From NCBI RefSeq assembly GCF_001573155.1, contig NZ_JRWG01000009.1:1-64000 (forward strand): a stretch of 64,000 nt of DNA. The letters are read 5' to 3'. Position numbers and translations under genes: made by a program. The notes beneath the pieces were generated by a model. It was given only the letters and a program-made list of their open reading frames with translations. It did no database searches and was not told where the DNA came from. Each line of letters starts with the position of its first letter. Within the stretch, counting starts at the first letter, position 1. This DNA comes from Aequorivita aquimaris (GTDB lineage Bacteria; Bacteroidota; Bacteroidia; Flavobacteriales; Flavobacteriaceae). Of the stretch, positions 1 to 64,000 are shown piece by piece.

Positions 1-1005
1 GTGGGGCGGAATGTAGCTTTTAATGCCCCTGGCTTCCAGATAGGCATAGTTCTCCCCACTGCTGTAGCCGGTGTCTGCCAAGAGGTGCTCCCAAATCATT
101 CCCTCCTTTCTCAACCGCCTGTTGAGCCTTGCCACGGTGTCCTGCAAATACTGGTTGTCTTTCTTGTCGGCGTGGTAAGCCTGCACATCGGTAATCACGT
201 GGCCCCCGGTATCTACGCTTATGTTGCACAGGTAGTTGAGCTTTCTTGCCTTCCCGGGCTTGACACTTATTCTGGAATCGGGATCGGTAGGACTATAATG
301 GGTTTTGTTGCTGGTGTAACGGCTGCCTTTGTTCTTGGCTCCCGGGCGCATATCCTGGTCTTCGCTCCATCTTTTGTTGCGGCTCTTGATCTCCTGTAAT
401 TCTTTTTTACTGGCCGTTATTTCTTGTTGTTCTTTAGGCGCTTTGTTCTCTTTGGCCTTTCTGTCCCTGCTGCTCTGTACGCGCACCTTGGAAAGGTGTT
501 CTTCAAGTTCATCTGCCGGCACTTTGATTTCAAGACTGTCCATCGAGGCATTGGCCTTTACAGGAGCTGAATCGATGGCCTGGGTATGGCCGCTTACCAG
601 ACCGGCTTCTATGCACAATTTCAGAACACGGGTAAAGACTTCTTCAAAAATATCTTCCGGGAAAAGTTGCCGTGTGCGGCTGATGGTGCTGTGCCAAGGT
701 AAAGGCTCGTCAATATCATAGTCCAGAAAATAAAGGATGTCCATGCGCATGCTGCAGTGATCCATCAGGCCACGGTCTGTGGTTATGTTTTCCAGATAGC
801 CCACCAGGCATATCTTGAAAAAGACCACGGGGTCTATGCTTTTTTGCCCGCTTTGTCCATAGAACTTATTGGTGAGCGGATAAAGAAAGTCCAGGTCTAG
901 AACTTCTTTTAGCCGTCGGTAAAAATTTTCTTTTGAAACCCTGTCGCTTAGCTTAAAGCTTGTGAAGAGTTTTTCCTGATAGTTTTTCTTGCCTTGCATA
1001 GGCAT
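1..1005 (-). CDS. IS1182-type transposase, N-terminal part (runs off the window)
   Basis: This is an open frame on the minus strand starting at ATG 1005 (MPMQGKKNYQEKLF) and still open at base 1, so only the first 335 residues are seen. The N-terminal 130 residues look like the DUF772 region of IS1182/IS5-type transposases (FLYPLTNKFYGQSGQKSIDP, then LPWHSTISRTRQLFP). The DDE catalytic domain begins at about residue 165 with AIDSAPVKANASMDS, and LADTGYSSGENY near residue 315 is the typical second-Asp neighbourhood. The middle is rich in Lys and Glu. The C-terminal Glu region lies outside the window, so whether the element is intact cannot be judged. The outer end of the element was not located; it must lie between 1006 and about 1060. 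Confidence 0.85.
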   Translation of the reverse strand, partial: MPMQGKKNYQEKLFTSFKLSDRVSKENFYRRLKEVLDLDFLYPLTNKFYGQSGQKSIDPVVFFKICLVGYLENITTDRGLMDHCSMRMDILYFLDYDIDEPLPWHSTISRTRQLFPEDIFEEVFTRVLKLCIEAGLVSGHTQAIDSAPVKANASMDSLEIKVPADELEEHLSKVRVQSSRDRKAKENKAPKEQQEITASKKELQEIKSRNKRWSEDQDMRPGAKNKGSRYTSNKTHYSPTDPDSRISVKPGKARKLNYLCNISVDTGGHVITDVQAYHADKKDNQYLQDTVARLNRRLRKEGMIWEHLLADTGYSSGENYAYLEARGIKSYIPPH

Positions 1006-1060
1006 GAAATTAATAAACTTCTCAATTTTATACAAGCCTTTTGCTATATTTGAAGAGGTG

Positions 1061-1205
1061 GTTGTGCAACAGGCACAACGTATATAGTTTATTGCTAGAT
1101 CAAGCCTAGTTACGAAAATCCTCGCGGATTTTCAGTTTGGTGTGTACTTGCAAAGTTAAGTGCTAAACCACGCAACTACTCATAGCCGGAGCCGTTGGCA
1201 ACAAG
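1061..1205. repeat. Palindromic repeat element left of the toxin-antitoxin pair
   Basis: The stretch starts with a hairpin, GTTGTGC-aacag-GCACAAC (1061-1079). Its right arm overlaps CAACG (1076-1080), which is the reverse complement of CGTTG at 1193-1197, so the whole 1076-1197 segment has complementary ends. Inside sits a second perfect hairpin, GAAAATCC-tcgc-GGATTTTC (1114-1133). The right end reads GCCGTTGGCAACAAG (1191-1205), and a similar GCCAGTTGCCAACAAAG follows the toxin at 1831-1847. No open frame of note lies inside. I recall very similar intergenic sequences from other flavobacteria, but this was not checked. Confidence 0.6.
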
Positions 1206-1246
1206 CTGAATAAAAATTCGAAAATCATAAAAGCAACTGAAAATGA

Positions 1247-1254
1247 TAATTTTG
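1247..1254 (+). promoter_or_regulatory. Predicted -7 promoter element of the toxin-antitoxin pair
   Basis: TAATTTTG matches the Bacteroidota -7 consensus TAnnTTTG and ends 24 bases before the antitoxin ATG. No convincing -33 TTG was seen at the usual distance. Confidence 0.5.
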
Positions 1255-1278
1255 TACCTTTGATAAAAAGCTAATAAA

Positions 1279-1521
1279 ATGGATTTACAAACGAGAAAAT
1301 TAGAACTTATTCAGGAATTTTTGAAAATTCAAAGTGAAGATGTCATCTCACGTCTGGAAAAGATTTTAAAAAAAGAAAACAAAAGATCTGGACACGAAGA
1401 TTTTAAGCCAATGACAATTGAAGAGTTTAACTCTCGAATCGACCAGTCTATGGAAGATTCAAAAAATGGTCGATTAATCGAAGCGAGTGAATTAAAAGCC
1501 AAAATTGATAAATGGAACTAA
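1279..1521 (+). CDS. RelB/ParD-like antitoxin of a type II toxin-antitoxin pair
   Basis: An 80-residue acidic/basic helical protein. Residues 1-30 (MDLQTRKLELIQEFLKIQSE) resemble the N-terminal helix of short 'addiction module' antitoxins of Bacteroidota, and the C-terminal half (MTIEEFNSRIDQSMEDSKNG) would be the part that wraps the toxin. Its stop overlaps the next gene by 10 bases, the usual arrangement with antitoxin first. Family knowledge suggests that it neutralises the downstream toxin and represses its own promoter, probably at 1247-1254. No sequence-specific DNA-binding motif can be named with certainty. Confidence 0.8.
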   Translation: MDLQTRKLELIQEFLKIQSEDVISRLEKILKKENKRSGHEDFKPMTIEEFNSRIDQSMEDSKNGRLIEASELKAKIDKWN

Positions 1522-1829
1522 ATTTATTCTGGACTGATTTTTCTCAAAAAGAGCTCGAAAAAATCTATGAATATTATCGAGAAAACGCAGGAATAAGAGT
1601 TGCTAAAAATCTCGTTAACGGAATTTATAATGAAACTCTAAAATTAAAAATTCAGCCGAGAATCGGACAAGAAGAAGAAATTTTAAAGAGCAGAAAACAA
1701 GAATTCAGATATTTAGTTTATAAAAATTATAAAGTCATTTATTGGATTAACGAAAAAGAAAACCGAATTGAAATAAATGATGTTTTCGATACTCGACAAA
1801 ACCCAACAAAAATCAAAAGAACAAAATAA
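1512..1829 (+). CDS. RelE/ParE-family toxin
   Basis: A 105-residue protein with the RelE/ParE fold pattern: an N-terminal strand (MELNLFWTDFSQKELEKIYEYY), a long helix pair to about residue 45, then the C-terminal beta sheet containing EFRYLVYKNYKVIYWI and ending DVFDTRQNP. The last motif (F-D-T-R-Q-x-P) is common in Bacteroidota ParE-like toxins. Family members either cleave mRNA on the ribosome (RelE) or inhibit gyrase (ParE); the sequence alone does not decide between them. It overlaps the antitoxin by 10 bases, so the two are co-translated. Confidence 0.85.
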   Translation: MELNLFWTDFSQKELEKIYEYYRENAGIRVAKNLVNGIYNETLKLKIQPRIGQEEEILKSRKQEFRYLVYKNYKVIYWINEKENRIEINDVFDTRQNPTKIKRTK

Positions 1830-1830
1830 A

Positions 1831-1847
1831 GCCAGTTGCCAACAAAG
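1831..1847. repeat. Short repeat right of the toxin-antitoxin pair
   Basis: GCCAGTTGCCAACAAAG starts directly after the toxin stop codon. It is similar to GCCGTTGGCAACAAG at 1191-1205 on the other side of the gene pair. Both contain a near-palindromic core, GTTGgCAAC on the left and GTTGcCAAC on the right. Confidence 0.5.
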
Positions 1848-1874
1848 ATCTAAGTTAAAAACCTAACCTTTTTT

Positions 1875-2070
1875 CTAAAATTTCGATATAAATTTCTCAT
1901 CATAGGGCAGTCCACTTTTCACGATTGCAAATGCCTGTTTCAGCAGTTTATTTGCTACTGCTATCAACGCCAGTTTTTTGCTTTTCCCCTTTAACACTAT
2001 GCGCCCATAGACCTCTCGGCATGCCTTGTTGTGCTTGCATGCTGAAAACGCGCACAGAAACAACAGGTTC
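1875..2070 (-). pseudogene. C-terminal remnant of an IS110-family transposase
   Basis: The minus frame from about 2070 to the stop at 1875-1877 reads NLLFLCAFSACKHNKACREV and, after GRIVLKGKSKK, ALIAVANKLLKQAFAIVKSG. This is the C-terminal tail of IS110/IS116/IS902 transposases (part of the transposase_20 domain). The upstream part of the gene, including the DEDD catalytic residues, is missing: the frame is cut at 2070/2071 by the left end of the IS3-type element, and the sequence on the far side of that element (after 3297) does not continue the gene. It is therefore a dead fragment. Confidence 0.8.
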
Positions 2071-2135
2071 TGTAAGCTTCCCTTAAAACCGAATTGTTTA
2101 AAAGTAGAATAATTATCTTAAATTTAAACAGTATT

Positions 2136-2402
2136 GTGAGACGAAGTAAATTTTCACCGCAACAGATTGCAAAGATTTTAAAGGAATTCGACAACGGAAA
2201 GAGTGTTGACCAGATTAGCCGTGAGCACGGTGTTGCCCCTGCGACCTTCTATAAGTGGCGCTCCAGGTATGCCGGGATGAACACCAAGGAGCTCAAGCGC
2301 CTCAAGGAGCTGGAAGAAGAGAACGCCAGGCTCAAGCAGATGTATGCCTCCCTTGCCCTTGACCACCAGATGGCCAAGGAGATCATCGAAAAAAAGCTCT
2401 AA
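2136..2402 (+). CDS. IS3-family transposase OrfA
   Basis: From GTG 2136 the protein is [20 protein letters not shown] followed by a helix-turn-helix ([22 protein letters not shown]) and a leucine-zipper-like coiled coil ([20 protein letters not shown]). This is the standard layout of IS3 OrfA proteins, which bind the terminal repeats. An in-frame ATG at 2094 would add 14 residues but lies almost within the terminal repeat, so I prefer the GTG. The last codons read through A-AAA-AAG (2390-2396), a classical -1 slippery sequence, and the orfB frame is the -1 frame, so an OrfAB fusion by programmed frameshifting was the ancestral design. Confidence 0.8.
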
Positions 2403-3271
2403 AGCCCTGCAGGAAGCGAACCATTGCCAAAGAACTTATTCATTACGGCATCTGCAGGGCGTGCCGTGTACTCAACATGAGTAAGAGTGTTTATTATTAT
2501 AGGCCGTTGCCCAAGGATGACAGCGAGATAGAACAGGCCTTACAACAAAAGGCAAAGGAACATTCAGAGGAAGGTTTTTGGAAGGCCTATGACCGGTTGC
2601 GCGAAGAGGGAAAACCCTGGAGCCATAAGCGTATGCACAGGGTCTATGTGGCACTGGGGCTCCCCTTGCGCAGAAAGGTGAAGAAACGTTAAACGTTTGC
2701 CTGCCAGAACAAAAGAACCCCTGGAGGTTCCAAGCGAGCTCAACCATACCTGGAGTATGGATTTTGTAACAGACGTCCTAGAGAACAGAAGGCGCTTTAG
2801 GGCATTTAATATAATCGACGATTTTAACAGGGAGGCACTCCATATTGAGGTCGACTTCTCCCTGACGAGCAACCGCGTGGTCTGGGTGCTCAACCACCTT
2901 ATCAATAAAAAGGCAAACCAAAAAAAATACGGATGGACAACGGCCCTGAGTTTATCGCCAAGATCGCCTCGGAATGGAGCGAGATGCACGATATCGAGTT
3001 CAAGTATATACAGCCGGGGAAACCCACGCAAAATGCGTTTGTGGAAAGGTTCAATGGGAGTTACAGAAGAGGGGTACTAAACAAATACATCTTTGAAGAC
3101 ATAGACCAAGTAAGAGAACAGACGCATATCTGGATGCACGATTACAACCATTACCGGCCGCACGACGGACTGGATAAAATATCGCCAGTAAAATATGCGG
3201 AACTTAATTCTCTTGGGGCTAGCCCCAAGAGAATTAAAAACAATAAGTTTGTAAAAATATTAGAAGAATAA
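2396..3271 (+). pseudogene. IS3-family transposase OrfB, broken by two frameshifts
   Basis: Read in three pieces, this is a complete IS3 OrfB: the N-terminal HTH_21 part ([15 protein letters not shown]... to RRKVKKR), then the rve integrase core with the first Asp in [10 protein letters not shown], the second in RMDNGPEF and the Glu in [12 protein letters not shown]. Break 1 is a tandem duplication of AAACGTT (2684-2697), which creates an in-frame TAA. Break 2 is loss of one G near 2912 (AAAAAGGC where AAAAAGGGC is expected). The shifts are +7 and -1, so the original frame returns, but translation would stop at the TAA. All three catalytic residues survive, so the damage looks recent. Confidence 0.85.
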
Positions 3272-3353
3272 ACAGTTCTAATTAGGGGAAGCTTACACAT
3301 TTTTAGAAACTAAAATAGGCCATTCCAGAACAAAACAATAAATTCAAATACCT

Positions 3354-4370
3354 ATGAAAAATATATACATCTTATTGTTAGCTACACTATTCACAATTCA
3401 GCTAAATGCCCAAAACAACATAAATATTTTTATAGAGGAAGGCATAGCGCACCACGACAATGGTGATTATGACAAAGCACTGGACGCCTATAAAAAAGCG
3501 CTGATCCTTGATCCACAATCTACAGTGGTGAACTATGAAATGGCGCTGAGCTATTTTAAAAAAAAGGATTATGAAAATTCCATAGCACGTGCAGATATTG
3601 TAATTGACAAAAAAGAAGACAATGTAATAAGCGCCTATCTTGTAAAAGGCTCAGCCCTGGATATGATGGGAAAAGTGAAAGAGTCCATCAAGCTTTTTGA
3701 AAAAGCCATTCGCAAATATCCAAACGAATATCTGTTATATTACAATCTGGCATTAAACCACTACAAACTGAACCAAATGGACAAGGCCAAAGAAAATGTT
3801 ATTAAAGCCATAGAAAACAATCCAAATCATGGCAGCAGCCATTGGATGCTGGCAAACATTGAGTACGCAAAGGGCAACACGGTTCAGTCGTTACTGGCCA
3901 ATCATTATTTTTTATTTTTAGAACCTGACTCTGCCCGTTCTTTGGATGCCTATACATTCCTTCGTAAAAATTTTGGCGGAAATGTAACCCAAGACAAAGA
4001 TAACGCCATCACTATTAATGTCTCCATGAGTGAAGATGATGACCCATTTTCTGCCGCTGGTTTAATGCTTGGCCTTATGGGAGCCACCAATCTTTTGCCC
4101 GAAAATTCAGATAAAACTTCTGAAGAACTCTTTGTGGAAAACACCGACTCCTTCTTTAAAATATTGGGTGAATTAAAAGACAAAAAACAAACGGGTCTTT
4201 ATTGGAATTTTTACGTACCCTTCTTTTATGATGTTGCAAACAGCGACCATTTGGAAACCTATTGTATGTACATTTCGCAAAGCGGAAATGAAGACCCTAC
4301 AGCCTGGCTGGATGCAAATACCAAAAAAGTTGAAGCTTTTGATATATGGCTTAAAGAATACTCTCAGTAA
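3354..4370 (+). CDS. Exported tetratricopeptide-repeat protein
   Basis: 338 residues with a clear signal peptide (MKNIYILLLATLFTIQLNAQ, cut after AQ). About five TPR units follow between residues 25 and 200 (for example NGDYDKALDAYKKALILDP, GKVKESIKLFEKAIRKYPNE and NQMDKAKENVIKAIENNPNH). The C-terminal 140 residues contain no repeat and no motif I recognise; they include an acidic stretch (MSEDDDPF) and a short hydrophobic segment. TPR proteins mediate protein contacts, here in the periplasm or at the outer membrane. It probably forms a unit with the small exported protein 21 bases downstream. The gene starts 56 bases after the right end of the IS3 element, so its original promoter may have been displaced. 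Confidence 0.75.
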   Translation: MKNIYILLLATLFTIQLNAQNNINIFIEEGIAHHDNGDYDKALDAYKKALILDPQSTVVNYEMALSYFKKKDYENSIARADIVIDKKEDNVISAYLVKGSALDMMGKVKESIKLFEKAIRKYPNEYLLYYNLALNHYKLNQMDKAKENVIKAIENNPNHGSSHWMLANIEYAKGNTVQSLLANHYFLFLEPDSARSLDAYTFLRKNFGGNVTQDKDNAITINVSMSEDDDPFSAAGLMLGLMGATNLLPENSDKTSEELFVENTDSFFKILGELKDKKQTGLYWNFYVPFFYDVANSDHLETYCMYISQSGNEDPTAWLDANTKKVEAFDIWLKEYSQ

Positions 4371-4391
4371 TTTTAACCCAAAAAATACAAA

Positions 4392-4772
4392 ATGAAACAC
4401 CTTTTATTTTTCGCTTTACTCAATTCATTTTTTTCAATTACAGCACAAGAAAATTGTGAGAAATTCAAGAATGGAACATTTAAAATGAGTGATCCTGCAA
4501 TCAACTTTGCCTGCACCATTACCAGAAATGATTCTATTCAAGTTGAAAAAATAGACGGTACAAATCAACAATCCACCTATAGGGTGAAATGGACCAGTCC
4601 CTGTGCATATGAACTACAAATGGTTGAAGGAAATCCTGATGCTGTAGCTTTTTATAAAGATAAAATACTTAAGGTGAATATCATTTCAACCGAAGAAGAC
4701 AATTACACATACGAGGCCAGAATTGATGGGATTGAATTTGTTTCTACCCAAACCATTTATAAAGTGGAATGA
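4392..4772 (+). CDS. Small exported protein of unknown function
   Basis: 126 residues with a signal peptide (MKHLLFFALLNSFFSITAQ). The mature part is about 107 residues, predicted mostly beta, with two cysteines (ENCEKF and SPCAYEL; a third, FACTI, lies between them) and a repeated pattern of short strands. I recall that proteins of this kind in flavobacteria are sometimes labelled 'DNA topoisomerase IV' in databases; nothing in the sequence supports that. It follows the TPR gene closely and probably shares its transcript. Function unknown. Confidence 0.7.
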   Translation: MKHLLFFALLNSFFSITAQENCEKFKNGTFKMSDPAINFACTITRNDSIQVEKIDGTNQQSTYRVKWTSPCAYELQMVEGNPDAVAFYKDKILKVNIISTEEDNYTYEARIDGIEFVSTQTIYKVE

Positions 4773-4791
4773 TAAGCTATACGTTAACTTA

Positions 4792-7065
4792 TCAATTTTT
4801 AATAAGCTTTATTGTATTACTTTTCTTGTTTGAAGTAATCTTACAAAAATAAATTCCGTTTGACTGCGATGCCAGATTGAGCAAGATGCTATTTTTACCA
4901 ATAGAAACATCTTTTACATCCACACTTTTTACATTTTTTCCCAAAATATCAAAAACTTCAATGGAAACGGGGCTAGCATCTTTAGATTGGAAAATTAAAG
5001 TAGTAGTTTCAGAAAAGGGATTGGGGTAATTTAACCCATCCATTTGTTCTGTAAAAGCGATATCATTTATACCCAGTGTTCTTTCCAGAGTTCGGTCTAT
5101 ACAGTCAAACCCATCAATTCCATCCGGGTTATAAATACTGAAACCTTCGCTCTGTGTTAGGGCCCAAACATTTCCAAAAGAATCTACTGCTATATCTTCT
5201 ACCTGTTTGTGCGCCAAGGGGGAGCTCCCATCCAAGAAGGTAATAAAGGTATTTCCAGTGCCATCAAAATATGAGATACCGCCATAATAGGGCCAAATTT
5301 GTGTGTTATGGGCGCTTATGTAAATATTGTTGGCCGTATCAAAATCTATGGCCGTTACATAATCAGCCGCAATGTTGCTGTTTGACTCATTCCAATTGGT
5401 CCAAGTTGTGCCGTCATATTTCCATAAACCGGTAGTGGTACCTAGCCACATATTGTCATTGGCATCAAAAGCGACGTGAAGTACGTGCTCGATACCTTGA
5501 GGAGATAAGTCTATATTGGTCCACGATCCGTTTTCAAATACATCTATACCTTGGTAACTACCTACATACATGGCATTACCACGAGACCCCAGACTATATG
5601 GAGGACCGGACAATCCGTTAGACATGTTCCAGACAGTCCAAGTGTCGGCAACCTTATCAAACATAATAGCGTTATTGTCAGTAAGTGCAAACAATTTACC
5701 GTCATCCGTGGCATTTAATTCTTCAATAAATTGAAGTGCCGGGGTGGAATTGGTATTGTCATAAGTAGTCCAGGCGGCATAGTCCCAATAATTACCGTCC
5801 GGAACATGAATAATATAGCCCGAGGTGCCAGTGTATGAAAACCAAATATCGCCATCGGCATCTTCAGTAATTGAGGTTCCGATGGTAGTGGAATATAATG
5901 TCTGCGGATTTGGAAATAATCCCCCGTTCTCAGGGCCATAGACTTCCCATTTTGGACAATCAAAAACCTGGATCCCACCGTTGCCATTGGCAAACCATCT
6001 GCGACCTTGACTATCAATAAAAATATCCTCGTTGAAATTGGTTGGCAGTCCAGTATTGTAAGCTGTATATTGAATCCAACCCGTACCGTCATTCTTTGCC
6101 ACCACGCCGTAACCCGATACCCAGTATGTGCCATCATTGTCTATGTATGAATCGAACATGCTTAGGTTCATATATTCCGAAGTCCAAGTAGTTCCGTCAA
6201 ATAGCAATACGCGGTAATTGGAACCCTCAGCTATAATGACCTGATCACCGTGTATGGCCAGCGATCTGCCCTGTACGTTTGAAATAGGCCAATCACTTTC
6301 GTTAATTTGCGTCCAAGCGGTGCCGTCAAAAATATCGACTGCATTACCCACCAAAGCCCAAACCTTATTTTGGTCATCAATTGCAACTTCCCAAACATTA
6401 TCTGCCGAAAGGCCACTATTTGCAGTGGTATAGTGCTGCCAGGTTGTACCGTCAAAAGAAATAAGGCCATTGTTTGAAGCTATCCACTTTACATCATTGC
6501 CATCAATGGCTATATCTCTCAAATTGGATCCAGAGGGAAGACCTGAGTTTGAGGAAGTGTAGTAATTCCAAGTTGCGCCATCAAAATAACCCACGCCTCC
6601 CAAAGCTGGGTCGCTATTGGTATTTACAGTCCAGACCGTATCGCCTGCACCTATGGCTATTCCCTCAACATCGGTACTTAAAAAAGGGGTGTTAGAAGCA
6701 TCATAATGCGTCCAATTCAAGCCGTCGCCAGAAGTGGTAATACCTGCTTCAGAGCCGACCCATATAATACCCGTACTGTCAAAAGCAATGTCATAAATCA
6801 ATCCGTTTGGCAAATATTCATCAGAATAGGTGGACCAATTGGTATAAACAGTATCCGTAGTAGCAATACGCACCAAACTACCTTCGTCTGAAGACTCATA
6901 GCCTCCAGTCCATATATTGCCAAAGGCATCGCCCTGCACAACGAAATGTAGCGCCCCGCCTATGCCTGTATTTTCTTTACGGAGATAGGTCCAGTTGGGA
7001 TCTTGGGCAAAAGTTTGGATTGTAAACGATAGTAAAATTATATTGATAAGTACTTTTGTTTTCAT
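4792..7065 (-). CDS. Secreted propeller protein with T9SS type A sorting domain
   Basis: From ATG 7065 (MKTKVLINIILLSFTIQTFAQ, signal peptide) the protein has 757 residues; an upstream ATG at 7098 would spoil the signal peptide. Residues 25-650 are a chain of two-component-regulator-type propeller repeats with W-x-x-Y/F, DGTTW and NSGLP-type motifs (for example YDGTTWTNWNESNSNI and FDGTTWQHYTTANSGL), each of about 40-45 residues. The last 75 residues (LNYPNPFSETTTLIFQSK ... GIYFCKITSNKKSNTIKLIK) are a T9SS type A C-terminal domain, so it is exported across the outer membrane and probably anchored to the cell surface. No histidine kinase or output domain follows, unlike the hybrid sensors in which such propellers are usually found. 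Confidence 0.85.
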   Translation of the reverse strand: MKTKVLINIILLSFTIQTFAQDPNWTYLRKENTGIGGALHFVVQGDAFGNIWTGGYESSDEGSLVRIATTDTVYTNWSTYSDEYLPNGLIYDIAFDSTGIIWVGSEAGITTSGDGLNWTHYDASNTPFLSTDVEGIAIGAGDTVWTVNTNSDPALGGVGYFDGATWNYYTSSNSGLPSGSNLRDIAIDGNDVKWIASNNGLISFDGTTWQHYTTANSGLSADNVWEVAIDDQNKVWALVGNAVDIFDGTAWTQINESDWPISNVQGRSLAIHGDQVIIAEGSNYRVLLFDGTTWTSEYMNLSMFDSYIDNDGTYWVSGYGVVAKNDGTGWIQYTAYNTGLPTNFNEDIFIDSQGRRWFANGNGGIQVFDCPKWEVYGPENGGLFPNPQTLYSTTIGTSITEDADGDIWFSYTGTSGYIIHVPDGNYWDYAAWTTYDNTNSTPALQFIEELNATDDGKLFALTDNNAIMFDKVADTWTVWNMSNGLSGPPYSLGSRGNAMYVGSYQGIDVFENGSWTNIDLSPQGIEHVLHVAFDANDNMWLGTTTGLWKYDGTTWTNWNESNSNIAADYVTAIDFDTANNIYISAHNTQIWPYYGGISYFDGTGNTFITFLDGSSPLAHKQVEDIAVDSFGNVWALTQSEGFSIYNPDGIDGFDCIDRTLERTLGINDIAFTEQMDGLNYPNPFSETTTLIFQSKDASPVSIEVFDILGKNVKSVDVKDVSIGKNSILLNLASQSNGIYFCKITSNKKSNTIKLIKN

Positions 7066-7221
7066 AAGTGTTCTTTTTAAAAAGACAATCACCGACAAAA
7101 AAACCCTACCCTAATTTACAATTTTTTTAAATTATAAGTTTAAATATTGACTTTTTAGTGCCCCAAGCCGAATTTAATTCACTTTTAACCCTTGATTATC
7201 CTCAGATAACTTTATAATAAT

Positions 7222-7229
7222 TAATTTTG
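7222..7229 (+). promoter_or_regulatory. Predicted -7 promoter element of the aminopeptidase gene
   Basis: TAATTTTG fits TAnnTTTG and ends 22 bases before the ATG at 7252. No well-placed -33 TTG was found. Confidence 0.5.
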
Positions 7230-7251
7230 AAGAAATTCATAAAACAATACG

Positions 7252-8544
7252 ATGAAATACGATCAAATCTCCAACAAACTCTTTATAAAAAACCGCAAAA
7301 ACTTTATGGCCCAGATGAAGCCAAAGAGTGTGGCGGTCTTTAACAGTAACGATATTTTTCCAATAGGTGCAGACAGCACCATGCCCTTTCAGCAGGCACG
7401 CGATATTTTTTACTTAACGGGTGCAGACCAAGAGGAAACCATGCTTGTTCTTTTTCCAGACGCGCCAAACAAGGACCACCGCGAAATGCTTTTTGTGCGA
7501 GAAACCAACGACCATATTGCCGTTTGGGAAGGCGAAAAACTTACCAAGGAAAATGCTACTGAGATAAGCGGAATAAGATCCATTTACTGGCTGAAGGAGT
7601 TCGACAAGATTTTCTTTGAAGTAATGACCCAAGCCGAACGTGTTTATTTTAACACCAACGAGCATTACCGCCAGAGCGTGGAAACCGAGACACGCGAAGA
7701 CCGTTTCATCCAAAAAACAAAGGAGAAGTTTCCGGCACACAGTTGGGAACGCAGTAATCCAATTTTACAACGCTTGCGTTCCGTAAAGGACAAAATTGAA
7801 ATAGACCTAATGCAGCAAGCCTGCAACATCACCGAAAAAGGTTTTAGAAGACTCCTGAACTTCGTAAAACCCGGTGTGTGGGAATATGAAATTGAGGCGG
7901 AGCTTATGCACGAGTTTTTAAGAAACCGTTCCCGCGGTTTTGCTTATACGCCCATCATAGCAAGTGGAAATAGCGCCAACGTGCTACATTACATCGAAAA
8001 CAACCAACAGTGCAAAAAAGGCGATTTGCTTCTTTTGGACGTGGGTGCCGAATATGCAAACTATTCCAGTGATATGACACGTACCATTCCCGTAAGCGGA
8101 AAGTTTAGCAAACGCCAGCGCGAGGTTTATGATGCTGTGAAAAAAGTTAAGGACGATGCCACAAAAATGCTGGTCCCCGGCAATTACTGGAAGGAGTATC
8201 ACGAAGAAGTGGGCAAACTGATGACCAAAGCCCTCTTGGACCTAAAGCTTCTGGACAAAGCCGATGTAAAAAACGAAGACCCAAACTGGCCTGCCTACAA
8301 AAAATACTTTATGCACGGCACCAGCCACCACATAGGCCTGGATACACACGATTATGGAATTCTTTGGGAAAAGATGACCGAGAACATGGTATTTACCGTG
8401 GAACCGGGAATCTATATTCCAGAGGAAGGTTTTGGAGTCCGTTTGGAAGATGATGTAGTTATCCAGAAAAAAGGCGAACCCTTTAACTTAATGGGCAACA
8501 TACCGATAGAAGCGGAAGAGATTGAAGAAATAATGAATAAATAG
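7252..8544 (+). CDS. pepP: Xaa-Pro aminopeptidase (aminopeptidase P, M24B)
   Basis: 430 residues, the usual length. Residues 1-150 form the N-terminal creatinase-like domain (AMP_N); the pita-bread metallopeptidase domain follows from about 175. The five metal ligands can be placed: Asp263 (LLDVGAEY), Asp274 (SSDMTRT), His359 (MHGTSHHIGLD), Glu384 (VEPGIYIPE) and Glu399 (VRLEDDVV). The enzyme removes N-terminal residues preceding proline from peptides, using two Mn or similar ions. There is no signal peptide, so it is cytoplasmic. It stands alone, with its own promoter and a probable terminator hairpin after it. Confidence 0.93.
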   Translation: MKYDQISNKLFIKNRKNFMAQMKPKSVAVFNSNDIFPIGADSTMPFQQARDIFYLTGADQEETMLVLFPDAPNKDHREMLFVRETNDHIAVWEGEKLTKENATEISGIRSIYWLKEFDKIFFEVMTQAERVYFNTNEHYRQSVETETREDRFIQKTKEKFPAHSWERSNPILQRLRSVKDKIEIDLMQQACNITEKGFRRLLNFVKPGVWEYEIEAELMHEFLRNRSRGFAYTPIIASGNSANVLHYIENNQQCKKGDLLLLDVGAEYANYSSDMTRTIPVSGKFSKRQREVYDAVKKVKDDATKMLVPGNYWKEYHEEVGKLMTKALLDLKLLDKADVKNEDPNWPAYKKYFMHGTSHHIGLDTHDYGILWEKMTENMVFTVEPGIYIPEEGFGVRLEDDVVIQKKGEPFNLMGNIPIEAEEIEEIMNK

Positions 8545-8571
8545 AAGCCGAGAACCAAGAATCAAAACTTT

Positions 8572-8636
8572 AGACCTAATAGATTTTCCTTCTTTCTACG
8601 AACTACAGTGAAAGAGAAAAACTGTTAGGTCTTTTT
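8572..8636 (+). terminator. Possible terminator after the aminopeptidase gene
   Basis: AGACCTAA (8572-8579) pairs with TTAGGTCT (8625-8632), followed by TTTT. The loop is long (45 bases), so this is weak. The left arm is shared with 32493-32500 and may instead belong to a dispersed repeat. Confidence 0.35.
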
Positions 8637-8652
8637 GAGGCCAGCAGGACTT

Positions 8653-8967
8653 ATGGAAGTATCAAATCTTTTTATTGGCGTTTTTCTAATTATAGTTGGA
8701 GTTGTTGTAAAACATTTCAAATTATATTTCTTAATTGCCGGTTATAATACCATGAGCGAGGCTTATAAGGAAAAAGTTAATATTGAAAAAGTAGCTACGC
8801 TTTTAAGAAGTGTCATGGTTTTTATGGGCTTGGCTCTTATTTTATTGGCATTAGCCAGTTCATACAACGATAAGCCTGAAATTACCGACTATCTGTTTTT
8901 TCCTATTGTAATTGGAAGCGTAATTTATCTTATTGTTAAATCGAATTCCAAAGCCTATAAAAAGTAG
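8653..8967 (+). CDS. Small membrane protein, DUF3784-like
   Basis: 104 residues from ATG 8653; a TTG 18 bases upstream is in frame but less likely. Three hydrophobic segments are visible at about residues 4-22 (NLFIGVFLIIVGVVVKHFKL), 62-78 (MVFMGLALILLALASS) and 90-105. The stretch FLIAGYNTMSEAYKEKVNIEK is characteristic of DUF3784 proteins, in which a Tyr-Asn-Thr motif follows the first helix. The function of that family is unknown to me. It lies 21 bases before the hydrolase gene and may be cotranscribed with it. Confidence 0.7.
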   Translation: MEVSNLFIGVFLIIVGVVVKHFKLYFLIAGYNTMSEAYKEKVNIEKVATLLRSVMVFMGLALILLALASSYNDKPEITDYLFFPIVIGSVIYLIVKSNSKAYKK

Positions 8968-8988
8968 GTTTAATTAGCTTTTCATCGC

Positions 8989-9759
8989 GTGACTTTTCAT
9001 TATAAAAATATTCCTATCCATTACGAAACCTTCGGAAATGGCCCTGCTATTGTTTTACTTCACGGTTTTTTGGAAAGTGCCACCATGTGGAAACCCTTGA
9101 TTCCGCAGTTGTCAAAAAATAACCTTGTAATCACGATGGACTTTCCCGGTCACGGAAAGAGCGGCGTTATTGCTGAAATCCATACTATGGAATTGATGGC
9201 AGAATTGGTGGATGAAATACTCCAAAAGCTACAAATTTCGTCAGCAAGCTTTTTAGGCCACTCCATGGGTGGTTATGTTACCTTGGCCTATGCCGAATTA
9301 TTTTCAGAAAAAGTAGAGAAAATAATTCTTTTAAATTCAACACCCGCCGCAGATTCCGAAGAAAGAAAAGAAAATCGCACCCGGGCATTGAAGGTTATAG
9401 ACCAAAACCCGCAGGCTTACATAAGTATGGCCATTGGAAATCTCTTTGCTGAAAGCTCCCGTGAAAAATTTTCAAAGGAAATTGAAACTTTGAAAAATGA
9501 AGCGTTTTCTTTTCCCGTGGAAGGAATAAAAGCCGCCATTAAAGGTATGTGCGATAGAAAAGACAGAACTACTGTTTTAAAAAATTTCAGAAAAGACAAA
9601 CATGTGATATTGGCAAAAGAAGATCCAATTTTACCATTTTTAGAAACAGAAAAGCTGGCAGAGCTATCTGATGCTTCAGTAAAAATTATTGAAGGCGGCC
9701 ATATGAGTTTGATAGAAAATGGTGATTCTGTTGCGAAATATTTACATTTTATCGGATAA
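8989..9759 (+). CDS. Alpha/beta hydrolase
   Basis: 256 residues. The only start giving the full fold is GTG 8989 (VTFHYKNIPIHYETFGNGPA). The oxyanion motif LLHGFLES lies at residues 23-30, the nucleophile elbow GHSMGG puts the catalytic Ser at 92, and the likely acid and base are Asp212 (AKEDPILPF) and His238 (EGGHMS). It is cytoplasmic, as no signal peptide is present. The substrate cannot be told; the fold class contains esterases, BioH-like enzymes and dehalogenases, but no aromatic-ring or acyl-carrier features point to one of these. Confidence 0.88.
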   Translation: MTFHYKNIPIHYETFGNGPAIVLLHGFLESATMWKPLIPQLSKNNLVITMDFPGHGKSGVIAEIHTMELMAELVDEILQKLQISSASFLGHSMGGYVTLAYAELFSEKVEKIILLNSTPAADSEERKENRTRALKVIDQNPQAYISMAIGNLFAESSREKFSKEIETLKNEAFSFPVEGIKAAIKGMCDRKDRTTVLKNFRKDKHVILAKEDPILPFLETEKLAELSDASVKIIEGGHMSLIENGDSVAKYLHFIG

Positions 9760-9822
9760 AATTTGCGCTTTATCTAAAAAAATGTTAATATTGGGAAATT
9801 AACCCCAATTAAATTAACAAAG

Positions 9823-10068
9823 ATGGATAAAGTTACGCCCCAAAGCCGACCTCCAATTTTGAGCCTTGTATGCACTGCATTTGGCCATGATTACATCGTA
9901 ACCCGCAAAATTACCAATCACATTAATGAATATAAATGTGTCTGTTGCGGGAAAGAGGTTTCGAACAGCTATTCTGGTAAATTTGAGCTACTTACCCGCA
10001 AACAACGTGAAGTGAATGAGTGTTTATCTTCATTTTTCATAAAAAAGAAAAAACTTTCCATCCATTAG
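9823..10068 (+). CDS. Small conserved-looking protein with a CxxC pair
   Basis: 81 residues, starting at ATG 9823 (MDKVTPQSRPPILSLVCTAF). It contains Cys17 (SLVCTAFGH) and a CVCC-G motif at about residues 39-43 (YKCVCCGKE), so a small zinc-ribbon-like site (Cys/His plus CxxC) is possible. The C terminus is very basic (FFIKKKKLSIH). No membrane segment or signal peptide. I do not know the family. Its neighbours are a hydrolase on the same strand and thiL facing it, and they give no functional hint. Confidence 0.6.
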   Translation: MDKVTPQSRPPILSLVCTAFGHDYIVTRKITNHINEYKCVCCGKEVSNSYSGKFELLTRKQREVNECLSSFFIKKKKLSIH

Positions 10069-10093
10069 AAATATTTCACTTTCCTCAAGATTC

Positions 10094-10116
10094 TGTTCCC
10101 TTTAAATTAGGGAACA
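10094..10116. terminator. Hairpin between convergent genes
   Basis: TGTTCCCT (10094-10101) and AGGGAACA (10109-10116) form a perfect 8-bp stem with a 7-base loop, between two convergent genes. The T-run is poor on both sides, so termination is likely but not certain. Confidence 0.45.
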
Positions 10117-10142
10117 AGGTTTATAGTGACTTATTTTAAAAC

Positions 10143-11198
10143 TTAATCTTTATTTTTCAAGGCATTCCAACCACGTGCAATCAATGGTATTTTTGAGTCT
10201 GCGCGGCTAATTAAATGCACTCCTTCCTTTTCATCGGTAATGTGTCCTATTACAGTTAAATGCGGATTTGCCTTTATTTTCGGAAAATCCTCAGTATTAA
10301 TTGTGAAAAGTAATTCATAGTCTTCCCCTCCGCTCAACGCTATTGTAGTGCTATCGAGATTAAATTCCTCACAGGCTGAAATAACCTGAGGATCCAATGG
10401 GATTTTATCTTCATACAAATTACACCCGACTTTTGAGTTGTTGCAGATATGTAATATTTCTGAAGACAAGCCATCGCTAATATCAATCATTGCAGTAGGC
10501 TTTACGCCTAATTCTTTCAATAAGGCAGGAATATCCTTTCGGGCCTCTGGTTTTAACTGCCGCTCCACTAAATACGAATATGGTTCCAAATCGGGTTGCG
10601 AGTTGGGATTCACCTTAAAAACTTCCTTTTCGCGTTCCAAAACTTGGAGCCCCATATAAGCAGCGCCAAGGTCACCAGTTACAACCAATAGGTCATTTTC
10701 TTTTGCACCACTTCTATAAACGGCGTCGCCTTTATTTACAGTTCCTAGGGCAGTGATACTTATAAGCAACCCAGTAGTTGATGAGGTGGTATCGCCGCCC
10801 ACTAGGTCAATATTATATATTTTGGCTGCCGCTTGAATACCTGCATATAGTTCTTCCAAGGCTTCTACAGGAAATCTATTGGAAACCGCCACGCTAACGG
10901 TAATTTGTGATGGTTCTGCATTCATGGCATAAACATCTGAAAGGTTAACGACCACAGCCTTGTACCCCAAATGTTTTAATGGAACGTAGCTTAAATCAAA
11001 ATGTACTCCTTCTAGTAGTAAGTCTGTGGTTACTACCATTTCTTTTTTTGAATCACAAGAGATTACAGCAGCATCATCGCCAACTCCCTTTACAGTGGAC
11101 TTTTGCTTTATTTTGAAGTTTTTGGTAAGATGGTCAATCAAGCCAAATTCTCCTAAATTTTCAATATTAGTAGTGGAGTTGTCTTTGTTCTCAAACAT
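10143..11198 (-). CDS. thiL: Thiamine-monophosphate kinase
   Basis: 351 residues starting at ATG 11198. The protein has the AIRS/PurM-like layout: an N-terminal domain with GEFGLIDHLTKNF, the GVGDDAAVI motif that carries metal-binding Asps, and TTDLLLEGVHFDL; the Mg/ATP loop DLVGGDTTSS near residue 140; and a C-terminal domain with MIDISDGLSSEILHI and LSGGEDYELLFT. ThiL phosphorylates thiamine monophosphate to thiamine diphosphate, the last step of cofactor synthesis. The length fits. It is a single gene with its own promoter (11223-11230). No other thiamine gene lies in the window. Confidence 0.95.
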   Translation of the reverse strand: MFENKDNSTTNIENLGEFGLIDHLTKNFKIKQKSTVKGVGDDAAVISCDSKKEMVVTTDLLLEGVHFDLSYVPLKHLGYKAVVVNLSDVYAMNAEPSQITVSVAVSNRFPVEALEELYAGIQAAAKIYNIDLVGGDTTSSTTGLLISITALGTVNKGDAVYRSGAKENDLLVVTGDLGAAYMGLQVLEREKEVFKVNPNSQPDLEPYSYLVERQLKPEARKDIPALLKELGVKPTAMIDISDGLSSEILHICNNSKVGCNLYEDKIPLDPQVISACEEFNLDSTTIALSGGEDYELLFTINTEDFPKIKANPHLTVIGHITDEKEGVHLISRADSKIPLIARGWNALKNKD

Positions 11199-11222
11199 GG
11201 ATCAATTCTATTAGGGTTTTGG

Positions 11223-11230
11223 CAAAAATA
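11223..11230 (-). promoter_or_regulatory. Predicted -7 promoter element of thiL
   Basis: On the minus strand this reads TATTTTTG, a match to TAnnTTTG, and its 3' end is 24 bases before the thiL start codon. Confidence 0.55.
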
Positions 11231-11301
11231 CTGCTTCAATAACCAATAAAAAAGCCAAATGAAACATTGCTATAAAATCACAATACTAATATTTAACCTT
11301 T

Positions 11302-11309
11302 TACGTTTG
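11302..11309 (+). promoter_or_regulatory. Predicted -7 promoter element of the surface-protein/MbnP operon
   Basis: TACGTTTG matches TAnnTTTG and lies 58 bases before the ATG at 11368. The following genes to 16064 are closely spaced on the same strand and could all be read from here. Confidence 0.5.
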
Positions 11310-11367
11310 TAGAAAAACACATAATATGTTTACATTTAGCCGCTTTTAAACCTTATATTATATCCAA

Positions 11368-12777
11368 ATGAAAAAAATATTACCAATTCTAGCTTTTTTG
11401 ATTGCAACTTATTCTTTCGCACAAACACCTTGTGAAAATGGTATGGCCGGACAATACCCCTGCAACGGCTTAGACCTTTTATCTCGCATAAGCCTTAATA
11501 CTTTTGGCACTGACAGAGGAAATGATTCTTGGGGATGGACCGACCCCCTAGATGGAAAAGAATATGCATTGATGGGCTTGGGCAACGGTACTGCCTTTGT
11601 GGATATCACAGACCCCGTGAACCCAATATACCTTGGTAAACTTCCAACACATACAGATTCAAGTACGTGGAGAGATATAAAAGTTTATAACGACCACGCT
11701 TTCATAGTAAGTGAAGCTGGGGGGCACGGAATGCAGGTTTTTGATTTAACGCGCCTGCGCAATGTGACTAATGCTCCAGAAACATTTACGGAAGATGCCC
11801 ATTACGACGGCTTTGGACATTGCCACAATATTGTTATTAATGAAGAAACCGGGTATGCTTTTGCTGTTGGAACAAGTACTTTTGGCGGAGGGCCACATTT
11901 TGTGAATATTCAAGACCCAGTAAATCCTGTTGCAGCTGGCGGGTTTAGCGGCGATAATTATTGCCATGACGCTCAAGTTGTTATTTATAACGGCCCAGAT
12001 TCAGATTATACAGGACGCGAAATATTTTTCGGCAGTAATGAAGACAGAATTTCAATTGTTGACGTAACCAATAAAAATAACCCTATACCTATATCAAACG
12101 GTTTTTACGGAAGTGTAGATTACACTCACCAAGGCTGGTTAACAGAAGACCAACGTTATTTTATGATTGGTGACGAATTGGACGAGTCTAATTTTGGATT
12201 TAATACCAGAACCATAATCTTTGACCTGAGCGACCTGGACAACCCTGTGGTTCATTTTGAATATGAAGCAGATGTAGCTGCAATAGACCATAACGGTTAT
12301 GTAAAAGGAAATGAATTCTATTTATCCAGCTACCGTGCAGGATTGCGAGTTTTTGATATTAGCGATATCGAGAACCAAAATATGGTGGAGACCAAATTTT
12401 TTGACACTTATCCAACCAGTAATTCAGCCCGTTTTGATGGGGCTTGGAGTGTTTACCCATACTTTGCCAGTGGCAGTATTGTAATTAGCGATATTGACCG
12501 TGGACTATTTGTGGTTAGAGATCATCTTTTGGGAGTTAACGACAATTCAATTTCAAACTTCGCAGTTGCTCCAAACCCGGCAACGGAGATTGTTACCGTT
12601 ACATCAAAAACAGAGCCTATAGCACAAGTAGAAATTTTTAACGTATTGGGGCAAAAGATAATGGATTTAAATTTCACTGAAAGTCTTTCCGAAAACATAA
12701 ACGTTTCTAACCTTCAATCGGGAATGTATGTGATGAAAATAAATTCAACTACAACAAAACGATTATTAATAGACTAA
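11368..12777 (+). CDS. Choice-of-anchor B protein with T9SS type A sorting domain
   Basis: 469 residues with a signal peptide (MKKILPILAFLIATYSFAQ). The body (residues 30-385) consists of LVIVD-type beta-propeller repeats: DITDPVNPIYLGKLPTH, NIQDPVNPVAAGGFSGD, DVTNKNNPIPISNGFYG and FDISDIENQNMVETKFF. The motif HCHNIVINEETGYAFAVG is typical of the 'choice-of-anchor B' family. The last 75 residues (FAVAPNPATEIVTVTSK ... SGMYVMKINSTTTKRLLID) are a T9SS type A sorting domain, so the protein ends up on the cell surface or outside. It opens a four-gene run that ends in an MbnP/peroxidase pair, which suggests a shared role at the cell surface. Substrate unknown. Confidence 0.88.
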   Translation: MKKILPILAFLIATYSFAQTPCENGMAGQYPCNGLDLLSRISLNTFGTDRGNDSWGWTDPLDGKEYALMGLGNGTAFVDITDPVNPIYLGKLPTHTDSSTWRDIKVYNDHAFIVSEAGGHGMQVFDLTRLRNVTNAPETFTEDAHYDGFGHCHNIVINEETGYAFAVGTSTFGGGPHFVNIQDPVNPVAAGGFSGDNYCHDAQVVIYNGPDSDYTGREIFFGSNEDRISIVDVTNKNNPIPISNGFYGSVDYTHQGWLTEDQRYFMIGDELDESNFGFNTRTIIFDLSDLDNPVVHFEYEADVAAIDHNGYVKGNEFYLSSYRAGLRVFDISDIENQNMVETKFFDTYPTSNSARFDGAWSVYPYFASGSIVISDIDRGLFVVRDHLLGVNDNSISNFAVAPNPATEIVTVTSKTEPIAQVEIFNVLGQKIMDLNFTESLSENINVSNLQSGMYVMKINSTTTKRLLID

Positions 12778-12796
12778 AAAAACTGTTATCCCCAAT

Positions 12797-14149
12797 ATGT
12801 TAAATATTAATACCCCAAACCTTAAAGCGCTCCCAATTCTGCTTTCGTTTTCATTATTATTTTTTTCCTGCGGAAAAGATGACGGCCCGGGACCTGAACC
12901 CGAAATAAATGGTGAAGTAGAACTGGTAAAAACCTATGGCGGAAGCGGAATAGATGAAGCAGTCTCAGTTGTTGAAGCTGCAGATGGAAGCTATTTAGTT
13001 TTAGGAACCACCCGAAGCTCCGACGGTGATATTACTGACCGTTCCGGCTCCGATAGCGATTTTTGGTTGCTAAAACTTTCCAAAACCGGAGATATAATCT
13101 GGAGCAAAACATATGGCGGCAGTGATGATGAAAACGCTTCCAGAATTACAAAAACCAATGACGGAGGATACTTATTATCCGGTTACACTACCAGCAACGA
13201 TGGCGATGTTAACGGCAACGAAGGTTTTCAGGACTATTGGGTGGTAAAGGTTGATAATGCTGGCAACATTTTATGGGAAGAAAATTTTGGTTTTTCAGGC
13301 AGTGATCAAGCTTTCAAGGCCTTTCAAACCTCAGACGGCGGATATTTTATAACAGGTTTTTTTGATGTTTCAGCAAGTGGCGGCGCTGGAAATGATTTCC
13401 AAAGAGGTACCATGCACGGCGTTGGTGAGTTTTGGGGAATTAAACTAGCTGCTGATGGCACCAAGGAATGGAGACGTTATTTTGGCGGAACCAATAACGA
13501 CCGTAGCTATGATGCCCTTGAAACTGCAGATGGCGGTTTTTTAATGACCGGCACCTCCGAAAGTGAGGATTTTGACAAAACTGACCCTAAAGGAAGTTAT
13601 GATTACTGGGCGGTACGCCTAACGGCTGATGGCGATTTGGTTTGGACCAAATCTTTTGGAGGAGACGAGATCGATAACTCCTATGCTTCCATAAAAACTA
13701 ATGACGACAACTATATAATGGTTGGCGACTCTAGAAGCTCAGACCAAGATGTAACCTCCCCACGAGGAAATGCGGATGCTTGGATGGTAAAGTTTGACGA
13801 TAACGGAAGTAAAATCTGGCAAAAATCTTTTGGCGGTTCCCAATTTGATACTGCCCACAGCATTGTGCAACGCAACAATGGAGATTATATACTCTCAGGT
13901 CATAGCCGAAGTGCAGATGGAGATCTACAAACCAACAATGGCGTGAACGACGTTTGGGTTTTTATTGTTGACGGAAATGGAGCTATGAGGTTTCAAAAAA
14001 GTATAGGAGGCTCAAACCTTGATTTTGCGTCAGAAGCTATTGAAACTTCAGACAATAAAATTTTAGTGGTAGGCAACAGTGAAAGCAACGATTTGGATAT
14101 ACCTTCAAACAAAGGCTCCAAAGATTTTTTAATGATTAGAATAAAATAG
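12797..14149 (+). CDS. Surface lipoprotein made of GGS/DGGY repeats
   Basis: 450 residues. The N terminus ends in a lipobox (LLFFSCGKDDG), so this is a lipoprotein; the acidic stretch after the Cys (KDDGPGPEPE) resembles flavobacterial surface-export signals. The rest is seven or so repeats of about 55 residues, each with a [KR]xFGGS-type start, an ADGGY/NDGGYL centre and a WVVKVD/WLLKLS end (for example KTYGGSDDENASRITKTNDG). They look like a beta propeller of the kind seen in secreted proteins with 'delta-60' or kelch-like repeats. There is no T9SS domain. It lies 20 bases after the preceding gene, so it is in the same operon. Function unknown. Confidence 0.78.
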   Translation: MLNINTPNLKALPILLSFSLLFFSCGKDDGPGPEPEINGEVELVKTYGGSGIDEAVSVVEAADGSYLVLGTTRSSDGDITDRSGSDSDFWLLKLSKTGDIIWSKTYGGSDDENASRITKTNDGGYLLSGYTTSNDGDVNGNEGFQDYWVVKVDNAGNILWEENFGFSGSDQAFKAFQTSDGGYFITGFFDVSASGGAGNDFQRGTMHGVGEFWGIKLAADGTKEWRRYFGGTNNDRSYDALETADGGFLMTGTSESEDFDKTDPKGSYDYWAVRLTADGDLVWTKSFGGDEIDNSYASIKTNDDNYIMVGDSRSSDQDVTSPRGNADAWMVKFDDNGSKIWQKSFGGSQFDTAHSIVQRNNGDYILSGHSRSADGDLQTNNGVNDVWVFIVDGNGAMRFQKSIGGSNLDFASEAIETSDNKILVVGNSESNDLDIPSNKGSKDFLMIRIK

Positions 14150-14182
14150 TTTTAACAATTTACAAATCCCTTTTTTTAACCT

Positions 14183-14950
14183 ATGAAAAAAATAGTTTTT
14201 TTATTAGCTATAGCATTTGCTGCAATTGGCTGTAGTAACGATGATGATGGCAATAACATTCCGGTAACTGCTGCCGTATCTTTTAACTTTACCCAAAACT
14301 GGGGAGTAACTGAGATTACCCCATCCAATTATACCTCAGGAGTTTATGAAAATGCCGCAGGAAATTATGTTTCTATTGATAGACTTCGGTATTTAATTTC
14401 ACGGGTAGAGCTTCATAAAGCAGATGGCACGACTGTTTCTTTTGATGGTTACCAATTAATTGATCTTGCCGATGCAGGTTCGTTGAGTTTTAACCCTTCA
14501 GAATCAGTAGCTACTGGTGATTATACGGGTATTTCATTTGTTTATGGTTTTAATGAAGAGGATAACGTAAATGGAGCTTATCCAGATTTAAATGCTGCTG
14601 ATTGGAATTGGCCAACCATGCTGGGCGGAGGGTATCACTTTATGCAGATGGATGGTAATTTTGACGACTCAAACGGCACATCACAGCCCTATAATTTTCA
14701 CAACGGTACTGCGAGGGTAAGTGAAGGTGTTTTTGAACAAAACTTCATCAGTTTTGATTTTGACCAAAACTTTACCATTTCTGGCGATGTAACCATAGAA
14801 ATAGCAATGGATATTTCAGAATGGTACAAAAATCCTTTAACTTGGGATCTTAACGATAGAAGTGTTAATTTAATGATGAATTATCTAGCCCAAAAAGATA
14901 TGCAAAGAAACGGCGCAACCGTTTTCAGCATTGGTGCTATAACACAATAA
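14183..14950 (+). CDS. MbnP-like lipoprotein (possible copper-binding protein)
   Basis: 255 residues with a lipobox (LLAIAFAAIGCSNDDD). After a linker the protein shows the MbnP pattern: VSFNFTQNWG, VSIDRLRYLISRVELHKADG, then YQLIDL and ADWNWPTMLGGGYHFMQMDG. In methanotrophs MbnP binds copper after the di-haem enzyme MbnH oxidises a tryptophan to kynurenine. Candidate residues here are Trp141, Trp143, Met146, His152, Met154 and Met156, but I cannot tell which tryptophan would be modified. The next gene encodes a di-haem peroxidase, the expected partner, 25 bases downstream. Family assignment is good; a copper function in this organism is inference. Confidence 0.82.
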   Translation: MKKIVFLLAIAFAAIGCSNDDDGNNIPVTAAVSFNFTQNWGVTEITPSNYTSGVYENAAGNYVSIDRLRYLISRVELHKADGTTVSFDGYQLIDLADAGSLSFNPSESVATGDYTGISFVYGFNEEDNVNGAYPDLNAADWNWPTMLGGGYHFMQMDGNFDDSNGTSQPYNFHNGTARVSEGVFEQNFISFDFDQNFTISGDVTIEIAMDISEWYKNPLTWDLNDRSVNLMMNYLAQKDMQRNGATVFSIGAITQ

Positions 14951-14975
14951 TTTAAAAAAATTGAAGGAACGGTCC

Positions 14976-16064
14976 ATGAAATTGTTTCGAGTATTCTTTG
15001 GAATTTTAGCCATGAGCTTGTTTATTGCTTGTTCATCAAGCGATCCAGATCCTGCAGATCCCAATGAAGATTATATACCCACTCCAAAACCATTGACCGT
15101 TCCTCCTATTTTTGACCGCTTACTACCTCCCCCAATCGTTCCTGCTGATAATCCACAAACTGTAGAAGGAGTAGCCTTGGGCCGTAAATTGTTTTTTGAC
15201 CCCATACTTTCCGGTGACGGAACACAAGCCTGTGCTTCTTGCCACCAACCTGCTAATTCCTTTACCGATACCGATCGTTTCAGTATAGGAATAGATGGCT
15301 TGGAAGGCACAAGAAATTCTATGCCTATCTTCAATACGGCTTGGAACACAAAAAATAAATTTTTCTGGGATGGCCGTGCTTCCAGCCTTGAGGCACAAGC
15401 CTTGGAACCTGTTACCAACCCCATAGAAATGCACAATACTTGGCAAAATGCCGTGTCGAGTTTACAAAGCGATGCGGAATACCCCGAACTTTTCAACAAA
15501 GCTTTTGGAACCGGCAATATTACCAAAGAGTTAACCGCAAAGGCTATTGCCCAGTTTGAAAGAACCCTTATTTCAGCTAATTCTCCTTTTGATAAGTATC
15601 TTTTGGGCGAAGGTAGCCTTACGCCCCAGGAATTGAACGGCTTTCAAATATTTATGGATGAATCGCGCGGAGATTGTTTCCATTGCCACGGTAATGAAAA
15701 CAGCCCATTATGGACAGACAATATTTTTCACAATAACGGCCTCGATGCAATTATAACCGACAAAGGTTTGGGCAATGTTACCGGAGATCCAAACCATGAT
15801 GGTTTGTTCAAATCACCATCACTTCGAAATTTAGCTTACACAGCACCCTATATGCACGATGGCCGATTTGCAACTTTGGATGAGGTTATAAATCATTATA
15901 GTGAAGGGCTCGTGTATTCAAGAACAATTGATCCGCTGATGAAAGCTGTATCACGTGGCGGAGTCCATTTAACAGAATCTGACAAAGCAGACTTAAAAGC
16001 ATTTCTTCTTTCGCTTTCAGACCCTTCCTTTATAAGTAACCCCGATTTTCAGGATCCCAATTAA
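14976..16064 (+). CDS. Di-haem cytochrome-c peroxidase family protein (MbnH/MauG-like)
   Basis: 362 residues from ATG 14976; a TTG at 14961 is in frame but is less likely. The lipobox LFIACSSSD puts the lipidated Cys at 19. Two haem-binding CxxCH motifs are present: CASCH at residues 86-90 and CFHCH at 234-238. Conserved peroxidase elements include GRKLFFDPILSGDGTQAC, MPIFNTAW, FFWDGRA, and TAPYMHDGRFATLDEVINHY, whose Met or Tyr would be an axial or near-haem residue. Members reduce H2O2 or, as MbnH/MauG, oxidise tryptophans in a partner protein. The adjacency to an MbnP-like gene favours the second role, but an ordinary peroxidase is possible. Confidence 0.88.
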   Translation: MKLFRVFFGILAMSLFIACSSSDPDPADPNEDYIPTPKPLTVPPIFDRLLPPPIVPADNPQTVEGVALGRKLFFDPILSGDGTQACASCHQPANSFTDTDRFSIGIDGLEGTRNSMPIFNTAWNTKNKFFWDGRASSLEAQALEPVTNPIEMHNTWQNAVSSLQSDAEYPELFNKAFGTGNITKELTAKAIAQFERTLISANSPFDKYLLGEGSLTPQELNGFQIFMDESRGDCFHCHGNENSPLWTDNIFHNNGLDAIITDKGLGNVTGDPNHDGLFKSPSLRNLAYTAPYMHDGRFATLDEVINHYSEGLVYSRTIDPLMKAVSRGGVHLTESDKADLKAFLLSLSDPSFISNPDFQDPN

Positions 16065-16120
16065 TTTCTGAAGTAGTTTCGAATTCTAATACCCTAAAAA
16101 ATACGGGGTGTTAATTATTG

Positions 16121-16148
16121 TTTAAAACTATGGCCCCATAGTTTTAAA
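16121..16148. promoter_or_regulatory. Perfect 13-bp inverted repeat in front of the suf promoter
   Basis: TTTAAAACTATGG (16121-16133), spacer CC, and its exact complement CCATAGTTTTAAA (16136-16148). It lies 36 bases before the predicted -7 element and 56 bases after the peroxidase stop codon. It could be an operator for the suf operon or a terminator hairpin of the preceding operon; a T-run is lacking on the plus strand (TCCTAC follows), which favours an operator. Confidence 0.5.
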
Positions 16149-16184
16149 ATCCTACTTCCGTATGGTCAAAAGTACGAATTGATG

Positions 16185-16192
16185 TATATTTG
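16185..16192 (+). promoter_or_regulatory. Predicted -7 promoter element of the suf operon
   Basis: TATATTTG matches TAnnTTTG exactly and ends 26 bases before the first suf-operon ATG (16219). No convincing -33 TTG was seen. Confidence 0.6.
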
Positions 16193-16218
16193 CCGTCTAA
16201 TTTAGAATTAATCTACAT

Positions 16219-16548
16219 ATGATTAGGGTAAGTGAAAGCGCAAAAACCAAAATTGCACAATTGATGGCCGAAGAGGGCTTTAATATTGCAAATGATTTTG
16301 TACGCGTTGGCGTAAAAAGTGGCGGGTGTTCAGGACTAAGCTATGAGCTGAAATTTGACCATAATTTAGGCGAAGACGATAAACTCTTTGAGGAAGAAAA
16401 TGTAAAAATAGCCGTAGACAAAAAAAGCTTTTTATATTTAGTTGGCACTACACTTGAATACAGTGGCGGCCTGAATGGAAAAGGATTCGTATTTAAGAAT
16501 CCTAATGCAAACCGCACCTGTGGCTGCGGAGAATCTTTTTCACTTTAA
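16219..16548 (+). CDS. A-type iron-sulfur carrier (SufA/IscA family)
   Basis: 109 residues. The three cysteines that bind the cluster in A-type carriers are present: Cys37 (SGGCSGLSY), Cys101 and Cys103 (RTCGCGESF). The length and the motif VGVKSGGCSGL are diagnostic. It is a cytoplasmic carrier that takes clusters from the SufBCD scaffold to target proteins. It is the first gene of the suf operon, 7 bases before sufB. I give no specific symbol because SufA, IscA and ErpA cannot be separated from sequence alone. Confidence 0.92.
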   Translation: MIRVSESAKTKIAQLMAEEGFNIANDFVRVGVKSGGCSGLSYELKFDHNLGEDDKLFEEENVKIAVDKKSFLYLVGTTLEYSGGLNGKGFVFKNPNANRTCGCGESFSL

Positions 16549-16555
16549 AATATAA

Positions 16556-18010
16556 ATGAGGATGAGCAAGTATACTGAAGATGATTTAAAAAAAGAACTG
16601 GAAACCAAGGAATACGAATATGGTTTCTATACCGATATAGAATCTGACACTTTTCCCATAGGGATAAACGAAGATGTAGTTCGTGCCATTTCAAAAAAGA
16701 AAGAAGAGCCCGAATGGATGACTGAATGGCGTTTGGAGTCCTTCCGATATTGGCAGGAAATGGTAGAGCCAGATTGGGCAAACGTTCATTACGAAAAGCC
16801 TAATTTTCAAAATATTTCCTATTATTCCGCACCCAATAAAAAACCAAAATATAATAGTATTGACGAAGTAGATCCTGAGCTTTTGGATACTTTTAAAAGG
16901 CTGGGGATTTCTTTGGACGAGCAAAAGAAATTGGCCGGAGTTGCAGTAGATATTGTTATGGACTCCGTATCCGTGGCTACTACTTTCCAAAAAACATTGG
17001 CGGAAAAAGGAATTATTTTCTGCTCTATTTCCGAAGCCATTCGCAAACATCCCGAATTGGTAAAAAAATATCTGGGAACCGTAGTGCCGCAGCGCGATAA
17101 TTTTTACGCCGCCCTTAACAGTGCCGTGTTTAGTGATGGTTCCTTTTGTTACATCCCAAAAGGCGTTCGCTGCCCGATGGAGCTTTCTACCTATTTCAGA
17201 ATTAACCAGGCCGGAACCGGACAGTTTGAAAGAACCCTCGTAATTGCCGATGAAGGCAGCTACGTAAGCTATTTGGAAGGCTGTACTGCCCCAAGCCGCG
17301 ATGAAAACCAATTGCACGCCGCCGTGGTGGAACTTATTGCCCTGGACGGTGCCGAGATAAAATACTCAACGGTTCAAAACTGGTTTCCGGGCGATAAGGA
17401 AGGAAAAGGTGGGGTTTACAATTTTGTGACCAAAAGAGGTATTTGCGAGAAAAATGCAAAAATTTCCTGGACCCAAGTAGAAACCGGAAGCGCTGTAACC
17501 TGGAAGTATCCAAGTTGTGTACTTAAGGGTGACAATTCCATCGGGGAATTTTACTCCATTGCCGTAACTAACGATTATCAACAGGCCGATACTGGCACAA
17601 AGATGATTCACATTGGTAAAAACACTAAAAGCACCATAATTTCAAAAGGTATTTCGGCAGGAAAATCACAGAATAGTTATCGCGGTTTGGTGAAAATTAT
17701 GCCAAACGCAGACAACGCGCGTAATTTTTCCCAGTGCGATTCCTTGTTGATGGGCAACAGTTGTGGCGCGCACACCTTCCCCTATATTGAAGCAAAAAAC
17801 AAAACCGCCCAAATAGAGCACGAGGCTACGACCAGTAAAATTGGCGAAGACCAAATTTTCTATTGCAACCAGCGGGGAATTGATACTGAAAAGGCCATTG
17901 CACTGATAGTAAATGGTTTCAGTAAAGAAGTGTTGAATAAACTGCCAATGGAATTTGCTGTTGAAGCACAAAAACTATTGGAGATAAGCCTCGAGGGGTC
18001 AGTTGGCTAA
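16556..18010 (+). CDS. sufB: Fe-S cluster assembly protein SufB
   Basis: 484 residues, typical for SufB. Clear family blocks are [56 protein letters not shown] and [20 protein letters not shown], all in the C-terminal half, plus [17 protein letters not shown] and [20 protein letters not shown] in the middle. With SufC and SufD it forms the scaffold on which clusters are built; the Cys in DSLLMG...SCGAH or the nearby Cys residues would accept sulfur. Two start codons are possible (ATG 16556 or ATG 16562) and differ by two residues. It is the second gene of the operon. Confidence 0.96.
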
Positions 18011-18057
18011 ACACTTTATGTCTTGGAAAATTAAGTAGAAAACTAAATATACAACCT

Positions 18058-18462
18058 ATGAAAAAAATCGTTTTGTTGTCAATGCTTTTAGCAGTAGTAT
18101 TTTCTTGTAAAAATTCTGAAGAAAAAAATTCCGAAGTTGAAGAAACAACTACCGAAAATGTTGAAGTTAAAGCTTATAAAGGAGATTATATCGATTCAAA
18201 TGGCGCTTTGGTGCTAATGGGGACTAACTTTATTTATGGTGTGAAGCGCAACGAAATGTCAGAAAAACTCTCACAACAGGTTGCTAATGTAAAAAAGAAT
18301 GATTTTGATATGGTGGGTGTAGTTGTGAGAGGAAATATTTCAAAAAATACAGATACTGACAGCGAGTGGGAAGAAGTGATTACAATAACAGAAATAATGA
18401 GGGTTAGTGACAAACCTTCAGAAGCGGATATAAAATTTGAAGAATCAGCAAAGAATAATTAA
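18058..18462 (+). CDS. Small lipoprotein inside the suf operon
   Basis: 134 residues. The N terminus MKKIVLLSMLLAVVFSCKN carries a lipobox (VFSC), so the protein is lipidated at Cys17. An acidic linker (NSEEKNSEVEETTTENVEV) follows, then a domain of about 90 residues with no motif I recognise, which includes GALVLMGTNFIYGVKRNEMS and FDMVGVVVRGNISK. It lies 47 bases after sufB and stops only 1 base before the sufC start, so it is part of the operon, yet a periplasmic lipoprotein has no known role in SUF. It may be a flavobacterial accessory. Confidence 0.72.
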   Translation: MKKIVLLSMLLAVVFSCKNSEEKNSEVEETTTENVEVKAYKGDYIDSNGALVLMGTNFIYGVKRNEMSEKLSQQVANVKKNDFDMVGVVVRGNISKNTDTDSEWEEVITITEIMRVSDKPSEADIKFEESAKNN

Positions 18463-18463
18463 G

Positions 18464-19213
18464 ATGTTAAAAATAAAAGATTTACACGCCGGACTTGAAG
18501 GAAAAGACATACTGCAAGGTATTAATCTTGAAGTAAAAGCAGGCGAAGTCCACGCAATAATGGGACCCAACGGTTCTGGAAAAAGTACCTTGGCCTCAGT
18601 TGTTGCAGGCAAAGAGGAGTATGAGGTTAGCAGAGGCTACATTACATTTGAAAACGAGGATATTTCTGAGTTGGATCCTGAGGAAAGAGCCCATAAAGGC
18701 ATCTTTCTTTCCTTTCAATATCCTGTGGAAATTCCTGGGGTTTCCGTGACCAATTTTATAAAAACGGCCATCAACGAAACCCGCAAATCGAAAAAGATGG
18801 ACGATATGCCTGCATCCGAAATGCTTAAAATGATTAAGGAAAAGGCAGACATGCTGGAGATTGACCGTAAATTTCTTTCACGTTCACTAAATGAAGGTTT
18901 TTCCGGAGGTGAAAAGAAACGAAACGAGATTTTCCAAATGGCAATGCTCGAACCAAAGCTTGCTATCCTAGACGAAACTGACTCTGGGCTGGACATTGAC
19001 GCACTCAAAATTGTGGCAAATGGCGTAAATAAGTTAAAGAGTGGAGATAATGCCGTAATCGTTATCACCCACTATCAGCGCCTTTTGGACTATATAGTTC
19101 CAGATTTTGTACACGTTTTAATGAACGGAAGAATCGTAAAATCCGGCACCAAGGAACTGGCTTACGAGCTTGAGGAAAAAGGATACGATTGGATTAAGGA
19201 AGAATTGGTTTAA
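18464..19213 (+). CDS. sufC: Fe-S cluster assembly ATPase SufC
   Basis: 249 residues from ATG 18464 (MLKIKDLHAGLEGKDIL); an upstream TTG would overlap the previous gene and is less likely. ABC-ATPase motifs are all present: Walker A GPNGSGKST (about residues 36-44), Q-loop LSFQYPVEIPG, signature NEGFSGGEKKRNEIFQM, Walker B AILDETDSGLDIDAL and H-loop VITHYQRLLDY. The KRNEIFQ after the signature is a SufC hallmark. SufC binds SufB and SufD and drives the conformational change needed for cluster assembly. Confidence 0.97.
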   Translation: MLKIKDLHAGLEGKDILQGINLEVKAGEVHAIMGPNGSGKSTLASVVAGKEEYEVSRGYITFENEDISELDPEERAHKGIFLSFQYPVEIPGVSVTNFIKTAINETRKSKKMDDMPASEMLKMIKEKADMLEIDRKFLSRSLNEGFSGGEKKRNEIFQMAMLEPKLAILDETDSGLDIDALKIVANGVNKLKSGDNAVIVITHYQRLLDYIVPDFVHVLMNGRIVKSGTKELAYELEEKGYDWIKEELV

Positions 19214-19217
19214 AATA

Positions 19218-19245
19218 GTTTCTGGTTTCTGGTTTCAAGTTTCTG
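19218..19245 (+). repeat. Four GTTTCnn heptamers upstream of the four-helix gene
   Basis: Four tandem heptamers follow one another without gaps: GTTTCTG (19218), GTTTCTG (19225), GTTTCAA (19232) and GTTTCTG (19239). They begin 5 bases after the sufC stop codon. A matching set in opposite orientation follows the next gene. Confidence 0.75.
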
Positions 19246-19267
19246 GTTGGATAAAATCCAAAAATTT

Positions 19268-19657
19268 ATGGCCACAATTGAAAGGTTTGAAGATTTAGAT
19301 ATTTGGAAAGAAGCAAGACTTCTTTCCAAAGAAATAATCCGGTTATCAAAAAATACTGAACTAAAAACCGATTACAAACTAAGAGACCAGATAAAAAACG
19401 CATCGGGTTCCGTAATGGACAATATAGCCGAAGGGTTTGAAAGAGACGGAAATTTAGAATTCAGACAATTTCTATCAATCGCAAAAGGTTCCGCGGGAGA
19501 ATCTCGCTCGCAATTATATAGGATTTATGATTCTGAATATATTTCAGAAGAAGAATTATCTTCTTTGGTTAATAGATATTTGAACTTAAGTAAACGAATA
19601 GCGAACTTTATCATATATCTGAACAAAAATGAATTTAAAGGCAACAAGTACAAATAA
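19268..19657 (+). CDS. Four-helix bundle protein (S23/IVP family)
   Basis: 129 residues from ATG 19268 (MATIERFEDLDIWKEARLLS); an in-frame TTG at 19247 would start within the repeat region. Family markers are FEDLDIWKEARLL at the start, DYKLRDQIKNASGSVMDNIAEGFERDG in the middle and EFRQFLSIAKGSAGESRSQL, all characteristic of the 23S rRNA-intervening-sequence/four-helix-bundle family, an all-helical fold that forms oligomers. Biochemical function is not established for most members. The gene separates sufC from sufD and is bracketed by mirrored heptamer arrays, so it looks like an inserted cassette rather than a true suf gene. The flanking suf genes are intact. Confidence 0.9.
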   Translation: MATIERFEDLDIWKEARLLSKEIIRLSKNTELKTDYKLRDQIKNASGSVMDNIAEGFERDGNLEFRQFLSIAKGSAGESRSQLYRIYDSEYISEEELSSLVNRYLNLSKRIANFIIYLNKNEFKGNKYK

Positions 19658-19658
19658 C

Positions 19659-19686
19659 TTGAAACCTGAAACAAGAAACTTGAAAC
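19659..19686 (-). repeat. Four nnGAAAC heptamers downstream of the four-helix gene
   Basis: TTGAAAC (19659), CTGAAAC (19666), AAGAAAC (19673) and TTGAAAC (19680), in tandem. This is the reverse complement of the GTTTCnn pattern at 19218-19245, so the gene sits inside an imperfect inverted repeat of 4 x 7 bases. The array begins 1 base after the gene's stop codon and ends 9 bases before sufD. Confidence 0.75.
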
Positions 19687-19695
19687 AATATTTTC

Positions 19696-21009
19696 ATGAG
19701 CTTTAAAGACAAATTATTATCATCATACATCGCCCTGGAAGATTATTTGGAGTTTGATTCGCCATTGCACGATGTGCGTAATAACGCCATAAAAATTTTT
19801 GAAGAAAAAGGGTTTCCCACAAAGAAAGAGGAAGCGTGGAAATACACATCACTCAATACTTTGCTGAAACCAGATTACAGCATCTATTCAAATAAAGAGC
19901 GTAATGTTGAGCTAAAAAATGTTCGAAAGTATTTTCTGCACGAAATTGACACCTACAAACTTGTTTTTGTAGACGGAGTTTACAATTCGTTCCTTTCAGA
20001 AACCACGCACGATTCGCTGGATGTTTGTTTAATGTCTGCGGCATTGAACAAAAGCAAATACAAGCCCGTGATTGAAGCCTATTTCAACAAGGCCGCAAAG
20101 AGCGATAGTTTAACTGCGCTAAATACTGCTTTTACAAAAGAAGGCGCTTACATCCACATTCCAGCCCATAAAGAAGTTGAAAAGCCCATTGAAATAATTA
20201 ATTTCTCTACTGGAAATGAAGCGGCAATTTTTTTACAACCAAGAAATCTAATAGTGGTTGGCGAAAATGCGCACGTACAAATAATTGAACGTCACCAAAG
20301 TCTTTCCAGTAATGAGGTTTTGACCAATTCTGTTACCGAGATTTTTGCCGAAAAACGCGCTTACGTAGATTATTATAAAATTCAAAACGACGAAGCCACC
20401 GCTTCTTTGATTGACAATACATACATCTCACAACAGCGTGATACGGTTTGCCGCGTGCATACTTTCGCCTTTGGCGGAAAATTGGTTCGCAACAACCTCA
20501 ACTTTTTCCAAAAAGGGGAAAACTGCGATTCTACACTGAAAGGAATTACCATTCTTGAAGGCAAGCAACATACAGACCACAACACATTGGTACACCACAT
20601 AGCACCAAACTGCGAAAGCCACCAAGATTACAAAGGGCTGTTTGCAGAAGCTTCCACGGGGGTTTTCAACGGAAAGATAATAGTTGAGAAAGATGCCCAA
20701 AAGATTGACGCCTTTCAGCAGAACAACAACATTTTGATTGATGATAAAGCCACGATAAACGCCAAGCCGCAGTTGGAAATTTTTGCCGACGACGTAAAAT
20801 GCTCGCACGGTTGCACTATTGGTCAGTTTGACGAAGATGCACTATTCTACCTTCGCAGTCGCGGAATTGGGCTGAAAGAATCTCGTGCCTTGTTAATGTA
20901 TGCGTTTGCGAATACCGTTTTGGAAAGTGTTAAAATTCCAGAATTGAAAGTGCGGATCAATAAGCTTATTGCCAATAAAATTGGGGTGAGTTTGGGATTT
21001 GAGCTTTAA
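19696..21009 (+). CDS. sufD: Fe-S cluster assembly protein SufD
   Basis: 437 residues. The N-terminal quarter is poorly conserved (EDYLEFDSPLHDVRNNAIKIF, KEEAWKYTSLNTLLKPDY), as usual. The C-terminal beta-helix domain shows the SufB/SufD signature: IFLQPRNLIVVGENAHVQII, then GGKLVRNNLNFFQKGENCDS, DHNTLVHHIAPNCESHQDYKG, and KPQLEIFADDVKCSHGCTIGQ with FYLRSRGIGLKESRALLMYAF near the end. SufD pairs with SufB in the SufBC2D scaffold. It overlaps nothing and is 11 bases before sufS. Confidence 0.96.
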   Translation: MSFKDKLLSSYIALEDYLEFDSPLHDVRNNAIKIFEEKGFPTKKEEAWKYTSLNTLLKPDYSIYSNKERNVELKNVRKYFLHEIDTYKLVFVDGVYNSFLSETTHDSLDVCLMSAALNKSKYKPVIEAYFNKAAKSDSLTALNTAFTKEGAYIHIPAHKEVEKPIEIINFSTGNEAAIFLQPRNLIVVGENAHVQIIERHQSLSSNEVLTNSVTEIFAEKRAYVDYYKIQNDEATASLIDNTYISQQRDTVCRVHTFAFGGKLVRNNLNFFQKGENCDSTLKGITILEGKQHTDHNTLVHHIAPNCESHQDYKGLFAEASTGVFNGKIIVEKDAQKIDAFQQNNNILIDDKATINAKPQLEIFADDVKCSHGCTIGQFDEDALFYLRSRGIGLKESRALLMYAFANTVLESVKIPELKVRINKLIANKIGVSLGFEL

Positions 21010-21020
21010 AATTATTTTTT

Positions 21021-22238
21021 ATGAGCTTTGATATCCAAAAAATACGCAAAGATTTCCCCATCCTTTCCCGAAAGGTAAACGGCTATCCGTTGGTATATTT
21101 GGACAACGCGGCAACGTCGCAAAAACCGCAACAGGTTATTGATTGCATTGTGGATTATTACAGCAATTACAATGCAAATATCCATCGCGGAGTGCACACA
21201 CTTTCACAGGAAGCGACAGACGCTTATGAGTCTGCCCGTAAAAAAATTCAAACTCATTTTAACGCAAAGGAAGCCTACGAAATCATTTTCACGGCGGGTA
21301 CCACCCACGGAATAAATCTGGTGGCAAATGGTTTTTCTGAAATTCTAAAAAAAGGCGATGAAATAATCGTTTCCGCAATGGAACACCACAGCAATATCGT
21401 GCCGTGGCAAATGCTGTGCGAAAAAACCGGAGCCATTTTGAAGGTTATTCCGATGAACGAGGAAGGCGTTTTGGTTTTTTCGGAATATGAAAAATTGCTT
21501 TCAAAAAAAACGAAACTGGTTTTCGTAAACCACATTTCAAATGCATTGGGAACTATCAATCCCATTGTTGAAATTATTGAAAAAGCACACGAAGTTGGAG
21601 CTGCCGTGCTGGTTGACGGCGCACAAGCCTGTTCACACATAAAACCCGATCTTCAAAGACTCGATGTAGATTTCTACGTAACCTCAGCACACAAAATGTG
21701 TGGGCCAACGGGCGTTGGGATTCTTTATATGAAGGAGGAATGGGGCAACAAACTCCCGCCCTATCAAGGCGGTGGCGAGATGATTGCTGAAGTTACTTTT
21801 GAAAAAACCACCTATGCCGGACTGCCGCATAAATTTGAGGCCGGAACCCCTAATATCTGTGGCGGCATTGCTTTTGGAGCAGCTATTGACTATCTAAACA
21901 CAATCGGTTTTGAAGCAATTGAAAAGCACGAAAACGAACTTTTAAAATATGCTACTGAAAAACTTTTGAAAATTGACGGTTTAAAAATTTACGGTACGGG
22001 ACCTGATAAAACCTCTGTGGTTTCATTCAACATTGAAGGAATTCATCCCTACGATATAGGTGCCATTGTTGACAAATTGGGCATTGCCGTGCGCACCGGC
22101 CACCACTGCGCGCAGCCTATTATGGATTTTTATAAAATTCCGGGAACGGTTCGGGCTTCCTTTGCATTTTACAATACATTGGAAGAAGTGGATGCCTTGG
22201 TAACAGCAGTAAAAAAAGCTAAAATGATGTTAAGTTGA
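21021..22238 (+). CDS. sufS: Cysteine desulfurase SufS
   Basis: 405 residues, the usual length for a group II cysteine desulfurase. The PLP-binding Lys is 225 (TSAHKMCGPTGVG); other PLP contacts are AGTTHGIN (92-99), EHHSNIVPW (121-129) and DGAQACSH (199-206). The catalytic Cys is 363 in RTGHHCAQP. The enzyme takes sulfur from L-cysteine, leaving alanine, and hands the persulfide to SufE, encoded two genes downstream. It is cytoplasmic. Confidence 0.97.
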   Translation: MSFDIQKIRKDFPILSRKVNGYPLVYLDNAATSQKPQQVIDCIVDYYSNYNANIHRGVHTLSQEATDAYESARKKIQTHFNAKEAYEIIFTAGTTHGINLVANGFSEILKKGDEIIVSAMEHHSNIVPWQMLCEKTGAILKVIPMNEEGVLVFSEYEKLLSKKTKLVFVNHISNALGTINPIVEIIEKAHEVGAAVLVDGAQACSHIKPDLQRLDVDFYVTSAHKMCGPTGVGILYMKEEWGNKLPPYQGGGEMIAEVTFEKTTYAGLPHKFEAGTPNICGGIAFGAAIDYLNTIGFEAIEKHENELLKYATEKLLKIDGLKIYGTGPDKTSVVSFNIEGIHPYDIGAIVDKLGIAVRTGHHCAQPIMDFYKIPGTVRASFAFYNTLEEVDALVTAVKKAKMMLS

Positions 22239-22295
22239 ACCATCACTAAAAGTTAAAACTTGAACTTTGAGTATTCAATTTTAAAATATAAAGAC

Positions 22296-22733
22296 ATGAA
22301 AACACTTGCCACTTTATCTATTCTTATTTTCAGTATAATCTTTACCAGTTGCGATGAAACCAAAAAAGTGATTGATGTTGCGGGCAGCGTACAACTTACG
22401 GGAAGCTATACTGTTTCAGCAATCAATGGTAAGAAATTAGTAAATGCTACTAACCCAACTTTTACAATGTCTGCACTGGACAATTCCTTCCGTGGAACTA
22501 CCGGTTGTAATTCAGTTTTTGGAAATTATACAATTGATCTCTATACAATTAATTTTAGTGATCTTGCGGTAAGCGAAAAATTTTGTGCAGAAAAAGAAAT
22601 TATGAAAACAGAACGTGATTTTCTAGATGCGCTCAACAATACAGGTTCGTACGCCTTGGATAATGGGGTTCTTACCTTCTATTCAAAAACAGACCGCAGT
22701 GTACTTTTGAGTGCAAAGAAAGATGAAAAATAA
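22296..22733 (+). CDS. META-domain lipoprotein
   Basis: 145 residues from ATG 22296 (MKTLATLSILIFSIIFTSCD), with a lipobox ending at Cys19; an upstream TTG at 22260 would add 12 unlikely residues. Residues 35-140 look like a META/HslJ domain: LTGSYTVSAINGKKL, then RGTTGCNSVFGNYTIDLYTI and EKFCAEKEIMKTERDFLDAL. META domains occur in secreted or lipid-anchored proteins of several bacteria and, in HslJ, are linked to stress resistance; a direct SUF role is not known. It sits between sufS and sufE on the same strand. Confidence 0.83.
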   Translation: MKTLATLSILIFSIIFTSCDETKKVIDVAGSVQLTGSYTVSAINGKKLVNATNPTFTMSALDNSFRGTTGCNSVFGNYTIDLYTINFSDLAVSEKFCAEKEIMKTERDFLDALNNTGSYALDNGVLTFYSKTDRSVLLSAKKDEK

Positions 22734-22742
22734 TTGGATTAA

Positions 22743-23171
22743 ATGATGACGATTGAAGCAATACAGGAAGAATTGATCGACGAGTTTTCTATGTTTGACG
22801 ACTGGATGCAGCGTTATGAATATATGATAGAGCTTGGCAAATCTCTCCCGTTGATTGACGAAAATTTAAAAACCGACGATAAACTGATAAAAGGCTGCCA
22901 AAGCAAAGTGTGGCTTAATTCAGAAATGAAAAACGGAAAAATTATTTTTACCGCAGATAGCGACGCCATCATCACCAAAGGAATAATTGCCGTGTTGGTA
23001 CGCGTTTTTTCAAACCAAAAACCTCAGGCCATACTTGATGCCAATACCGATTTTATTGATGAAATAGGATTGAAAGAACACCTTTCACCTACACGGGCAA
23101 ATGGTTTGGTCTCTATGATTAAACAAATGAAAATGTATGCCCTGGCATACCAAACACAACTTAATAATTAA
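22743..23171 (+). CDS. sufE: Sulfur acceptor protein SufE
   Basis: 142 residues (ATG 22743, or ATG 22746). The fold is indicated by ELIDEFSMFDDWMQRYEYMI, the catalytic Cys is 52 in KLIKGCQSKVWLNSE, and the typical later block is IITKGIIAVLVRVFSNQKPQ, followed by FIDEIGLKEHLSPTRANGL. SufE takes the persulfide from SufS and passes it to SufB. It is followed after 4 bases by the DUF59 gene. Confidence 0.96.
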   Translation: MMTIEAIQEELIDEFSMFDDWMQRYEYMIELGKSLPLIDENLKTDDKLIKGCQSKVWLNSEMKNGKIIFTADSDAIITKGIIAVLVRVFSNQKPQAILDANTDFIDEIGLKEHLSPTRANGLVSMIKQMKMYALAYQTQLNN

Positions 23172-23175
23172 TTAA

Positions 23176-23505
23176 ATGGGAGCAGATACAGAAATAGACA
23201 TGGCTGAACTGGGCGAAAAAATAGTAACCGTCCTAAAAACCATTTATGACCCCGAAATACCCGTTGATATCTATGAACTTGGATTAATCTACGATGTATT
23301 CATAAATGAGGATCGTGAAGTGAAAATATTGATGACACTCACCACTCCCAATTGTCCGGTAGCAGAAAGTTTGCCGCTGGAAGTTGAGGAAAAAGTAAAG
23401 TCGATGAAAATGATAAAAGATGCAGAGGTAGAAATAACTTTCGACCCGCCGTGGACACAGGAACTGATGAGCGAAGAAGCAAAGCTAGAGCTAGGGATGC
23501 TTTAA
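23176..23505 (+). CDS. DUF59/MIP18-type protein of the SUF system (SufT-like)
   Basis: 109 residues. The domain begins with KIVTVLKTIYDPEIPVDIYE (the DPEIP motif at 25-29), followed by LGLIYDVFINEDREVKILMT and TTPNCPVAESLP, where Cys60 is the reactive or cluster-binding residue. Such proteins act in Fe-S cluster maturation and transfer (SufT, Mrp partner, eukaryotic CIAO2/MIP18). Its place directly after sufE makes this role likely. It is cytoplasmic. Confidence 0.93.
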   Translation: MGADTEIDMAELGEKIVTVLKTIYDPEIPVDIYELGLIYDVFINEDREVKILMTLTTPNCPVAESLPLEVEEKVKSMKMIKDAEVEITFDPPWTQELMSEEAKLELGML

Positions 23506-23522
23506 AAAAAGTGTTCCGTATT

Positions 23523-23542
23523 CAGTTGCAGTTGGCAGTGAC
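23523..23542 (+). repeat. Short CAGTTG(G) repeats
   Basis: CAGTTG, CAGTTGG and CAGTGAC follow one another directly, 17 bases after the DUF59 gene. Related sequences are found at 44731-44761 and 54381-54407. Confidence 0.4.
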
Positions 23543-23572
23543 AAATAACCCAAAAATTTAATATCTTTTTCT

Positions 23573-24076
23573 GTGAAAGAAATAGTAAACCGTGTAGCGA
23601 ATAGCAAATTGGCAACTTTTGACCTTGAGGCAATCTATCCGCAAGGTGAAAGGATCGCTTTTGATATTTCGCAATGGTTGTTGGAAGGTATTGTACTTCG
23701 CGAAAGTGAATTTCGCGAGCAAGCCAAGGAACACGATTGGAGCGATTACCAAGATAAATATGTTGCTCTTTTTTGCAGTACCGATGCCATTGTTCCAGGC
23801 TGGGCATACATACTTTTATCACTTCATTTAGCTCCTTTTGCAAAAAAGGTTACCGTTGGAAGCTTAGATGAATTGGAAAGCGTTCTCTTTACGGAAATAC
23901 TCCAAAACATTGATATTTCAGAATACACAGACAAACCTATCATTATAAAAGGTTGTGCCCATAAACCTATTCCACAGAATGCATACGTACTATTGGCCCA
24001 AAAACTCCAGCCAGTTGCAAAAAGTATAATGTATGGTGAAGCCTGCTCTTCTGTACCACTTTTTAAAAAAAAGTAG
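23573..24076 (+). CDS. DUF2480 family protein
   Basis: 167 residues starting at GTG 23573 (VKEIVNRVANSKLATFDLEA), a start that fits the family, whose members usually begin MEEIVNRVANS. Recognisable blocks are ERIAFDISQWLLEGIVLRES, DWSDYQDKYVALFCSTDAIV and PGWAYILLSLHLAPFAKKVT, with two cysteines near the C terminus (IIKGCAHKPIPQNAYVL and YGEACSSVPLFKK). It is soluble and cytoplasmic. DUF2480 genes are often found near suf genes in Bacteroidota as far as I remember; function unknown. It lies 67 bases after the DUF59 gene. Confidence 0.8.
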   Translation: MKEIVNRVANSKLATFDLEAIYPQGERIAFDISQWLLEGIVLRESEFREQAKEHDWSDYQDKYVALFCSTDAIVPGWAYILLSLHLAPFAKKVTVGSLDELESVLFTEILQNIDISEYTDKPIIIKGCAHKPIPQNAYVLLAQKLQPVAKSIMYGEACSSVPLFKKK

Positions 24077-24158
24077 GAAAATTTAAATTTTACCGTAAGA
24101 ATTCACAAAAGACACTCTGTTTTTAGCGCTGTTTTTACCACATTTTCAAAAGAGTAAG

Positions 24159-24166
24159 TACTTTTG
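24159..24166 (+). promoter_or_regulatory. Predicted -7 promoter element of the DUF3078 gene
   Basis: TACTTTTG matches TAnnTTTG and ends 23 bases before the ATG at 24190. Confidence 0.55.
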
Positions 24167-24189
24167 CAAAAATTAAAACTATTTTAAAA

Positions 24190-25116
24190 ATGAAAAAACT
24201 TTTACTCCTTGCTGTTGTGTTCACTATACCTATGGCAATAGTAGCACAAGATGAAAATGCAAAAGACACCATCCCCAATGGATGGACCCGTGCGGGAAAT
24301 CTTTCGCTATTGTTCAACCAAGCAGCTTTCAACCATGAATGGACAGGTGGTGGAACTTCCAATTATTCGGGAAATCTTTCACTTACTTATGATTTCAACT
24401 ATAAACACGACAAACTTAGTTGGAACAACCGCTTGATAGGTGAATATGGCCTTACTAAAAACAAGGATGATAAATATTCCCGAAAAACCAATGACCGCTT
24501 GGAGCTAAACTCTATTTTAGGTAAACAGATAAAAGAAAGCAATTGGTATTATTCATTGTTCTTGAACTTTAAAACACAGTTTGCAAAAGGTTATGAATTT
24601 AATAGCGACTTGAATCCTGAAGACGAGGGCTACCGTACAGAAACCACCCATATTCTATCACCCGCCTACATTCAGTTTGGCCCAGGTCTGCTTTGGAAAA
24701 AAAGCGATAACCTTTACGTGAATATTTCTCCGGCAACGGCTAAATTCATTTTGGTAGATAAAGATTTTACCGCTGTAGATGAATCAGTTCCCGGAGCTTT
24801 GGACGCGTACAACGAAAATAAATATTTTGGGGTTGATGCCAATGAAACTAGCCGTTTTGAATTTGGCGCTTCTCTTTCTGGATATGCAAAATTTGATGTA
24901 ATGGCAAATATATCTGTAGAAAATATATTGAACCTTTATTCAAATTATCTTGAAGATCCACAAAACGTAGATATAGATTACACTCTTAATCTAGTGATGA
25001 AGGTGAATAAATACATCACTACAAACGTAACTTTTCAAGCTATATATGATGACAATGCAGTACAAGGGTTCCAGATTCGCGAAGCTTTGGGCGTTGGTTT
25101 AACCTATGGCTTTTAA
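24190..25116 (+). CDS. DUF3078 outer-membrane protein
   Basis: 308 residues with a signal peptide (MKKLLLLAVVFTIPMAIVAQ). The mature protein has the DUF3078 pattern (NGWTRAGNLSLLFNQAAFNH, EWTGGGTSNYSGNLSLTYDF and SWNNRLIGEYGLTKNK), followed by alternating amphipathic strands to a C-terminal aromatic residue (ALGVGLTYGF). It is thus a predicted beta-barrel of the outer membrane. Function unknown. It has its own promoter and is followed by a strong terminator. Confidence 0.85.
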   Translation: MKKLLLLAVVFTIPMAIVAQDENAKDTIPNGWTRAGNLSLLFNQAAFNHEWTGGGTSNYSGNLSLTYDFNYKHDKLSWNNRLIGEYGLTKNKDDKYSRKTNDRLELNSILGKQIKESNWYYSLFLNFKTQFAKGYEFNSDLNPEDEGYRTETTHILSPAYIQFGPGLLWKKSDNLYVNISPATAKFILVDKDFTAVDESVPGALDAYNENKYFGVDANETSRFEFGASLSGYAKFDVMANISVENILNLYSNYLEDPQNVDIDYTLNLVMKVNKYITTNVTFQAIYDDNAVQGFQIREALGVGLTYGF

Positions 25117-25137
25117 GAGATAAAATGTATAATAAAG

Positions 25138-25173
25138 AAAGCTGCCAAGTTTCAATTCTTGGCAGCTTTTTTT
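25138..25173. terminator. Rho-independent terminator between convergent genes
   Basis: AAAGCTGCCAAG (25138-25149) and CTTGGCAGCTTT (25158-25169) form a perfect 12-bp stem with an 8-base loop, followed by a run of T on the plus strand. On the minus strand the hairpin is also followed by a short T-run, so it can serve hflX as well. Confidence 0.88.
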
Positions 25174-25192
25174 ATTTTCTTGTTAAAAAATT

Positions 25193-26404
25193 TTAATCCT
25201 CCTCGGTATATTCATCATATAAGAAATTGTTATATGGGAAACGAGTGGTATGTATTTCCTTTACTTTTTCATAAACCAGCTTTCGGAATTCGCTGAAGTT
25301 TTCCTTGTTCAAAGCAGAGATAAATATGGCGTCGCCGTTTACTTTGGACATCCAGGTTTGTTTCCATTCTTCCAAAGTATAATGTGCCTTGGTTTTTTCG
25401 GTCATCAAATCGTCGTCTTCAATCTCTTCCGCTTCATAAGCATCAATTTTATTGAAAACCATAATGGTAGGTTTGTCTGCGCTGCCTATTTCCTCCAAGA
25501 TTTTATCTACGGAATCTATATGGTGTTCAAAGGATGGATGGCTGATATCTACTACGTGCAGCAGTAAATCTGCCTCTCGTACTTCATCTAAAGTACTTTT
25601 GAAGGATTCCACAAGTTGCGTGGGCAATTTTCTAATGAACCCAACGGTATCTGTCAACAAAAAGGGAAGGTTGCCTATAACCACTTTCCGAACCGTGGTA
25701 TCGAGGGTTGCAAAGAGTTTATCTTCGGCAAAGACATCACTTTTACTTATCACGTTCATCAGGGTAGATTTGCCAACATTTGTGTAACCAATAAGTGCCA
25801 CGCGTACCAAGGAGCCGCGATTGCCACGCTGCACTTCCATTTGGCGGTCTATTTTCTTTAATTTATCTTTCAGTAAAGCAATACGGTCGCGCACAATACG
25901 TCTGTCTGTTTCAATTTCCGTTTCTCCCGGGCCTCGCATCCCGATACCCCCACGCTGGCGTTCCAAGTGAGTCCACATACCTGCCAGTCTAGGAAGTAAA
26001 TACTGGTATTGCGCAAGTTCTACTTGTGTTCGGGCATAACTGGTTTGTGCACGCTGTGCGAATATGTCCAAAATTAAATTTGTACGGTCTATTATTTTGC
26101 ACTGTAATATTCTTTCAATATTTTTTTGTTGTGCGGGCGAAAGTTCATCATCAAATATTGCAACGCCCACTTCGTGCGCGTCCACAAAATTTTTTACCTC
26201 TTCCAATTTTCCGGTCCCAATAAAAGTCTTCGGATTGGGCACGTCCATTTTTTGGGTGAAGCGTTTAAGCACTTCGCCACCTGCCGTATATGCCAAAAAC
26301 TCAAGTTCGTCCAGATATTCGTTAGATTTTTCTTCGTCTTGATACTGGGTTATCAATCCGATTAAAACTGCTTTTTCATAAGATATATCCGTTGGTTCAA
26401 TCAT
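25193..26404 (-). CDS. hflX: GTPase HflX
   Basis: 403 residues. The N-terminal HflX domain includes FIGTGKLEEVKNFVDAHEVG and the GTPase activation region RTNLILDIFAQRAQTSYART with YLLPRLAGMWTHLERQRGGIG. GTPase motifs are G1 GYTNVGKST, G2 region TLDTTVRKV, G3 DTVGFI and G4 NKID. HflX splits or rescues stalled and stress-hibernating ribosomes. Length and motifs are typical; the C terminus ends NNFLYDEYTEED. It is a single minus-strand gene, convergent with DUF3078. Confidence 0.95.
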   Translation of the reverse strand: MIEPTDISYEKAVLIGLITQYQDEEKSNEYLDELEFLAYTAGGEVLKRFTQKMDVPNPKTFIGTGKLEEVKNFVDAHEVGVAIFDDELSPAQQKNIERILQCKIIDRTNLILDIFAQRAQTSYARTQVELAQYQYLLPRLAGMWTHLERQRGGIGMRGPGETEIETDRRIVRDRIALLKDKLKKIDRQMEVQRGNRGSLVRVALIGYTNVGKSTLMNVISKSDVFAEDKLFATLDTTVRKVVIGNLPFLLTDTVGFIRKLPTQLVESFKSTLDEVREADLLLHVVDISHPSFEHHIDSVDKILEEIGSADKPTIMVFNKIDAYEAEEIEDDDLMTEKTKAHYTLEEWKQTWMSKVNGDAIFISALNKENFSEFRKLVYEKVKEIHTTRFPYNNFLYDEYTEED

Positions 26405-26658
26405 ACTATGTAATACTCTAAGTTGTAGTTGTTATCGATTCTTAAGTTACAATTTATTTAAGAATTAATATTTCCACAAATGTACAAAACACATGTTGAG
26501 ACCTCTATGTTCCTTATGACCATTTTATGATTGTAATTAATGACTTTTTTTATTCAAACTGAGAAAAATGAAAAGGAATTTCTTAGAAAATTCATATATT
26601 TCGCTGTTAAAAAAAAGTTAACGCTAAATACTCTTTAATAACAACCAATAAAAACTTT

Positions 26659-29151
26659 ATGGATAAAAAATTACCTCTCTATTTACAAAGTTGCCATCAT
26701 TTCTTTAAAGTCAACTTTAAAAAAAACTTACTTGCTTTTTTTAGTCTTTTATTTATTTCTTTATCAGCATTTTCACAAGGGCCGGGATGTCCTAATGTAT
26801 ATGCAGGGGAAGATGTAGAATTAGGTTGTGGCGAACCCTGTACCGACCTTACCGCAAGTTTTTTAGACACTGGTGAAACTACCAGTTATGAAGTTTCTTC
26901 AATTACATATGATCCTCCTTTCCCGTTTACGGGGGGAACTCCTGTTTCAGTGAATACAGATGATATTTGGTCTGATGCTATCCAATTACCTTTTGATTTC
27001 TGTTTTTTTGGTGAAACCTATACGGAGATGGTTATCGGATCTAATGCAGTAGTTTCTTTCGACTTGGCAAACAATCAGCCAGGGGATTTTTGTGATTGGT
27101 CCTTTGATGACCCTATTCCAAGTCCCAACTTATTTTTCACTACAATCTTTGGCCCTTACATGGATGTTGATCCATCTGTACAAGGCTCGGGCATTATAAA
27201 CTGGGCTGTTTTTGGGGAATCTCCTTGCCGGACCATGGTAGTTAACTTTCCCAATATTCCATATTTTGGATCAGCCTGCCCAAATCTCTCACTTACTTCA
27301 CAAATCGTTATATACGAAACTACCAATGTAGTGGAAGTATATGTTCAGGACAGACCAAGCGGCTGTACATGGAATGACGGAAATGCTGTTTTGGGAATAC
27401 AAAACCAAAACGGTACTGTTGGTTACACTGCTCCTGAAAGAAATACAAGCGATTGGGCTGCTACCAACGAAGCTTGGCGTTTTACGCCCAATGGCGCATC
27501 AAACGTTGCTTTTTCTTGGCTTGATTCTATGGGGACTGTTATTGGTACCGATACAACTATAAATGTGTGCCCAACAGATCAATCAACTACCTACACCGCC
27601 CAAGCAGTTTACACAAACTGTAATGGAGATGTTATTACGGAAACGGATGAAATTACGGTAACAAGAATAGGTTCCTTTACAGTAGATCTAGGCGGGGATC
27701 AGGAACTTTGTGATGCAGAAAGCTATGATATTACTGCCGAAATCACTGGAGGAGATCCAACTGATGCTACATTTCTTTGGAATACTGGTGAAACCACACA
27801 GACTATTACTGTTACCACTTCTGGAACATATTCTGTAGATGTTACCATAGGTACTTGTACAATTTCTGCTTCCGTAGTTATAAACTTTAATGAACTTCCT
27901 TTAATAGAGCTTGGAGACAATATTGAAACCTGTTTCTTTGACCCTATAATTTTAGATGCTTCTCCGTCTAACTATGACCCTACTGATGCTACCTATGAAT
28001 GGAGTTTGGACGGGGTTGTGCTGGCAGGAGAAACAAATCCAACCCTCAATGCTACCCAGTATGGCGTATATAGCGTAAATGTTTCTGCAAATGGATGTTT
28101 GGCAACAGATGAAGTAACCATTTCTCCACAAACACTCAATGTTGCATTAGGAGATGATTTTACTTCTTGTTTTGAAATTCCCGAAACTCTTACTGCTGAA
28201 GCTATAGATTTTGACCCAGCTACAGCAACCTTCGAATGGAGCCTAGACGGAATAGTAATTGCCGGAGAAACCAACCAAACACTTAATATAACTGAGCCTG
28301 GAACATATGTGGTTACGGCTACTGTTAATTCCTGTACTGCCACAGATACCATTGTTGTTGGGTTGGGCAATATTGAAGTAACTGTAAATGATGACTTCCA
28401 AACCTGTTTTGAATCTCAAGTTCAATTAGAAGCAATGCTTACAGTTCAAAATCCTGAAGCAACTTACCAATGGAGCCTTGATGGTAACATTATTCCTGAT
28501 GAAACAAATTCTACTTTAATAATTACCGAAGTAGGAACATATACCGTAACTGCAACCGTAGGGACCTGTTCAGCATCTGATAGCGTAACAGTTTCCTTTA
28601 GAGACGACCTTGAAGTAACTCTTGATGAAGACTTCAAAACATGTCCTAACGAACTTCAGATTTTAACCGCAACAACTGATGAAGAAGACGCAACATTCCA
28701 ATGGTTCTTAAATGGAGATATAATTGCCGGTGAAACTAACAAAACCCTAGAGTTTTCTTTGGAGACCGGCACTTTTGGCACCCAAACCTTTGAAGTTGTA
28801 ATTTCTGTTGGTGGATGCTCTGGTACAGACTCAGTAGATGTTACTTTGTATGAAGTTGGAAACTGCATAATATCTGAAGGACTTTCTCCAAATGGCGATG
28901 GTTTTAATGATACACTTGACCTTACATTCCTAAATGATAGAACTGGAATCAGTAAGCTTCAAATCTTTAATAGATTGGGAACCCTGGTTTTTGAGCAAAA
29001 CAATTACACAAACCAATGGAGAGGCCAAACCAATGATGGTGAAGACCTTCCTACCGGGACGTATTTCTACGTAATTGACCTTGCCGGAAATGATGCGGTT
29101 TATGGCTCACAGGCCACAGGCTGGATCTATCTTAACCAAGAGGCTAACTAA
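26659..29151 (+). CDS. Gliding-motility-type adhesin with T9SS type B sorting domain
   Basis: 830 residues. The start (MDKKLPLYLQSCHHFFKVNF) gives a longish signal peptide ending near SALSAFSQG. Residues 40-300 contain a domain with paired cysteines (GCPNVYAGEDVELGCGEPCT) and FCFFGETYTEMVIGSNAVVS. Residues 340-735 contain about five Ig-like repeats of about 85 residues, each with a motif like TCFEIPETLTAEA ... FEWSLDGIVIAGETNQTLNI. The last 95 residues (ISEGLSPNGDGFNDTLDL ... GWIYLNQEAN) are the gliding-motility-associated CTD, i.e. T9SS type B. It is a surface or secreted adhesin, and SprF is encoded next to it. Confidence 0.9.
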   Translation: MDKKLPLYLQSCHHFFKVNFKKNLLAFFSLLFISLSAFSQGPGCPNVYAGEDVELGCGEPCTDLTASFLDTGETTSYEVSSITYDPPFPFTGGTPVSVNTDDIWSDAIQLPFDFCFFGETYTEMVIGSNAVVSFDLANNQPGDFCDWSFDDPIPSPNLFFTTIFGPYMDVDPSVQGSGIINWAVFGESPCRTMVVNFPNIPYFGSACPNLSLTSQIVIYETTNVVEVYVQDRPSGCTWNDGNAVLGIQNQNGTVGYTAPERNTSDWAATNEAWRFTPNGASNVAFSWLDSMGTVIGTDTTINVCPTDQSTTYTAQAVYTNCNGDVITETDEITVTRIGSFTVDLGGDQELCDAESYDITAEITGGDPTDATFLWNTGETTQTITVTTSGTYSVDVTIGTCTISASVVINFNELPLIELGDNIETCFFDPIILDASPSNYDPTDATYEWSLDGVVLAGETNPTLNATQYGVYSVNVSANGCLATDEVTISPQTLNVALGDDFTSCFEIPETLTAEAIDFDPATATFEWSLDGIVIAGETNQTLNITEPGTYVVTATVNSCTATDTIVVGLGNIEVTVNDDFQTCFESQVQLEAMLTVQNPEATYQWSLDGNIIPDETNSTLIITEVGTYTVTATVGTCSASDSVTVSFRDDLEVTLDEDFKTCPNELQILTATTDEEDATFQWFLNGDIIAGETNKTLEFSLETGTFGTQTFEVVISVGGCSGTDSVDVTLYEVGNCIISEGLSPNGDGFNDTLDLTFLNDRTGISKLQIFNRLGTLVFEQNNYTNQWRGQTNDGEDLPTGTYFYVIDLAGNDAVYGSQATGWIYLNQEAN

Positions 29152-29189
29152 AAACCATTAAATACTTTTTAACTACCAAATAGATAAAA

Positions 29190-30107
29190 ATGAAAAAACA
29201 TATATATATCCTAATTGTATTGATGGCAGGGTTGCTCTTTCAGGAAACACAAGCGCAGCAGGACCCCCAATACACCCAGTACATGTACAATATGAACGTG
29301 GTGAACCCAGCCTATGCGGGCTCCAAGGAAAGTCTTTCACTCACCGCCCTTTACAGAAACCAATGGTCCGGAATGGACGATAACCCAGTTACCTTTACCT
29401 TTTCGGCACATTCGCCCATTAGTGATAAAATAGGCCTGGGTCTTTCCGCCATAAAAGACGAGTTGGGTCCCGTAAGCGAGACCAATGTGTATGCAGATTT
29501 CTCCTACACCTTGCAATTGGGCAGTACCGTAAAACTTGCCTTGGGTCTAAAAGCCGGGGCCACCTTTCACGAGGTGGGCCTAAGCGGTCTGGAACTTCAG
29601 GATCCAAATGACCCTTTCTTTTCAGAAGACATAAATAACACCTACCCAAATATCGGGGCAGGTGCTTTTCTGTACGGCGATAAGTTTTACGTAGGATTTT
29701 CGGTTCCAAATATGCTGAAATCCGTTCACCTTGATGAAAACGGAATCAAGTACGGTTCCGAGACCAACCATTACTTCGCCACCGCAGGATATGTCTTCCA
29801 AGTTTCGGATAACTTTAAGTTGAAGCCTTCCGTGATGGTGAAATCTGCCTTTGACGCTCCCGTTTCCTACGATGGTAACCTGAACGCGCTGTTCTATGAT
29901 AAATTTGAACTTGGAGCATCCTACAGATTGGACGATTCGTTTAGCGGTTTGGTTGGGTTCCAGATTACCCCAAACATCCGTGTGGGCTATGCTTATGACC
30001 ACGTAACCTCCGACCTTAAAACAGTTGGCCCGGCCTCACACGAAGTAGTGCTGACCTTCGATCTGTTCTTTAAGCCACGCGTTTTACGTTCACCAAGATT
30101 CTTCTAA
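29190..30107 (+). CDS. PorP/SprF family outer-membrane protein
   Basis: 305 residues with a signal peptide (MKKHIYILIVLMAGLLFQET). The hallmark appears directly after it: QDPQYTQYMYNMNVVNPAYAG and SLTALYRNQWSGMDDNPVTF, then the barrel strands ending VVLTFDLFFKPRVLRSPRF. SprF is needed to attach type B CTD proteins such as SprB to the cell surface, so the upstream adhesin is its probable cargo. It is 38 bases after that gene and 23 bases before the OmpA gene. Confidence 0.93.
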   Translation: MKKHIYILIVLMAGLLFQETQAQQDPQYTQYMYNMNVVNPAYAGSKESLSLTALYRNQWSGMDDNPVTFTFSAHSPISDKIGLGLSAIKDELGPVSETNVYADFSYTLQLGSTVKLALGLKAGATFHEVGLSGLELQDPNDPFFSEDINNTYPNIGAGAFLYGDKFYVGFSVPNMLKSVHLDENGIKYGSETNHYFATAGYVFQVSDNFKLKPSVMVKSAFDAPVSYDGNLNALFYDKFELGASYRLDDSFSGLVGFQITPNIRVGYAYDHVTSDLKTVGPASHEVVLTFDLFFKPRVLRSPRFF

Positions 30108-30130
30108 TAACCAAACAAATTTCATTTAAG

Positions 30131-32017
30131 ATGAACAAGATATATACAATCCTTTTACTCATTGCGGTAAGCAGCACAATGGCTTTCGCACAAAACAGTA
30201 AAACAAAAAAGGCCGATCAGTATTACGACCGCCTGCAATATACCGATGCCGCAGAGGCCTATCAGAAATTGCTGAAAAAGGGCGAGGGCAGCACCTACGT
30301 GTTTACCCGTCTGGGCAACAGCTATTACTTTATTAACGATACCAAAAAGGCCGAAACCTATTACAAACGCGTGGTAAAACGCAAAGATGTAGATGCCGAA
30401 ACGGTCTATAACTATGCCCAATCGTTAAAGGCGAACGGCAAGTTTGCCGATTACAATACCTATATGAAGCAGTTTGCCGAAATGAAACCGAACGATTCCA
30501 GAGCGGTAACGTTTATGAAAAACCCAGACTATCTACCGGAAATTATTGACGAAAACGCCCAGAAATATTCGGCCACAAACCTAGACGCCCTTAACTCAAA
30601 GTACTCCGATTTTGGAGGTACCGTGGTGGGCAGCGATTTCTATTTTACTTCTGCGAGAAATACTTCCCGCAAAAAGTACGGCTGGAACGAAGAACCGTTT
30701 TTGGACATTTACAAGGCTTCCCTGGTAGGTGGAATGGTTAAGGGCGAATCGCTTTTGAAGGGAGACGTAAACACCAAATACCACGAGAGTACCGTAGCCA
30801 TTACCGCAGACGGCAAGCGCATGTATTTTGACCGAAACGATTACTACAACGGCAAGTATAAAAAGAGCGAAGAGGGCATCAACGAGCTGAACATCTACTA
30901 CGCCGAAAACGTAAACGGCGAGTGGAAAGATATTAAGCCAGTGCCTTTTAACGACCGCGAGTATTCCACCAGCCACCCTGCACTAAGCCCAGACGGTAGC
31001 ACGCTTTACTTTACAAGCGACCGTCCCGGCGGCAAAGGCCAGGCAGACATTTATAAAGTATCCATTTCAAAAGACGGTACTTTCGGCACGCCCGTAAACC
31101 TTGGCGACAATATCAATACCGAAGGAAAGGAAGGCTTTCCTTTTGTGGACTCCAATGGCACACTCTACTTTAGCAGCGATGCGCATTTGGGAATGGGCGG
31201 ACTGGATGTTTTTGCAGCAGAAGCCAACGGAGATTCTTTTGGTGAAGTTAAAAACCTTGGACTTGGAGTTAACAGTAGTGATGATGATTTTGCATATTCT
31301 TATAGTCCAGCCACAGAGGAAGGTTATGTGTCTTCCAACAGAAAAGGTGGCAAGGGAAGCGATGATATCTATAAAATAAAGAAATTGCAATCCTGCGAAC
31401 TTCTAGTAATGGTAGTTGACGCTGAAACCGGGCAGGCCTTAGCCAACGCCAGATTGGATCTTTTTGATAGCAAGGAGAATAAATTAAAAAGCCAAAATAC
31501 AGATGCCAATGGTAAGGGAACCTTAGCCGCTGCCTGCAACCAGGCGCACGTAGTCCAGGCTTTTATGGATGGGTATGAAAGCAATGCCGAAACCATTGCC
31601 GCACAACGCAGTGGCGAGAAGAACGTACGTATTGCCCTGCGACCCATTGACCAGATCGTGGAAGGCGAAATGGTAAAACTGAACCCGATCCTCTTCGACT
31701 TTGACAAGCATAACATTAAGCCGCAGGCTGCTTTTGAACTTGACAAGCTGGTAGAATTGATGAAGAAAAACCCAGATATGGTAATAAAAGTGGAAGGCCA
31801 TACCGACAACCGCGGTAGCGATGCCTACAATATGGACCTTTCGGAAAGACGTGCGCGCAGTACTGTACAATATGTAATTTCAAAAGGAATTGCGAAAGAC
31901 AGAATTAGCGGGCAAGGTTTTGGCGAAAGCCGTCCGGCTGTGGATTGCGCGCCTAACTGTACCGAGGCCCAACACCAGCAGAACAGACGCTCAGATTTTA
32001 TTGTGGTGAAGAGATAA
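30131..32017 (+). CDS. OmpA-family protein with TPR and PD40 repeats
   Basis: 628 residues with a signal peptide (MNKIYTILLLIAVSSTMAFA). Residues 25-130 are TPR-like (YDRLQYTDAAEAYQKLLKKG, YYKRVVKRKDVDAETVYNYA). Residues 190-400 are WD40/PD40 propeller repeats (HPALSPDGSTLYFTSDRPGG, FPFVDSNGTLYFSSDAHLG). Then comes a carboxypeptidase-like domain (VDAETGQALANARLDLFDSK), and the C-terminal 110 residues are an OmpA peptidoglycan-binding domain (VEGHTDNRGSDAYNMDLSER, GFGESRPAVDC). The adhesin-SprF-OmpA order is a common one in flavobacteria; the protein probably links the surface complex to the cell wall. Confidence 0.93.
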   Translation: MNKIYTILLLIAVSSTMAFAQNSKTKKADQYYDRLQYTDAAEAYQKLLKKGEGSTYVFTRLGNSYYFINDTKKAETYYKRVVKRKDVDAETVYNYAQSLKANGKFADYNTYMKQFAEMKPNDSRAVTFMKNPDYLPEIIDENAQKYSATNLDALNSKYSDFGGTVVGSDFYFTSARNTSRKKYGWNEEPFLDIYKASLVGGMVKGESLLKGDVNTKYHESTVAITADGKRMYFDRNDYYNGKYKKSEEGINELNIYYAENVNGEWKDIKPVPFNDREYSTSHPALSPDGSTLYFTSDRPGGKGQADIYKVSISKDGTFGTPVNLGDNINTEGKEGFPFVDSNGTLYFSSDAHLGMGGLDVFAAEANGDSFGEVKNLGLGVNSSDDDFAYSYSPATEEGYVSSNRKGGKGSDDIYKIKKLQSCELLVMVVDAETGQALANARLDLFDSKENKLKSQNTDANGKGTLAAACNQAHVVQAFMDGYESNAETIAAQRSGEKNVRIALRPIDQIVEGEMVKLNPILFDFDKHNIKPQAAFELDKLVELMKKNPDMVIKVEGHTDNRGSDAYNMDLSERRARSTVQYVISKGIAKDRISGQGFGESRPAVDCAPNCTEAQHQQNRRSDFIVVKR

Positions 32018-32049
32018 CCACTAGTTAATAGTAACTGGTAACCAACCAG

Positions 32050-32102
32050 AAAAAGAACCCCTGCTTATTTCCAGTACGGAAGGTTGCGGGGGTTTTCTTT
32101 TT
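32050..32102 (+). terminator. Terminator of the adhesin-SprF-OmpA operon
   Basis: AAAAAGAACCCC (32050-32061) pairs with GGGGGTTTTCTTTTT (32088-32102), so the T-run is part of the stem. The loop of about 26 bases contains further GC pairs. Confidence 0.6.
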
Positions 32103-32310
32103 GGGTAAATTGAAAGGCGGGAGGTTTGTGAAAGATCGCCGCTTTAACAGAACAACTAATTGATGCTCGTGATAAAAAGCGATACGTAGTGTAGTGAAGC
32201 TATTGTCTTTTTATTTACCTAAATACAATTAACAGTTGAGTAAATTAAATAAGCCAGACTTCAAATTCCCCTAAAACCTTGTGGGTGACATTAAATAACT
32301 TCCCTTGGAC

Positions 32311-32373
32311 AATTTATTGCGCTATACTCATAAAAATATTGCGCTATTTTTTGAAAATATAGCGTAATAAATT
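32311..32373. repeat. Inverted repeat with a third copy between the arms
   Basis: AATTTATTGCGCTATA (32311-32326) and TATAGCGTAATAAATT (32358-32373) are inverse complements with one mismatch over 16 bases. A further direct copy of ATTGCGCTAT lies at 32338-32347, between the arms. No coding content. Confidence 0.6.
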
Positions 32374-32455
32374 ACCGACGGCACGTTAGGTTTTATCCCT
32401 CGGATAAGCATCTTTCCTGACTGGGCTGCCGTGACTTTCTTTAAAGGAAATAAAA

Positions 32456-32480
32456 AAACCGCCCCCAGAGGAAGCGGTTT
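32456..32480 (-). terminator. Terminator of the minus-strand lipoprotein gene
   Basis: AAACCGC (32456-32462) and GCGGTTT (32474-32480) form a 7-bp stem. On the minus strand it is followed by TTTT, 59 bases after the stop of the gene at 32539. Confidence 0.65.
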
Positions 32481-32538
32481 CATCATTTTATAAGACCTAA
32501 TAGGTTTTAAAAACCTTGCAGGGACATTTCCCAAAGGG

Positions 32539-33912
32539 TTATTCCACTACGGAAATATTGTCTATTTGGTACGTAGTCGTGGTTCCGTTTGATGCACCTT
32601 CGTATTGGTAGGCAATATAGACCACCTGTCCGGCATAGGCCGAAAGGTCCACGTCGCCCGAAGGGGTAAACTCATCACCATAACCGCTTGTGTTTCCACT
32701 GGAAATGGTTGCATTCAAGTTTGTCCAAGTTGCTGTTGTAACATCCCCTGCAAAATCAGTTGAAATTTTCACTGTAAGCGCAGCGCCGTTATTAAAACCA
32801 TCATTGGTTTCAAAAGTAAGGGTTGGAGCGGAGCCGCTAGGCAAAATAAGCCCTGGGGTAACTAACCACACTTCATAGGGGTTTTCGTTTGAGTTGTATG
32901 CAGAGGTCTGCGCATATTTGTTTGAATCGTACTCACGCACTTCGTAAAGACGGGTACCGCCATTTACGTTTACATTTGTCCATCCTGAAATATTTACATT
33001 CATGCCAGTACCGGCAGTTTGTCCTTCAAAGTTTTCTGAAAAAGGCAATTCCAAAGCATCGCCAGGCCCACCATTACTGCAACGCTCTCCGTCCATCTGC
33101 ACATCATCTGTATCGCGAATAAACAATTGGTAATCGCTGTTGAAAATACTCAAAACAGCAGTAAGGGTGCCATTGCCTTCGGGTAGTGTCATATTTTTGA
33201 AATCTGCAAAGCCACTGGTTCTAAGCAATACCGTCTGTCCATCACAGTTTTCTACTGTTCTATTTACGCCAAAAGTATTGTTTAGGTTTCCGTATGCCTC
33301 AACACCCGCTACACCGTCCGGAAATTGAACACCTTCAAACTTAACTAGTGTATTCAATCTTGCTGGGTTTGATGCTTCTGCAACCCCTATAACGGTAGGA
33401 ACTAATTCTACATTTTCAGTAGAACGCATGATGCGGCTTTCAAAATCTTCAATCTCTATCCGGCCAACCTCATCACCATCCTGAGTACCGATGGTGGGTA
33501 AACCAGCATATTCGCCAATATACAATCCGTCAACGCGGAAGTAGATTTTACGGCCAGGACCATATTTAGTGTAAAGGTCAGTTGCATTTGTAGAGATAGA
33601 TAGACCTGCTGTTGGATTTTCAGGTTTATCCTGAATGATAAGTTGCTTGTAGTAATTGCCAGACTCGTCGCTGGAAACTACATAAGCTTCAATATATAGC
33701 GGCTCTGTAGAATCGGGCCCTGCTTCAACTTTTACAGGTTCAAAACCGCCATACATTTCTTTAACTGCGGTAATGGTGGTGTTTACGTCAACGTTTGGTT
33801 CTTCCACGTTAATCTCCGGCACATTATAATCATCATCCTGCACACAGGAAGTAGCAATCATTCCTAAGAAAAATAGGAAAGGTATAAGTTTGATGTTCAG
33901 TATTCTTTTCAT
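32539..33912 (-). CDS. DUF5689/choice-of-anchor J lipoprotein
   Basis: 457 residues. The N terminus (MKRILNIKLIPFLFFLGMIA, then TSCVQDDDYN) carries a lipobox and an acidic tail, so it is a surface-directed lipoprotein. Residues 35-275 match the DUF5689 pattern: VDVNTTITAVKEMYGGFEPV, YIEAYVVSSDESGNYYKQLI, IQDKPENPTAGLSISTNATD and KMIYFRVDGLYI-like blocks, an OB-fold arrangement. Residues 285-457 form a jelly-roll choice-of-anchor J domain (LPFSENFEGQTAGTGMN ... WLVTPGLILPSGSAPTLTFE). It lies 29 bases after a TonB receptor gene on the same strand, suggesting that it is the receptor's surface partner. Confidence 0.85.
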   Translation of the reverse strand: MKRILNIKLIPFLFFLGMIATSCVQDDDYNVPEINVEEPNVDVNTTITAVKEMYGGFEPVKVEAGPDSTEPLYIEAYVVSSDESGNYYKQLIIQDKPENPTAGLSISTNATDLYTKYGPGRKIYFRVDGLYIGEYAGLPTIGTQDGDEVGRIEIEDFESRIMRSTENVELVPTVIGVAEASNPARLNTLVKFEGVQFPDGVAGVEAYGNLNNTFGVNRTVENCDGQTVLLRTSGFADFKNMTLPEGNGTLTAVLSIFNSDYQLFIRDTDDVQMDGERCSNGGPGDALELPFSENFEGQTAGTGMNVNISGWTNVNVNGGTRLYEVREYDSNKYAQTSAYNSNENPYEVWLVTPGLILPSGSAPTLTFETNDGFNNGAALTVKISTDFAGDVTTATWTNLNATISSGNTSGYGDEFTPSGDVDLSAYAGQVVYIAYQYEGASNGTTTTYQIDNISVVE

Positions 33913-33941
33913 ATTTATAAAATTAATTCTTTTTTTCTTAA

Positions 33942-36692
33942 TTAAAATCGAACGTAAAGGTTTAGGTAATAAGTTGTTCCGTAGCCGTACCAGTATTTTG
34001 GTCCAAATACACGGGTGTCGTTTGCGGTGTCTTCAGAAAGGGTTCTGTAATTTGCGCTTCTTCCCTGTTCAAAACCACCAGTTTTGTATTTTTCGTCGAA
34101 AATATTGTTGATACTTGCAAAGAAGCCAACAAAATAATCTTTTATTTTCCATGACTTTCCACCTACAACGTTTACCAACATATAGTCGTCAAACTTTTCC
34201 TGTTTTAACAATTCCCTCGCTACCGCTGGGTCGTAATCGTTAAAAGGAAGTCCGTCTGTATCCAAATAAAAGTTTGAGGTTCTTGTAAGTGGCGAAACGT
34301 CTATATAAGCATTATTGAAATAGTTGGTTGTAGCACCGAACCACCAGAAGTCTGGATCGCGGTATTCAAATCCTATTTGGTAGGCTTGCTGAGGGCCACC
34401 TGCAACTTTATAGTTTTCCAAATATGACTTTCCAAAGTTTACCACATTGTCAAAATCATCAGAGGTTATATATAAATTTGGGTTATTGTCATAAGTATTT
34501 TGGCCGTATGCAGCAGCACCTTTTAACTTGATAGTGGGAGTAACTTGGGCTTCTATACCAAACTCTGCTCCTACGTTTCTTTTGTCAATATCAGTCAAAA
34601 CCTCTTGCACAAAAGCTGTGGTTGAATTGATTCCGGGAACTGAAATACCGTCGGCATAATAGAAGGAAATTTCAGAAGCATCCTGCATTAAAGTGTAGTA
34701 ACCCGTTAAACGTGCTTTCACGATTGGAGAACGGAAAATATAGCTTCCGTCTATACTTATATTTTTTTCTTCTGTTAAACCAATAACGGTATTGTTGTTC
34801 TGGCGCGAGTTTGAAAAGGAATTTCTAAGCGAAGGCGCATCAGTAAAATAAGCACCATTTACTTCCAAAATGTGTCTTCCAGAAATTTTATAGGTAGCCC
34901 CAGCTTTTCCGCCGTAGGTTGTAAAATCCAATGCTTCACTTTGGCCAAAAGAATTGTCGGGGAAGTTTCCATTGCGGTACAATCCGTTTCTTTGGTATGT
35001 GGTTTTTCCTAACTTTCCTGCCAAGTAAAAATCTACTTTGGAATAGCTGAACTGGCCTTGCACAAACCCGTGATAGTCCGTGGCGTCAAGCTCAAAATTA
35101 TATTTGAATTTATCTCCTTCCCCCACCACGCGGTCTGGGTTGTTCAAATCGCTTTGTGATTCATCGCCAAAGTTGAAGGTATCCACATCCAAATAACCAT
35201 TGCCACCAAGTAAATCTATCATATTGGCAAAATTGCTTGAGTTAAGGTTTCTATAATTAAAAGAAGCGGTCAAAGCAATGTTATCAGTCAACTGCGAGTT
35301 CAAAATAGTATTTGCTGAAAGTTGTTTGTCATCGTTTCTGTCTTCATACAAATAGTACCGTGAAGTACCACCATAAAAAATATTTGTTTCGTAAATATCC
35401 TGCCAGTCTATTTGCCCGTCATTCACAAAGTTTGAATAAGCTTGGTAGGCTCCTTCATAGTTTGTACCCGTTGGGTCTGCCAAAAAGTAACTTGGTAATT
35501 TTTGGTAATAGGTAGGGTCTGGGTTGGGCGCATTGTCGTAACCTAAACGGCTGTTACCGGTTTTACCAAATTGGTAGCCCACATTGGTATTAAGTTGTGT
35601 TTTTTCTGAAATATCCCAGAAATGGTTCAGCATAACAACAGGTTCTTCTATTTCCCTGATACGTGAGTTGCGAATTTCACCGTCCTGTTCTCCCCAATAT
35701 GCATTGTATCGGGTTCCCTTAAGATCATAAACTTCTTGGGTATTTGGTGATGATTTTCCTCTTCGGTTGGGCGTATAAAATGCTGTAAGGTTAAGGCTGT
35801 GGGCATCGTTCAATCTTTTTTCTACGGAAGCAAAAAATGAATTGGCGTCATATAAAGTACCGTCATTAAAGCCTTCTTCCCCAAAGCGTCTCGCTATCAA
35901 TACAGAATAGGCCCATCCACTAGGCAGCAGGCCGCTATTGTAGGAGCCCATAACTCTTCCTCGGTAACTTCTGTTGCTTGTGGCATAAGAAATGCGACCA
36001 CCCTTGCGATATTGGGAAGCTCTCATTATTATATTTGTTGTGCCCGCAAGATGACCAAAATTATATTCGTTGGCCGAAATTCCCATAGAAAACATCTGGT
36101 TGCGCTGCGCATCGTTAAGTCCGCCCCAATTGGACCATTGCGGTCTTCCGTTGTAAAGTTTGTTCATCTCCAAACCGTTAATAAGTACTTTTCCATCTTC
36201 AGAATCGTAGCCTCGTGGTCTGAAAAAAGTTGCGCTAAAATCATACGAAGCCGCATTCAAGAAAACATCTCTTGAAGCCTGAAGCAAGCCTGAAACATTG
36301 TAAGAGGTTCCCTCGTCTTCGTCCAGTTCGTTGTCGGAAAGACTGATAACTCCAATTTGAGCTTCAACGGCAGATAGATCTACTTCCATCAAGATTGATT
36401 CTAGAGCTACGGGTGTATTGGGCTGTATAGTTACAGGAATACGCAATGAAACATAACCTGATTTTGACAATACCAAAACTTGTTCTCCCTGCGGAAGGCT
36501 TTGTTGTGAAAAAGAAAAAATTCCTTCAGCATCTGTAGTTGTGCTGAAAATACTGTTTAAAATACTGACTTCTACGTCTGGTATTGGTTCACTGGAGTTG
36601 GTGTCTAGCACTCTACCAGTAATAACGGTTTCTTGGGCAAACATTGAAAATCCCGAAAAGAAAACCATGAAAGTAAAAATGAATCTGTTCAT
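33942..36692 (-). CDS. TonB-dependent receptor
   Basis: 916 residues with a signal peptide (MNRFIFTFMVFFSGFSMFAQ). Residues 22-115 form the carboxypeptidase-like domain (VITGRVLDTNSSEPIPDVEV). A plug domain follows, with NVSGLLQASRDVFLNAASYD and ATFFRPRGYDSEDGKVLING, and then a long barrel (SWAYSV... to YGYGTTYYLNLYVRF, C-terminal aromatic). These receptors take up large substrates with TonB energy. The lipoprotein downstream and the divergent exo/endonuclease-type gene may be connected with it. The substrate is not shown by sequence. Confidence 0.92.
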   Translation of the reverse strand: MNRFIFTFMVFFSGFSMFAQETVITGRVLDTNSSEPIPDVEVSILNSIFSTTTDAEGIFSFSQQSLPQGEQVLVLSKSGYVSLRIPVTIQPNTPVALESILMEVDLSAVEAQIGVISLSDNELDEDEGTSYNVSGLLQASRDVFLNAASYDFSATFFRPRGYDSEDGKVLINGLEMNKLYNGRPQWSNWGGLNDAQRNQMFSMGISANEYNFGHLAGTTNIIMRASQYRKGGRISYATSNRSYRGRVMGSYNSGLLPSGWAYSVLIARRFGEEGFNDGTLYDANSFFASVEKRLNDAHSLNLTAFYTPNRRGKSSPNTQEVYDLKGTRYNAYWGEQDGEIRNSRIREIEEPVVMLNHFWDISEKTQLNTNVGYQFGKTGNSRLGYDNAPNPDPTYYQKLPSYFLADPTGTNYEGAYQAYSNFVNDGQIDWQDIYETNIFYGGTSRYYLYEDRNDDKQLSANTILNSQLTDNIALTASFNYRNLNSSNFANMIDLLGGNGYLDVDTFNFGDESQSDLNNPDRVVGEGDKFKYNFELDATDYHGFVQGQFSYSKVDFYLAGKLGKTTYQRNGLYRNGNFPDNSFGQSEALDFTTYGGKAGATYKISGRHILEVNGAYFTDAPSLRNSFSNSRQNNNTVIGLTEEKNISIDGSYIFRSPIVKARLTGYYTLMQDASEISFYYADGISVPGINSTTAFVQEVLTDIDKRNVGAEFGIEAQVTPTIKLKGAAAYGQNTYDNNPNLYITSDDFDNVVNFGKSYLENYKVAGGPQQAYQIGFEYRDPDFWWFGATTNYFNNAYIDVSPLTRTSNFYLDTDGLPFNDYDPAVARELLKQEKFDDYMLVNVVGGKSWKIKDYFVGFFASINNIFDEKYKTGGFEQGRSANYRTLSEDTANDTRVFGPKYWYGYGTTYYLNLYVRF

Positions 36693-36738
36693 TCTAAAAT
36701 TTAAAGTTTTAATATTAAGATATCTTTAAAATAGGGTG

Positions 36739-36746
36739 CAAAAATA
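36739..36746 (-). promoter_or_regulatory. Predicted -7 promoter element of the TonB receptor operon
   Basis: On the minus strand this reads TATTTTTG, 46 bases before the receptor ATG at 36692. Confidence 0.5.
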
Positions 36747-36824
36747 AATTTTTTAAATGAAATAACTACTTTTGGCCTCATTAATGAATAAAACTTTACG
36801 CAAACATAATATTTAAACATCACT

Positions 36825-37874
36825 ATGAAATTACCCATTTGGTTTTTCACCTTAACACTGCTAACATTTACCGCATCCTTTGGGCAAAATGAAAAGCAAT
36901 ACAAAGTAAACACTATCGCCTTTTACAACGTTGAAAACCTTTTTGACTATGAAGACGACCCACTTATTTTTGACGACGACCGTACCCCGGAAGGGAAAGA
37001 TCATTGGACCCAGGAGATTTATGAGGCAAAATTGGCTAATATGGCAAGGGTAATTTCAGAAATAGGCGAAGATGTTACAGGAACCTCTCCAGCAATCATT
37101 GGCGTTAGCGAAATAGAAAATCGGCGTGTACTCGAAGATCTTTTAAACCAGGAATCCTTGGTTAAAAAAGATTACGGTATTGTCCATTTTGACAGTCCTG
37201 ACCGCCGTGGGATTGATGTTGCAATGTTATACCAGAAAAAACTTTTTACACCTACCAATTACAAGGCCTACGAACTTGTAATTTATGATGACCAAGACCG
37301 CAGCAAACGTATTTATACCAGAGATCAATTATTGGTCAGCGGGATGCTGGATGGCGAGAAAATTCACGTGATCGTTAACCACTGGCCCTCGCGAAGTGGC
37401 GGCGAAGCACGAAGCAGGCCCAAGCGTATAAAAGCCGCAGAACTTAACAAACAAATAATGGATTCATTATTCAGTGAAGATCCGTATGCAAAAATTATCA
37501 CTATGGGCGATCTAAATGATGACCCCACCAATGAAAGCGTTAAAGAGATTTTAAAAGCCAAAAGTGAACGTGATGACATGAAAATAAAAGAGCTGTATAA
37601 TCCAATGGAGGATATGTTTAAAAAAGGATTGGGCACCTTGGCCTATCGTGACGGCTGGAACCTATTTGACCAAATCATAATTTCTACTGAATTAGCAAAA
37701 AAAGATTATTCAAGCTATCGCTTTTACAAAGCTGGAATTTTCAATAAAAGCTATTTGGCCACTCCGCGCGGACAGTACAAAGGTTATCCGTTCCGGAGTT
37801 TTGTGAATGGATATACGGGTGGTTACAGCGATCATTTTCCTGTATTTATTTATCTTATTAAGGAGAAAAATTAG
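36825..37874 (+). CDS. Exported endonuclease/exonuclease/phosphatase family protein
   Basis: 349 residues with a signal peptide (MKLPIWFFTLTLLTFTASFG). The EEP fold motifs are all present: FYNVENLFDYEDDP (Asn and Glu metal site), GVSEIENRRVLEDLL, VIVNHWPSRSGGEARSRPKR, ITMGDLNDDPTNE and YSDHFPVF (catalytic His). Such enzymes cleave phosphodiesters in nucleic acids or other substrates, and the export signal puts this one in the periplasm or outside. It is divergent from the TonB receptor operon, 132 bases away. Whether it acts on DNA cannot be said from sequence. Confidence 0.9.
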   Translation: MKLPIWFFTLTLLTFTASFGQNEKQYKVNTIAFYNVENLFDYEDDPLIFDDDRTPEGKDHWTQEIYEAKLANMARVISEIGEDVTGTSPAIIGVSEIENRRVLEDLLNQESLVKKDYGIVHFDSPDRRGIDVAMLYQKKLFTPTNYKAYELVIYDDQDRSKRIYTRDQLLVSGMLDGEKIHVIVNHWPSRSGGEARSRPKRIKAAELNKQIMDSLFSEDPYAKIITMGDLNDDPTNESVKEILKAKSERDDMKIKELYNPMEDMFKKGLGTLAYRDGWNLFDQIIISTELAKKDYSSYRFYKAGIFNKSYLATPRGQYKGYPFRSFVNGYTGGYSDHFPVFIYLIKEKN

Positions 37875-37900
37875 GGTAGAACAACCCTCTTTATTCAAAC

Positions 37901-37942
37901 AAAAAAATCCTGCTGAAAAATAGCTCAACAGGATTTTTTTTT
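37901..37942. terminator. Terminator between convergent genes
   Basis: AAAAAATCCTG and CAGGATTTTTT form an 11-bp stem with a loop of about 16 bases. It has A- and T-runs on both sides and so probably works in both directions (EEP gene on plus, membrane gene on minus). Confidence 0.75.
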
Positions 37943-37958
37943 GAAAATATATTTTCTT

Positions 37959-38399
37959 TTAGAACCAATCGTTCCACGGAATCCTGCTTAACATTAAAAC
38001 CAATGCAATGGTATAGAAAATTGCCAAGGTTTTAAATTTGCCGCTGGAAAGCAGTTTCTTTTTATGTTTTGAATAACCTATGGTTATAAAAACTACGGTC
38101 AAAATCATAATCAAAGGATGCTCCACTGCATACAGCCGAGCGGTGGAATCTTTCATTACAACGCCCATTCCCGAACTGGTAATATTTTGTAATCCCAAGG
38201 GTGAAACAAAATAAAGCACCAATCCAATTAGTAATTGGATGTGCGTAACAATAAGCGCGAAGAGTGAAATTCTAAAGTCTTTGGCCCCGTATTCCCTTTT
38301 TGAGAAAAATCCTGCCAGTGCATTGATGGTTGCAAGCAAAATAATGAGAAGTACTAGATAAGCCCAGTAAGAATGAATAAATTGAATTGTTGTGTACAT
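37959..38399 (-). CDS. Four-segment membrane protein (cytochrome-b-like in appearance)
   Basis: 146 residues from ATG 38399 (MYTTIQFIHSYWAYLVLLII). An earlier ATG at 38483 exists but lies upstream of, or inside, the terminator of the neighbouring receptor gene and so is unlikely. Four hydrophobic segments are seen, at about residues 10-28, 45-65, 84-105 and 122-140; several His residues (IHSYW, VTHIQLL and VEHPLIM) lie in or near them, so a haem-binding membrane protein is conceivable. I recall relatives labelled 'cytochrome B', but the evidence is thin. It is a single gene. Confidence 0.75.
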   Translation of the reverse strand: MYTTIQFIHSYWAYLVLLIILLATINALAGFFSKREYGAKDFRISLFALIVTHIQLLIGLVLYFVSPLGLQNITSSGMGVVMKDSTARLYAVEHPLIMILTVVFITIGYSKHKKKLLSSGKFKTLAIFYTIALVLMLSRIPWNDWF

Positions 38400-38439
38400 A
38401 TGTGAGTGTTTTTGAAGTGCATCAAAGATAAGGTTTATA

Positions 38440-38473
38440 AATAAAAAAAATGCCCCAAAAAATTGGGGCATTT
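38440..38473 (-). terminator. Terminator of the second TonB receptor gene
   Basis: AAATGCCCC (38448-38456) and GGGGCATTT (38465-38473) form a perfect 9-bp stem. On the minus strand it is followed by TTTTTT. It lies 22 bases beyond the stop at 38495 and supports a later start for the membrane gene downstream. Confidence 0.88.
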
Positions 38474-38494
38474 TATAATCCATTTTATTATTTA

Positions 38495-41128
38495 TTAGAA
38501 GTCATATCGGATGCTAGCGTTCCAAGTTCTTCCGTTACCGTAATAGTAACCGAAGGAATCTTTTTGGCTTAAATACATCTCGTTTGTAGCGTTGTAGCAG
38601 TTTGCCCTAACGGTAAGATCTTGTCCTCCAAAATTGAACTTGTAAGTAATTCCAGCATCTAAAACACTATATGCTGGCAAAAGCTCAGCTTGATAAACCT
38701 CTCCCGATAAGGATGCGCCAATTACATCATCAGCATCAACAAATCCGTAAAGATCTGTATAAATGTTATAATCGGCATCTACGGTAAGGCCACCAATAAC
38801 GTTGTATTTGAAACCAAAACCAAAAGAAGTTTGTGGAGCATTGCCCACTTTTGTGCCGCTCAAATCAACTGAACCTTCTTCCAACAATGCATTGGTTTCG
38901 TTATCTCTGGTTTGAAAAGGTGTTTTTCCATCATACTTCCAGTTACCAATACTTCCGAAAGCTCTAAACATAAATGCACTTGAATGTCGGTATTTCCCTT
39001 CAAATTCAAATCCTTTGTGAACTTGGGTAATGTCTGTAAACTTTTGGTAACGGTCTACTTGTTCAACAGGGTTTGATGAGCTAGGGTCAGCTTCAATAAA
39101 TCCTCCTCTAAGGAATCTGTTACCCCAAGAGGTATAATATCCATTCAGATCCAATGAAAATCTACCTGAACGAATTCTATAACCTACTTCAACTCCTAAA
39201 ATTTCTTCGTTTTCAATTTCGTTATCTCCTTCAAGGATATAGTTTGAGTTTCTAATATCATCAAAAATATTATCCAGGAAAGGCTGTCTTGAATAATAAC
39301 CGGCATTGGCAAAAATGGTATTGTTTTCAATAAAGGTATAACCCATTCCACCTTTTAGGTTGTAACCAAGCTTGTTTACTTTATCAGACTTTCCAAAGCC
39401 ATCTACACCCTCAACTTCTACTCCTTGTGCGCGACCCTCTCTTTGGTAGCTTTGTGTAGAAACAGCACCTTGTATAAATGCTGAGAAGTTATCAGTTTTA
39501 TACTCAGCTTGTCCAAAACCACCTATGTAATTTATATATTCTGAATAGTCAAAGTTGAATCGTTGCGCTTCATCTGCTCCATTAAACAACGCTGCCCATG
39601 GATTTGCTTCAAAGGTTTCACTTATTACGTAATCACTGTCTCTTTGACCATCGTAACCAAAATTATCTGCATATCCCTGAAGTCCTAAAAGGTCGTTCAT
39701 TTGGTACCAGTGGCTTCCTTTATAAAAACGTGTATCAACACCTATGTTTAAGGTGAAATTATCGCTTAGGTTACTTTCAAGGTTAGAAAGAAAACCATAC
39801 CAGTTATGGTTGTTTACTGACATTCTGCGTGCAAGTGAACCACCACCAAAGCTTCCAATTCCATTTTCAGCTCCTTCAATATTGCTCTCTTCGATGGCGT
39901 CAAAATCTACCTCACCGTTTGCATCACGTATAATATTTCTTGAGCTTCCAGCAGGGCCTGTTCCTCCACCACGCCCAAAAGACGCATAAAGTACAGATGA
40001 TAAGTTAGTTCTATCACTTATATTCCAATCCCAGTTAAGGTTGATAATTGGTTTGTGGTAGTAATTTCTTCTAAAGGTGTATCGTTCTCCGTTATAGAAT
40101 CCTGAATTGGCGTTATAGCGTTTTCCGTAGCGCTCATAATCCTCCAAAGAGTCAGAGAAGTTTTGGTCGTGCCATTGTGGGGCACCGGTCAACAAGAAAT
40201 TGAAGGAGTGGGTGTCATTTGGCACATAACCGATGCCAATGAAATAGTTCTGCCCCTGACCCGCGGTTCCATCAGAATATTTTCTGTGAGCTTGCCAGTG
40301 GTCAAACAAAAAGGAATACGCCCATTTGCCCTTTAGACCAGAATCGTAGCTTAATGTTCCTTTGAAATAACTATCGTTACCTGTCATAAAACGTGCAAAG
40401 CCACCTTCCTTTCTTCCAGCGGCACGAGACACGATGTTAACAGTTCCTCCAACAGATGAGATGGCCAATTTTGAAGAGCCCAAACCACGCTGAACCTGAA
40501 CCGCATTAGCCACATCAGACATACCAGACCAGTTAGACCAGTACATTTTTCCGTCTTCCATACCGTTGATTGGCTGTCCATTTAAAAGGAAAGCGGTGTT
40601 TGTTTGGTCAAAACCACGCAAGAACATTTGCGAGTCGCCAAAACCTCCGGCTTGGTTGGAAACGTAAACACTTGGAGTACTCTTAACCACTTCTGGAAAC
40701 TCAACGTTACCAACTGCCTTAGCTTGAATTTCAGCAGCAGAAATAGTTGAAACGGCGATAGGGGTTTGACGGTCCTTTGCCATATCTATAATTCCTTTTC
40801 CCACGATGACTACTTCTTCAAGGGCATCAGAATCTACAGTAATTTTAACGGTACCTAAGTTTGCGGCTCCATTTACAGCTTTAAAAGGAACTTTTTCAAT
40901 AGTGTACCCAATGTAAGAGATGGTAAGCGTACCCGTTGCAGCGGAAGTTTGCAGTGTGAAATTTCCGTCAAAATCGGTAATGGCACCGTTAGTAGTGCCA
41001 GTTTCAACAACATTGGCACCAGCCAAGGGGTCGTTGGAATCAGAATCGATCACCGTACCGGTGACCGTAGTTTGTGCAAAAGCGGCGAAACCGCCCAATA
41101 AAAAAACAAGAAATAGAAACTTTCTCAT
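38495..41128 (-). CDS. TonB-dependent receptor
   Basis: 877 residues from ATG 41128 (MRKFLFLVFLLGGFAAFAQT, signal peptide); an earlier in-frame ATG at 41185 spoils the signal. Residues 20-115 are the carboxypeptidase-like domain (VTGTVIDSDSNDPLAGANVV). The plug includes VVIVGKGIIDMAKDRQTPIA, QMFLRGFDQTNTAFLLNGQP and VQVQRGLGSSKLAISSVGGT. The barrel ends with GRTWNASIRYDF. It shares the 'YWSNWSG' and 'GGTVNI' type plug blocks with other flavobacterial receptors. No SusD partner lies downstream, so it is not a classical SusCD system. Substrate unknown. Confidence 0.94.
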   Translation of the reverse strand: MRKFLFLVFLLGGFAAFAQTTVTGTVIDSDSNDPLAGANVVETGTTNGAITDFDGNFTLQTSAATGTLTISYIGYTIEKVPFKAVNGAANLGTVKITVDSDALEEVVIVGKGIIDMAKDRQTPIAVSTISAAEIQAKAVGNVEFPEVVKSTPSVYVSNQAGGFGDSQMFLRGFDQTNTAFLLNGQPINGMEDGKMYWSNWSGMSDVANAVQVQRGLGSSKLAISSVGGTVNIVSRAAGRKEGGFARFMTGNDSYFKGTLSYDSGLKGKWAYSFLFDHWQAHRKYSDGTAGQGQNYFIGIGYVPNDTHSFNFLLTGAPQWHDQNFSDSLEDYERYGKRYNANSGFYNGERYTFRRNYYHKPIINLNWDWNISDRTNLSSVLYASFGRGGGTGPAGSSRNIIRDANGEVDFDAIEESNIEGAENGIGSFGGGSLARRMSVNNHNWYGFLSNLESNLSDNFTLNIGVDTRFYKGSHWYQMNDLLGLQGYADNFGYDGQRDSDYVISETFEANPWAALFNGADEAQRFNFDYSEYINYIGGFGQAEYKTDNFSAFIQGAVSTQSYQREGRAQGVEVEGVDGFGKSDKVNKLGYNLKGGMGYTFIENNTIFANAGYYSRQPFLDNIFDDIRNSNYILEGDNEIENEEILGVEVGYRIRSGRFSLDLNGYYTSWGNRFLRGGFIEADPSSSNPVEQVDRYQKFTDITQVHKGFEFEGKYRHSSAFMFRAFGSIGNWKYDGKTPFQTRDNETNALLEEGSVDLSGTKVGNAPQTSFGFGFKYNVIGGLTVDADYNIYTDLYGFVDADDVIGASLSGEVYQAELLPAYSVLDAGITYKFNFGGQDLTVRANCYNATNEMYLSQKDSFGYYYGNGRTWNASIRYDF

Positions 41129-41156
41129 GAATTTGGATTTAGGTTTAAAATTTCGG

Positions 41157-41164
41157 CAAAAGTA
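41157..41164 (-). promoter_or_regulatory. Predicted -7 promoter element of the second TonB receptor
   Basis: On the minus strand this reads TACTTTTG, matching TAnnTTTG, 28 bases before the receptor ATG. Confidence 0.55.
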
Positions 41165-41314
41165 CAATCTTAAATAATTTCCCACTAATAAAATTGATTA
41201 AGAAATCTTTAAGAGAAATACTTAACAATAAATTTAAAATTTAGAAACTAAGATACTGATAAATAGACCGTTATTTAATAACAATGTTATTAACATGTTA
41301 AGCGAATGGAAAAA

Positions 41315-42535
41315 TTAAAATAAGATGCAGTCCAATTCTTCCTTCATGGGAAGCAGATTTGCGAAATATTGCTCGTGCAATTCTTTCGGTAAGGGCTGCG
41401 AAAAAGGGGTGTCTTCCTTAAAAGGGTCTACTTCTTTTCCATTTTTCCAGAAACGGTAACATACATGTGGACCGCTCGTGTTACCAGTCATACCAATCCA
41501 GCCAATTACATCGCCCTGGCTAACGTGTTGCCCTACTTTTACATTTCTGGCTTTCATGTGAAGATATTGTGTTTCATATGTGCCATTATGTCTAATTTTA
41601 ACATAATTTCCATTACCGCCACGACGTTCAGATTTGGTTACCACGCCATCTGCTGTGGCCAAAATAGGAGTTCCCACTGGGGCAGCAAAATCGGTTCCGC
41701 GGTGTGGACGAAGTTTAAAACCGTAATATTTTATTCTTCGGTTTAAATTATATCTAGAAGATATTCTACTGAATTTTACGGGAGCTTTTAAAAAGGCACG
41801 CTTTAAATTGTTAGCGTTTTCATCGTAATAGCCTGAGAGTTTTCCCAAAGAATCTGAAGAAAATTTAAAGGCATATAGCGGTTTGCCTCTATGCTCAAAA
41901 TAAGCGGCCTTAATTTCCTTAAGTCCGCCAGGAATGGTGTCATCAATAAACTTTTCAGTGTAAATAACCTTAAAGCGATCGCCAGGCTGCAACTTAAAAA
42001 AATTGATGGTCCAGGCATAGATATTTGCCAATTGATCCGTCATATAAGGACTTAGGTTCTGTTCTTCCATAGTTGCGGAGAGCGAACTAGTAATAACTCC
42101 AGATGCTGTTCTATCTTCATAACGGACAGGCTTTTGACTGTTGAATATGGAAAGCGTATCCCTAAAATCTACTACCGCAAAATCTACCTTATTAGTTTCA
42201 TAAATAAAGACTTGGGTTTTGTTGAGGGAATCTTTGGAATTTAAGAGGACATAGGGTTTTCCAATTCCTATTTTTCGAACATCGAAGCTATCACGAAATT
42301 TAGTGGCCACTTCCATAATTTTTTCCTGTGGCACGCCATTGGCAAAAAGTATGTCGCCAAAAGTGTCGCCTTTGCGGATGGTATCTCGTATTACGTTAAA
42401 ATCATTGAGAATGTAACCATATTGCTCGATTATTGGATCTACTACCGTCTCGGGTTCGATTATTTCATCTTTGGGTTTTTCGCAGGCGGTAGTGAGCAGG
42501 GTAAGGGTGAATACGGCTAAAATTAGTTTCTTCAA
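41315..42535 (-). CDS. M23-family metallopeptidase lipoprotein
   Basis: 406 residues. The N terminus (MKKLILAVFTLTLLTTACEK) is a lipobox. Residues 230-380 form an OapA-like plus M23 region: KYYGFKLRPHRGTDFAAPVG has the His and Asp zinc ligands (HxxxD), QYLHMKARNVKVGQHVSQGD the HxH-type site, and TGNTSGPHVCYRFWKNGKEV the final His. M23 enzymes cut peptidoglycan cross-bridges; catalytic residues look intact, so it is a probable active endopeptidase at the cell envelope. The N-terminal 200 residues have no motif I recognise. It follows DUF3108 by 29 bases, same strand. Confidence 0.92.
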   Translation of the reverse strand: MKKLILAVFTLTLLTTACEKPKDEIIEPETVVDPIIEQYGYILNDFNVIRDTIRKGDTFGDILFANGVPQEKIMEVATKFRDSFDVRKIGIGKPYVLLNSKDSLNKTQVFIYETNKVDFAVVDFRDTLSIFNSQKPVRYEDRTASGVITSSLSATMEEQNLSPYMTDQLANIYAWTINFFKLQPGDRFKVIYTEKFIDDTIPGGLKEIKAAYFEHRGKPLYAFKFSSDSLGKLSGYYDENANNLKRAFLKAPVKFSRISSRYNLNRRIKYYGFKLRPHRGTDFAAPVGTPILATADGVVTKSERRGGNGNYVKIRHNGTYETQYLHMKARNVKVGQHVSQGDVIGWIGMTGNTSGPHVCYRFWKNGKEVDPFKEDTPFSQPLPKELHEQYFANLLPMKEELDCILF

Positions 42536-42564
42536 TGCTGGGGAATTTTCGGTATTATTTATTC

Positions 42565-43338
42565 TTAGTCAACTAATATTTTAAAAGAATGTTGCAATCC
42601 TTTGAATTCGGTTAGGGTTGCCTTAAGCGACCCCACCGCCAAATCTGCCTTTACGAGCAGTGGAATTTTGTTGTTATCATCACTTATCCAGACTGTTAGG
42701 CTTTCCTTTTCCTTAAAAACACGGCCAGATTGTACATAAGGCCTAAAAATCAGAGTTCGGACGCGCCCAAAATTAGTATCTAAAACTTCTTTTCCAAGGA
42801 ATTTTAACCTGAATTTGTAATTTTCTTTGTCGAAGAACATGTTCATCTCTACCACGTCGCCTGTTTTTATATTTTCGGTGTCCAATTGGTTCCGAAGGTA
42901 ATAAAAAGCCGAAATCATGTCCTGCGTATCTTCTGGGAACGAAAAGACCGTGGTTTCATTGTGTTTTTTATCGTTTACAGTTGCTTTTTTGGTGTTGTGG
43001 TTAAAGTCTATTTCAATATCCTTGGTGTAGCCGCCTTCGTCAATTTTCCGAATAAACTTGTAGGGAATGTCTTTCTCTTTGTCAATATAGGATTGATAGT
43101 CGTCCTCAACCTTAAAAAACCATTTTGAGACCCCGACCGTTTCGCCATAACCCCGCACGTGGAAGACATCCTTGCCTTTTATCGTGGCGCTTTTCACTTT
43201 TAAAGTTGCATACCCTGCGGTAACAAAACCGTAATGGACACGGAATTTGAAATATTCGCCATCGCCGTAAGCCCTTTCTTGTGCAGAAAGAAAAAAAATG
43301 TTACCAAAAAAAATTAAAAGCGCAAATAGCTTTTTCAT
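42565..43338 (-). CDS. DUF3108 protein
   Basis: 257 residues with a signal peptide (MKKLFALLIFFGNIFFLSAQ). The mature part matches DUF3108: FKFRVHYGFVTAGYATLKVK, then EVEDDYQSYIDKEKDIPYKF-like and DTNFGRVRTLIFRPYVQSGR, VFKEKESLTVWISDDNNKIP and LVKADLAVGSLKATLTEFKG near the C terminus. It is an exported, probably periplasmic, beta-sheet protein. Function unknown. It is upstream of the M23 gene in what looks like a two-gene envelope operon. Confidence 0.85.
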   Translation of the reverse strand: MKKLFALLIFFGNIFFLSAQERAYGDGEYFKFRVHYGFVTAGYATLKVKSATIKGKDVFHVRGYGETVGVSKWFFKVEDDYQSYIDKEKDIPYKFIRKIDEGGYTKDIEIDFNHNTKKATVNDKKHNETTVFSFPEDTQDMISAFYYLRNQLDTENIKTGDVVEMNMFFDKENYKFRLKFLGKEVLDTNFGRVRTLIFRPYVQSGRVFKEKESLTVWISDDNNKIPLLVKADLAVGSLKATLTEFKGLQHSFKILVD

Positions 43339-43397
43339 AAATAAGACTTAGGGATTTATGGTTTTTAAAAATACAACTACCGTTCCAAAAAAATAAA

Positions 43398-43426
43398 AAC
43401 CCCACCTTCTTTAAGACGATGGGGTT
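43398..43426 (-). terminator. Terminator of hppD
   Basis: AACCCCA (43398-43404) and TGGGGTT (43420-43426) form a 7-bp stem. On the minus strand it is followed by a T-rich tract and is 16 bases beyond the hppD stop. Confidence 0.65.
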
Positions 43427-43442
43427 TATATAATGTTACATT

Positions 43443-44603
43443 TTATAAAGTCCCTCTCTGTGCCTGTTCGCGCTCGATAGATTCAAAGAGTGCCTTAAAG
43501 TTTCCGGCCCCAAAACCTTTGGCGCCCATACGCTGTATGATTTCAAAGAAAAGTGTGGGCCTATCTTCCACGGGTTTGGTAAATATCTGGAGCAGATAGC
43601 CCTCCTCATCGGCATCTATCATGATGGAAAGTTTTTTCAGCTCATTAATGTCTTCTTTCATCATTTTCATATGGTCGCCCAACCTGCGCGGAATATCATC
43701 GTAGTAAGCTTGTGGTGGGGGTGGTAAAAATTCTACGCCGCGCTCCTTCAGCTGGCTAACTGTTTTAATGATATCATCCGTAGCCACCGCTAAATGCTGT
43801 ACACCGGAGTCTTCATAAAAATCCAAATATTCCTCTATCTGTGATTTCTTTATTCCTTTGGCCGGCTCGTTTATAGGAAATTTTATTCGCCCGTTGCCAT
43901 TGCTCATCACCTTGCTCATCAGCGCCGAATACTCTGTATGGATCTGCTTATCGTCAAACGAAAGGAAATTCACAAAGCCCATTACATCCTCGTACCATTT
44001 TACCCATTTGTTCATTTGGCCCCAGCCTACGTTGCCAACCATATGGTCTATGTACTTTAAACCAGTTGGGGTAGGATTGTAATCGCTTTTCCATTCGCGG
44101 AAACCTGGTAAAAATGTTCCTTTGTAGTTTTTGCGTTCCACAAACATATGTACTGTTTCGCCGTAGGTGTATATCCCACTTCGCACCACTTCGCCGTGTT
44201 CGTCTTTTTCAACGGTAGGCTCCATATAGGGTTTTGCGCCGCGTTTGGTGGTTTCTTCAAAAGCACTTGTGGCATCGTCTACCCACAGGGCAATTACCTT
44301 TACGCCATCGCCGTGTTTTACTATATGGTCGTTTATTGGCGATTTGCTGTTTAGCGGTGTGGTTAGTACAAGCTTGATTTTATCCTGCTTCAGTACATAA
44401 CTTACAGAATCGCGCGAGCCGGTTTCCAGACCTTTATAGGCGTATGATTGAAAACCAAAGGCGGTTTTATAGAAATGTGCGGACTGTTTTGCATTGCCCA
44501 CGTAGAATTCTACATAATCGGTGCCCAATAAGGGCAGAAAATCTTCTGCGCCCTCAAATATTTTTTCCAGTCCGTAATCGACTGATTTTACTTCTTTGCT
44601 CAT
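43443..44603 (-). CDS. hppD: 4-hydroxyphenylpyruvate dioxygenase
   Basis: 386 residues, two VOC domains. The three iron ligands of the active site can be placed: His187 (YIDHMVGNV), His270 (GVQHLAVATDD) and Glu354 (LFFEIIQRMG). The C-terminal KGFGAGNFKALFESIEREQ is a strong family marker. The enzyme turns 4-hydroxyphenylpyruvate into homogentisate using O2 and Fe(II). hmgA, encoding the next enzyme, lies 157 bases upstream on the same strand, so the two form a tyrosine-catabolic pair. Confidence 0.97.
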   Translation of the reverse strand: MSKEVKSVDYGLEKIFEGAEDFLPLLGTDYVEFYVGNAKQSAHFYKTAFGFQSYAYKGLETGSRDSVSYVLKQDKIKLVLTTPLNSKSPINDHIVKHGDGVKVIALWVDDATSAFEETTKRGAKPYMEPTVEKDEHGEVVRSGIYTYGETVHMFVERKNYKGTFLPGFREWKSDYNPTPTGLKYIDHMVGNVGWGQMNKWVKWYEDVMGFVNFLSFDDKQIHTEYSALMSKVMSNGNGRIKFPINEPAKGIKKSQIEEYLDFYEDSGVQHLAVATDDIIKTVSQLKERGVEFLPPPPQAYYDDIPRRLGDHMKMMKEDINELKKLSIMIDADEEGYLLQIFTKPVEDRPTLFFEIIQRMGAKGFGAGNFKALFESIEREQAQRGTL

Positions 44604-44730
44604 AATTTAAGTTTTCAATAATCTTATTAATTTAACTCAGAATATTTTAGATAGAATAGCTTCATTTATAATGAAAATAGTTTTCAAATTCATTTAACCG
44701 CAAAGGCGCAGAGAACGCAAAGACCACAAT

Positions 44731-44761
44731 CTACTGCTTACTGCAACTGCGACTGCCAACT
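44731..44761 (-). repeat. CAGTnn-type short repeats between hmgA and hppD
   Basis: On the minus strand this reads AGTTGG, CAGTCG, CAGTTG, CAGTAAG, CAGTAG in a row. Similar runs lie at 23523-23542 and 54381-54407. Confidence 0.45.
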
Positions 44762-45921
44762 CATTCCTCCAACCAACTCTGGTAATACGTACCATCCGAG
44801 AGTTTTAAACCATCTTCGGTAACCTGTAATGGTTTAAACGTATCAACCATAACGGCCAGTTCTTCTGTTTCCGTTTTACCAATACTTCTTTCCGCGGCGC
44901 CGGGATGTGGTCCGTGTACAATACCGGCAGGGTGAAGCGTGATTTGACCAGCTTCAATATCATTCCTACTCATAAAATCGCCATCTACGTAATATAACAC
45001 CTCATCGCTATCTATATTGCTGTGGTTGTAAGGCGCCGGAATACTCAGCGGGTGATAATCATACAGCCTAGGCACAAAACTACAGATAACCATGGCATCT
45101 GTTTCAAAAGTTTGGTGCACTGGCGGCGGTTGGTGGATTCTTCCGGTAATTGGTTCAAAATCGTGGATTGAAAAGGCGTACGGAAAGTTGTACCCGTCAT
45201 AACCCACGACATCAAAAGGATGGGTGGCGTAAATCATTTCAAAAATATCGTCCTGTTTTTTCACCTTTACCAAAAACTCACCTTTTTCATCACGAGTTTC
45301 CAACTCTTGCGGCTTGCGGATGTCGCGTTCACAATAGGGCGAATGCTCCAGCAACTGGCCAAACCAGTTTCTGTAACGTTTTGGGGTGTAAATGGGGCGG
45401 CGCGATTCAACAATAAAAAGTCGGTTGTCTTTGGTGTCGAAATCTATTTTGTATATAATTCCGCGGGGAATCAATAAATAATCGCCGTATTTAAAATCGA
45501 GATTGCCTAAAAAAGTTCGCAGTTTTCCGCTGCCTTTGTGGATGAAAATCAACTCATCGGCATCAGTATTTTTATAAAAATAATCTTTTTGTGATTCCTG
45601 TGGAGCTGCGAGAATAATGCTACAATCGCTATTGGTGAGTACCGTTTTACGACTGCTTAGATAATCTTTTTCGGGTTTTACATCGAAACCTTTTAGCCGA
45701 AGCGATTCCAGATTATTGGCGCGTGCAATCTTCGGGGCTACGTTGTATTGCGCTTTTATTTCCTTGACCTGTGTGGGTCTGTGTTCGTGATAAATATTGC
45801 TGTACATTCCATCAAAACCCACGGTTCCGAAAAGTTGTTCAGAATAAAGGCTCCCGTCCGGTTTGCGGAACTGCGTATGGCGTTTGGGCGGTATTTTGCC
45901 CAGTTTGTGGTAGAAAGGCAT
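44761..45921 (-). CDS. hmgA: Homogentisate 1,2-dioxygenase
   Basis: 386 residues, as expected for the bacterial enzyme. Characteristic blocks are PFYHKLGKIPPKRHTQFRKP, YLSSRKTVLTNSDCSIIL, LIPRGIIYKIDFDTKD, VVGYDGYNFPYAFSIHDFEP, GRIHQPPPVHQTFETDAMVI and TLHPAGIVHGPHPGAAERS. The His and Glu residues of the cupin iron site are contained in the last three blocks. The enzyme opens the ring of homogentisate to maleylacetoacetate. The next genes of the pathway (maleylacetoacetate isomerase, fumarylacetoacetase) are not in the window. Confidence 0.96.
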   Translation of the reverse strand: MPFYHKLGKIPPKRHTQFRKPDGSLYSEQLFGTVGFDGMYSNIYHEHRPTQVKEIKAQYNVAPKIARANNLESLRLKGFDVKPEKDYLSSRKTVLTNSDCSIILAAPQESQKDYFYKNTDADELIFIHKGSGKLRTFLGNLDFKYGDYLLIPRGIIYKIDFDTKDNRLFIVESRRPIYTPKRYRNWFGQLLEHSPYCERDIRKPQELETRDEKGEFLVKVKKQDDIFEMIYATHPFDVVGYDGYNFPYAFSIHDFEPITGRIHQPPPVHQTFETDAMVICSFVPRLYDYHPLSIPAPYNHSNIDSDEVLYYVDGDFMSRNDIEAGQITLHPAGIVHGPHPGAAERSIGKTETEELAVMVDTFKPLQVTEDGLKLSDGTYYQSWLEE

Positions 45922-46037
45922 CTGTTATTGTTTATTACTTATTTTTATTTTTTATTGATTCTGAAGAATAAGATACGTTAAAATCAAGCTTCCTACAAAT
46001 ATCGGAAAAATAATAGAGCTAAGCCGCTAAGTTTTTA

Positions 46038-48272
46038 CTAAAACCGATAGCCCAATGTCACATACCATTCGCTTTCATTAAGCTCAGGCGAATAGGAATA
46101 TTTAATCTCCATCGGTCCTAGAACGGTTTCCAGCCCATACCCTGCTGAAAATCCCGAATAGTCTACCCCGTCAATCCACTGGCCGTTTTCAAAAAGATCA
46201 TTCCCCACATTGGCAATATTTACCGAAATATTGACGTGGTTCTTTCTGAAAATTTCATAATCAAAAGTAAGCGTTGACTTAAGATAGGTATTTCCGCGGA
46301 GCGAGATGGCCTCGTAACCCATAAACGGAATAATGTTGTTCATCTCCTTAAATCCATAGCCCCCCAATGCAAAATCCAATGAAGTGGTTTCCGGACCGCC
46401 CCATTTAAAACCACCCTCGGTTGTTAAATGAGCCGAAATTGTGTTAAAAAATGTATGGGCATACCCCATTTTTGCTTTTGCCAAAGAGAATGGCTCAAAA
46501 CTCTTGTTTCGCCCGTGGGCCAATAAATACCAATGAAAATCACCTGAAAAATAAGCTCCTTTTTTTGGAAAAAAACTATTATCATAAGTGTCATACTTCA
46601 AAAAACCAAACGCACTGTAATAATTGGTGCTTTCAAAAACCGTTCGGGGAAGGTTGTTTTCATCTGTACCTATAGTTTCCGAAAGATAACGAAGGTATTT
46701 ATGCTCTCCTCCCAGACCGAAAATCAAGGTCCTGCGGAAAAGGGTCTCAAAATAAAGCTGGTTGGTAAAATCGCTATACTTAATGGAAAGTTTATTGACA
46801 GGCACCGATATCTCCGCATCAAAATCGGGATTGATGAAATCCAACGGCACGTCGGTTTCAAAAAAATGATACTTGGAATTGAAGCCCACGCTCCAGTAAA
46901 ATCCCTTGTCTATATAATATTCAAAATTGTACCGCAAGTTGTCGCCAGCAATTAAATCCAGCGAGGCAATATCGTTATTGGTAAGAAGCCGCTTTTTGGT
47001 AATATTTACCAATGCGGCCGTTCGGAAAAGGTCGTCATAATGTACCGCAAAACGCAGCATCATGGAAGACCGGCTCTCGCGCAGTTGTAGCAGGAGTGTA
47101 TTTTCATTGTTTTCATCCTCAATCAACCTATAATTAATGTCCTGGAAATTCCCAGTTGCCGAAAGGTTGTTTATCCCCTCACTAAAATCTTCATAGGTTA
47201 TTTCATCGGGCGTGCGCAATTTCAATTTCCCCAAAACATAGCTTCGGGTATATTTTTCGTTCCCCTCTATTTTAACTTCTTTTATATAAATAAAGTCATT
47301 GGCATCAAACTTTACTTCTTCACGGTTTACAGGCTTTTGCCTCGAAGCGATATTTTCAAGCTCCTCCCTATATGATTCTGCTGCAACAATTCCAGATTCT
47401 ACAATATTTTTCCCCTCATCAAAAGAAACTACCGAGAAATCCTGAATGTTCGGATGAATATAGACATCTGTTTTTTCACGCTTCTTAATCATGTCGTTAA
47501 TGGTTCGATAGTTATTTATCTGGACCAATACATCAAAAGCAGATCTCAAATTGTCCCTATTTTTTAAGCTATCCTGTACATCAACCCCTATGATTATATC
47601 CATCCCTTTGGCACGCACCTCATTTACAGGATAGTTGTTCACCACCCCGCCATCAATCAATACTTTATCGTCAATCACCACAGGACTGAAAAGCGACGGC
47701 AACGCCCCGCTGGCCGTAACCGCACGCGGAAGGTAACCACGATCAAGGATTACTTCCTTTCCAGTTTCAACATTGGTTGCCACACAGAAAAAAGGAATGG
47801 GCAATTTGCTGAAATCTGAAACCGTGCTCACATGACTTGTCAATTTTGAAATCAGATTATATACGTTCTGTCCTTTTGAAAGCCCTGATGGAAAACCAAC
47901 TTTAAATTTATCAAAAGGCAGCACCAAGGCATATTTTTCCGACTCCTGCTTTTCGTAAAAAGTCTTTGCGCTCCGCGGAATATTGTCCTGTATCAAACTG
48001 CTGAAATCCGTTTCGCGAAAAATACTGTCAAGTTGCGTTGCCGAATACCCCGAAGCATACAGCGCCCCGATAATTGCGCCCATGCTCGTGCCGCCAATGT
48101 AGTCTATCCGCACGCCCGACTCCTCAATAACCTTCAATGCGCCAATATGCGCCAAACCTTTTGCCCCGCCACCGCTCAAAACCAGACCTACTTTTAGGTC
48201 CTTCTCAGCTTTTTCTTGTGAAAAGACAAAGGTTGAAATTATCAGGAAAAATATAAAGAGCAATCTTTTCAT
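46038..48272 (-). CDS. Patatin-like phospholipase fused to an outer-membrane barrel (PlpD-type)
   Basis: 744 residues with a signal peptide (MKRLLFIFFLIISTFVFSQE). Residues 28-215 are the patatin domain: oxyanion motif GGGAKGLAH (34-42), nucleophile Ser63 in GGTSMGAII, and catalytic Asp207 in LIDGGVVNNYPV. About residues 315-385 look like a POTRA-type domain (IYIKEVKIEGNEKYTRSYVL), and residues 390-744 form a 16-strand surface-antigen-type barrel ending ELNESEWYVTLGYRF. This is type Vd secretion (PlpD) architecture. A 41-bp tandem array lies 58 bases before the start codon. Confidence 0.92.
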   Translation of the reverse strand: MKRLLFIFFLIISTFVFSQEKAEKDLKVGLVLSGGGAKGLAHIGALKVIEESGVRIDYIGGTSMGAIIGALYASGYSATQLDSIFRETDFSSLIQDNIPRSAKTFYEKQESEKYALVLPFDKFKVGFPSGLSKGQNVYNLISKLTSHVSTVSDFSKLPIPFFCVATNVETGKEVILDRGYLPRAVTASGALPSLFSPVVIDDKVLIDGGVVNNYPVNEVRAKGMDIIIGVDVQDSLKNRDNLRSAFDVLVQINNYRTINDMIKKREKTDVYIHPNIQDFSVVSFDEGKNIVESGIVAAESYREELENIASRQKPVNREEVKFDANDFIYIKEVKIEGNEKYTRSYVLGKLKLRTPDEITYEDFSEGINNLSATGNFQDINYRLIEDENNENTLLLQLRESRSSMMLRFAVHYDDLFRTAALVNITKKRLLTNNDIASLDLIAGDNLRYNFEYYIDKGFYWSVGFNSKYHFFETDVPLDFINPDFDAEISVPVNKLSIKYSDFTNQLYFETLFRRTLIFGLGGEHKYLRYLSETIGTDENNLPRTVFESTNYYSAFGFLKYDTYDNSFFPKKGAYFSGDFHWYLLAHGRNKSFEPFSLAKAKMGYAHTFFNTISAHLTTEGGFKWGGPETTSLDFALGGYGFKEMNNIIPFMGYEAISLRGNTYLKSTLTFDYEIFRKNHVNISVNIANVGNDLFENGQWIDGVDYSGFSAGYGLETVLGPMEIKYSYSPELNESEWYVTLGYRF

Positions 48273-48329
48273 TTGTACATTATTGGATTGAAAGATTTCT
48301 GAAATTTTAAAACTTTGGCACTGATTATT

Positions 48330-48780
48330 TTACTCATAGCCCATATCATTTTACTCATTGACCAAAAAACTTACTCATAGCCTATATCATTTTACTCATT
48401 GACCAAAAAACTTACTCATAGCCTATATAATTTTACTCATTGACCAAAAAACTTCCTCATAGCCCATATCATTTTACTCATTGACCAAAAAACTTCCTCA
48501 TAGCCCATATCATTTTACTCATTGACCAAAAAACTTCCTCACAGCCCATAACATTTTACTCATTGACCAAAAAACTTCCTCATAGCCCATATCATTTTAC
48601 TCATTGACCAAAAAACTTCCTCATAGCCCATATCATTTTACTCATTGACCAAAAAACTTCCTCATAGCCCATAACATTTTACTCATTGACCAAAAAACTT
48701 ACTCATAAGCCATATCATTTTACTCATTGCCCAAAAAACTTACTCATAGGCCATATCATCTTGCACATTGTCCATATCAC
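48330..48780 (-). repeat. 41-bp tandem repeat array (10 copies plus a decayed eleventh)
   Basis: Copies start at 48330, 48371, 48412, 48453, 48494, 48535, 48576, 48617, 48658 and 48699; a decayed one covers 48740-48780. Copies are 41 bp without exception and differ by one to four bases. Each is made of two related half-units of 21 and 20 bases, both starting with TTACTCAT or TTCCTCAT-like sequence (pattern TTACTCATnGnCCA); the second half ends in an A6 tract. So there are about 22 half-units at a spacing close to two DNA turns. The array fills the gap between uvrC and the patatin gene. It has no long reading frame and no unique spacers. Confidence 0.95.
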
Positions 48781-48813
48781 CTTACGCAACGCCAAACAGC
48801 TATTACACTTGAC

Positions 48814-50610
48814 TTAAGATTTATTGCTGAAATGTTCTACCAACTTCTTCGCCCTGCTCGGACCGATCACTTTTGAAAGCTCCTCAAAACTTGCCGAAAC
48901 AATCCGCTTCGTGCTTTTAAAGTGTTTCAACAATTCCACGACCGTTTTTTCGCCAATGCCGGGAATGGTTTCCAGTTCAGTATTTAAAGCCTGCTTGCTG
49001 CGTTTGCTCCGGTGAAAGGTAATGCCAAAACGGTGTGCTTCGTTACGCAATTGCTGTATTATTTTTAACGTTTCGCTTTTTTTGTCCAAATACAACGGAA
49101 TCGGGTCGTTGGGATAAAACAATTCCTCCAACCGCTTTGCAATACCTATAATAGCTATTTTTCCGCGCAATCCCAATTTGTCCAGACTTTTTAGAGAAGA
49201 AGACAACTGCCCCTTTCCTCCATCTATGATGATGAGTTGCGGCAAGGGTTGCTCTTCTTCCAGCAATCTTTTGTAGCGGCGATAAACCACTTCTTCCATC
49301 GAGGCGAAATCATCCGGTCCTTCAACCGTTTTAATATTGAATTTGCGATAATCCTTTTTGCTCGGCTTCCCGTTTTTAAAAACCACACAGGCCGCCACCG
49401 GGTTCGTGCCCTGTATATTACTATTGTCAAAGCACTCTATATGTCGCGGTTCCTCGCTTAACCTTAAATCTTTTTTCATCTGCGCCATAATGCGCTTTTC
49501 ATGACGGTCGGGGTCCACAATCTTTGCCTGTTTAAACCGCTCCATGCGGTAATATTTCGCATTTCTTTCGGAAAGGTCGAGGATTGCTTTTTTATCGCCC
49601 AGTTTGGGAACATGCGTTTTTATGTCCTCGCCCAGTTCCACCTCAAAAGGCAAGTAAATTTCCTTTGAAAGCGAATTGAACCGTTGCCGGATTTCCACAA
49701 TCGCAAGCTGAAGCAATTCTTCATCCGTCTCGTCCAATTTCTTCTTTATTTCCAACGTATGCGAACGGATAATCGCGCCGTGCGAAAGCTGCAGAAAATT
49801 CACGTACGCATAGCTTTCATCAGAAATTATCGAAAACACATCAACGTTATTAATCTTCGGATTTACCACCGTGCTTTTGCTTTGGTAATTCTCCAAAATA
49901 TCAATCTTTTCCTTTACCCGCTGTGCCTGCTCAAACTTCAGCTCGGCCGCCAATTCCTTCATCTGGTTTTTAAACTTGTGCAGCGAATCCTTAAAATTTC
50001 CCTTCACAATATTGCGGATGGCCTCAACATTTTCGTGGTATTCCTTTTCGGAATAAAGCCCCTCGCAAGGCCCCAAACAGTTTCCCAAGTGATATTCCAG
50101 ACACACTTTATACTTGCCTGCCCTAATTTTTTCTTCGGAAAGGTCGTAGTTGCAGGTGCGCAACGGATACAGGCCTTTTATCAAATCCAGCAGCGTGTGC
50201 ACGGTTTTCATACTCGTGTACGGGCCGTAATATTCACTGCCATCCTTTATCATGCGCCGCGTTGAAAAAACCCTCGGAAACCGCTCGTTCTTGATACAAA
50301 TCCACGGATAGCTTTTGTCGTCCTTCAGCATCACATTGTAGCGCGGCTGATAGTTTTTAATTAAATTGTTTTCCAACAAAAGCGCATCGGTCTCGGTCTT
50401 TACAACGATGTGCTTAATGGTCACGATTTTCTTCACCATAAGCCGCGTGCGATTATTGTCAAAATTTTTTGTGAAATAGGACGAAACGCGTTTTTTCAGG
50501 TTTTTTGCCTTGCCCACATACAGCAGTTTCCCGTCCTTATCGTAATATTGATAAACGCCGGGCGAATCGGGAAGGGTTGCAAGCTGAAGTGTTACCGAAG
50601 CATGGGCCAT
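48814..50610 (-). CDS. uvrC: Excinuclease ABC subunit C
   Basis: 598 residues. Domains in order are the GIY-YIG nuclease at residues 12-95 (DSPGVYQYYDKDGKLLYVGK), the Cys-rich patch (YPLRTCNYDLSEEKIRAGKY ... CLEYHLGNCLGPCEG), the UVR motif that binds UvrB (FKNQMKELAAELKFEQAQRV), the RNase-H-like nuclease domain (IECFDNSNIQGTNPVAACVV with the catalytic Asp; LIIIDGGKGQLSSSLKSL) and C-terminal helix-hairpin-helix (LETIPGIGEKTVVELLKHFK). It makes the two incisions in nucleotide excision repair. It is a complete single gene. Confidence 0.97.
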   Translation of the reverse strand: MAHASVTLQLATLPDSPGVYQYYDKDGKLLYVGKAKNLKKRVSSYFTKNFDNNRTRLMVKKIVTIKHIVVKTETDALLLENNLIKNYQPRYNVMLKDDKSYPWICIKNERFPRVFSTRRMIKDGSEYYGPYTSMKTVHTLLDLIKGLYPLRTCNYDLSEEKIRAGKYKVCLEYHLGNCLGPCEGLYSEKEYHENVEAIRNIVKGNFKDSLHKFKNQMKELAAELKFEQAQRVKEKIDILENYQSKSTVVNPKINNVDVFSIISDESYAYVNFLQLSHGAIIRSHTLEIKKKLDETDEELLQLAIVEIRQRFNSLSKEIYLPFEVELGEDIKTHVPKLGDKKAILDLSERNAKYYRMERFKQAKIVDPDRHEKRIMAQMKKDLRLSEEPRHIECFDNSNIQGTNPVAACVVFKNGKPSKKDYRKFNIKTVEGPDDFASMEEVVYRRYKRLLEEEQPLPQLIIIDGGKGQLSSSLKSLDKLGLRGKIAIIGIAKRLEELFYPNDPIPLYLDKKSETLKIIQQLRNEAHRFGITFHRSKRSKQALNTELETIPGIGEKTVVELLKHFKSTKRIVSASFEELSKVIGPSRAKKLVEHFSNKS

Positions 50611-50747
50611 AGGCTCAAAGATACTTGCAATTTTGTTTTTTAAGGAATTTTTCCGCTATCAAAAATAGTTAAGAAACGGTTAAATGAAGCTTATTCAAAA
50701 TCCAAATTCCCCAATCTTGCGTATCTATTTACAACCAACCCAAAATA

Positions 50748-51161
50748 ATGCTTAAAAGCAAATTACATATTTCCTTTAAAAAGTATTTTGTGCTTTCCCT
50801 GTCGATTTTTTATCTGCTCAACCCGATGCAGAAACAGCTTTCGGAGGGAATGCACATTTTTTCGCACGTAATGACGCATACCGATTATGGACATCACGAA
50901 GAAGACCATTTGTTGGGCCACGAACATACGCACGAACACAAACTGATTACATTTTTCTCCAAAATATTCTCTTCGGAAGAGACCAGCGACCACGATGGCG
51001 TATTTTTTAATTATACTTTTGATAAGCATTTTGCACAGGAATATCCTCCAATCGATTTCAAAAACGAAACTAATACCAAACACAATTTCTTTTATGCTTT
51101 TCATATTCCGAAAAGCGTAAAAACCATTCCCAGCCCGCCTCCGGAAACATTCTTTTCATAG
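50748..51161 (+). CDS. His-rich exported protein next to a TonB receptor
   Basis: 137 residues. A hydrophobic N-terminal segment (FVLSLSIFYLL) may be a signal or anchor. The middle is rich in His: HIFSHVMTHTDYGHHEEDHL, then LGHEHTHEHKL, and later more His and acidic residues (DHDGV, DKHFAQE), i.e. about 16 His in 137 residues. The C terminus is PSPPPETFF. No named family. The His cluster suggests binding of divalent metal such as Zn, Cu or Ni. It precedes the TonB receptor gene by 66 bases and is probably cotranscribed with it. Confidence 0.7.
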   Translation: MLKSKLHISFKKYFVLSLSIFYLLNPMQKQLSEGMHIFSHVMTHTDYGHHEEDHLLGHEHTHEHKLITFFSKIFSSEETSDHDGVFFNYTFDKHFAQEYPPIDFKNETNTKHNFFYAFHIPKSVKTIPSPPPETFFS

Positions 51162-51227
51162 TTTTTTATCTGAATGAAATCTTCATTCAGACTATTCATT
51201 TATTATAATTTTTTAAACCAATCACCC

Positions 51228-53450
51228 ATGAAAAGAATACTCTTAATAGGGCTGCTGCTATGCTTTGGTATTGCGCAATCGCAATCGCTAAAAGGAAAAG
51301 TAGTAGGCCTAAATAACAACCCGCTGGAAAACGTGGCGGTTTTTGACCGAACCTCGGGCAATCATACGCACACCGATACTTCGGGAAAATTTTCACTTGA
51401 AAATGTGAAGGAAAACGACATCATCAGCTTCTCAATTTTAGGTTTCGCAACTTATGAATACACGGTTACCGCTGCAAGTTTTTCGGAACCCATAAACATC
51501 ACTTTAAACGAAGCCGCCGTTTCTTTGGAACAGGTAACCATCACGCCCGAAGTAAACACGCTTAGCCAAATTGTAGCGGTAGATTTAAAGACCGCGCCCG
51601 TAAAATCGTCGCAGGAAATTCTTCGGAAAGTTCCGGGATTGATTATCGGCCAGCACGCCGGCGGTGGAAAGGCAGAGCAAATATTTCTGCGCGGTTTCGA
51701 CATTGACCACGGAACGGACATCAACCTTTCGGTGGACGGAATGCCCGTAAATATGGTGTCGCACGCGCACGGGCAAGGGTACAGTGATTTGCACTTTGTA
51801 ATTCCCGAAACGATTGATGAAATTTCCTTCGGAAAAGGTCCGTACAACGCGGAATACGGCGATTTTGCTACTGCGGGTTACGTGGCTTTTAAAACCTTGG
51901 ACAAGCTCGACAAAAGCTCCGTTTCCGTGGAATACGGGCAGTTTGACGCTTTTAGGACCGTTGGGCTTTTCAATCTTTTGGATACCAAAAAAAGCAATGC
52001 TTATGTGGCGGCCTCTCTCAACACCTTTAACGGTCCGTTTGATTCGCCGCAGAATTTTAACCGCTTTAATATGATGGCGAAATACAACCTGAAATTGCCC
52101 GACAACCAAAAACTGCAACTTACCGCTTCGCATTTCCAAAGCAAGTGGGATGCTTCGGGGCAAATTCCGCAGCGCGCCATTGACGATGGTTCCATCGGGC
52201 GTTTTGGCGCTATTGACGATACCGAAGGCGGAAACACCAGCCGCACCAATTTGCTGATAAATCATTCCAAATTGCTTTCGGAAAACAAAAAGTTGGAAAC
52301 CCGCGCGTATTATTCGCATTATGATTTTGAGCTGTTTTCAAACTTCACTTTTTTCTTGGAAGACCCAATAAACGGCGACCAAATTGCACAACGCGAAGAC
52401 CGAAATATTTTGGGTTTCCAAACGGAGTTTTCAGATAAAATAAATTCTGAAACACTCGATTTTAAATACACTGCCGGAATTGGCGTTCGTTACGACGATG
52501 TGAACGACGTGGAACTTTCGCACACCAAAAACCGTTATGAAATTTTGGATCGGATTGCCTTCGGAAATGTGGACCAAATAAACAGTTTTGCATTTTTGAA
52601 TACGGAATTTGGTTTCGGCGATTTCAAAATAAACCCCGCCGTACGATTGGATTATTTCAAATTTGATTACGAAAACAAACTTTCGCCAACCTACGATAAC
52701 CGAAGTGAAAGCAAGGTTTTCGCCAGCCCGAAGTTGAACTTTATTTACAGCCCCAACCGCGATTTCCAATTGTTTTTGAAAACGGGAATCGGGTTCCATT
52801 CCAACGATACACGCGTAGTTGTTGCCAATGGCGGCGAGGATATTTTGCCCGCAGCTTACGGTGCAGATTTGGGCGGAATTTACAAACTGACGGACAATCT
52901 TATTTTTAACACGGCCCTGTGGGCGCTCTTTTTGGAACAGGAGTTTGTGTACGTGGGCGATGCCGGAATTGTGGAGCCTAGCGGAAAAACCCGCCGATTG
53001 GGCGTTGACTTTGGCCTGCGTTACGAAGCCTTGGACTGGCTGTATTTTTACGGCGATGCAAACTATACCTACGCCCGAAGCACCGAGGAACCCAAAGGCG
53101 AGGATTACATTCCGCTGGCGCCGGATTTTACCTCAACCGGTGGAATTGCAGTTGAAAATCTTGCAAATTTTTCGGGCGGATTGAATTATCGTTATATTAA
53201 GGATAGGGCCGCAAACGAAGACAAAAGTATTATTGCCGAAGGTTATTTTGTAACCGATTTCAACATAAATTATACTTTTAGAAACCTTGTTTTTGGGATT
53301 GCGATTGAAAATCTCTTCGATACCGAATGGAACGAAACCCAATTTGCAACCGAAAGCAGATTGTTTGACGAACCGGCACCGGTGGAAGAAATACATTTTA
53401 CCCCCGGAACGCCGTTTTTCCTAAGAGGAAAGGTAACCGTTAATTTTTAA
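51228..53450 (+). CDS. TonB-dependent receptor (probable metal uptake)
   Basis: 740 residues from ATG 51228 (MKRILLIGLLLCFGIAQSQS, signal peptide); an in-frame ATG at 51174 would precede it. Residues 20-105 are a carboxypeptidase-like domain (LKGKVVGLNNNPLENVAVFD). The plug contains KSSQEILRKVPGLIIGQHAG, EQIFLRGFDIDHGTDINLSV and DGMPVNMVSHAHGQGYSDLH; the last His-rich loop could contact metal. The barrel follows and ends TPGTPFFLRGKVTVNF-like (PFFLRGKVTVNF). With the His-rich gene in front, metal acquisition is a reasonable inference; colicin-type siderophore receptors remain an alternative. Confidence 0.9.
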   Translation: MKRILLIGLLLCFGIAQSQSLKGKVVGLNNNPLENVAVFDRTSGNHTHTDTSGKFSLENVKENDIISFSILGFATYEYTVTAASFSEPINITLNEAAVSLEQVTITPEVNTLSQIVAVDLKTAPVKSSQEILRKVPGLIIGQHAGGGKAEQIFLRGFDIDHGTDINLSVDGMPVNMVSHAHGQGYSDLHFVIPETIDEISFGKGPYNAEYGDFATAGYVAFKTLDKLDKSSVSVEYGQFDAFRTVGLFNLLDTKKSNAYVAASLNTFNGPFDSPQNFNRFNMMAKYNLKLPDNQKLQLTASHFQSKWDASGQIPQRAIDDGSIGRFGAIDDTEGGNTSRTNLLINHSKLLSENKKLETRAYYSHYDFELFSNFTFFLEDPINGDQIAQREDRNILGFQTEFSDKINSETLDFKYTAGIGVRYDDVNDVELSHTKNRYEILDRIAFGNVDQINSFAFLNTEFGFGDFKINPAVRLDYFKFDYENKLSPTYDNRSESKVFASPKLNFIYSPNRDFQLFLKTGIGFHSNDTRVVVANGGEDILPAAYGADLGGIYKLTDNLIFNTALWALFLEQEFVYVGDAGIVEPSGKTRRLGVDFGLRYEALDWLYFYGDANYTYARSTEEPKGEDYIPLAPDFTSTGGIAVENLANFSGGLNYRYIKDRAANEDKSIIAEGYFVTDFNINYTFRNLVFGIAIENLFDTEWNETQFATESRLFDEPAPVEEIHFTPGTPFFLRGKVTVNF

Positions 53451-53507
53451 CTAATGATTTTAGGGGCAATGTTCTTTTTGGTTAAATTGCACACACAATA
53501 ACCAACT

Positions 53508-54386
53508 ATGAACATTGCCATTTTATCGCGTGGGGAAGCGCTTTATTCCACCCAAAGTCTTTTAAAAGCTGGCGAAGCGCGCAACCACACCATGGAGGTT
53601 TTGGATCCTTCCTATTGCAACCTCGCCGTGGAAAACGGAAAAGCCGTCCTCTATTTTCAAAATGAATTGGTGGACGATCTGCACGCCGTCATTCCCAGAA
53701 TTGGTGCTTCCAATACCTATTTCGGGACCAATGTAGTCCGCCATTTTGAGGCGATGGGCGTTTTTAGCGCGGTTTCTTCCGAAGGAATTAGCAATAGCCG
53801 CGACAAATGGACCTGCTTTCAAATTTTGGCAAAACATCAAATTCCCGTGCCACGCACAATATATGCTTCATTTTTTGAATTTGAGGAACAATTGAAAACC
53901 TTTAACGGCAAGCCAATAATCATCAAACTTTTGGAAGGCACACACGGCGAAGGCGTTATTCTTACCGAAAGCCCGCAGAATGCCTTGGCAACGATTGAAA
54001 CCTTAAATGCCGCTGGCGTTAAATTTCTGCTACAGGAATATATTGAGGAAGCCAACGGCGCCGACGTTCGTGCCATTGTTGTTGATGGCGTTGTGGTTGC
54101 GGCGATGAAACGCAAATGCAAGCTTGGCGATTTCCGCAGTAATTTGCATCGTGGCGGCACTTCGGAAATGATTTCGCTCTCTTCCGCAGAGGAAAAAATT
54201 GCCATAAAAGCAGCAAAAGCTATGAATTTGGGCTTTTGCGGGGTTGATATTCTACAATCCAAAAACGGGCCGTTGGTTTTGGAAATTAACAGCACGCCTG
54301 GATTGGAAGGCATTGAGAATACCTCGGGAAAAAATGTTTCGAAAAGCGTAATTGGGTTTATTGAGCGGAATAAAAAGTCGCAGTAG
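53508..54386 (+). CDS. RimK-family ATP-grasp ligase (copy 1)
   Basis: 292 residues. The pre-ATP-grasp part (residues 1-95) has [23 protein letters not shown]-grasp motifs are [15 protein letters not shown] (Lys140 binds ATP), [31 protein letters not shown] and the metal-binding VLEINSTPGLEGIE. RimK in E. coli adds glutamates to the C terminus of ribosomal protein S6; in some bacteria relatives make poly-glutamate or modify other targets. A second RimK gene lies at 55003-55875 and a RimB-type protease between them. Specific S6 activity is inference. Confidence 0.9.
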   Translation: MNIAILSRGEALYSTQSLLKAGEARNHTMEVLDPSYCNLAVENGKAVLYFQNELVDDLHAVIPRIGASNTYFGTNVVRHFEAMGVFSAVSSEGISNSRDKWTCFQILAKHQIPVPRTIYASFFEFEEQLKTFNGKPIIIKLLEGTHGEGVILTESPQNALATIETLNAAGVKFLLQEYIEEANGADVRAIVVDGVVVAAMKRKCKLGDFRSNLHRGGTSEMISLSSAEEKIAIKAAKAMNLGFCGVDILQSKNGPLVLEINSTPGLEGIENTSGKNVSKSVIGFIERNKKSQ

Positions 54387-54426
54387 CCAGTCGCAGTAGT
54401 CAGTAGGCGCGCGATTCATCGCGCGC
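54381..54426. repeat. CAGTnnn repeats followed by a perfect GC hairpin
   Basis: CAGTAGC, CAGTCG, CAGTAGT and CAGTAGG follow each other (54381-54407), starting within the stop region of the rimK copy. They run into GCGCGCGAT-tc-ATCGCGCGC (54407-54426), a 9-bp perfect stem with a 2-base loop. No T-run follows closely, so it is not a classical terminator. Confidence 0.55.
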
Positions 54427-54580
54427 ATCTTAATCAAATAATTTAATGGAAAGTAGAAAGTCGCAGTTTGCAGGCTTCAAAATTTTGATTTTTTTTTGGT
54501 TTTTGGGATTTATTTGGAATTTGTTATTTGCCAATTGGAATTTATATTAGTTAACTTGCAATTACAAAATTTCTAAAACA

Positions 54581-55006
54581 TTGAAAAGAAACATCGGCAG
54601 AATAGACAAGGCAGATTTTCCATTGCTGAACCTCTTCGATATTGAAGTGAAAATTGACACGGGCGCCTACACTTCTTCCATACATTGCAAAAACATGAAA
54701 GTAGAGGATAACTATCTGAAATGCAATTTTTTGGACGAAGAGCATCCCAGCTACCACGAAAAGGAAATCATTTTTGACGAATATGACGTAAAAGTGGTGA
54801 AAAGCAGCAATGGCCAATCCGAAGCGCGATATAGAATTAAAACGGAAATTGTTCTTTTTGGAAAAACACATCCCATTTATTTAACATTGAGCGATAGAGA
54901 GGAAATGCGTTTTCCCGTACTTTTGGGAAGAAACTTTTTGAGCAATAAATATATGGTGGATATTAACAAAACCAACCTTTCCTTCAAACTAAAAAACAAA
55001 AAATGA
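54581..55006 (+). CDS. RimK-associated zinc/aspartyl-type protease (RimB-like)
   Basis: 141 residues from TTG 54581 ([20 protein letters not shown]); no ATG gives the conserved N terminus. The retropepsin-like motif is DTGAYTSS (residues 26-33), with SIHCKNMKV after it, and [20 protein letters not shown] near the C terminus is the family's second block. Such proteins ('ATP-dependent zinc protease', RimB) are usually encoded beside rimK and are thought to trim or control the RimK product. It overlaps the next rimK copy by 4 bases (ATGA), so the two are translationally coupled. Confidence 0.85.
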
Positions 55007-55875
55007 ACATCAAAATATTATCGGCAAACAGCCATTTATATTCCACCCAACGTCTTGTGGAAGCTGCAAAAAAAAGAAAGCACGACGTTGAAGTTATAAA
55101 TCATGCCAAGTGCGATATCGTAATAGAAAAGAAAAACCCCGTTATTTATTACAAAGGCCACAAACTAGACCACACCGATGCGGTAATCCCACGTATTGGG
55201 GCGTCTGTAACTTTTTACGGAACCGCGGTAGTGCGACAGTTTGAAATGATGCGTGTTTTCACAACTACGGAAAGTCAAGCATTGGTACGCTCGCGCGATA
55301 AACTGCGAAGTTTGCAGGTACTTTCCCGCGCTGGATTGGGGTTACCGAAAACCGTTTTTACCAATTATTCCAAGAACGTAAAGGAAATCGTGGACCAAGC
55401 CGGCGGTGCGCCCGTAATAATCAAACTTTTGGAAGGAACACAGGGCATTGGCGTAATCTTGGCCGAAACCCGAAAAGCTGCCGAATCCGTAATTGAAGCA
55501 TTTAATAATCTTCAGGCGCGGGTTATTGTGCAAGAATTTATAAAAGAAGCCGGAGGCGCGGACATTCGTGCATTTATTGTGGACGGACAGGTAGTTGGTG
55601 CAATGAAACGGCAGGGAAAGGAAGGCGAATTTCGAAGCAATTTGCATCGCGGCGGAACCGCAACCGTTATAAAACTTACCGATGAGGAAGAAACCGCCGC
55701 CCTGAAGGCAGCAAAAGCCATGGGCCTTGGAATCGCTGGGGTTGATATGTTGCAATCGGCACGTGGGCCGTTGATTTTGGAAGTGAATTCATCTCCCGGT
55801 TTGGAAGGAATTGAACAAGCCACAGGCAAGGATATCGCAAACTCAATCATAAAATATATAGAACGCAACGTATAA
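55003..55875 (+). CDS. rimK: RimK-family ATP-grasp ligase (copy 2)
   Basis: 290 residues. It has the same domain order as copy 1, with roughly half of the residues in common by eye: [73 protein letters not shown] and [13 protein letters not shown]. It differs from copy 1 mostly in the N-terminal 60 residues and in the acceptor-binding loop. Coupling to the RimB-like gene upstream and the aspartoacylase-like gene 2 bases downstream makes this the more probable S6-modifying enzyme, hence the symbol. Confidence 0.9.
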
Positions 55876-55877
55876 CT

Positions 55878-56879
55878 ATGGCCAAAAAGGAAGAACGTGA
55901 TATTGTAATTTTAAATGAACGGATTGCGCTGGGGGAAAGCCGTACAGTTGATTTTAGCATTGCGAAACTTTACACTTCCACCAAGGTTGAAATCCCAATA
56001 ATCATTGAACGCTCCAAAATCCCCGGACCTACGGTTTTAATAACAGCCGCCATTCACGGAGACGAAATAAACGGAGTGGAAATTGTGCGCCAGCTCATTG
56101 CTCGAAAATTGAACAAGCCCAAACGCGGCACTATAATTTGTATTCCAATTCTCAACGTTTTTGGGTTTTTAAATGGCGACCGTTCTTTCCCCGATGGACG
56201 GGACTTGAACAGGGTTTTTCCGGGTACCAAAACGGGTTCGTTGGCAAGCCGTGTTGCCTATCATTTCACCAAAAAGGTTTTGCCGCACGCCGATTATTGT
56301 CTTGATTTTCACACCGGTGGTGCCAGCCGCTTCAATGCAGCACAGATTCGCATAAAACCGGGCGATGAAAAATTGCTGGAGCTCGCAAAAGTGTTCAACG
56401 CTCCCTTCACGGTCTTTTCAAATACCATTGAAAAATCGTATCGAAATACCTGCCATAAAATGGGCATTCCAGTTTTGCTTTTTGAAGGCGGAAAAAGCCG
56501 GGAAAGCAACAAACATATTGCAAAGGAAGGCGTTGATGGCATCTTGCGGGTACTGGCTCATTTGGACATGTTGGGTAAAAGACACGTAGCTCCCGAACCA
56601 AATGCCAAAACTGTTATTATTGAAAAAAGTAAATGGATACGCGCATACCGAAGCGGGTTGCTGCACGTAAAAATTGACTGCAACAAGCACGTGGAAAAAG
56701 GTGAATTTTTGGCAACAATCACAGATCCATATGGAAAAATGCGGTTTAAGGTTACTTCGCCTAACGAAGGCTACATAATTAACGTGAACCAATCGCCAAT
56801 AGTAAACCAAGGAGATGCAATTTTTCATATTTCAACAGTAAATACGGCAAACACCGAAGACGAAGAGATGGAGGATTAA
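55878..56879 (+). CDS. Succinylglutamate desuccinylase/aspartoacylase family protein
   Basis: 333 residues. The M14-like zinc site is visible: His60 and Glu63 in AIHGDEINGVEIV, and His145 in CLDFHTGG; Asp109/Asn111/Arg112 lie in GRDLNRVFPG. The last 90 residues form an extra domain (GLLHVKIDCNKHVEKGEFLA, TITDPYGKMRFKVTSPNEGY) of lipoyl-like shape that occurs in the longer family members. The chemistry is hydrolysis of an amide at a Glu/Asp-like substrate. In an operon with RimK it could remove glutamates or process the ligase product; this is inference. Confidence 0.88.
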   Translation: MAKKEERDIVILNERIALGESRTVDFSIAKLYTSTKVEIPIIIERSKIPGPTVLITAAIHGDEINGVEIVRQLIARKLNKPKRGTIICIPILNVFGFLNGDRSFPDGRDLNRVFPGTKTGSLASRVAYHFTKKVLPHADYCLDFHTGGASRFNAAQIRIKPGDEKLLELAKVFNAPFTVFSNTIEKSYRNTCHKMGIPVLLFEGGKSRESNKHIAKEGVDGILRVLAHLDMLGKRHVAPEPNAKTVIIEKSKWIRAYRSGLLHVKIDCNKHVEKGEFLATITDPYGKMRFKVTSPNEGYIINVNQSPIVNQGDAIFHISTVNTANTEDEEMED

Positions 56880-56883
56880 TGCT

Positions 56884-57465
56884 ATGGAAAAGAAGGCGCT
56901 TCGTTTGAAATATAAAAAACTTCGGGAAGAGCTTTCCGAGGAATCCGTTGAAACAATGAGTCTTCAGATTGCCAACCAGGCTTTGAAACTTCCTATTTGG
57001 GATAAAACGTATTATCACATATTTCTTCCCATTTCAGAAAAAAAGGAGGTGAACACCGAATATCTACTGCATATTTTACAGGGAAAGGATAAGAGTATCG
57101 TTGTTTCAAAGGCCGATTTTAATACTGGGGAAATGAAAAATTTTCTTTTGCAGGAAAACACGGTTTTAAAAACTTCGGAATATGGAATTCCCGAACCCGT
57201 TTCGGGTATAGAAATTTCTCCGGAAATAATTGAGGTTGTCTTCGTTCCTTTGCTCGCATACGATAAAAGAGGCCATCGCATCGGCTACGGAAAAGGGTTT
57301 TACGACCGATTTTTAAAACGGTGCAATTCTGAAGCTATATTTGTAGGGCTATCCTTTTTTGACCCCGAACCGGAGATTTTCTTTGAAGCTACCGATGTGC
57401 CCCTACAATTTTGTATTACGCCAAAAAAGATAGTGGAATTTAAAAATAACAGCTTATCTTTATAA
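56884..57465 (+). CDS. 5-formyltetrahydrofolate cyclo-ligase
   Basis: 193 residues starting at ATG 56884 (MEKKALRLKYKKLREELSEE). The family pattern is clear: the basic N-terminal helix, the nucleotide region IFLPISEKKEVNTEYLLHIL, and VFVPLLAYDKRGHRIGYGKG with FYDRFLKRC, the ATP/folate loop. The C terminus has PLQFCITPKKIVEF. The enzyme converts 5-formyl-THF to 5,10-methenyl-THF with ATP. It starts 4 bases after the aspartoacylase-like gene and so ends the RimK operon, although the link is only positional. Confidence 0.93.
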   Translation: MEKKALRLKYKKLREELSEESVETMSLQIANQALKLPIWDKTYYHIFLPISEKKEVNTEYLLHILQGKDKSIVVSKADFNTGEMKNFLLQENTVLKTSEYGIPEPVSGIEISPEIIEVVFVPLLAYDKRGHRIGYGKGFYDRFLKRCNSEAIFVGLSFFDPEPEIFFEATDVPLQFCITPKKIVEFKNNSLSL

Positions 57466-57497
57466 GCTAAAGTATTATCAACCAATTAGATAAAATT

Positions 57498-57782
57498 ATG
57501 GAATCAACTAATCAACCAATGGGACCTCCGCCAGATAATAATTTGGTTTGGGCAATTTTATGTACAGTTTTATGTTGCTTACCTTTCGGTATTGTATCAA
57601 TAATTAAATCTACAAAAGTGAAGGAACTTTGGGCACAGGGAGATACTGTTGGCGCCCAAAAAGCTGCTGATGAAGCCAAGAAATGGGCCATTTGGGGCGC
57701 TGTTGCTGCAGGCATTGTTTGGGTGCTTTATGTAATATTTTTTGTGGTAATTGGGTTAGGTGGAGCTTTTGCAGGATATTAA
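57498..57782 (+). CDS. CD225/dispanin family membrane protein
   Basis: 94 residues. A Pro-rich start (NQPMGPPPDNNLV) leads into the first membrane segment with the CD225 motif VWAILCTVLCCLPFGIVSII, then KSTKVKELWAQGDTVGAQKA ADEAKKW, and the second membrane segment (GAVAAGIVWVLYVIFFVVIG). The layout is that of bacterial dispanins, relatives of the interferon-induced transmembrane proteins of animals. Function in bacteria unknown. It overlaps the next gene by 23 bases. Confidence 0.9.
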   Translation: MESTNQPMGPPPDNNLVWAILCTVLCCLPFGIVSIIKSTKVKELWAQGDTVGAQKAADEAKKWAIWGAVAAGIVWVLYVIFFVVIGLGGAFAGY

Positions 57783-58185
57783 AAGAATTTGGAAAATAGC
57801 CCTCTTAGTTACTTTATTCGGGGGCTTTTTTCTTATTTATTTTTCCTATAATCCTTCAGAAAATTCTTTTTTTATTCCCTGCCCTTTTCATTATATAACA
57901 GGGTTTTTCTGCCCCGGCTGTGGTTCACAAAGGGCTGTTCATTTGTTGCTCCACGGAGATGTGGTTGGAGCATTCCGGTTTAATCCATTAATGGTTTTAA
58001 CGCTACCGATTTTAATTTACGGTATGGCAATTACTATTGCCAATTGGATTTTTGAAACAAAGTATAGGCTCATGCTTTTTTACAGCAACTTATTTATTTT
58101 TGGATATTTTGGGTTGGCAATTCTTTATTGGATTCTTCGGAACTTACCTATTTATCCATTTAATCTACTTGCGCCCGCTGGTTAA
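57760..58185 (+). CDS. DUF2752 membrane protein
   Basis: 141 residues from GTG 57760, which overlaps the CD225 gene; a TTG at 57769 is an alternative start. The hallmark is FFIPCPFHYITGFFCPGCGSQRAVHLLLHGD, a Cys-Pro-rich motif in DUF2752 proteins (here the key part is FFCPGCGSQRA). Three to four hydrophobic segments follow (for example NPLMVLTLPILIYGMAITIA). The family often accompanies CD225/TM2-type genes in Bacteroidota. Function unknown. Confidence 0.88.
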   Translation: MELLQDIKRIWKIALLVTLFGGFFLIYFSYNPSENSFFIPCPFHYITGFFCPGCGSQRAVHLLLHGDVVGAFRFNPLMVLTLPILIYGMAITIANWIFETKYRLMLFYSNLFIFGYFGLAILYWILRNLPIYPFNLLAPAG

Positions 58186-58188
58186 ATA

Positions 58189-58797
58189 CTATTCAGTTTC
58201 TTTTTTCGGAAATGCTTTTTTGTTGAAAATAAGCAGCAAAATCACTCCTATGCTTATTGAAGAATCTGCAACGTTAAAAACAGGGTCAAAAAACGTAAAA
58301 TACTCCCCGCCCCAAAAGGGAACCCACTCTGGCAAAGTGCCGCCATATAGTGGAAAATAAAGCATGTCAACCACTTTGCCGTGGAATAAAGTTCCGTAGC
58401 CGCCGTCTTCTGGAAATAAAGTAGCTACTTGGTGATGGCTATCATTGAAAATAATACCGTAAAAAACAGAATCGATAATATTGCCCAAAGCACCCGCAAA
58501 AATCAATGCAACGCAAAAAATGAGGATTTTGGGCATGTTCTTTCTCACGGAATCCCACAGCCAATAACCTATTCCAGCAATGGCAACAATCCTGAAAAGG
58601 GTCAAGAAAAGTTTACCGTATTCACCCGGAATTTTTGCGCCCCAGGCCATGCCTTCATTCTCAACAAACAAAATCCGGAACCAATCAAACACGCGTATTT
58701 CTTCGCCTAAAGCAAAGTGCGTTTTGATATAAAACTTAGAAATCTGATCTATCAATAGAATCAGTACAATTATAATAGTGGCTTTTTTTAGGCTCAT
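58189..58797 (-). CDS. lspA: Lipoprotein signal peptidase (signal peptidase II)
   Basis: 202 residues with four membrane segments. Conserved motifs are LIDQISKFYIK at the N terminus, LFVENEGMAWGAKI, GALGNIIDSVFYG with the first catalytic Asp, and YFTFFDPVFNVADSSISIGV with the second Asp. It removes the signal peptide of lipid-modified prolipoproteins, several of which are encoded in this window. A stretch of about 30 residues between the third and fourth segments is longer than in E. coli, as usual in Bacteroidota. Confidence 0.95.
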   Translation of the reverse strand: MSLKKATIIIVLILLIDQISKFYIKTHFALGEEIRVFDWFRILFVENEGMAWGAKIPGEYGKLFLTLFRIVAIAGIGYWLWDSVRKNMPKILIFCVALIFAGALGNIIDSVFYGIIFNDSHHQVATLFPEDGGYGTLFHGKVVDMLYFPLYGGTLPEWVPFWGGEYFTFFDPVFNVADSSISIGVILLLIFNKKAFPKKETE

Positions 58798-58992
58798 AAA
58801 ATTTCCCGTGTTTCGACTGTATCCAATATAAATTTCGGCGGGAATCCCTTTAATTAATTTAATAAAAAGGCTTCTGAAAACGCTGCAAAAATAGCAATAT
58901 TATTTGGTTTGCAGCAGTATAATAACATCATTACATTTTTCTCCCTCTAAAGCATATCTTCTCGTTGGAAAGTCTCTTTGTGGAATAAAAAA

Positions 58993-59015
58993 AGCCCCAA
59001 TCCAAGGATGGGGCT
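58993..59015 (-). terminator. Terminator of the DksA-like gene
   Basis: AGCCCCA (58993-58999) and TGGGGCT (59009-59015) form a 7-bp stem; on the minus strand it is followed by TTTTTTT, 34 bases beyond the stop at 59049. Confidence 0.8.
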
Positions 59016-59048
59016 GTGATCAAAATTTCCCTTTAGGAAAATTATAAA

Positions 59049-59432
59049 TTATTTCTGCATATTTTTTGCCTCTATGCTCAAAGTAGCGTGCGGCACAAGT
59101 TTTAAACGTTCTTTATTGATAAGTTTTCCCGTTACGCGACAAACCCCATAAGTTTTGTTTTCAATACGCACCAATGCGTTTTTTAGGTCGCGGATAAACT
59201 TTTCCTGACGAATGGCCAACTGCGAATTTGCTTCTTTGCTCATCACCTCGCTGCCTTCGTCAAAAGCCTTAAAGGTAGGCGAAGTATCGTCGGTGCCATT
59301 GTTGCTGTCGTTTTTATAGGAACTTTGTATCAGTTCCAACTGTTCGGTTGCCTTTTTAATTTTGTCGTTCAAAAGTGCTCTAAATTCTTCCAGTTCGGCA
59401 TCTGAATATCTGGTTCTTTCTGTCTCTGTCAT
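59049..59432 (-). CDS. TraR/DksA-family protein lacking most zinc-finger cysteines
   Basis: 127 residues. The coiled-coil (SDAELEEFRALLNDKIKKAT, ELIQSSYKNDSNNGTDDTSP) and the helical part (EGSEVMSKEANSQLAIRQEK) match the DksA/TraR fold. The C-terminal region starts TYGVCRVTGKLINKERLKLV, where DksA would have Cys-x2-Cys ... Cys-x2-Cys; only one Cys remains. Such C-poor forms exist in other bacteria and still bind RNA polymerase. The region HATLSIEAK closes it. It lies 3 bases after the ileS stop, so it shares that transcript. Confidence 0.88.
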   Translation of the reverse strand: MTETERTRYSDAELEEFRALLNDKIKKATEQLELIQSSYKNDSNNGTDDTSPTFKAFDEGSEVMSKEANSQLAIRQEKFIRDLKNALVRIENKTYGVCRVTGKLINKERLKLVPHATLSIEAKNMQK

Positions 59433-59435
59433 AAT

Positions 59436-62400
59436 CTAATGTTTTTTAATGCTTATACGTGTTTCAATATCGTCAAATGCAATTTCCGTTCCCTCTTCAA
59501 TTTTAGGCTGAAACTGCAAAACCTCGGTTAATGTCTCTTCATTTATATACTTCAGGTTTTGGGTTACCGCATCCGTTAGTTTTTCGTTCTCCTCAAGGGC
59601 GACCTCAATTCTGTCGGTCACTTCAAAACCACTGTCTTTTCTAAGGTTTTGAATTCTGTTTACCAATTCCCTGGCTATTCCTTCATTCCGCAACTCGGGG
59701 GTTATGGTAACATCCAGTGCCACAGTAACTCCGTTTGCGTTTGCAACCAACCAGCCCTCAATATCCTGCGAACTGATGATTACGTCAGCGAGCGCCAAAA
59801 TAGTACTTTTTTCGTTAATAAAAACTGATATTTGCCCGTCTTTTTCCAAAGTTGCAATTTGCTGTTGGTCAAAGGCTGAAATGGCAGCCGCCACGGCTTT
59901 CATATCTTTTCCAAAACGTGGGCCCAGCGCCTTAAAATCTGGCTTTATCTGTTTTACCAGCATGCCCGAGCCTTCGTCTATCAGTTCTATTTCCTTTACG
60001 TTTACTTCGCTTTTAATCAATTCTGAAACCGCTAAAATTTCTTCCTTTTCAGAATCTTCCAAAACCGGAATCATTATTTTTTGGAGCGGTTGGCGTACTT
60101 TTATTTTCTCTTTCTGTCGTAACGAAAGCACCAGCGACGATATTGTCTGCGCCTTCTGCATCTTGTGCTCCAACTTTTTATCGATGAACGATGCGTCCGC
60201 TTTTGGGAAGTCGGTTAAATGTACCGATTCCATACCTTCTTTTGAAGTGCCGGCCGTCAAATCCTTATAGAGTCTATCCATAAAGAAGGGAGCTACGGGA
60301 GCGCCCAATTTTGCAACGGTTTCCAAACAGGTGTAAAGGGTTTGGTAGGCCGAAATTTTATCGTCATTATAGCTGCCTTTCCAATATCTTCTTCGGCTTA
60401 ATCGCACAAACCAGTTGCTCAAGTTTTCCTGTACAAATTCTGAAATGGCACGTGTAGCCTTGGTTGGCTCGTAATCTGCGTAATACTCGTCCACTTTTTG
60501 GATGAGCGTGTGCAATTCTGATAATATCCAGCGGTCAATCTCCGGGCGTTTTTCCAGCGGAAGATCTTTTTCAATATACTCAAAATTATCGAGATTGGCG
60601 TAAAGACTGAAGAAACTGTACGTATTGTAAAGTGTTCCGAAGAATTTATTGCGCACTTCCGAAATGCCGTCCTGGTCAAACTTTAAGTTGTCCCAAGGAT
60701 TTGCGTTGCTGATCATATACCAGCGCGTGGCATCGGGACCGAAAACGTCCAAAGTTTCAAAAGGATCCACGGCATTGCCGAGACGCTTGCTCATTTTCTG
60801 GCCGTTTTTGTCCAAAACAAGTCCGTTTGAAACTACGTTTTTATAGGCAACATCGTCAAAAATCATGGTGGCGATTGCATGCAGGGTGTAAAACCAGCCA
60901 CGGGTTTGGTCCACGCCTTCCGCAATAAAATCTGCCTTTCTCCACGTATTCTCTACCTTTTCCTTATTTTCGAAAGGATAGTGCCATTGTGCATAGGGCA
61001 TGCTTCCGCTGTCGAACCATACATCTATCAAATCGGCTTCGCGCTTCATGGGTTTTCCGCTTGGGGAAACCAGGATTATTTCGTCAACAATATTTTTATG
61101 TAGGTCAACCTTTGCATAGTTTTCTTCGGAAAAATCGCCGGGTTTGAAATTTTCGAAAATGTTTTTCGGCATCAATCCCGCGCCTACGGATTTGTCCATT
61201 TCCGTCATTAATTCTTCCACCGAACCTATGATTATTTCTTCCTTGCCATCCTCCGTTCTCCAAATGGGCAACGGAATTCCCCAATAGCGGGAGCGGGAAA
61301 GGTTCCAATCGTTTGCGTTTGCAAGCCAGTTGCCAAAACGGCCTTCGCCAGTAGCTTTTGGTTTCCAGTTTATTTCTTTGTTCAATTCGAACATTCTATC
61401 GCGGAATTCGGTCACTTTTATAAACCACGAATCCAGCGGATAATATAGAATAGGCTTATCGGTACGCCAGCAGTTTGGATAGCTGTGCAAATATTTTTCA
61501 ACTTTGAAGGCCTTGTTTTCGGTCTTCAATTTTATTGCGATTTCAACATCTACCGATTTTTCGGGCACTTCGGCATCATCGTAATACTCGTTCTTTACAT
61601 ATTTACCTGCAAGCTCCTTCATCTCCGGACGGAATTTTCCTTGCAAATCCACAAGTGGAACCAGATTTCCATTTTCGTCTTTTACCAACATTGGCGGAAT
61701 TTCTGGAGTTGCTTCCTTGGCAACCTTGGCATCATCGGCACCAAAAGTGGGCGCGGTGTGTACGATTCCCGTTCCGTCTTCCGTAGTAACGAAATCGCCC
61801 GCAATTACTCTGAAAGCGTTTTCAGGATTGTCGTGCGGCTTTGCATAATCCAAAAGCTGTTCGTATCGAATTCCGACTAAATCGGCACCTTTAAATTCTT
61901 TCGCAATAAAATAGGGGATTACCTTATCGCCCTGTTTGTATGATTCGAGGATTTCCTCGTTTGGTTTTTCCTCATAATTCTTCGCGAACTGGTTTGCAAC
62001 CAAATTTTTTGCGAGAATTACATTTATGGGCTGGAAAGTATATTGGTTAAAAGTTTTCACCAAAACATAATCAATCTTGGGGCCCACGGTCAATGCGGTA
62101 TTGCTGGGAAGCGTCCACGGCGTAGTGGTCCAAGCGAGGAACCAAATGTTGTTTGATTCTTCGCCAAGGAAATCGGGCAAGGTTTCGGCCATTGCCTTAA
62201 ATTGTGCCACCACCGTAGTATCGGTAATATCTTGATAGGTTCCCGGCTGGTTGAGTTCGTGCGAGCTCAAGCCCGTTCCCGCTTTTGGGGAGTAGGGTTG
62301 AATGGTGTAGCCTTTGTAAATTAAGTCTTTGTTGTAGATTTCTTTCAAAAGCCACCAAACGGTTTCCATATATTTTGGCTCGTAGGTAACGTAGGGGTCT

Positions 62401-62840
62401 TCCATATCAACCCAATACCCGGCGCGCTCGGTAAGGTTGTTCCAAACGTCTGTGTAGCGCATTACCGCTTTTTTGCAGGCTGCGTTGTATTCTTCCACCG
62501 AAATCTTTGTCCCGATGTCTTCCTTGGTGATGCCGAGTTCTTTTTCAACGCCCAATTCTATGGGCAAGCCGTGCGTGTCCCAGCCTGCCTTCCGGTCAAC
62601 TTTAAAGCCTTTTTGGGTTTTGTAACGGCAGAAAATATCTTTTATGGCGCGCGCCATAACGTGATGTATCCCGGGAAGACCGTTGGCAGATGGTGGCCCT
62701 TCAAAAAACACAAATGGCTCCGCTCCTTCGCGAATGGAAATACTCTGCTCAAAGATGTTTTCTTCTTTCCAAAAATTGAGTACTTCTTCCGCCAGTTTAG
62801 GGAGGTCCAACCCTTTGTATTCTTTAAATTTTTTGCTCAT
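59436..62840 (-). CDS. ileS: Isoleucyl-tRNA synthetase with permuted HxGH signature
   Basis: 1134 residues from ATG 62840 (MSKKFKEYKGLDLPKLAEEV); an earlier in-frame ATG at 62879 adds 13 unlikely residues. The class I signature lies at residues 53-62 as NGLPGIHHVM, so HxGH has become GxHH (GIHH, 57-60). The second signature is KMSKR at 60783-60797. The editing domain (AWTTTPWTLPSNTALTVGPK, TEDGTGIVHTAPTFGADDAK) and the anticodon-binding C-terminal domain follow; the long C-terminal extension of about 250 residues is as in the large, eukaryote-like IleRS2 type. It charges tRNA-Ile. Confidence 0.95.
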   Translation of the reverse strand: MSKKFKEYKGLDLPKLAEEVLNFWKEENIFEQSISIREGAEPFVFFEGPPSANGLPGIHHVMARAIKDIFCRYKTQKGFKVDRKAGWDTHGLPIELGVEKELGITKEDIGTKISVEEYNAACKKAVMRYTDVWNNLTERAGYWVDMEDPYVTYEPKYMETVWWLLKEIYNKDLIYKGYTIQPYSPKAGTGLSSHELNQPGTYQDITDTTVVAQFKAMAETLPDFLGEESNNIWFLAWTTTPWTLPSNTALTVGPKIDYVLVKTFNQYTFQPINVILAKNLVANQFAKNYEEKPNEEILESYKQGDKVIPYFIAKEFKGADLVGIRYEQLLDYAKPHDNPENAFRVIAGDFVTTEDGTGIVHTAPTFGADDAKVAKEATPEIPPMLVKDENGNLVPLVDLQGKFRPEMKELAGKYVKNEYYDDAEVPEKSVDVEIAIKLKTENKAFKVEKYLHSYPNCWRTDKPILYYPLDSWFIKVTEFRDRMFELNKEINWKPKATGEGRFGNWLANANDWNLSRSRYWGIPLPIWRTEDGKEEIIIGSVEELMTEMDKSVGAGLMPKNIFENFKPGDFSEENYAKVDLHKNIVDEIILVSPSGKPMKREADLIDVWFDSGSMPYAQWHYPFENKEKVENTWRKADFIAEGVDQTRGWFYTLHAIATMIFDDVAYKNVVSNGLVLDKNGQKMSKRLGNAVDPFETLDVFGPDATRWYMISNANPWDNLKFDQDGISEVRNKFFGTLYNTYSFFSLYANLDNFEYIEKDLPLEKRPEIDRWILSELHTLIQKVDEYYADYEPTKATRAISEFVQENLSNWFVRLSRRRYWKGSYNDDKISAYQTLYTCLETVAKLGAPVAPFFMDRLYKDLTAGTSKEGMESVHLTDFPKADASFIDKKLEHKMQKAQTISSLVLSLRQKEKIKVRQPLQKIMIPVLEDSEKEEILAVSELIKSEVNVKEIELIDEGSGMLVKQIKPDFKALGPRFGKDMKAVAAAISAFDQQQIATLEKDGQISVFINEKSTILALADVIISSQDIEGWLVANANGVTVALDVTITPELRNEGIARELVNRIQNLRKDSGFEVTDRIEVALEENEKLTDAVTQNLKYINEETLTEVLQFQPKIEEGTEIAFDDIETRISIKKH

Positions 62841-62866
62841 AAATATGGGTGTTGCAATAAAGTTTG

Positions 62867-62874
62867 CAAAAGTA
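62867..62874 (-). promoter_or_regulatory. Predicted -7 promoter element of ileS
   Basis: On the minus strand this reads TACTTTTG, matching TAnnTTTG, and ends 26 bases before the ileS ATG at 62840. Confidence 0.55.
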
Positions 62875-63083
62875 AACAATTTTGAAGAAATGCATCATGG
62901 TTTTGCGAAAGAGAAAAGAACCGATATTGTATGAAATAATAATACGCTTAAATGAAAAATCCAGCAGCTTTTTCAACTTTTTTGAAGGGTTTTTTCCCAA
63001 AAGAGGTTCATAATTTTGAATACTCCATTTTTTCCCCCAAATTTGAAGTCTTTTTAAAGCTTTCTCTATAATACAGTTAACTA

Positions 63084-64000
63084 ATGAAGAAAATATATCT
63101 TTTCCTGCTTCTTGCAATTTCACTAGCTTCAGTTCAATCACAAATACTTGACCCCGTAAAATGGTCCACTAGTGTAAAGAAAATATCGGAGACCGAATAC
63201 GATCTTATTGCAAAAGCTACGATTGAAGACAAATGGCATCTTTACTCTCAGGAAGTTCCACCAGATGGGCCATTGCCAACACTTTTTACTTTTGAGAAAA
63301 ATGCCGCATATAAAGCTGTAGGAAAAATAAAGGAAAGCAAAGGAGTTACCGAACACGACCCTGTCTTTGACATGGTAATTACATTTTTTGCAAACACTGC
63401 AACATTTACAAAACGAATACAATTAACCGGAAATAAAGGCACTACCGTCAAAGGCGAGGTAGAATTCATGGTTTGCGATGATACACGCTGCTTACCTCCT
63501 GCCTATGCTGATTTAGTTTTTGAGATACCTGCGCCCCAAAAAACTGAAGCAGTTGTTACCACTGAAAACACTGATAACACCAAAGTATCAGAAGAAACCA
63601 CTGAAATTGTGGAAAACACCGTCGTGGCTGACACCTTATTAGAAACTAATGAAGTAGTAAATGACACTGTTAAATCAACTTCAGACGAGTCACTTGCAGC
63701 TCTTGAACAAAATAAAAAACAAGATAAAAAAGGACTTTGGACTATTTTTATTGTTGCATTCTTATTCGGTTTTACTGCCCTATTAACCCCCTGTGTTTTC
63801 CCCATGATCCCAATGACCGTGAGCTTTTTTACAAAACAAAGCAAATCTAAGGCAGCGGGTATTAAAAATGCTATTATTTACGGCATTGCCATAATCGTAA
63901 TTTACGTGGTTTTGGGGGCTATTGTAACCGCAATTTTTGGTGCTGATGCTCTCAATGCGCTCTCCACAAATGTCTGGTTCAACATCATCTTTTTCTTGCT
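63084..64000 (+). CDS. dsbD: Thiol:disulfide interchange protein DsbD, N-terminal part (runs off the window)
   Basis: The frame opens at ATG 63084 (MKKIYLFLLLAISLASVQSQ, signal peptide) and is still open at base 64000, giving about 305 residues. Residues 25-150 look like the periplasmic DsbDalpha domain (EVEFMVCDDTRCLPPAYADL carries the Cys pair VCDDTRC). An acidic Thr/Glu-rich linker follows (residues 155-210), then the first membrane segments: WTIFIVAFLFGFTALLTPCVFPMIPMT, where the membrane Cys (TPCVFPMIP) is the electron-transfer residue. The protein passes electrons from cytoplasmic thioredoxin to the periplasm. The C-terminal thioredoxin domain is outside the window. Confidence 0.93.
   Translation, partial: MKKIYLFLLLAISLASVQSQILDPVKWSTSVKKISETEYDLIAKATIEDKWHLYSQEVPPDGPLPTLFTFEKNAAYKAVGKIKESKGVTEHDPVFDMVITFFANTATFTKRIQLTGNKGTTVKGEVEFMVCDDTRCLPPAYADLVFEIPAPQKTEAVVTTENTDNTKVSEETTEIVENTVVADTLLETNEVVNDTVKSTSDESLAALEQNKKQDKKGLWTIFIVAFLFGFTALLTPCVFPMIPMTVSFFTKQSKSKAAGIKNAIIYGIAIIVIYVVLGAIVTAIFGADALNALSTNVWFNIIFFL

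Follow-up and report, generated by a model that had tools for sequence, protein, structure and literature searches.

A type 2 isoleucyl-tRNA synthetase with a natural GIHH motif at the class I HXGH site in a Flavobacteriaceae-like bacterium

The window (the whole stretch of 64,000 nucleotides that was analysed) carries an ileS gene on the minus strand at positions 59436 to 62840. The gene is an open frame of 1134 codons read from an ATG at 62840 and encodes an isoleucyl-tRNA synthetase (IleRS) of 1134 residues. In a mechanical list of open reading frames (ORFs) the frame opens with a TTG at 62879 instead; we judge the ATG to be the likelier start. The isoleucine--tRNA ligase model TIGR00392 matched the protein with 990 bits against a cut-off of 621.4, which identifies it as an IleRS. 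Pfam analysis gave matches to PF00133, PF08264 and PF19302, and the protein is comprised of a class I core, an anticodon-binding domain and a C-terminal DUF5915. Its best relatives in the PDB were chains of the type 2 enzyme (IleRS2) of Priestia megaterium, with the top score going to 8c8w.

Directly downstream of ileS lies a TraR/DksA-like gene (59049..59432, minus strand), and an lspA-like (lipoprotein signal peptidase) gene occupies 58189..58797 on the same strand; both are ORFs that we name by position only. Three other Bacteroidota records have the annotated gene order ileS-TraR/DksA-lspA. They are labelled as plasmids of Parabacteroides, Bacteroides and Riemerella (L303, L304 and L305), but ileS has housekeeping genes around it there, and these "plasmids" seem to be chromosomal fragments that were wrongly labelled or split off. 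Elsewhere in the window, two similar ORFs stand close together on the plus strand (53508-54386 and 55003-55875) and are followed by an ORF at 55878-56879. We take the pair to be RimK/ATP-grasp-like and the third to be succinylglutamate desuccinylase-like.

The class I signature motif of this IleRS is rearranged. Codons 62672-62661 on the minus strand read GGG ATA CAT CAC and encode G-I-H-H at residues 57-60, within the context PPSANGLPGIHHVMARAIKD; GWDTHGLPIE begins at residue 86. In the HMMER alignments listed, GIHH stands without gaps opposite the HVGH of P. megaterium IleRS2 (8c8u, 8c8v and 8c9d), opposite the HxGH site of Thermus thermophilus IleRS (1ile) and opposite the GVHH of 8c8w, which its authors list as a GVHH mutant of P. 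megaterium IleRS2. The original prediction, that GIHH at 62661-62672 (minus strand) takes the place of HxGH, thus proved exact to the base, and the motif is real. With G, I, H and H at the HXGH site, the enzyme falls within the G/AXHH IleRS2 group (G or A, X, H, H at that site). Further inspection of the protein revealed the second class I signature, KMSKR (residues 682-686, 60783..60797, minus strand), together with TTTPWTLPSN at residue 238 and GTGIVH at residue 356. Judged from the sequence, these elements are in place as marks of a normal enzyme.

IleRS enzymes occur as two types, and the marks that tell them apart were taken from passages of PMC4861432. The window IleRS contains HYPFE (residues 620-624, 60969..60983, minus strand), which those passages name as a eukaryote-like/IleRS2 signature. 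E. coli IleRS1, used for comparison, has HIGH, NKIL and an SSL before KMSKS. The IleRS1 marks that were looked for in the window IleRS (Tyr-59, NKIL and SSL near KMSKS) were absent: a Ser stands where E. coli IleRS1 has the Tyr (Tyr-59) of PPY, and the one SSL, at residue 902, lies far past KMSKR and hence is not the IleRS1 mark. There are no cysteines in the last 250 residues, against seven in E. coli IleRS1, and so there is no C-terminal Cys4 zinc cluster. By HYPFE, the IleRS1 marks and the Cys4 cluster, the protein belongs to the IleRS2, or eukaryote-like, enzymes, and on these residues we identify the ileS product as IleRS2. Identity as an IleRS1 was rejected, the enzyme being without NKIL, without C-terminal cysteines and without HXGH. 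Among the named relatives described below (best 80 of 578 stretches), HYPFE was found in 66 of 80, HFPFE in 6 and neither in 8; that HYPFE is not universal among them was counted against our preferred reading.

A profile search of the organism's own genome (3.15 Mb, 65 contigs, rated 99.97% complete) returned one place over the IleRS cut-off and nine weak ones. One gene behind the weak places is that of valyl-tRNA synthetase (ValRS; 907.8 bits, TIGR00422), and two further genes were taken for LeuRS-like and MetRS-like from their motif context. The ValRS, LeuRS-like and MetRS-like genes keep the HxGH form (HMGH, HVGH and HIGH), and IleRS is thus the only one of the four genes with the swap. Since a single IleRS was found, the GIHH enzyme presumably serves the cell's needs and performs its isoleucine charging, an activity implied by the single copy.

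In order to determine how common the motif is, the ileS genes of 59 relatives' genomes and 148 genomes drawn from the phylum were read (204 distinct genomes, own included, with 47 family codes, f1-f47). Judged by the named neighbours described below, the phylum is Bacteroidota; in the sense of GTDB it may cover lineages that other schemes separate. GXHH was present in 203 of the 204 genomes, own included (160 GIHH, 42 GVHH and 1 GMHH); in the sole unreadable genome, G019, a contig ends within the gene, ahead of the motif. A count of GxHH among Bacteroidota IleRS had been proposed with the original prediction, and it came to every readable one in the sample (203/203 genomes). With the own genome left out, G-x-H-H stood in 202 of 203, the exception being the truncated gene of G019, so the motif is not a chance change of a single genome. 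Copies were counted only in the 148 phylum genomes, each of which gave one match at E <= 1e-150. Two of the 204 genomes, G036 and G051, have an extra short ileS gene end at a contig edge (L098, 96 bases, and L099, 69 bases, respectively) that ends before the motif. These ends match the query with 66% identity over 32 residues and 70% over 23, respectively, and may stem from a second copy or from mixed assembly. In two same-family genomes, the loci L213 (G114) and L214 (G159) gave a match to the IleRS model at E <= 1e-150 that begins only near position 260. Their open frames have 1177 and 1241 codons and their motifs are GIHH and GVHH, respectively; an insertion in the first half of the gene is possible.

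A second scan covered named genomes, using a query without the motif region and the patterns DTHGLP[VI]E and L[VA]WTTTPW, so that the motif was unable to steer the selection. The best 80 of 578 confirmed stretches were kept, only loci with Bacteroidota names being used; the organism names of all 80 are ones that we take to be Bacteroidota. GXHH was found in 79 of these best 80 of 578 (76 GIHH and 3 GVHH), and the unreadable one, L270, begins downstream of the motif. The closest among the matches listed (best 80 of 578) was from an uncultured Flavobacteriaceae bacterium, with 78% identity. The genome sample and the named set overlap in species, and their counts are kept separate.

For a quick protein tree (LG+G4, SH-aLRT only, motif columns blanked) 48 rows were picked, of which L036 and L038 (<800 residues) were dropped, leaving 46. 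In it the window IleRS groups with Mesonia and Flavobacterium, and a branch with SH-aLRT of 98 separates the 41 Bacteroidota rows from the others. The E. coli branch is very long and 10 rows are of odd letter composition, and the tree was relied on only for placing the window among Flavobacteriaceae. Five genes were read outside the phylum (L298-L302): Acetoanaerobium (GIHH), Nonomuraea (GVHH), Sutcliffiella (HAGH), Paenibacillus (HIGH) and the E. coli IleRS1 (HIGH). These agree with the published picture, in which both motif forms occur among IleRS2. GXHH looks like an inherited state of Bacteroidota and not an event in the window organism, and the simplest reading is that it was already there at the base of the phylum.

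The motif itself has been described. Brkic et al. (2023) named G/AXHH; according to the main text of PMC10485003, 86 of their 379 sequences carry it, and these are exclusively IleRS2, with no IleRS1 among them. The same text links it to mupirocin hyper-resistance, with Ki in the mM range, which matches the connection to resistant IleRS2 made in the original prediction. In its Table 1, the Ki of the Deinococcus radiodurans enzyme (DrIleRS2), naturally ALHH, fell from 6600 uM to 8.1 uM when the motif was made HVGH, an 823-fold drop, and GVHH mutants raised the Ki of TtIleRS2 from 0.20 to 35 uM and that of PmIleRS2 from 1.08 to 460 uM (PMC10485003). Because the GVHH mutants of canonical enzymes reach 35 and 460 uM, and not mM, the level of resistance is set by more than the motif. 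Structures reported there place the third His where the first His would be, and modelling has it clash with mupirocin (PMC10485003). By analogy with these IleRS2, the third-position His of the window enzyme may substitute for the first His of HXGH in catalysis; it would be able to do so because the IleRS2 active site keeps the helix tip shifted off the adenine. The third His would likewise clash with mupirocin, and we infer that the window IleRS is mupirocin hyper-resistant.

The GXHH-mupirocin principle having been published in 2023, the original finding is correct, already known and explained. Within the literature searched, the sole element not found in print was the phylum-wide GXHH count. 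The main text of PMC10485003 does not contain the words Bacteroidota, Bacteroidetes or Flavobacteri, and its sequence set may include such organisms. Among the papers listed by searches on IleRS, mupirocin, GXHH and Bacteroides/Bacteroidetes, no statement that Bacteroidota IleRS carries GXHH was found, which is not proof of absence. A table in PMC10835994 has an entry, under mupirocin, for the isoleucyl-tRNA synthetase from a member of the Flavobacteriaceae, and the motif is not mentioned in that passage.

A broken signature motif could mean a decayed, non-functional IleRS. Class I enzymes in general show strong conservation of both the first His and the Gly of HXGH, and several of them become about 1000-fold slower when the first His is lost, as stated in the main text of PMC10485003. 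However, the frame is open, it encodes the only IleRS found in a genome rated 99.97% complete, and G-x-H-H stands in all 203 readable genomes. With a single intact copy and the same motif in all readable sampled relatives, we rejected decay, to which we give next to no credence; the enzyme is very probably functional, and the earlier view of a working natural variant fits both PMC10485003 and the phylum survey. A recently acquired MupA-like resistance gene seems just as far-fetched. The MupA and MupB models do match the protein, at 732.3 and 766.7 bits, yet these scores are far below the 1900-bit NCBIfam exception cut-off and do not make it a member of either family. Moreover, it is the sole ileS found in the genome, its gene order with TraR/DksA and lspA is common to three other Bacteroidota records, and its neighbours in the protein tree are Mesonia and Flavobacterium. 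Recent acquisition was rejected on the single intact copy, the conserved gene order and the presence of the same motif in every readable relative of the sample.

We are highly confident that the gene encodes a housekeeping IleRS2 with a natural GXHH class I motif, belonging to a Flavobacteriaceae-like bacterium; its mupirocin resistance and the catalytic part played by its third His are predicted from other IleRS2. Compatible with this reading is a proposal about cause, namely that entrenchment keeps the motif in place and that mupirocin hyper-resistance is a by-product. We find it credible, if a little short of an even chance. GXHH occurs throughout the phylum sample, including a one-contig genome of about 0.3 Mb (G050, L096, GIHH); going by its size alone, the organism may live much like a symbiont and would then be unlikely to meet mupirocin. 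Against it, natural reversion has been described in Deinococcus-Thermus and antibiotic selection proposed (main text of PMC10485003). In its wider form, which we advance tentatively and would not yet call probable, GXHH is fixed across GTDB Bacteroidota, even in the genome of about 0.3 Mb, along with widespread loss of cysteine pairs of the structural zinc-binding kind. Intrinsic mupirocin hyper-resistance of the phylum would then be a legacy of its entrenched active site, a by-product of history, and not the result of current antibiotic selection. A departure from one of the most highly conserved enzyme motifs seems to be the norm for a whole phylum, which predicts intrinsic mupirocin resistance there, and the phylum-wide count makes it easier to test whether the motif reflects selected resistance or entrenched history.

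The cysteine pairs are one respect in which the window enzyme departs from its best-studied relatives. The CxxC...CxxC cysteines of IleRS2 presumably bind zinc. The four such cysteines of the Bacillota and Actinomycetota IleRS2 rows correspond to S, A, C and T in the window enzyme. Of 252 Bacteroidota rows, only 14 retain the full set of four; a row was included if it had 800 residues or more (80 named, the best 80 of 578, plus 172 of the 203 matched loci of the genome sample). Their loss in most Bacteroidota rows suggests the loss of a structural zinc site. Because the window IleRS lacks most of the zinc-type cysteine pairs seen in other IleRS2, findings on the Priestia and Deinococcus enzymes do not carry over to it perfectly.

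Among known systems, the G/AXHH IleRS2 of Streptomyces griseus and D. radiodurans, as described in the main text of PMC10485003, share with the window enzyme the swap of motif positions 1 and 3 (G/A first, His third), the IleRS2 type and the housekeeping role. The IleRS2 of P. megaterium (8C8U and 8C8V, wild type, HVGH; 8C8W, GVHH mutant) gave the best PDB matches and aligned without gaps across the motif. Unlike the window IleRS, its natural motif is canonical, and its CxxC pairs are CPSC and CWRC where the window has S-P-K-A and C-W-R-T; P. megaterium also has an IleRS1 (PMC10485003). Staphylococcal MupA is IleRS2-like and mupirocin resistant, and MupA records are listed at about 36% identity to the window IleRS, but MupA is plasmid-borne, unlike the window gene. 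MupB was compared with the window IleRS by model score only (766.7 bits against the 1900-bit cut-off).
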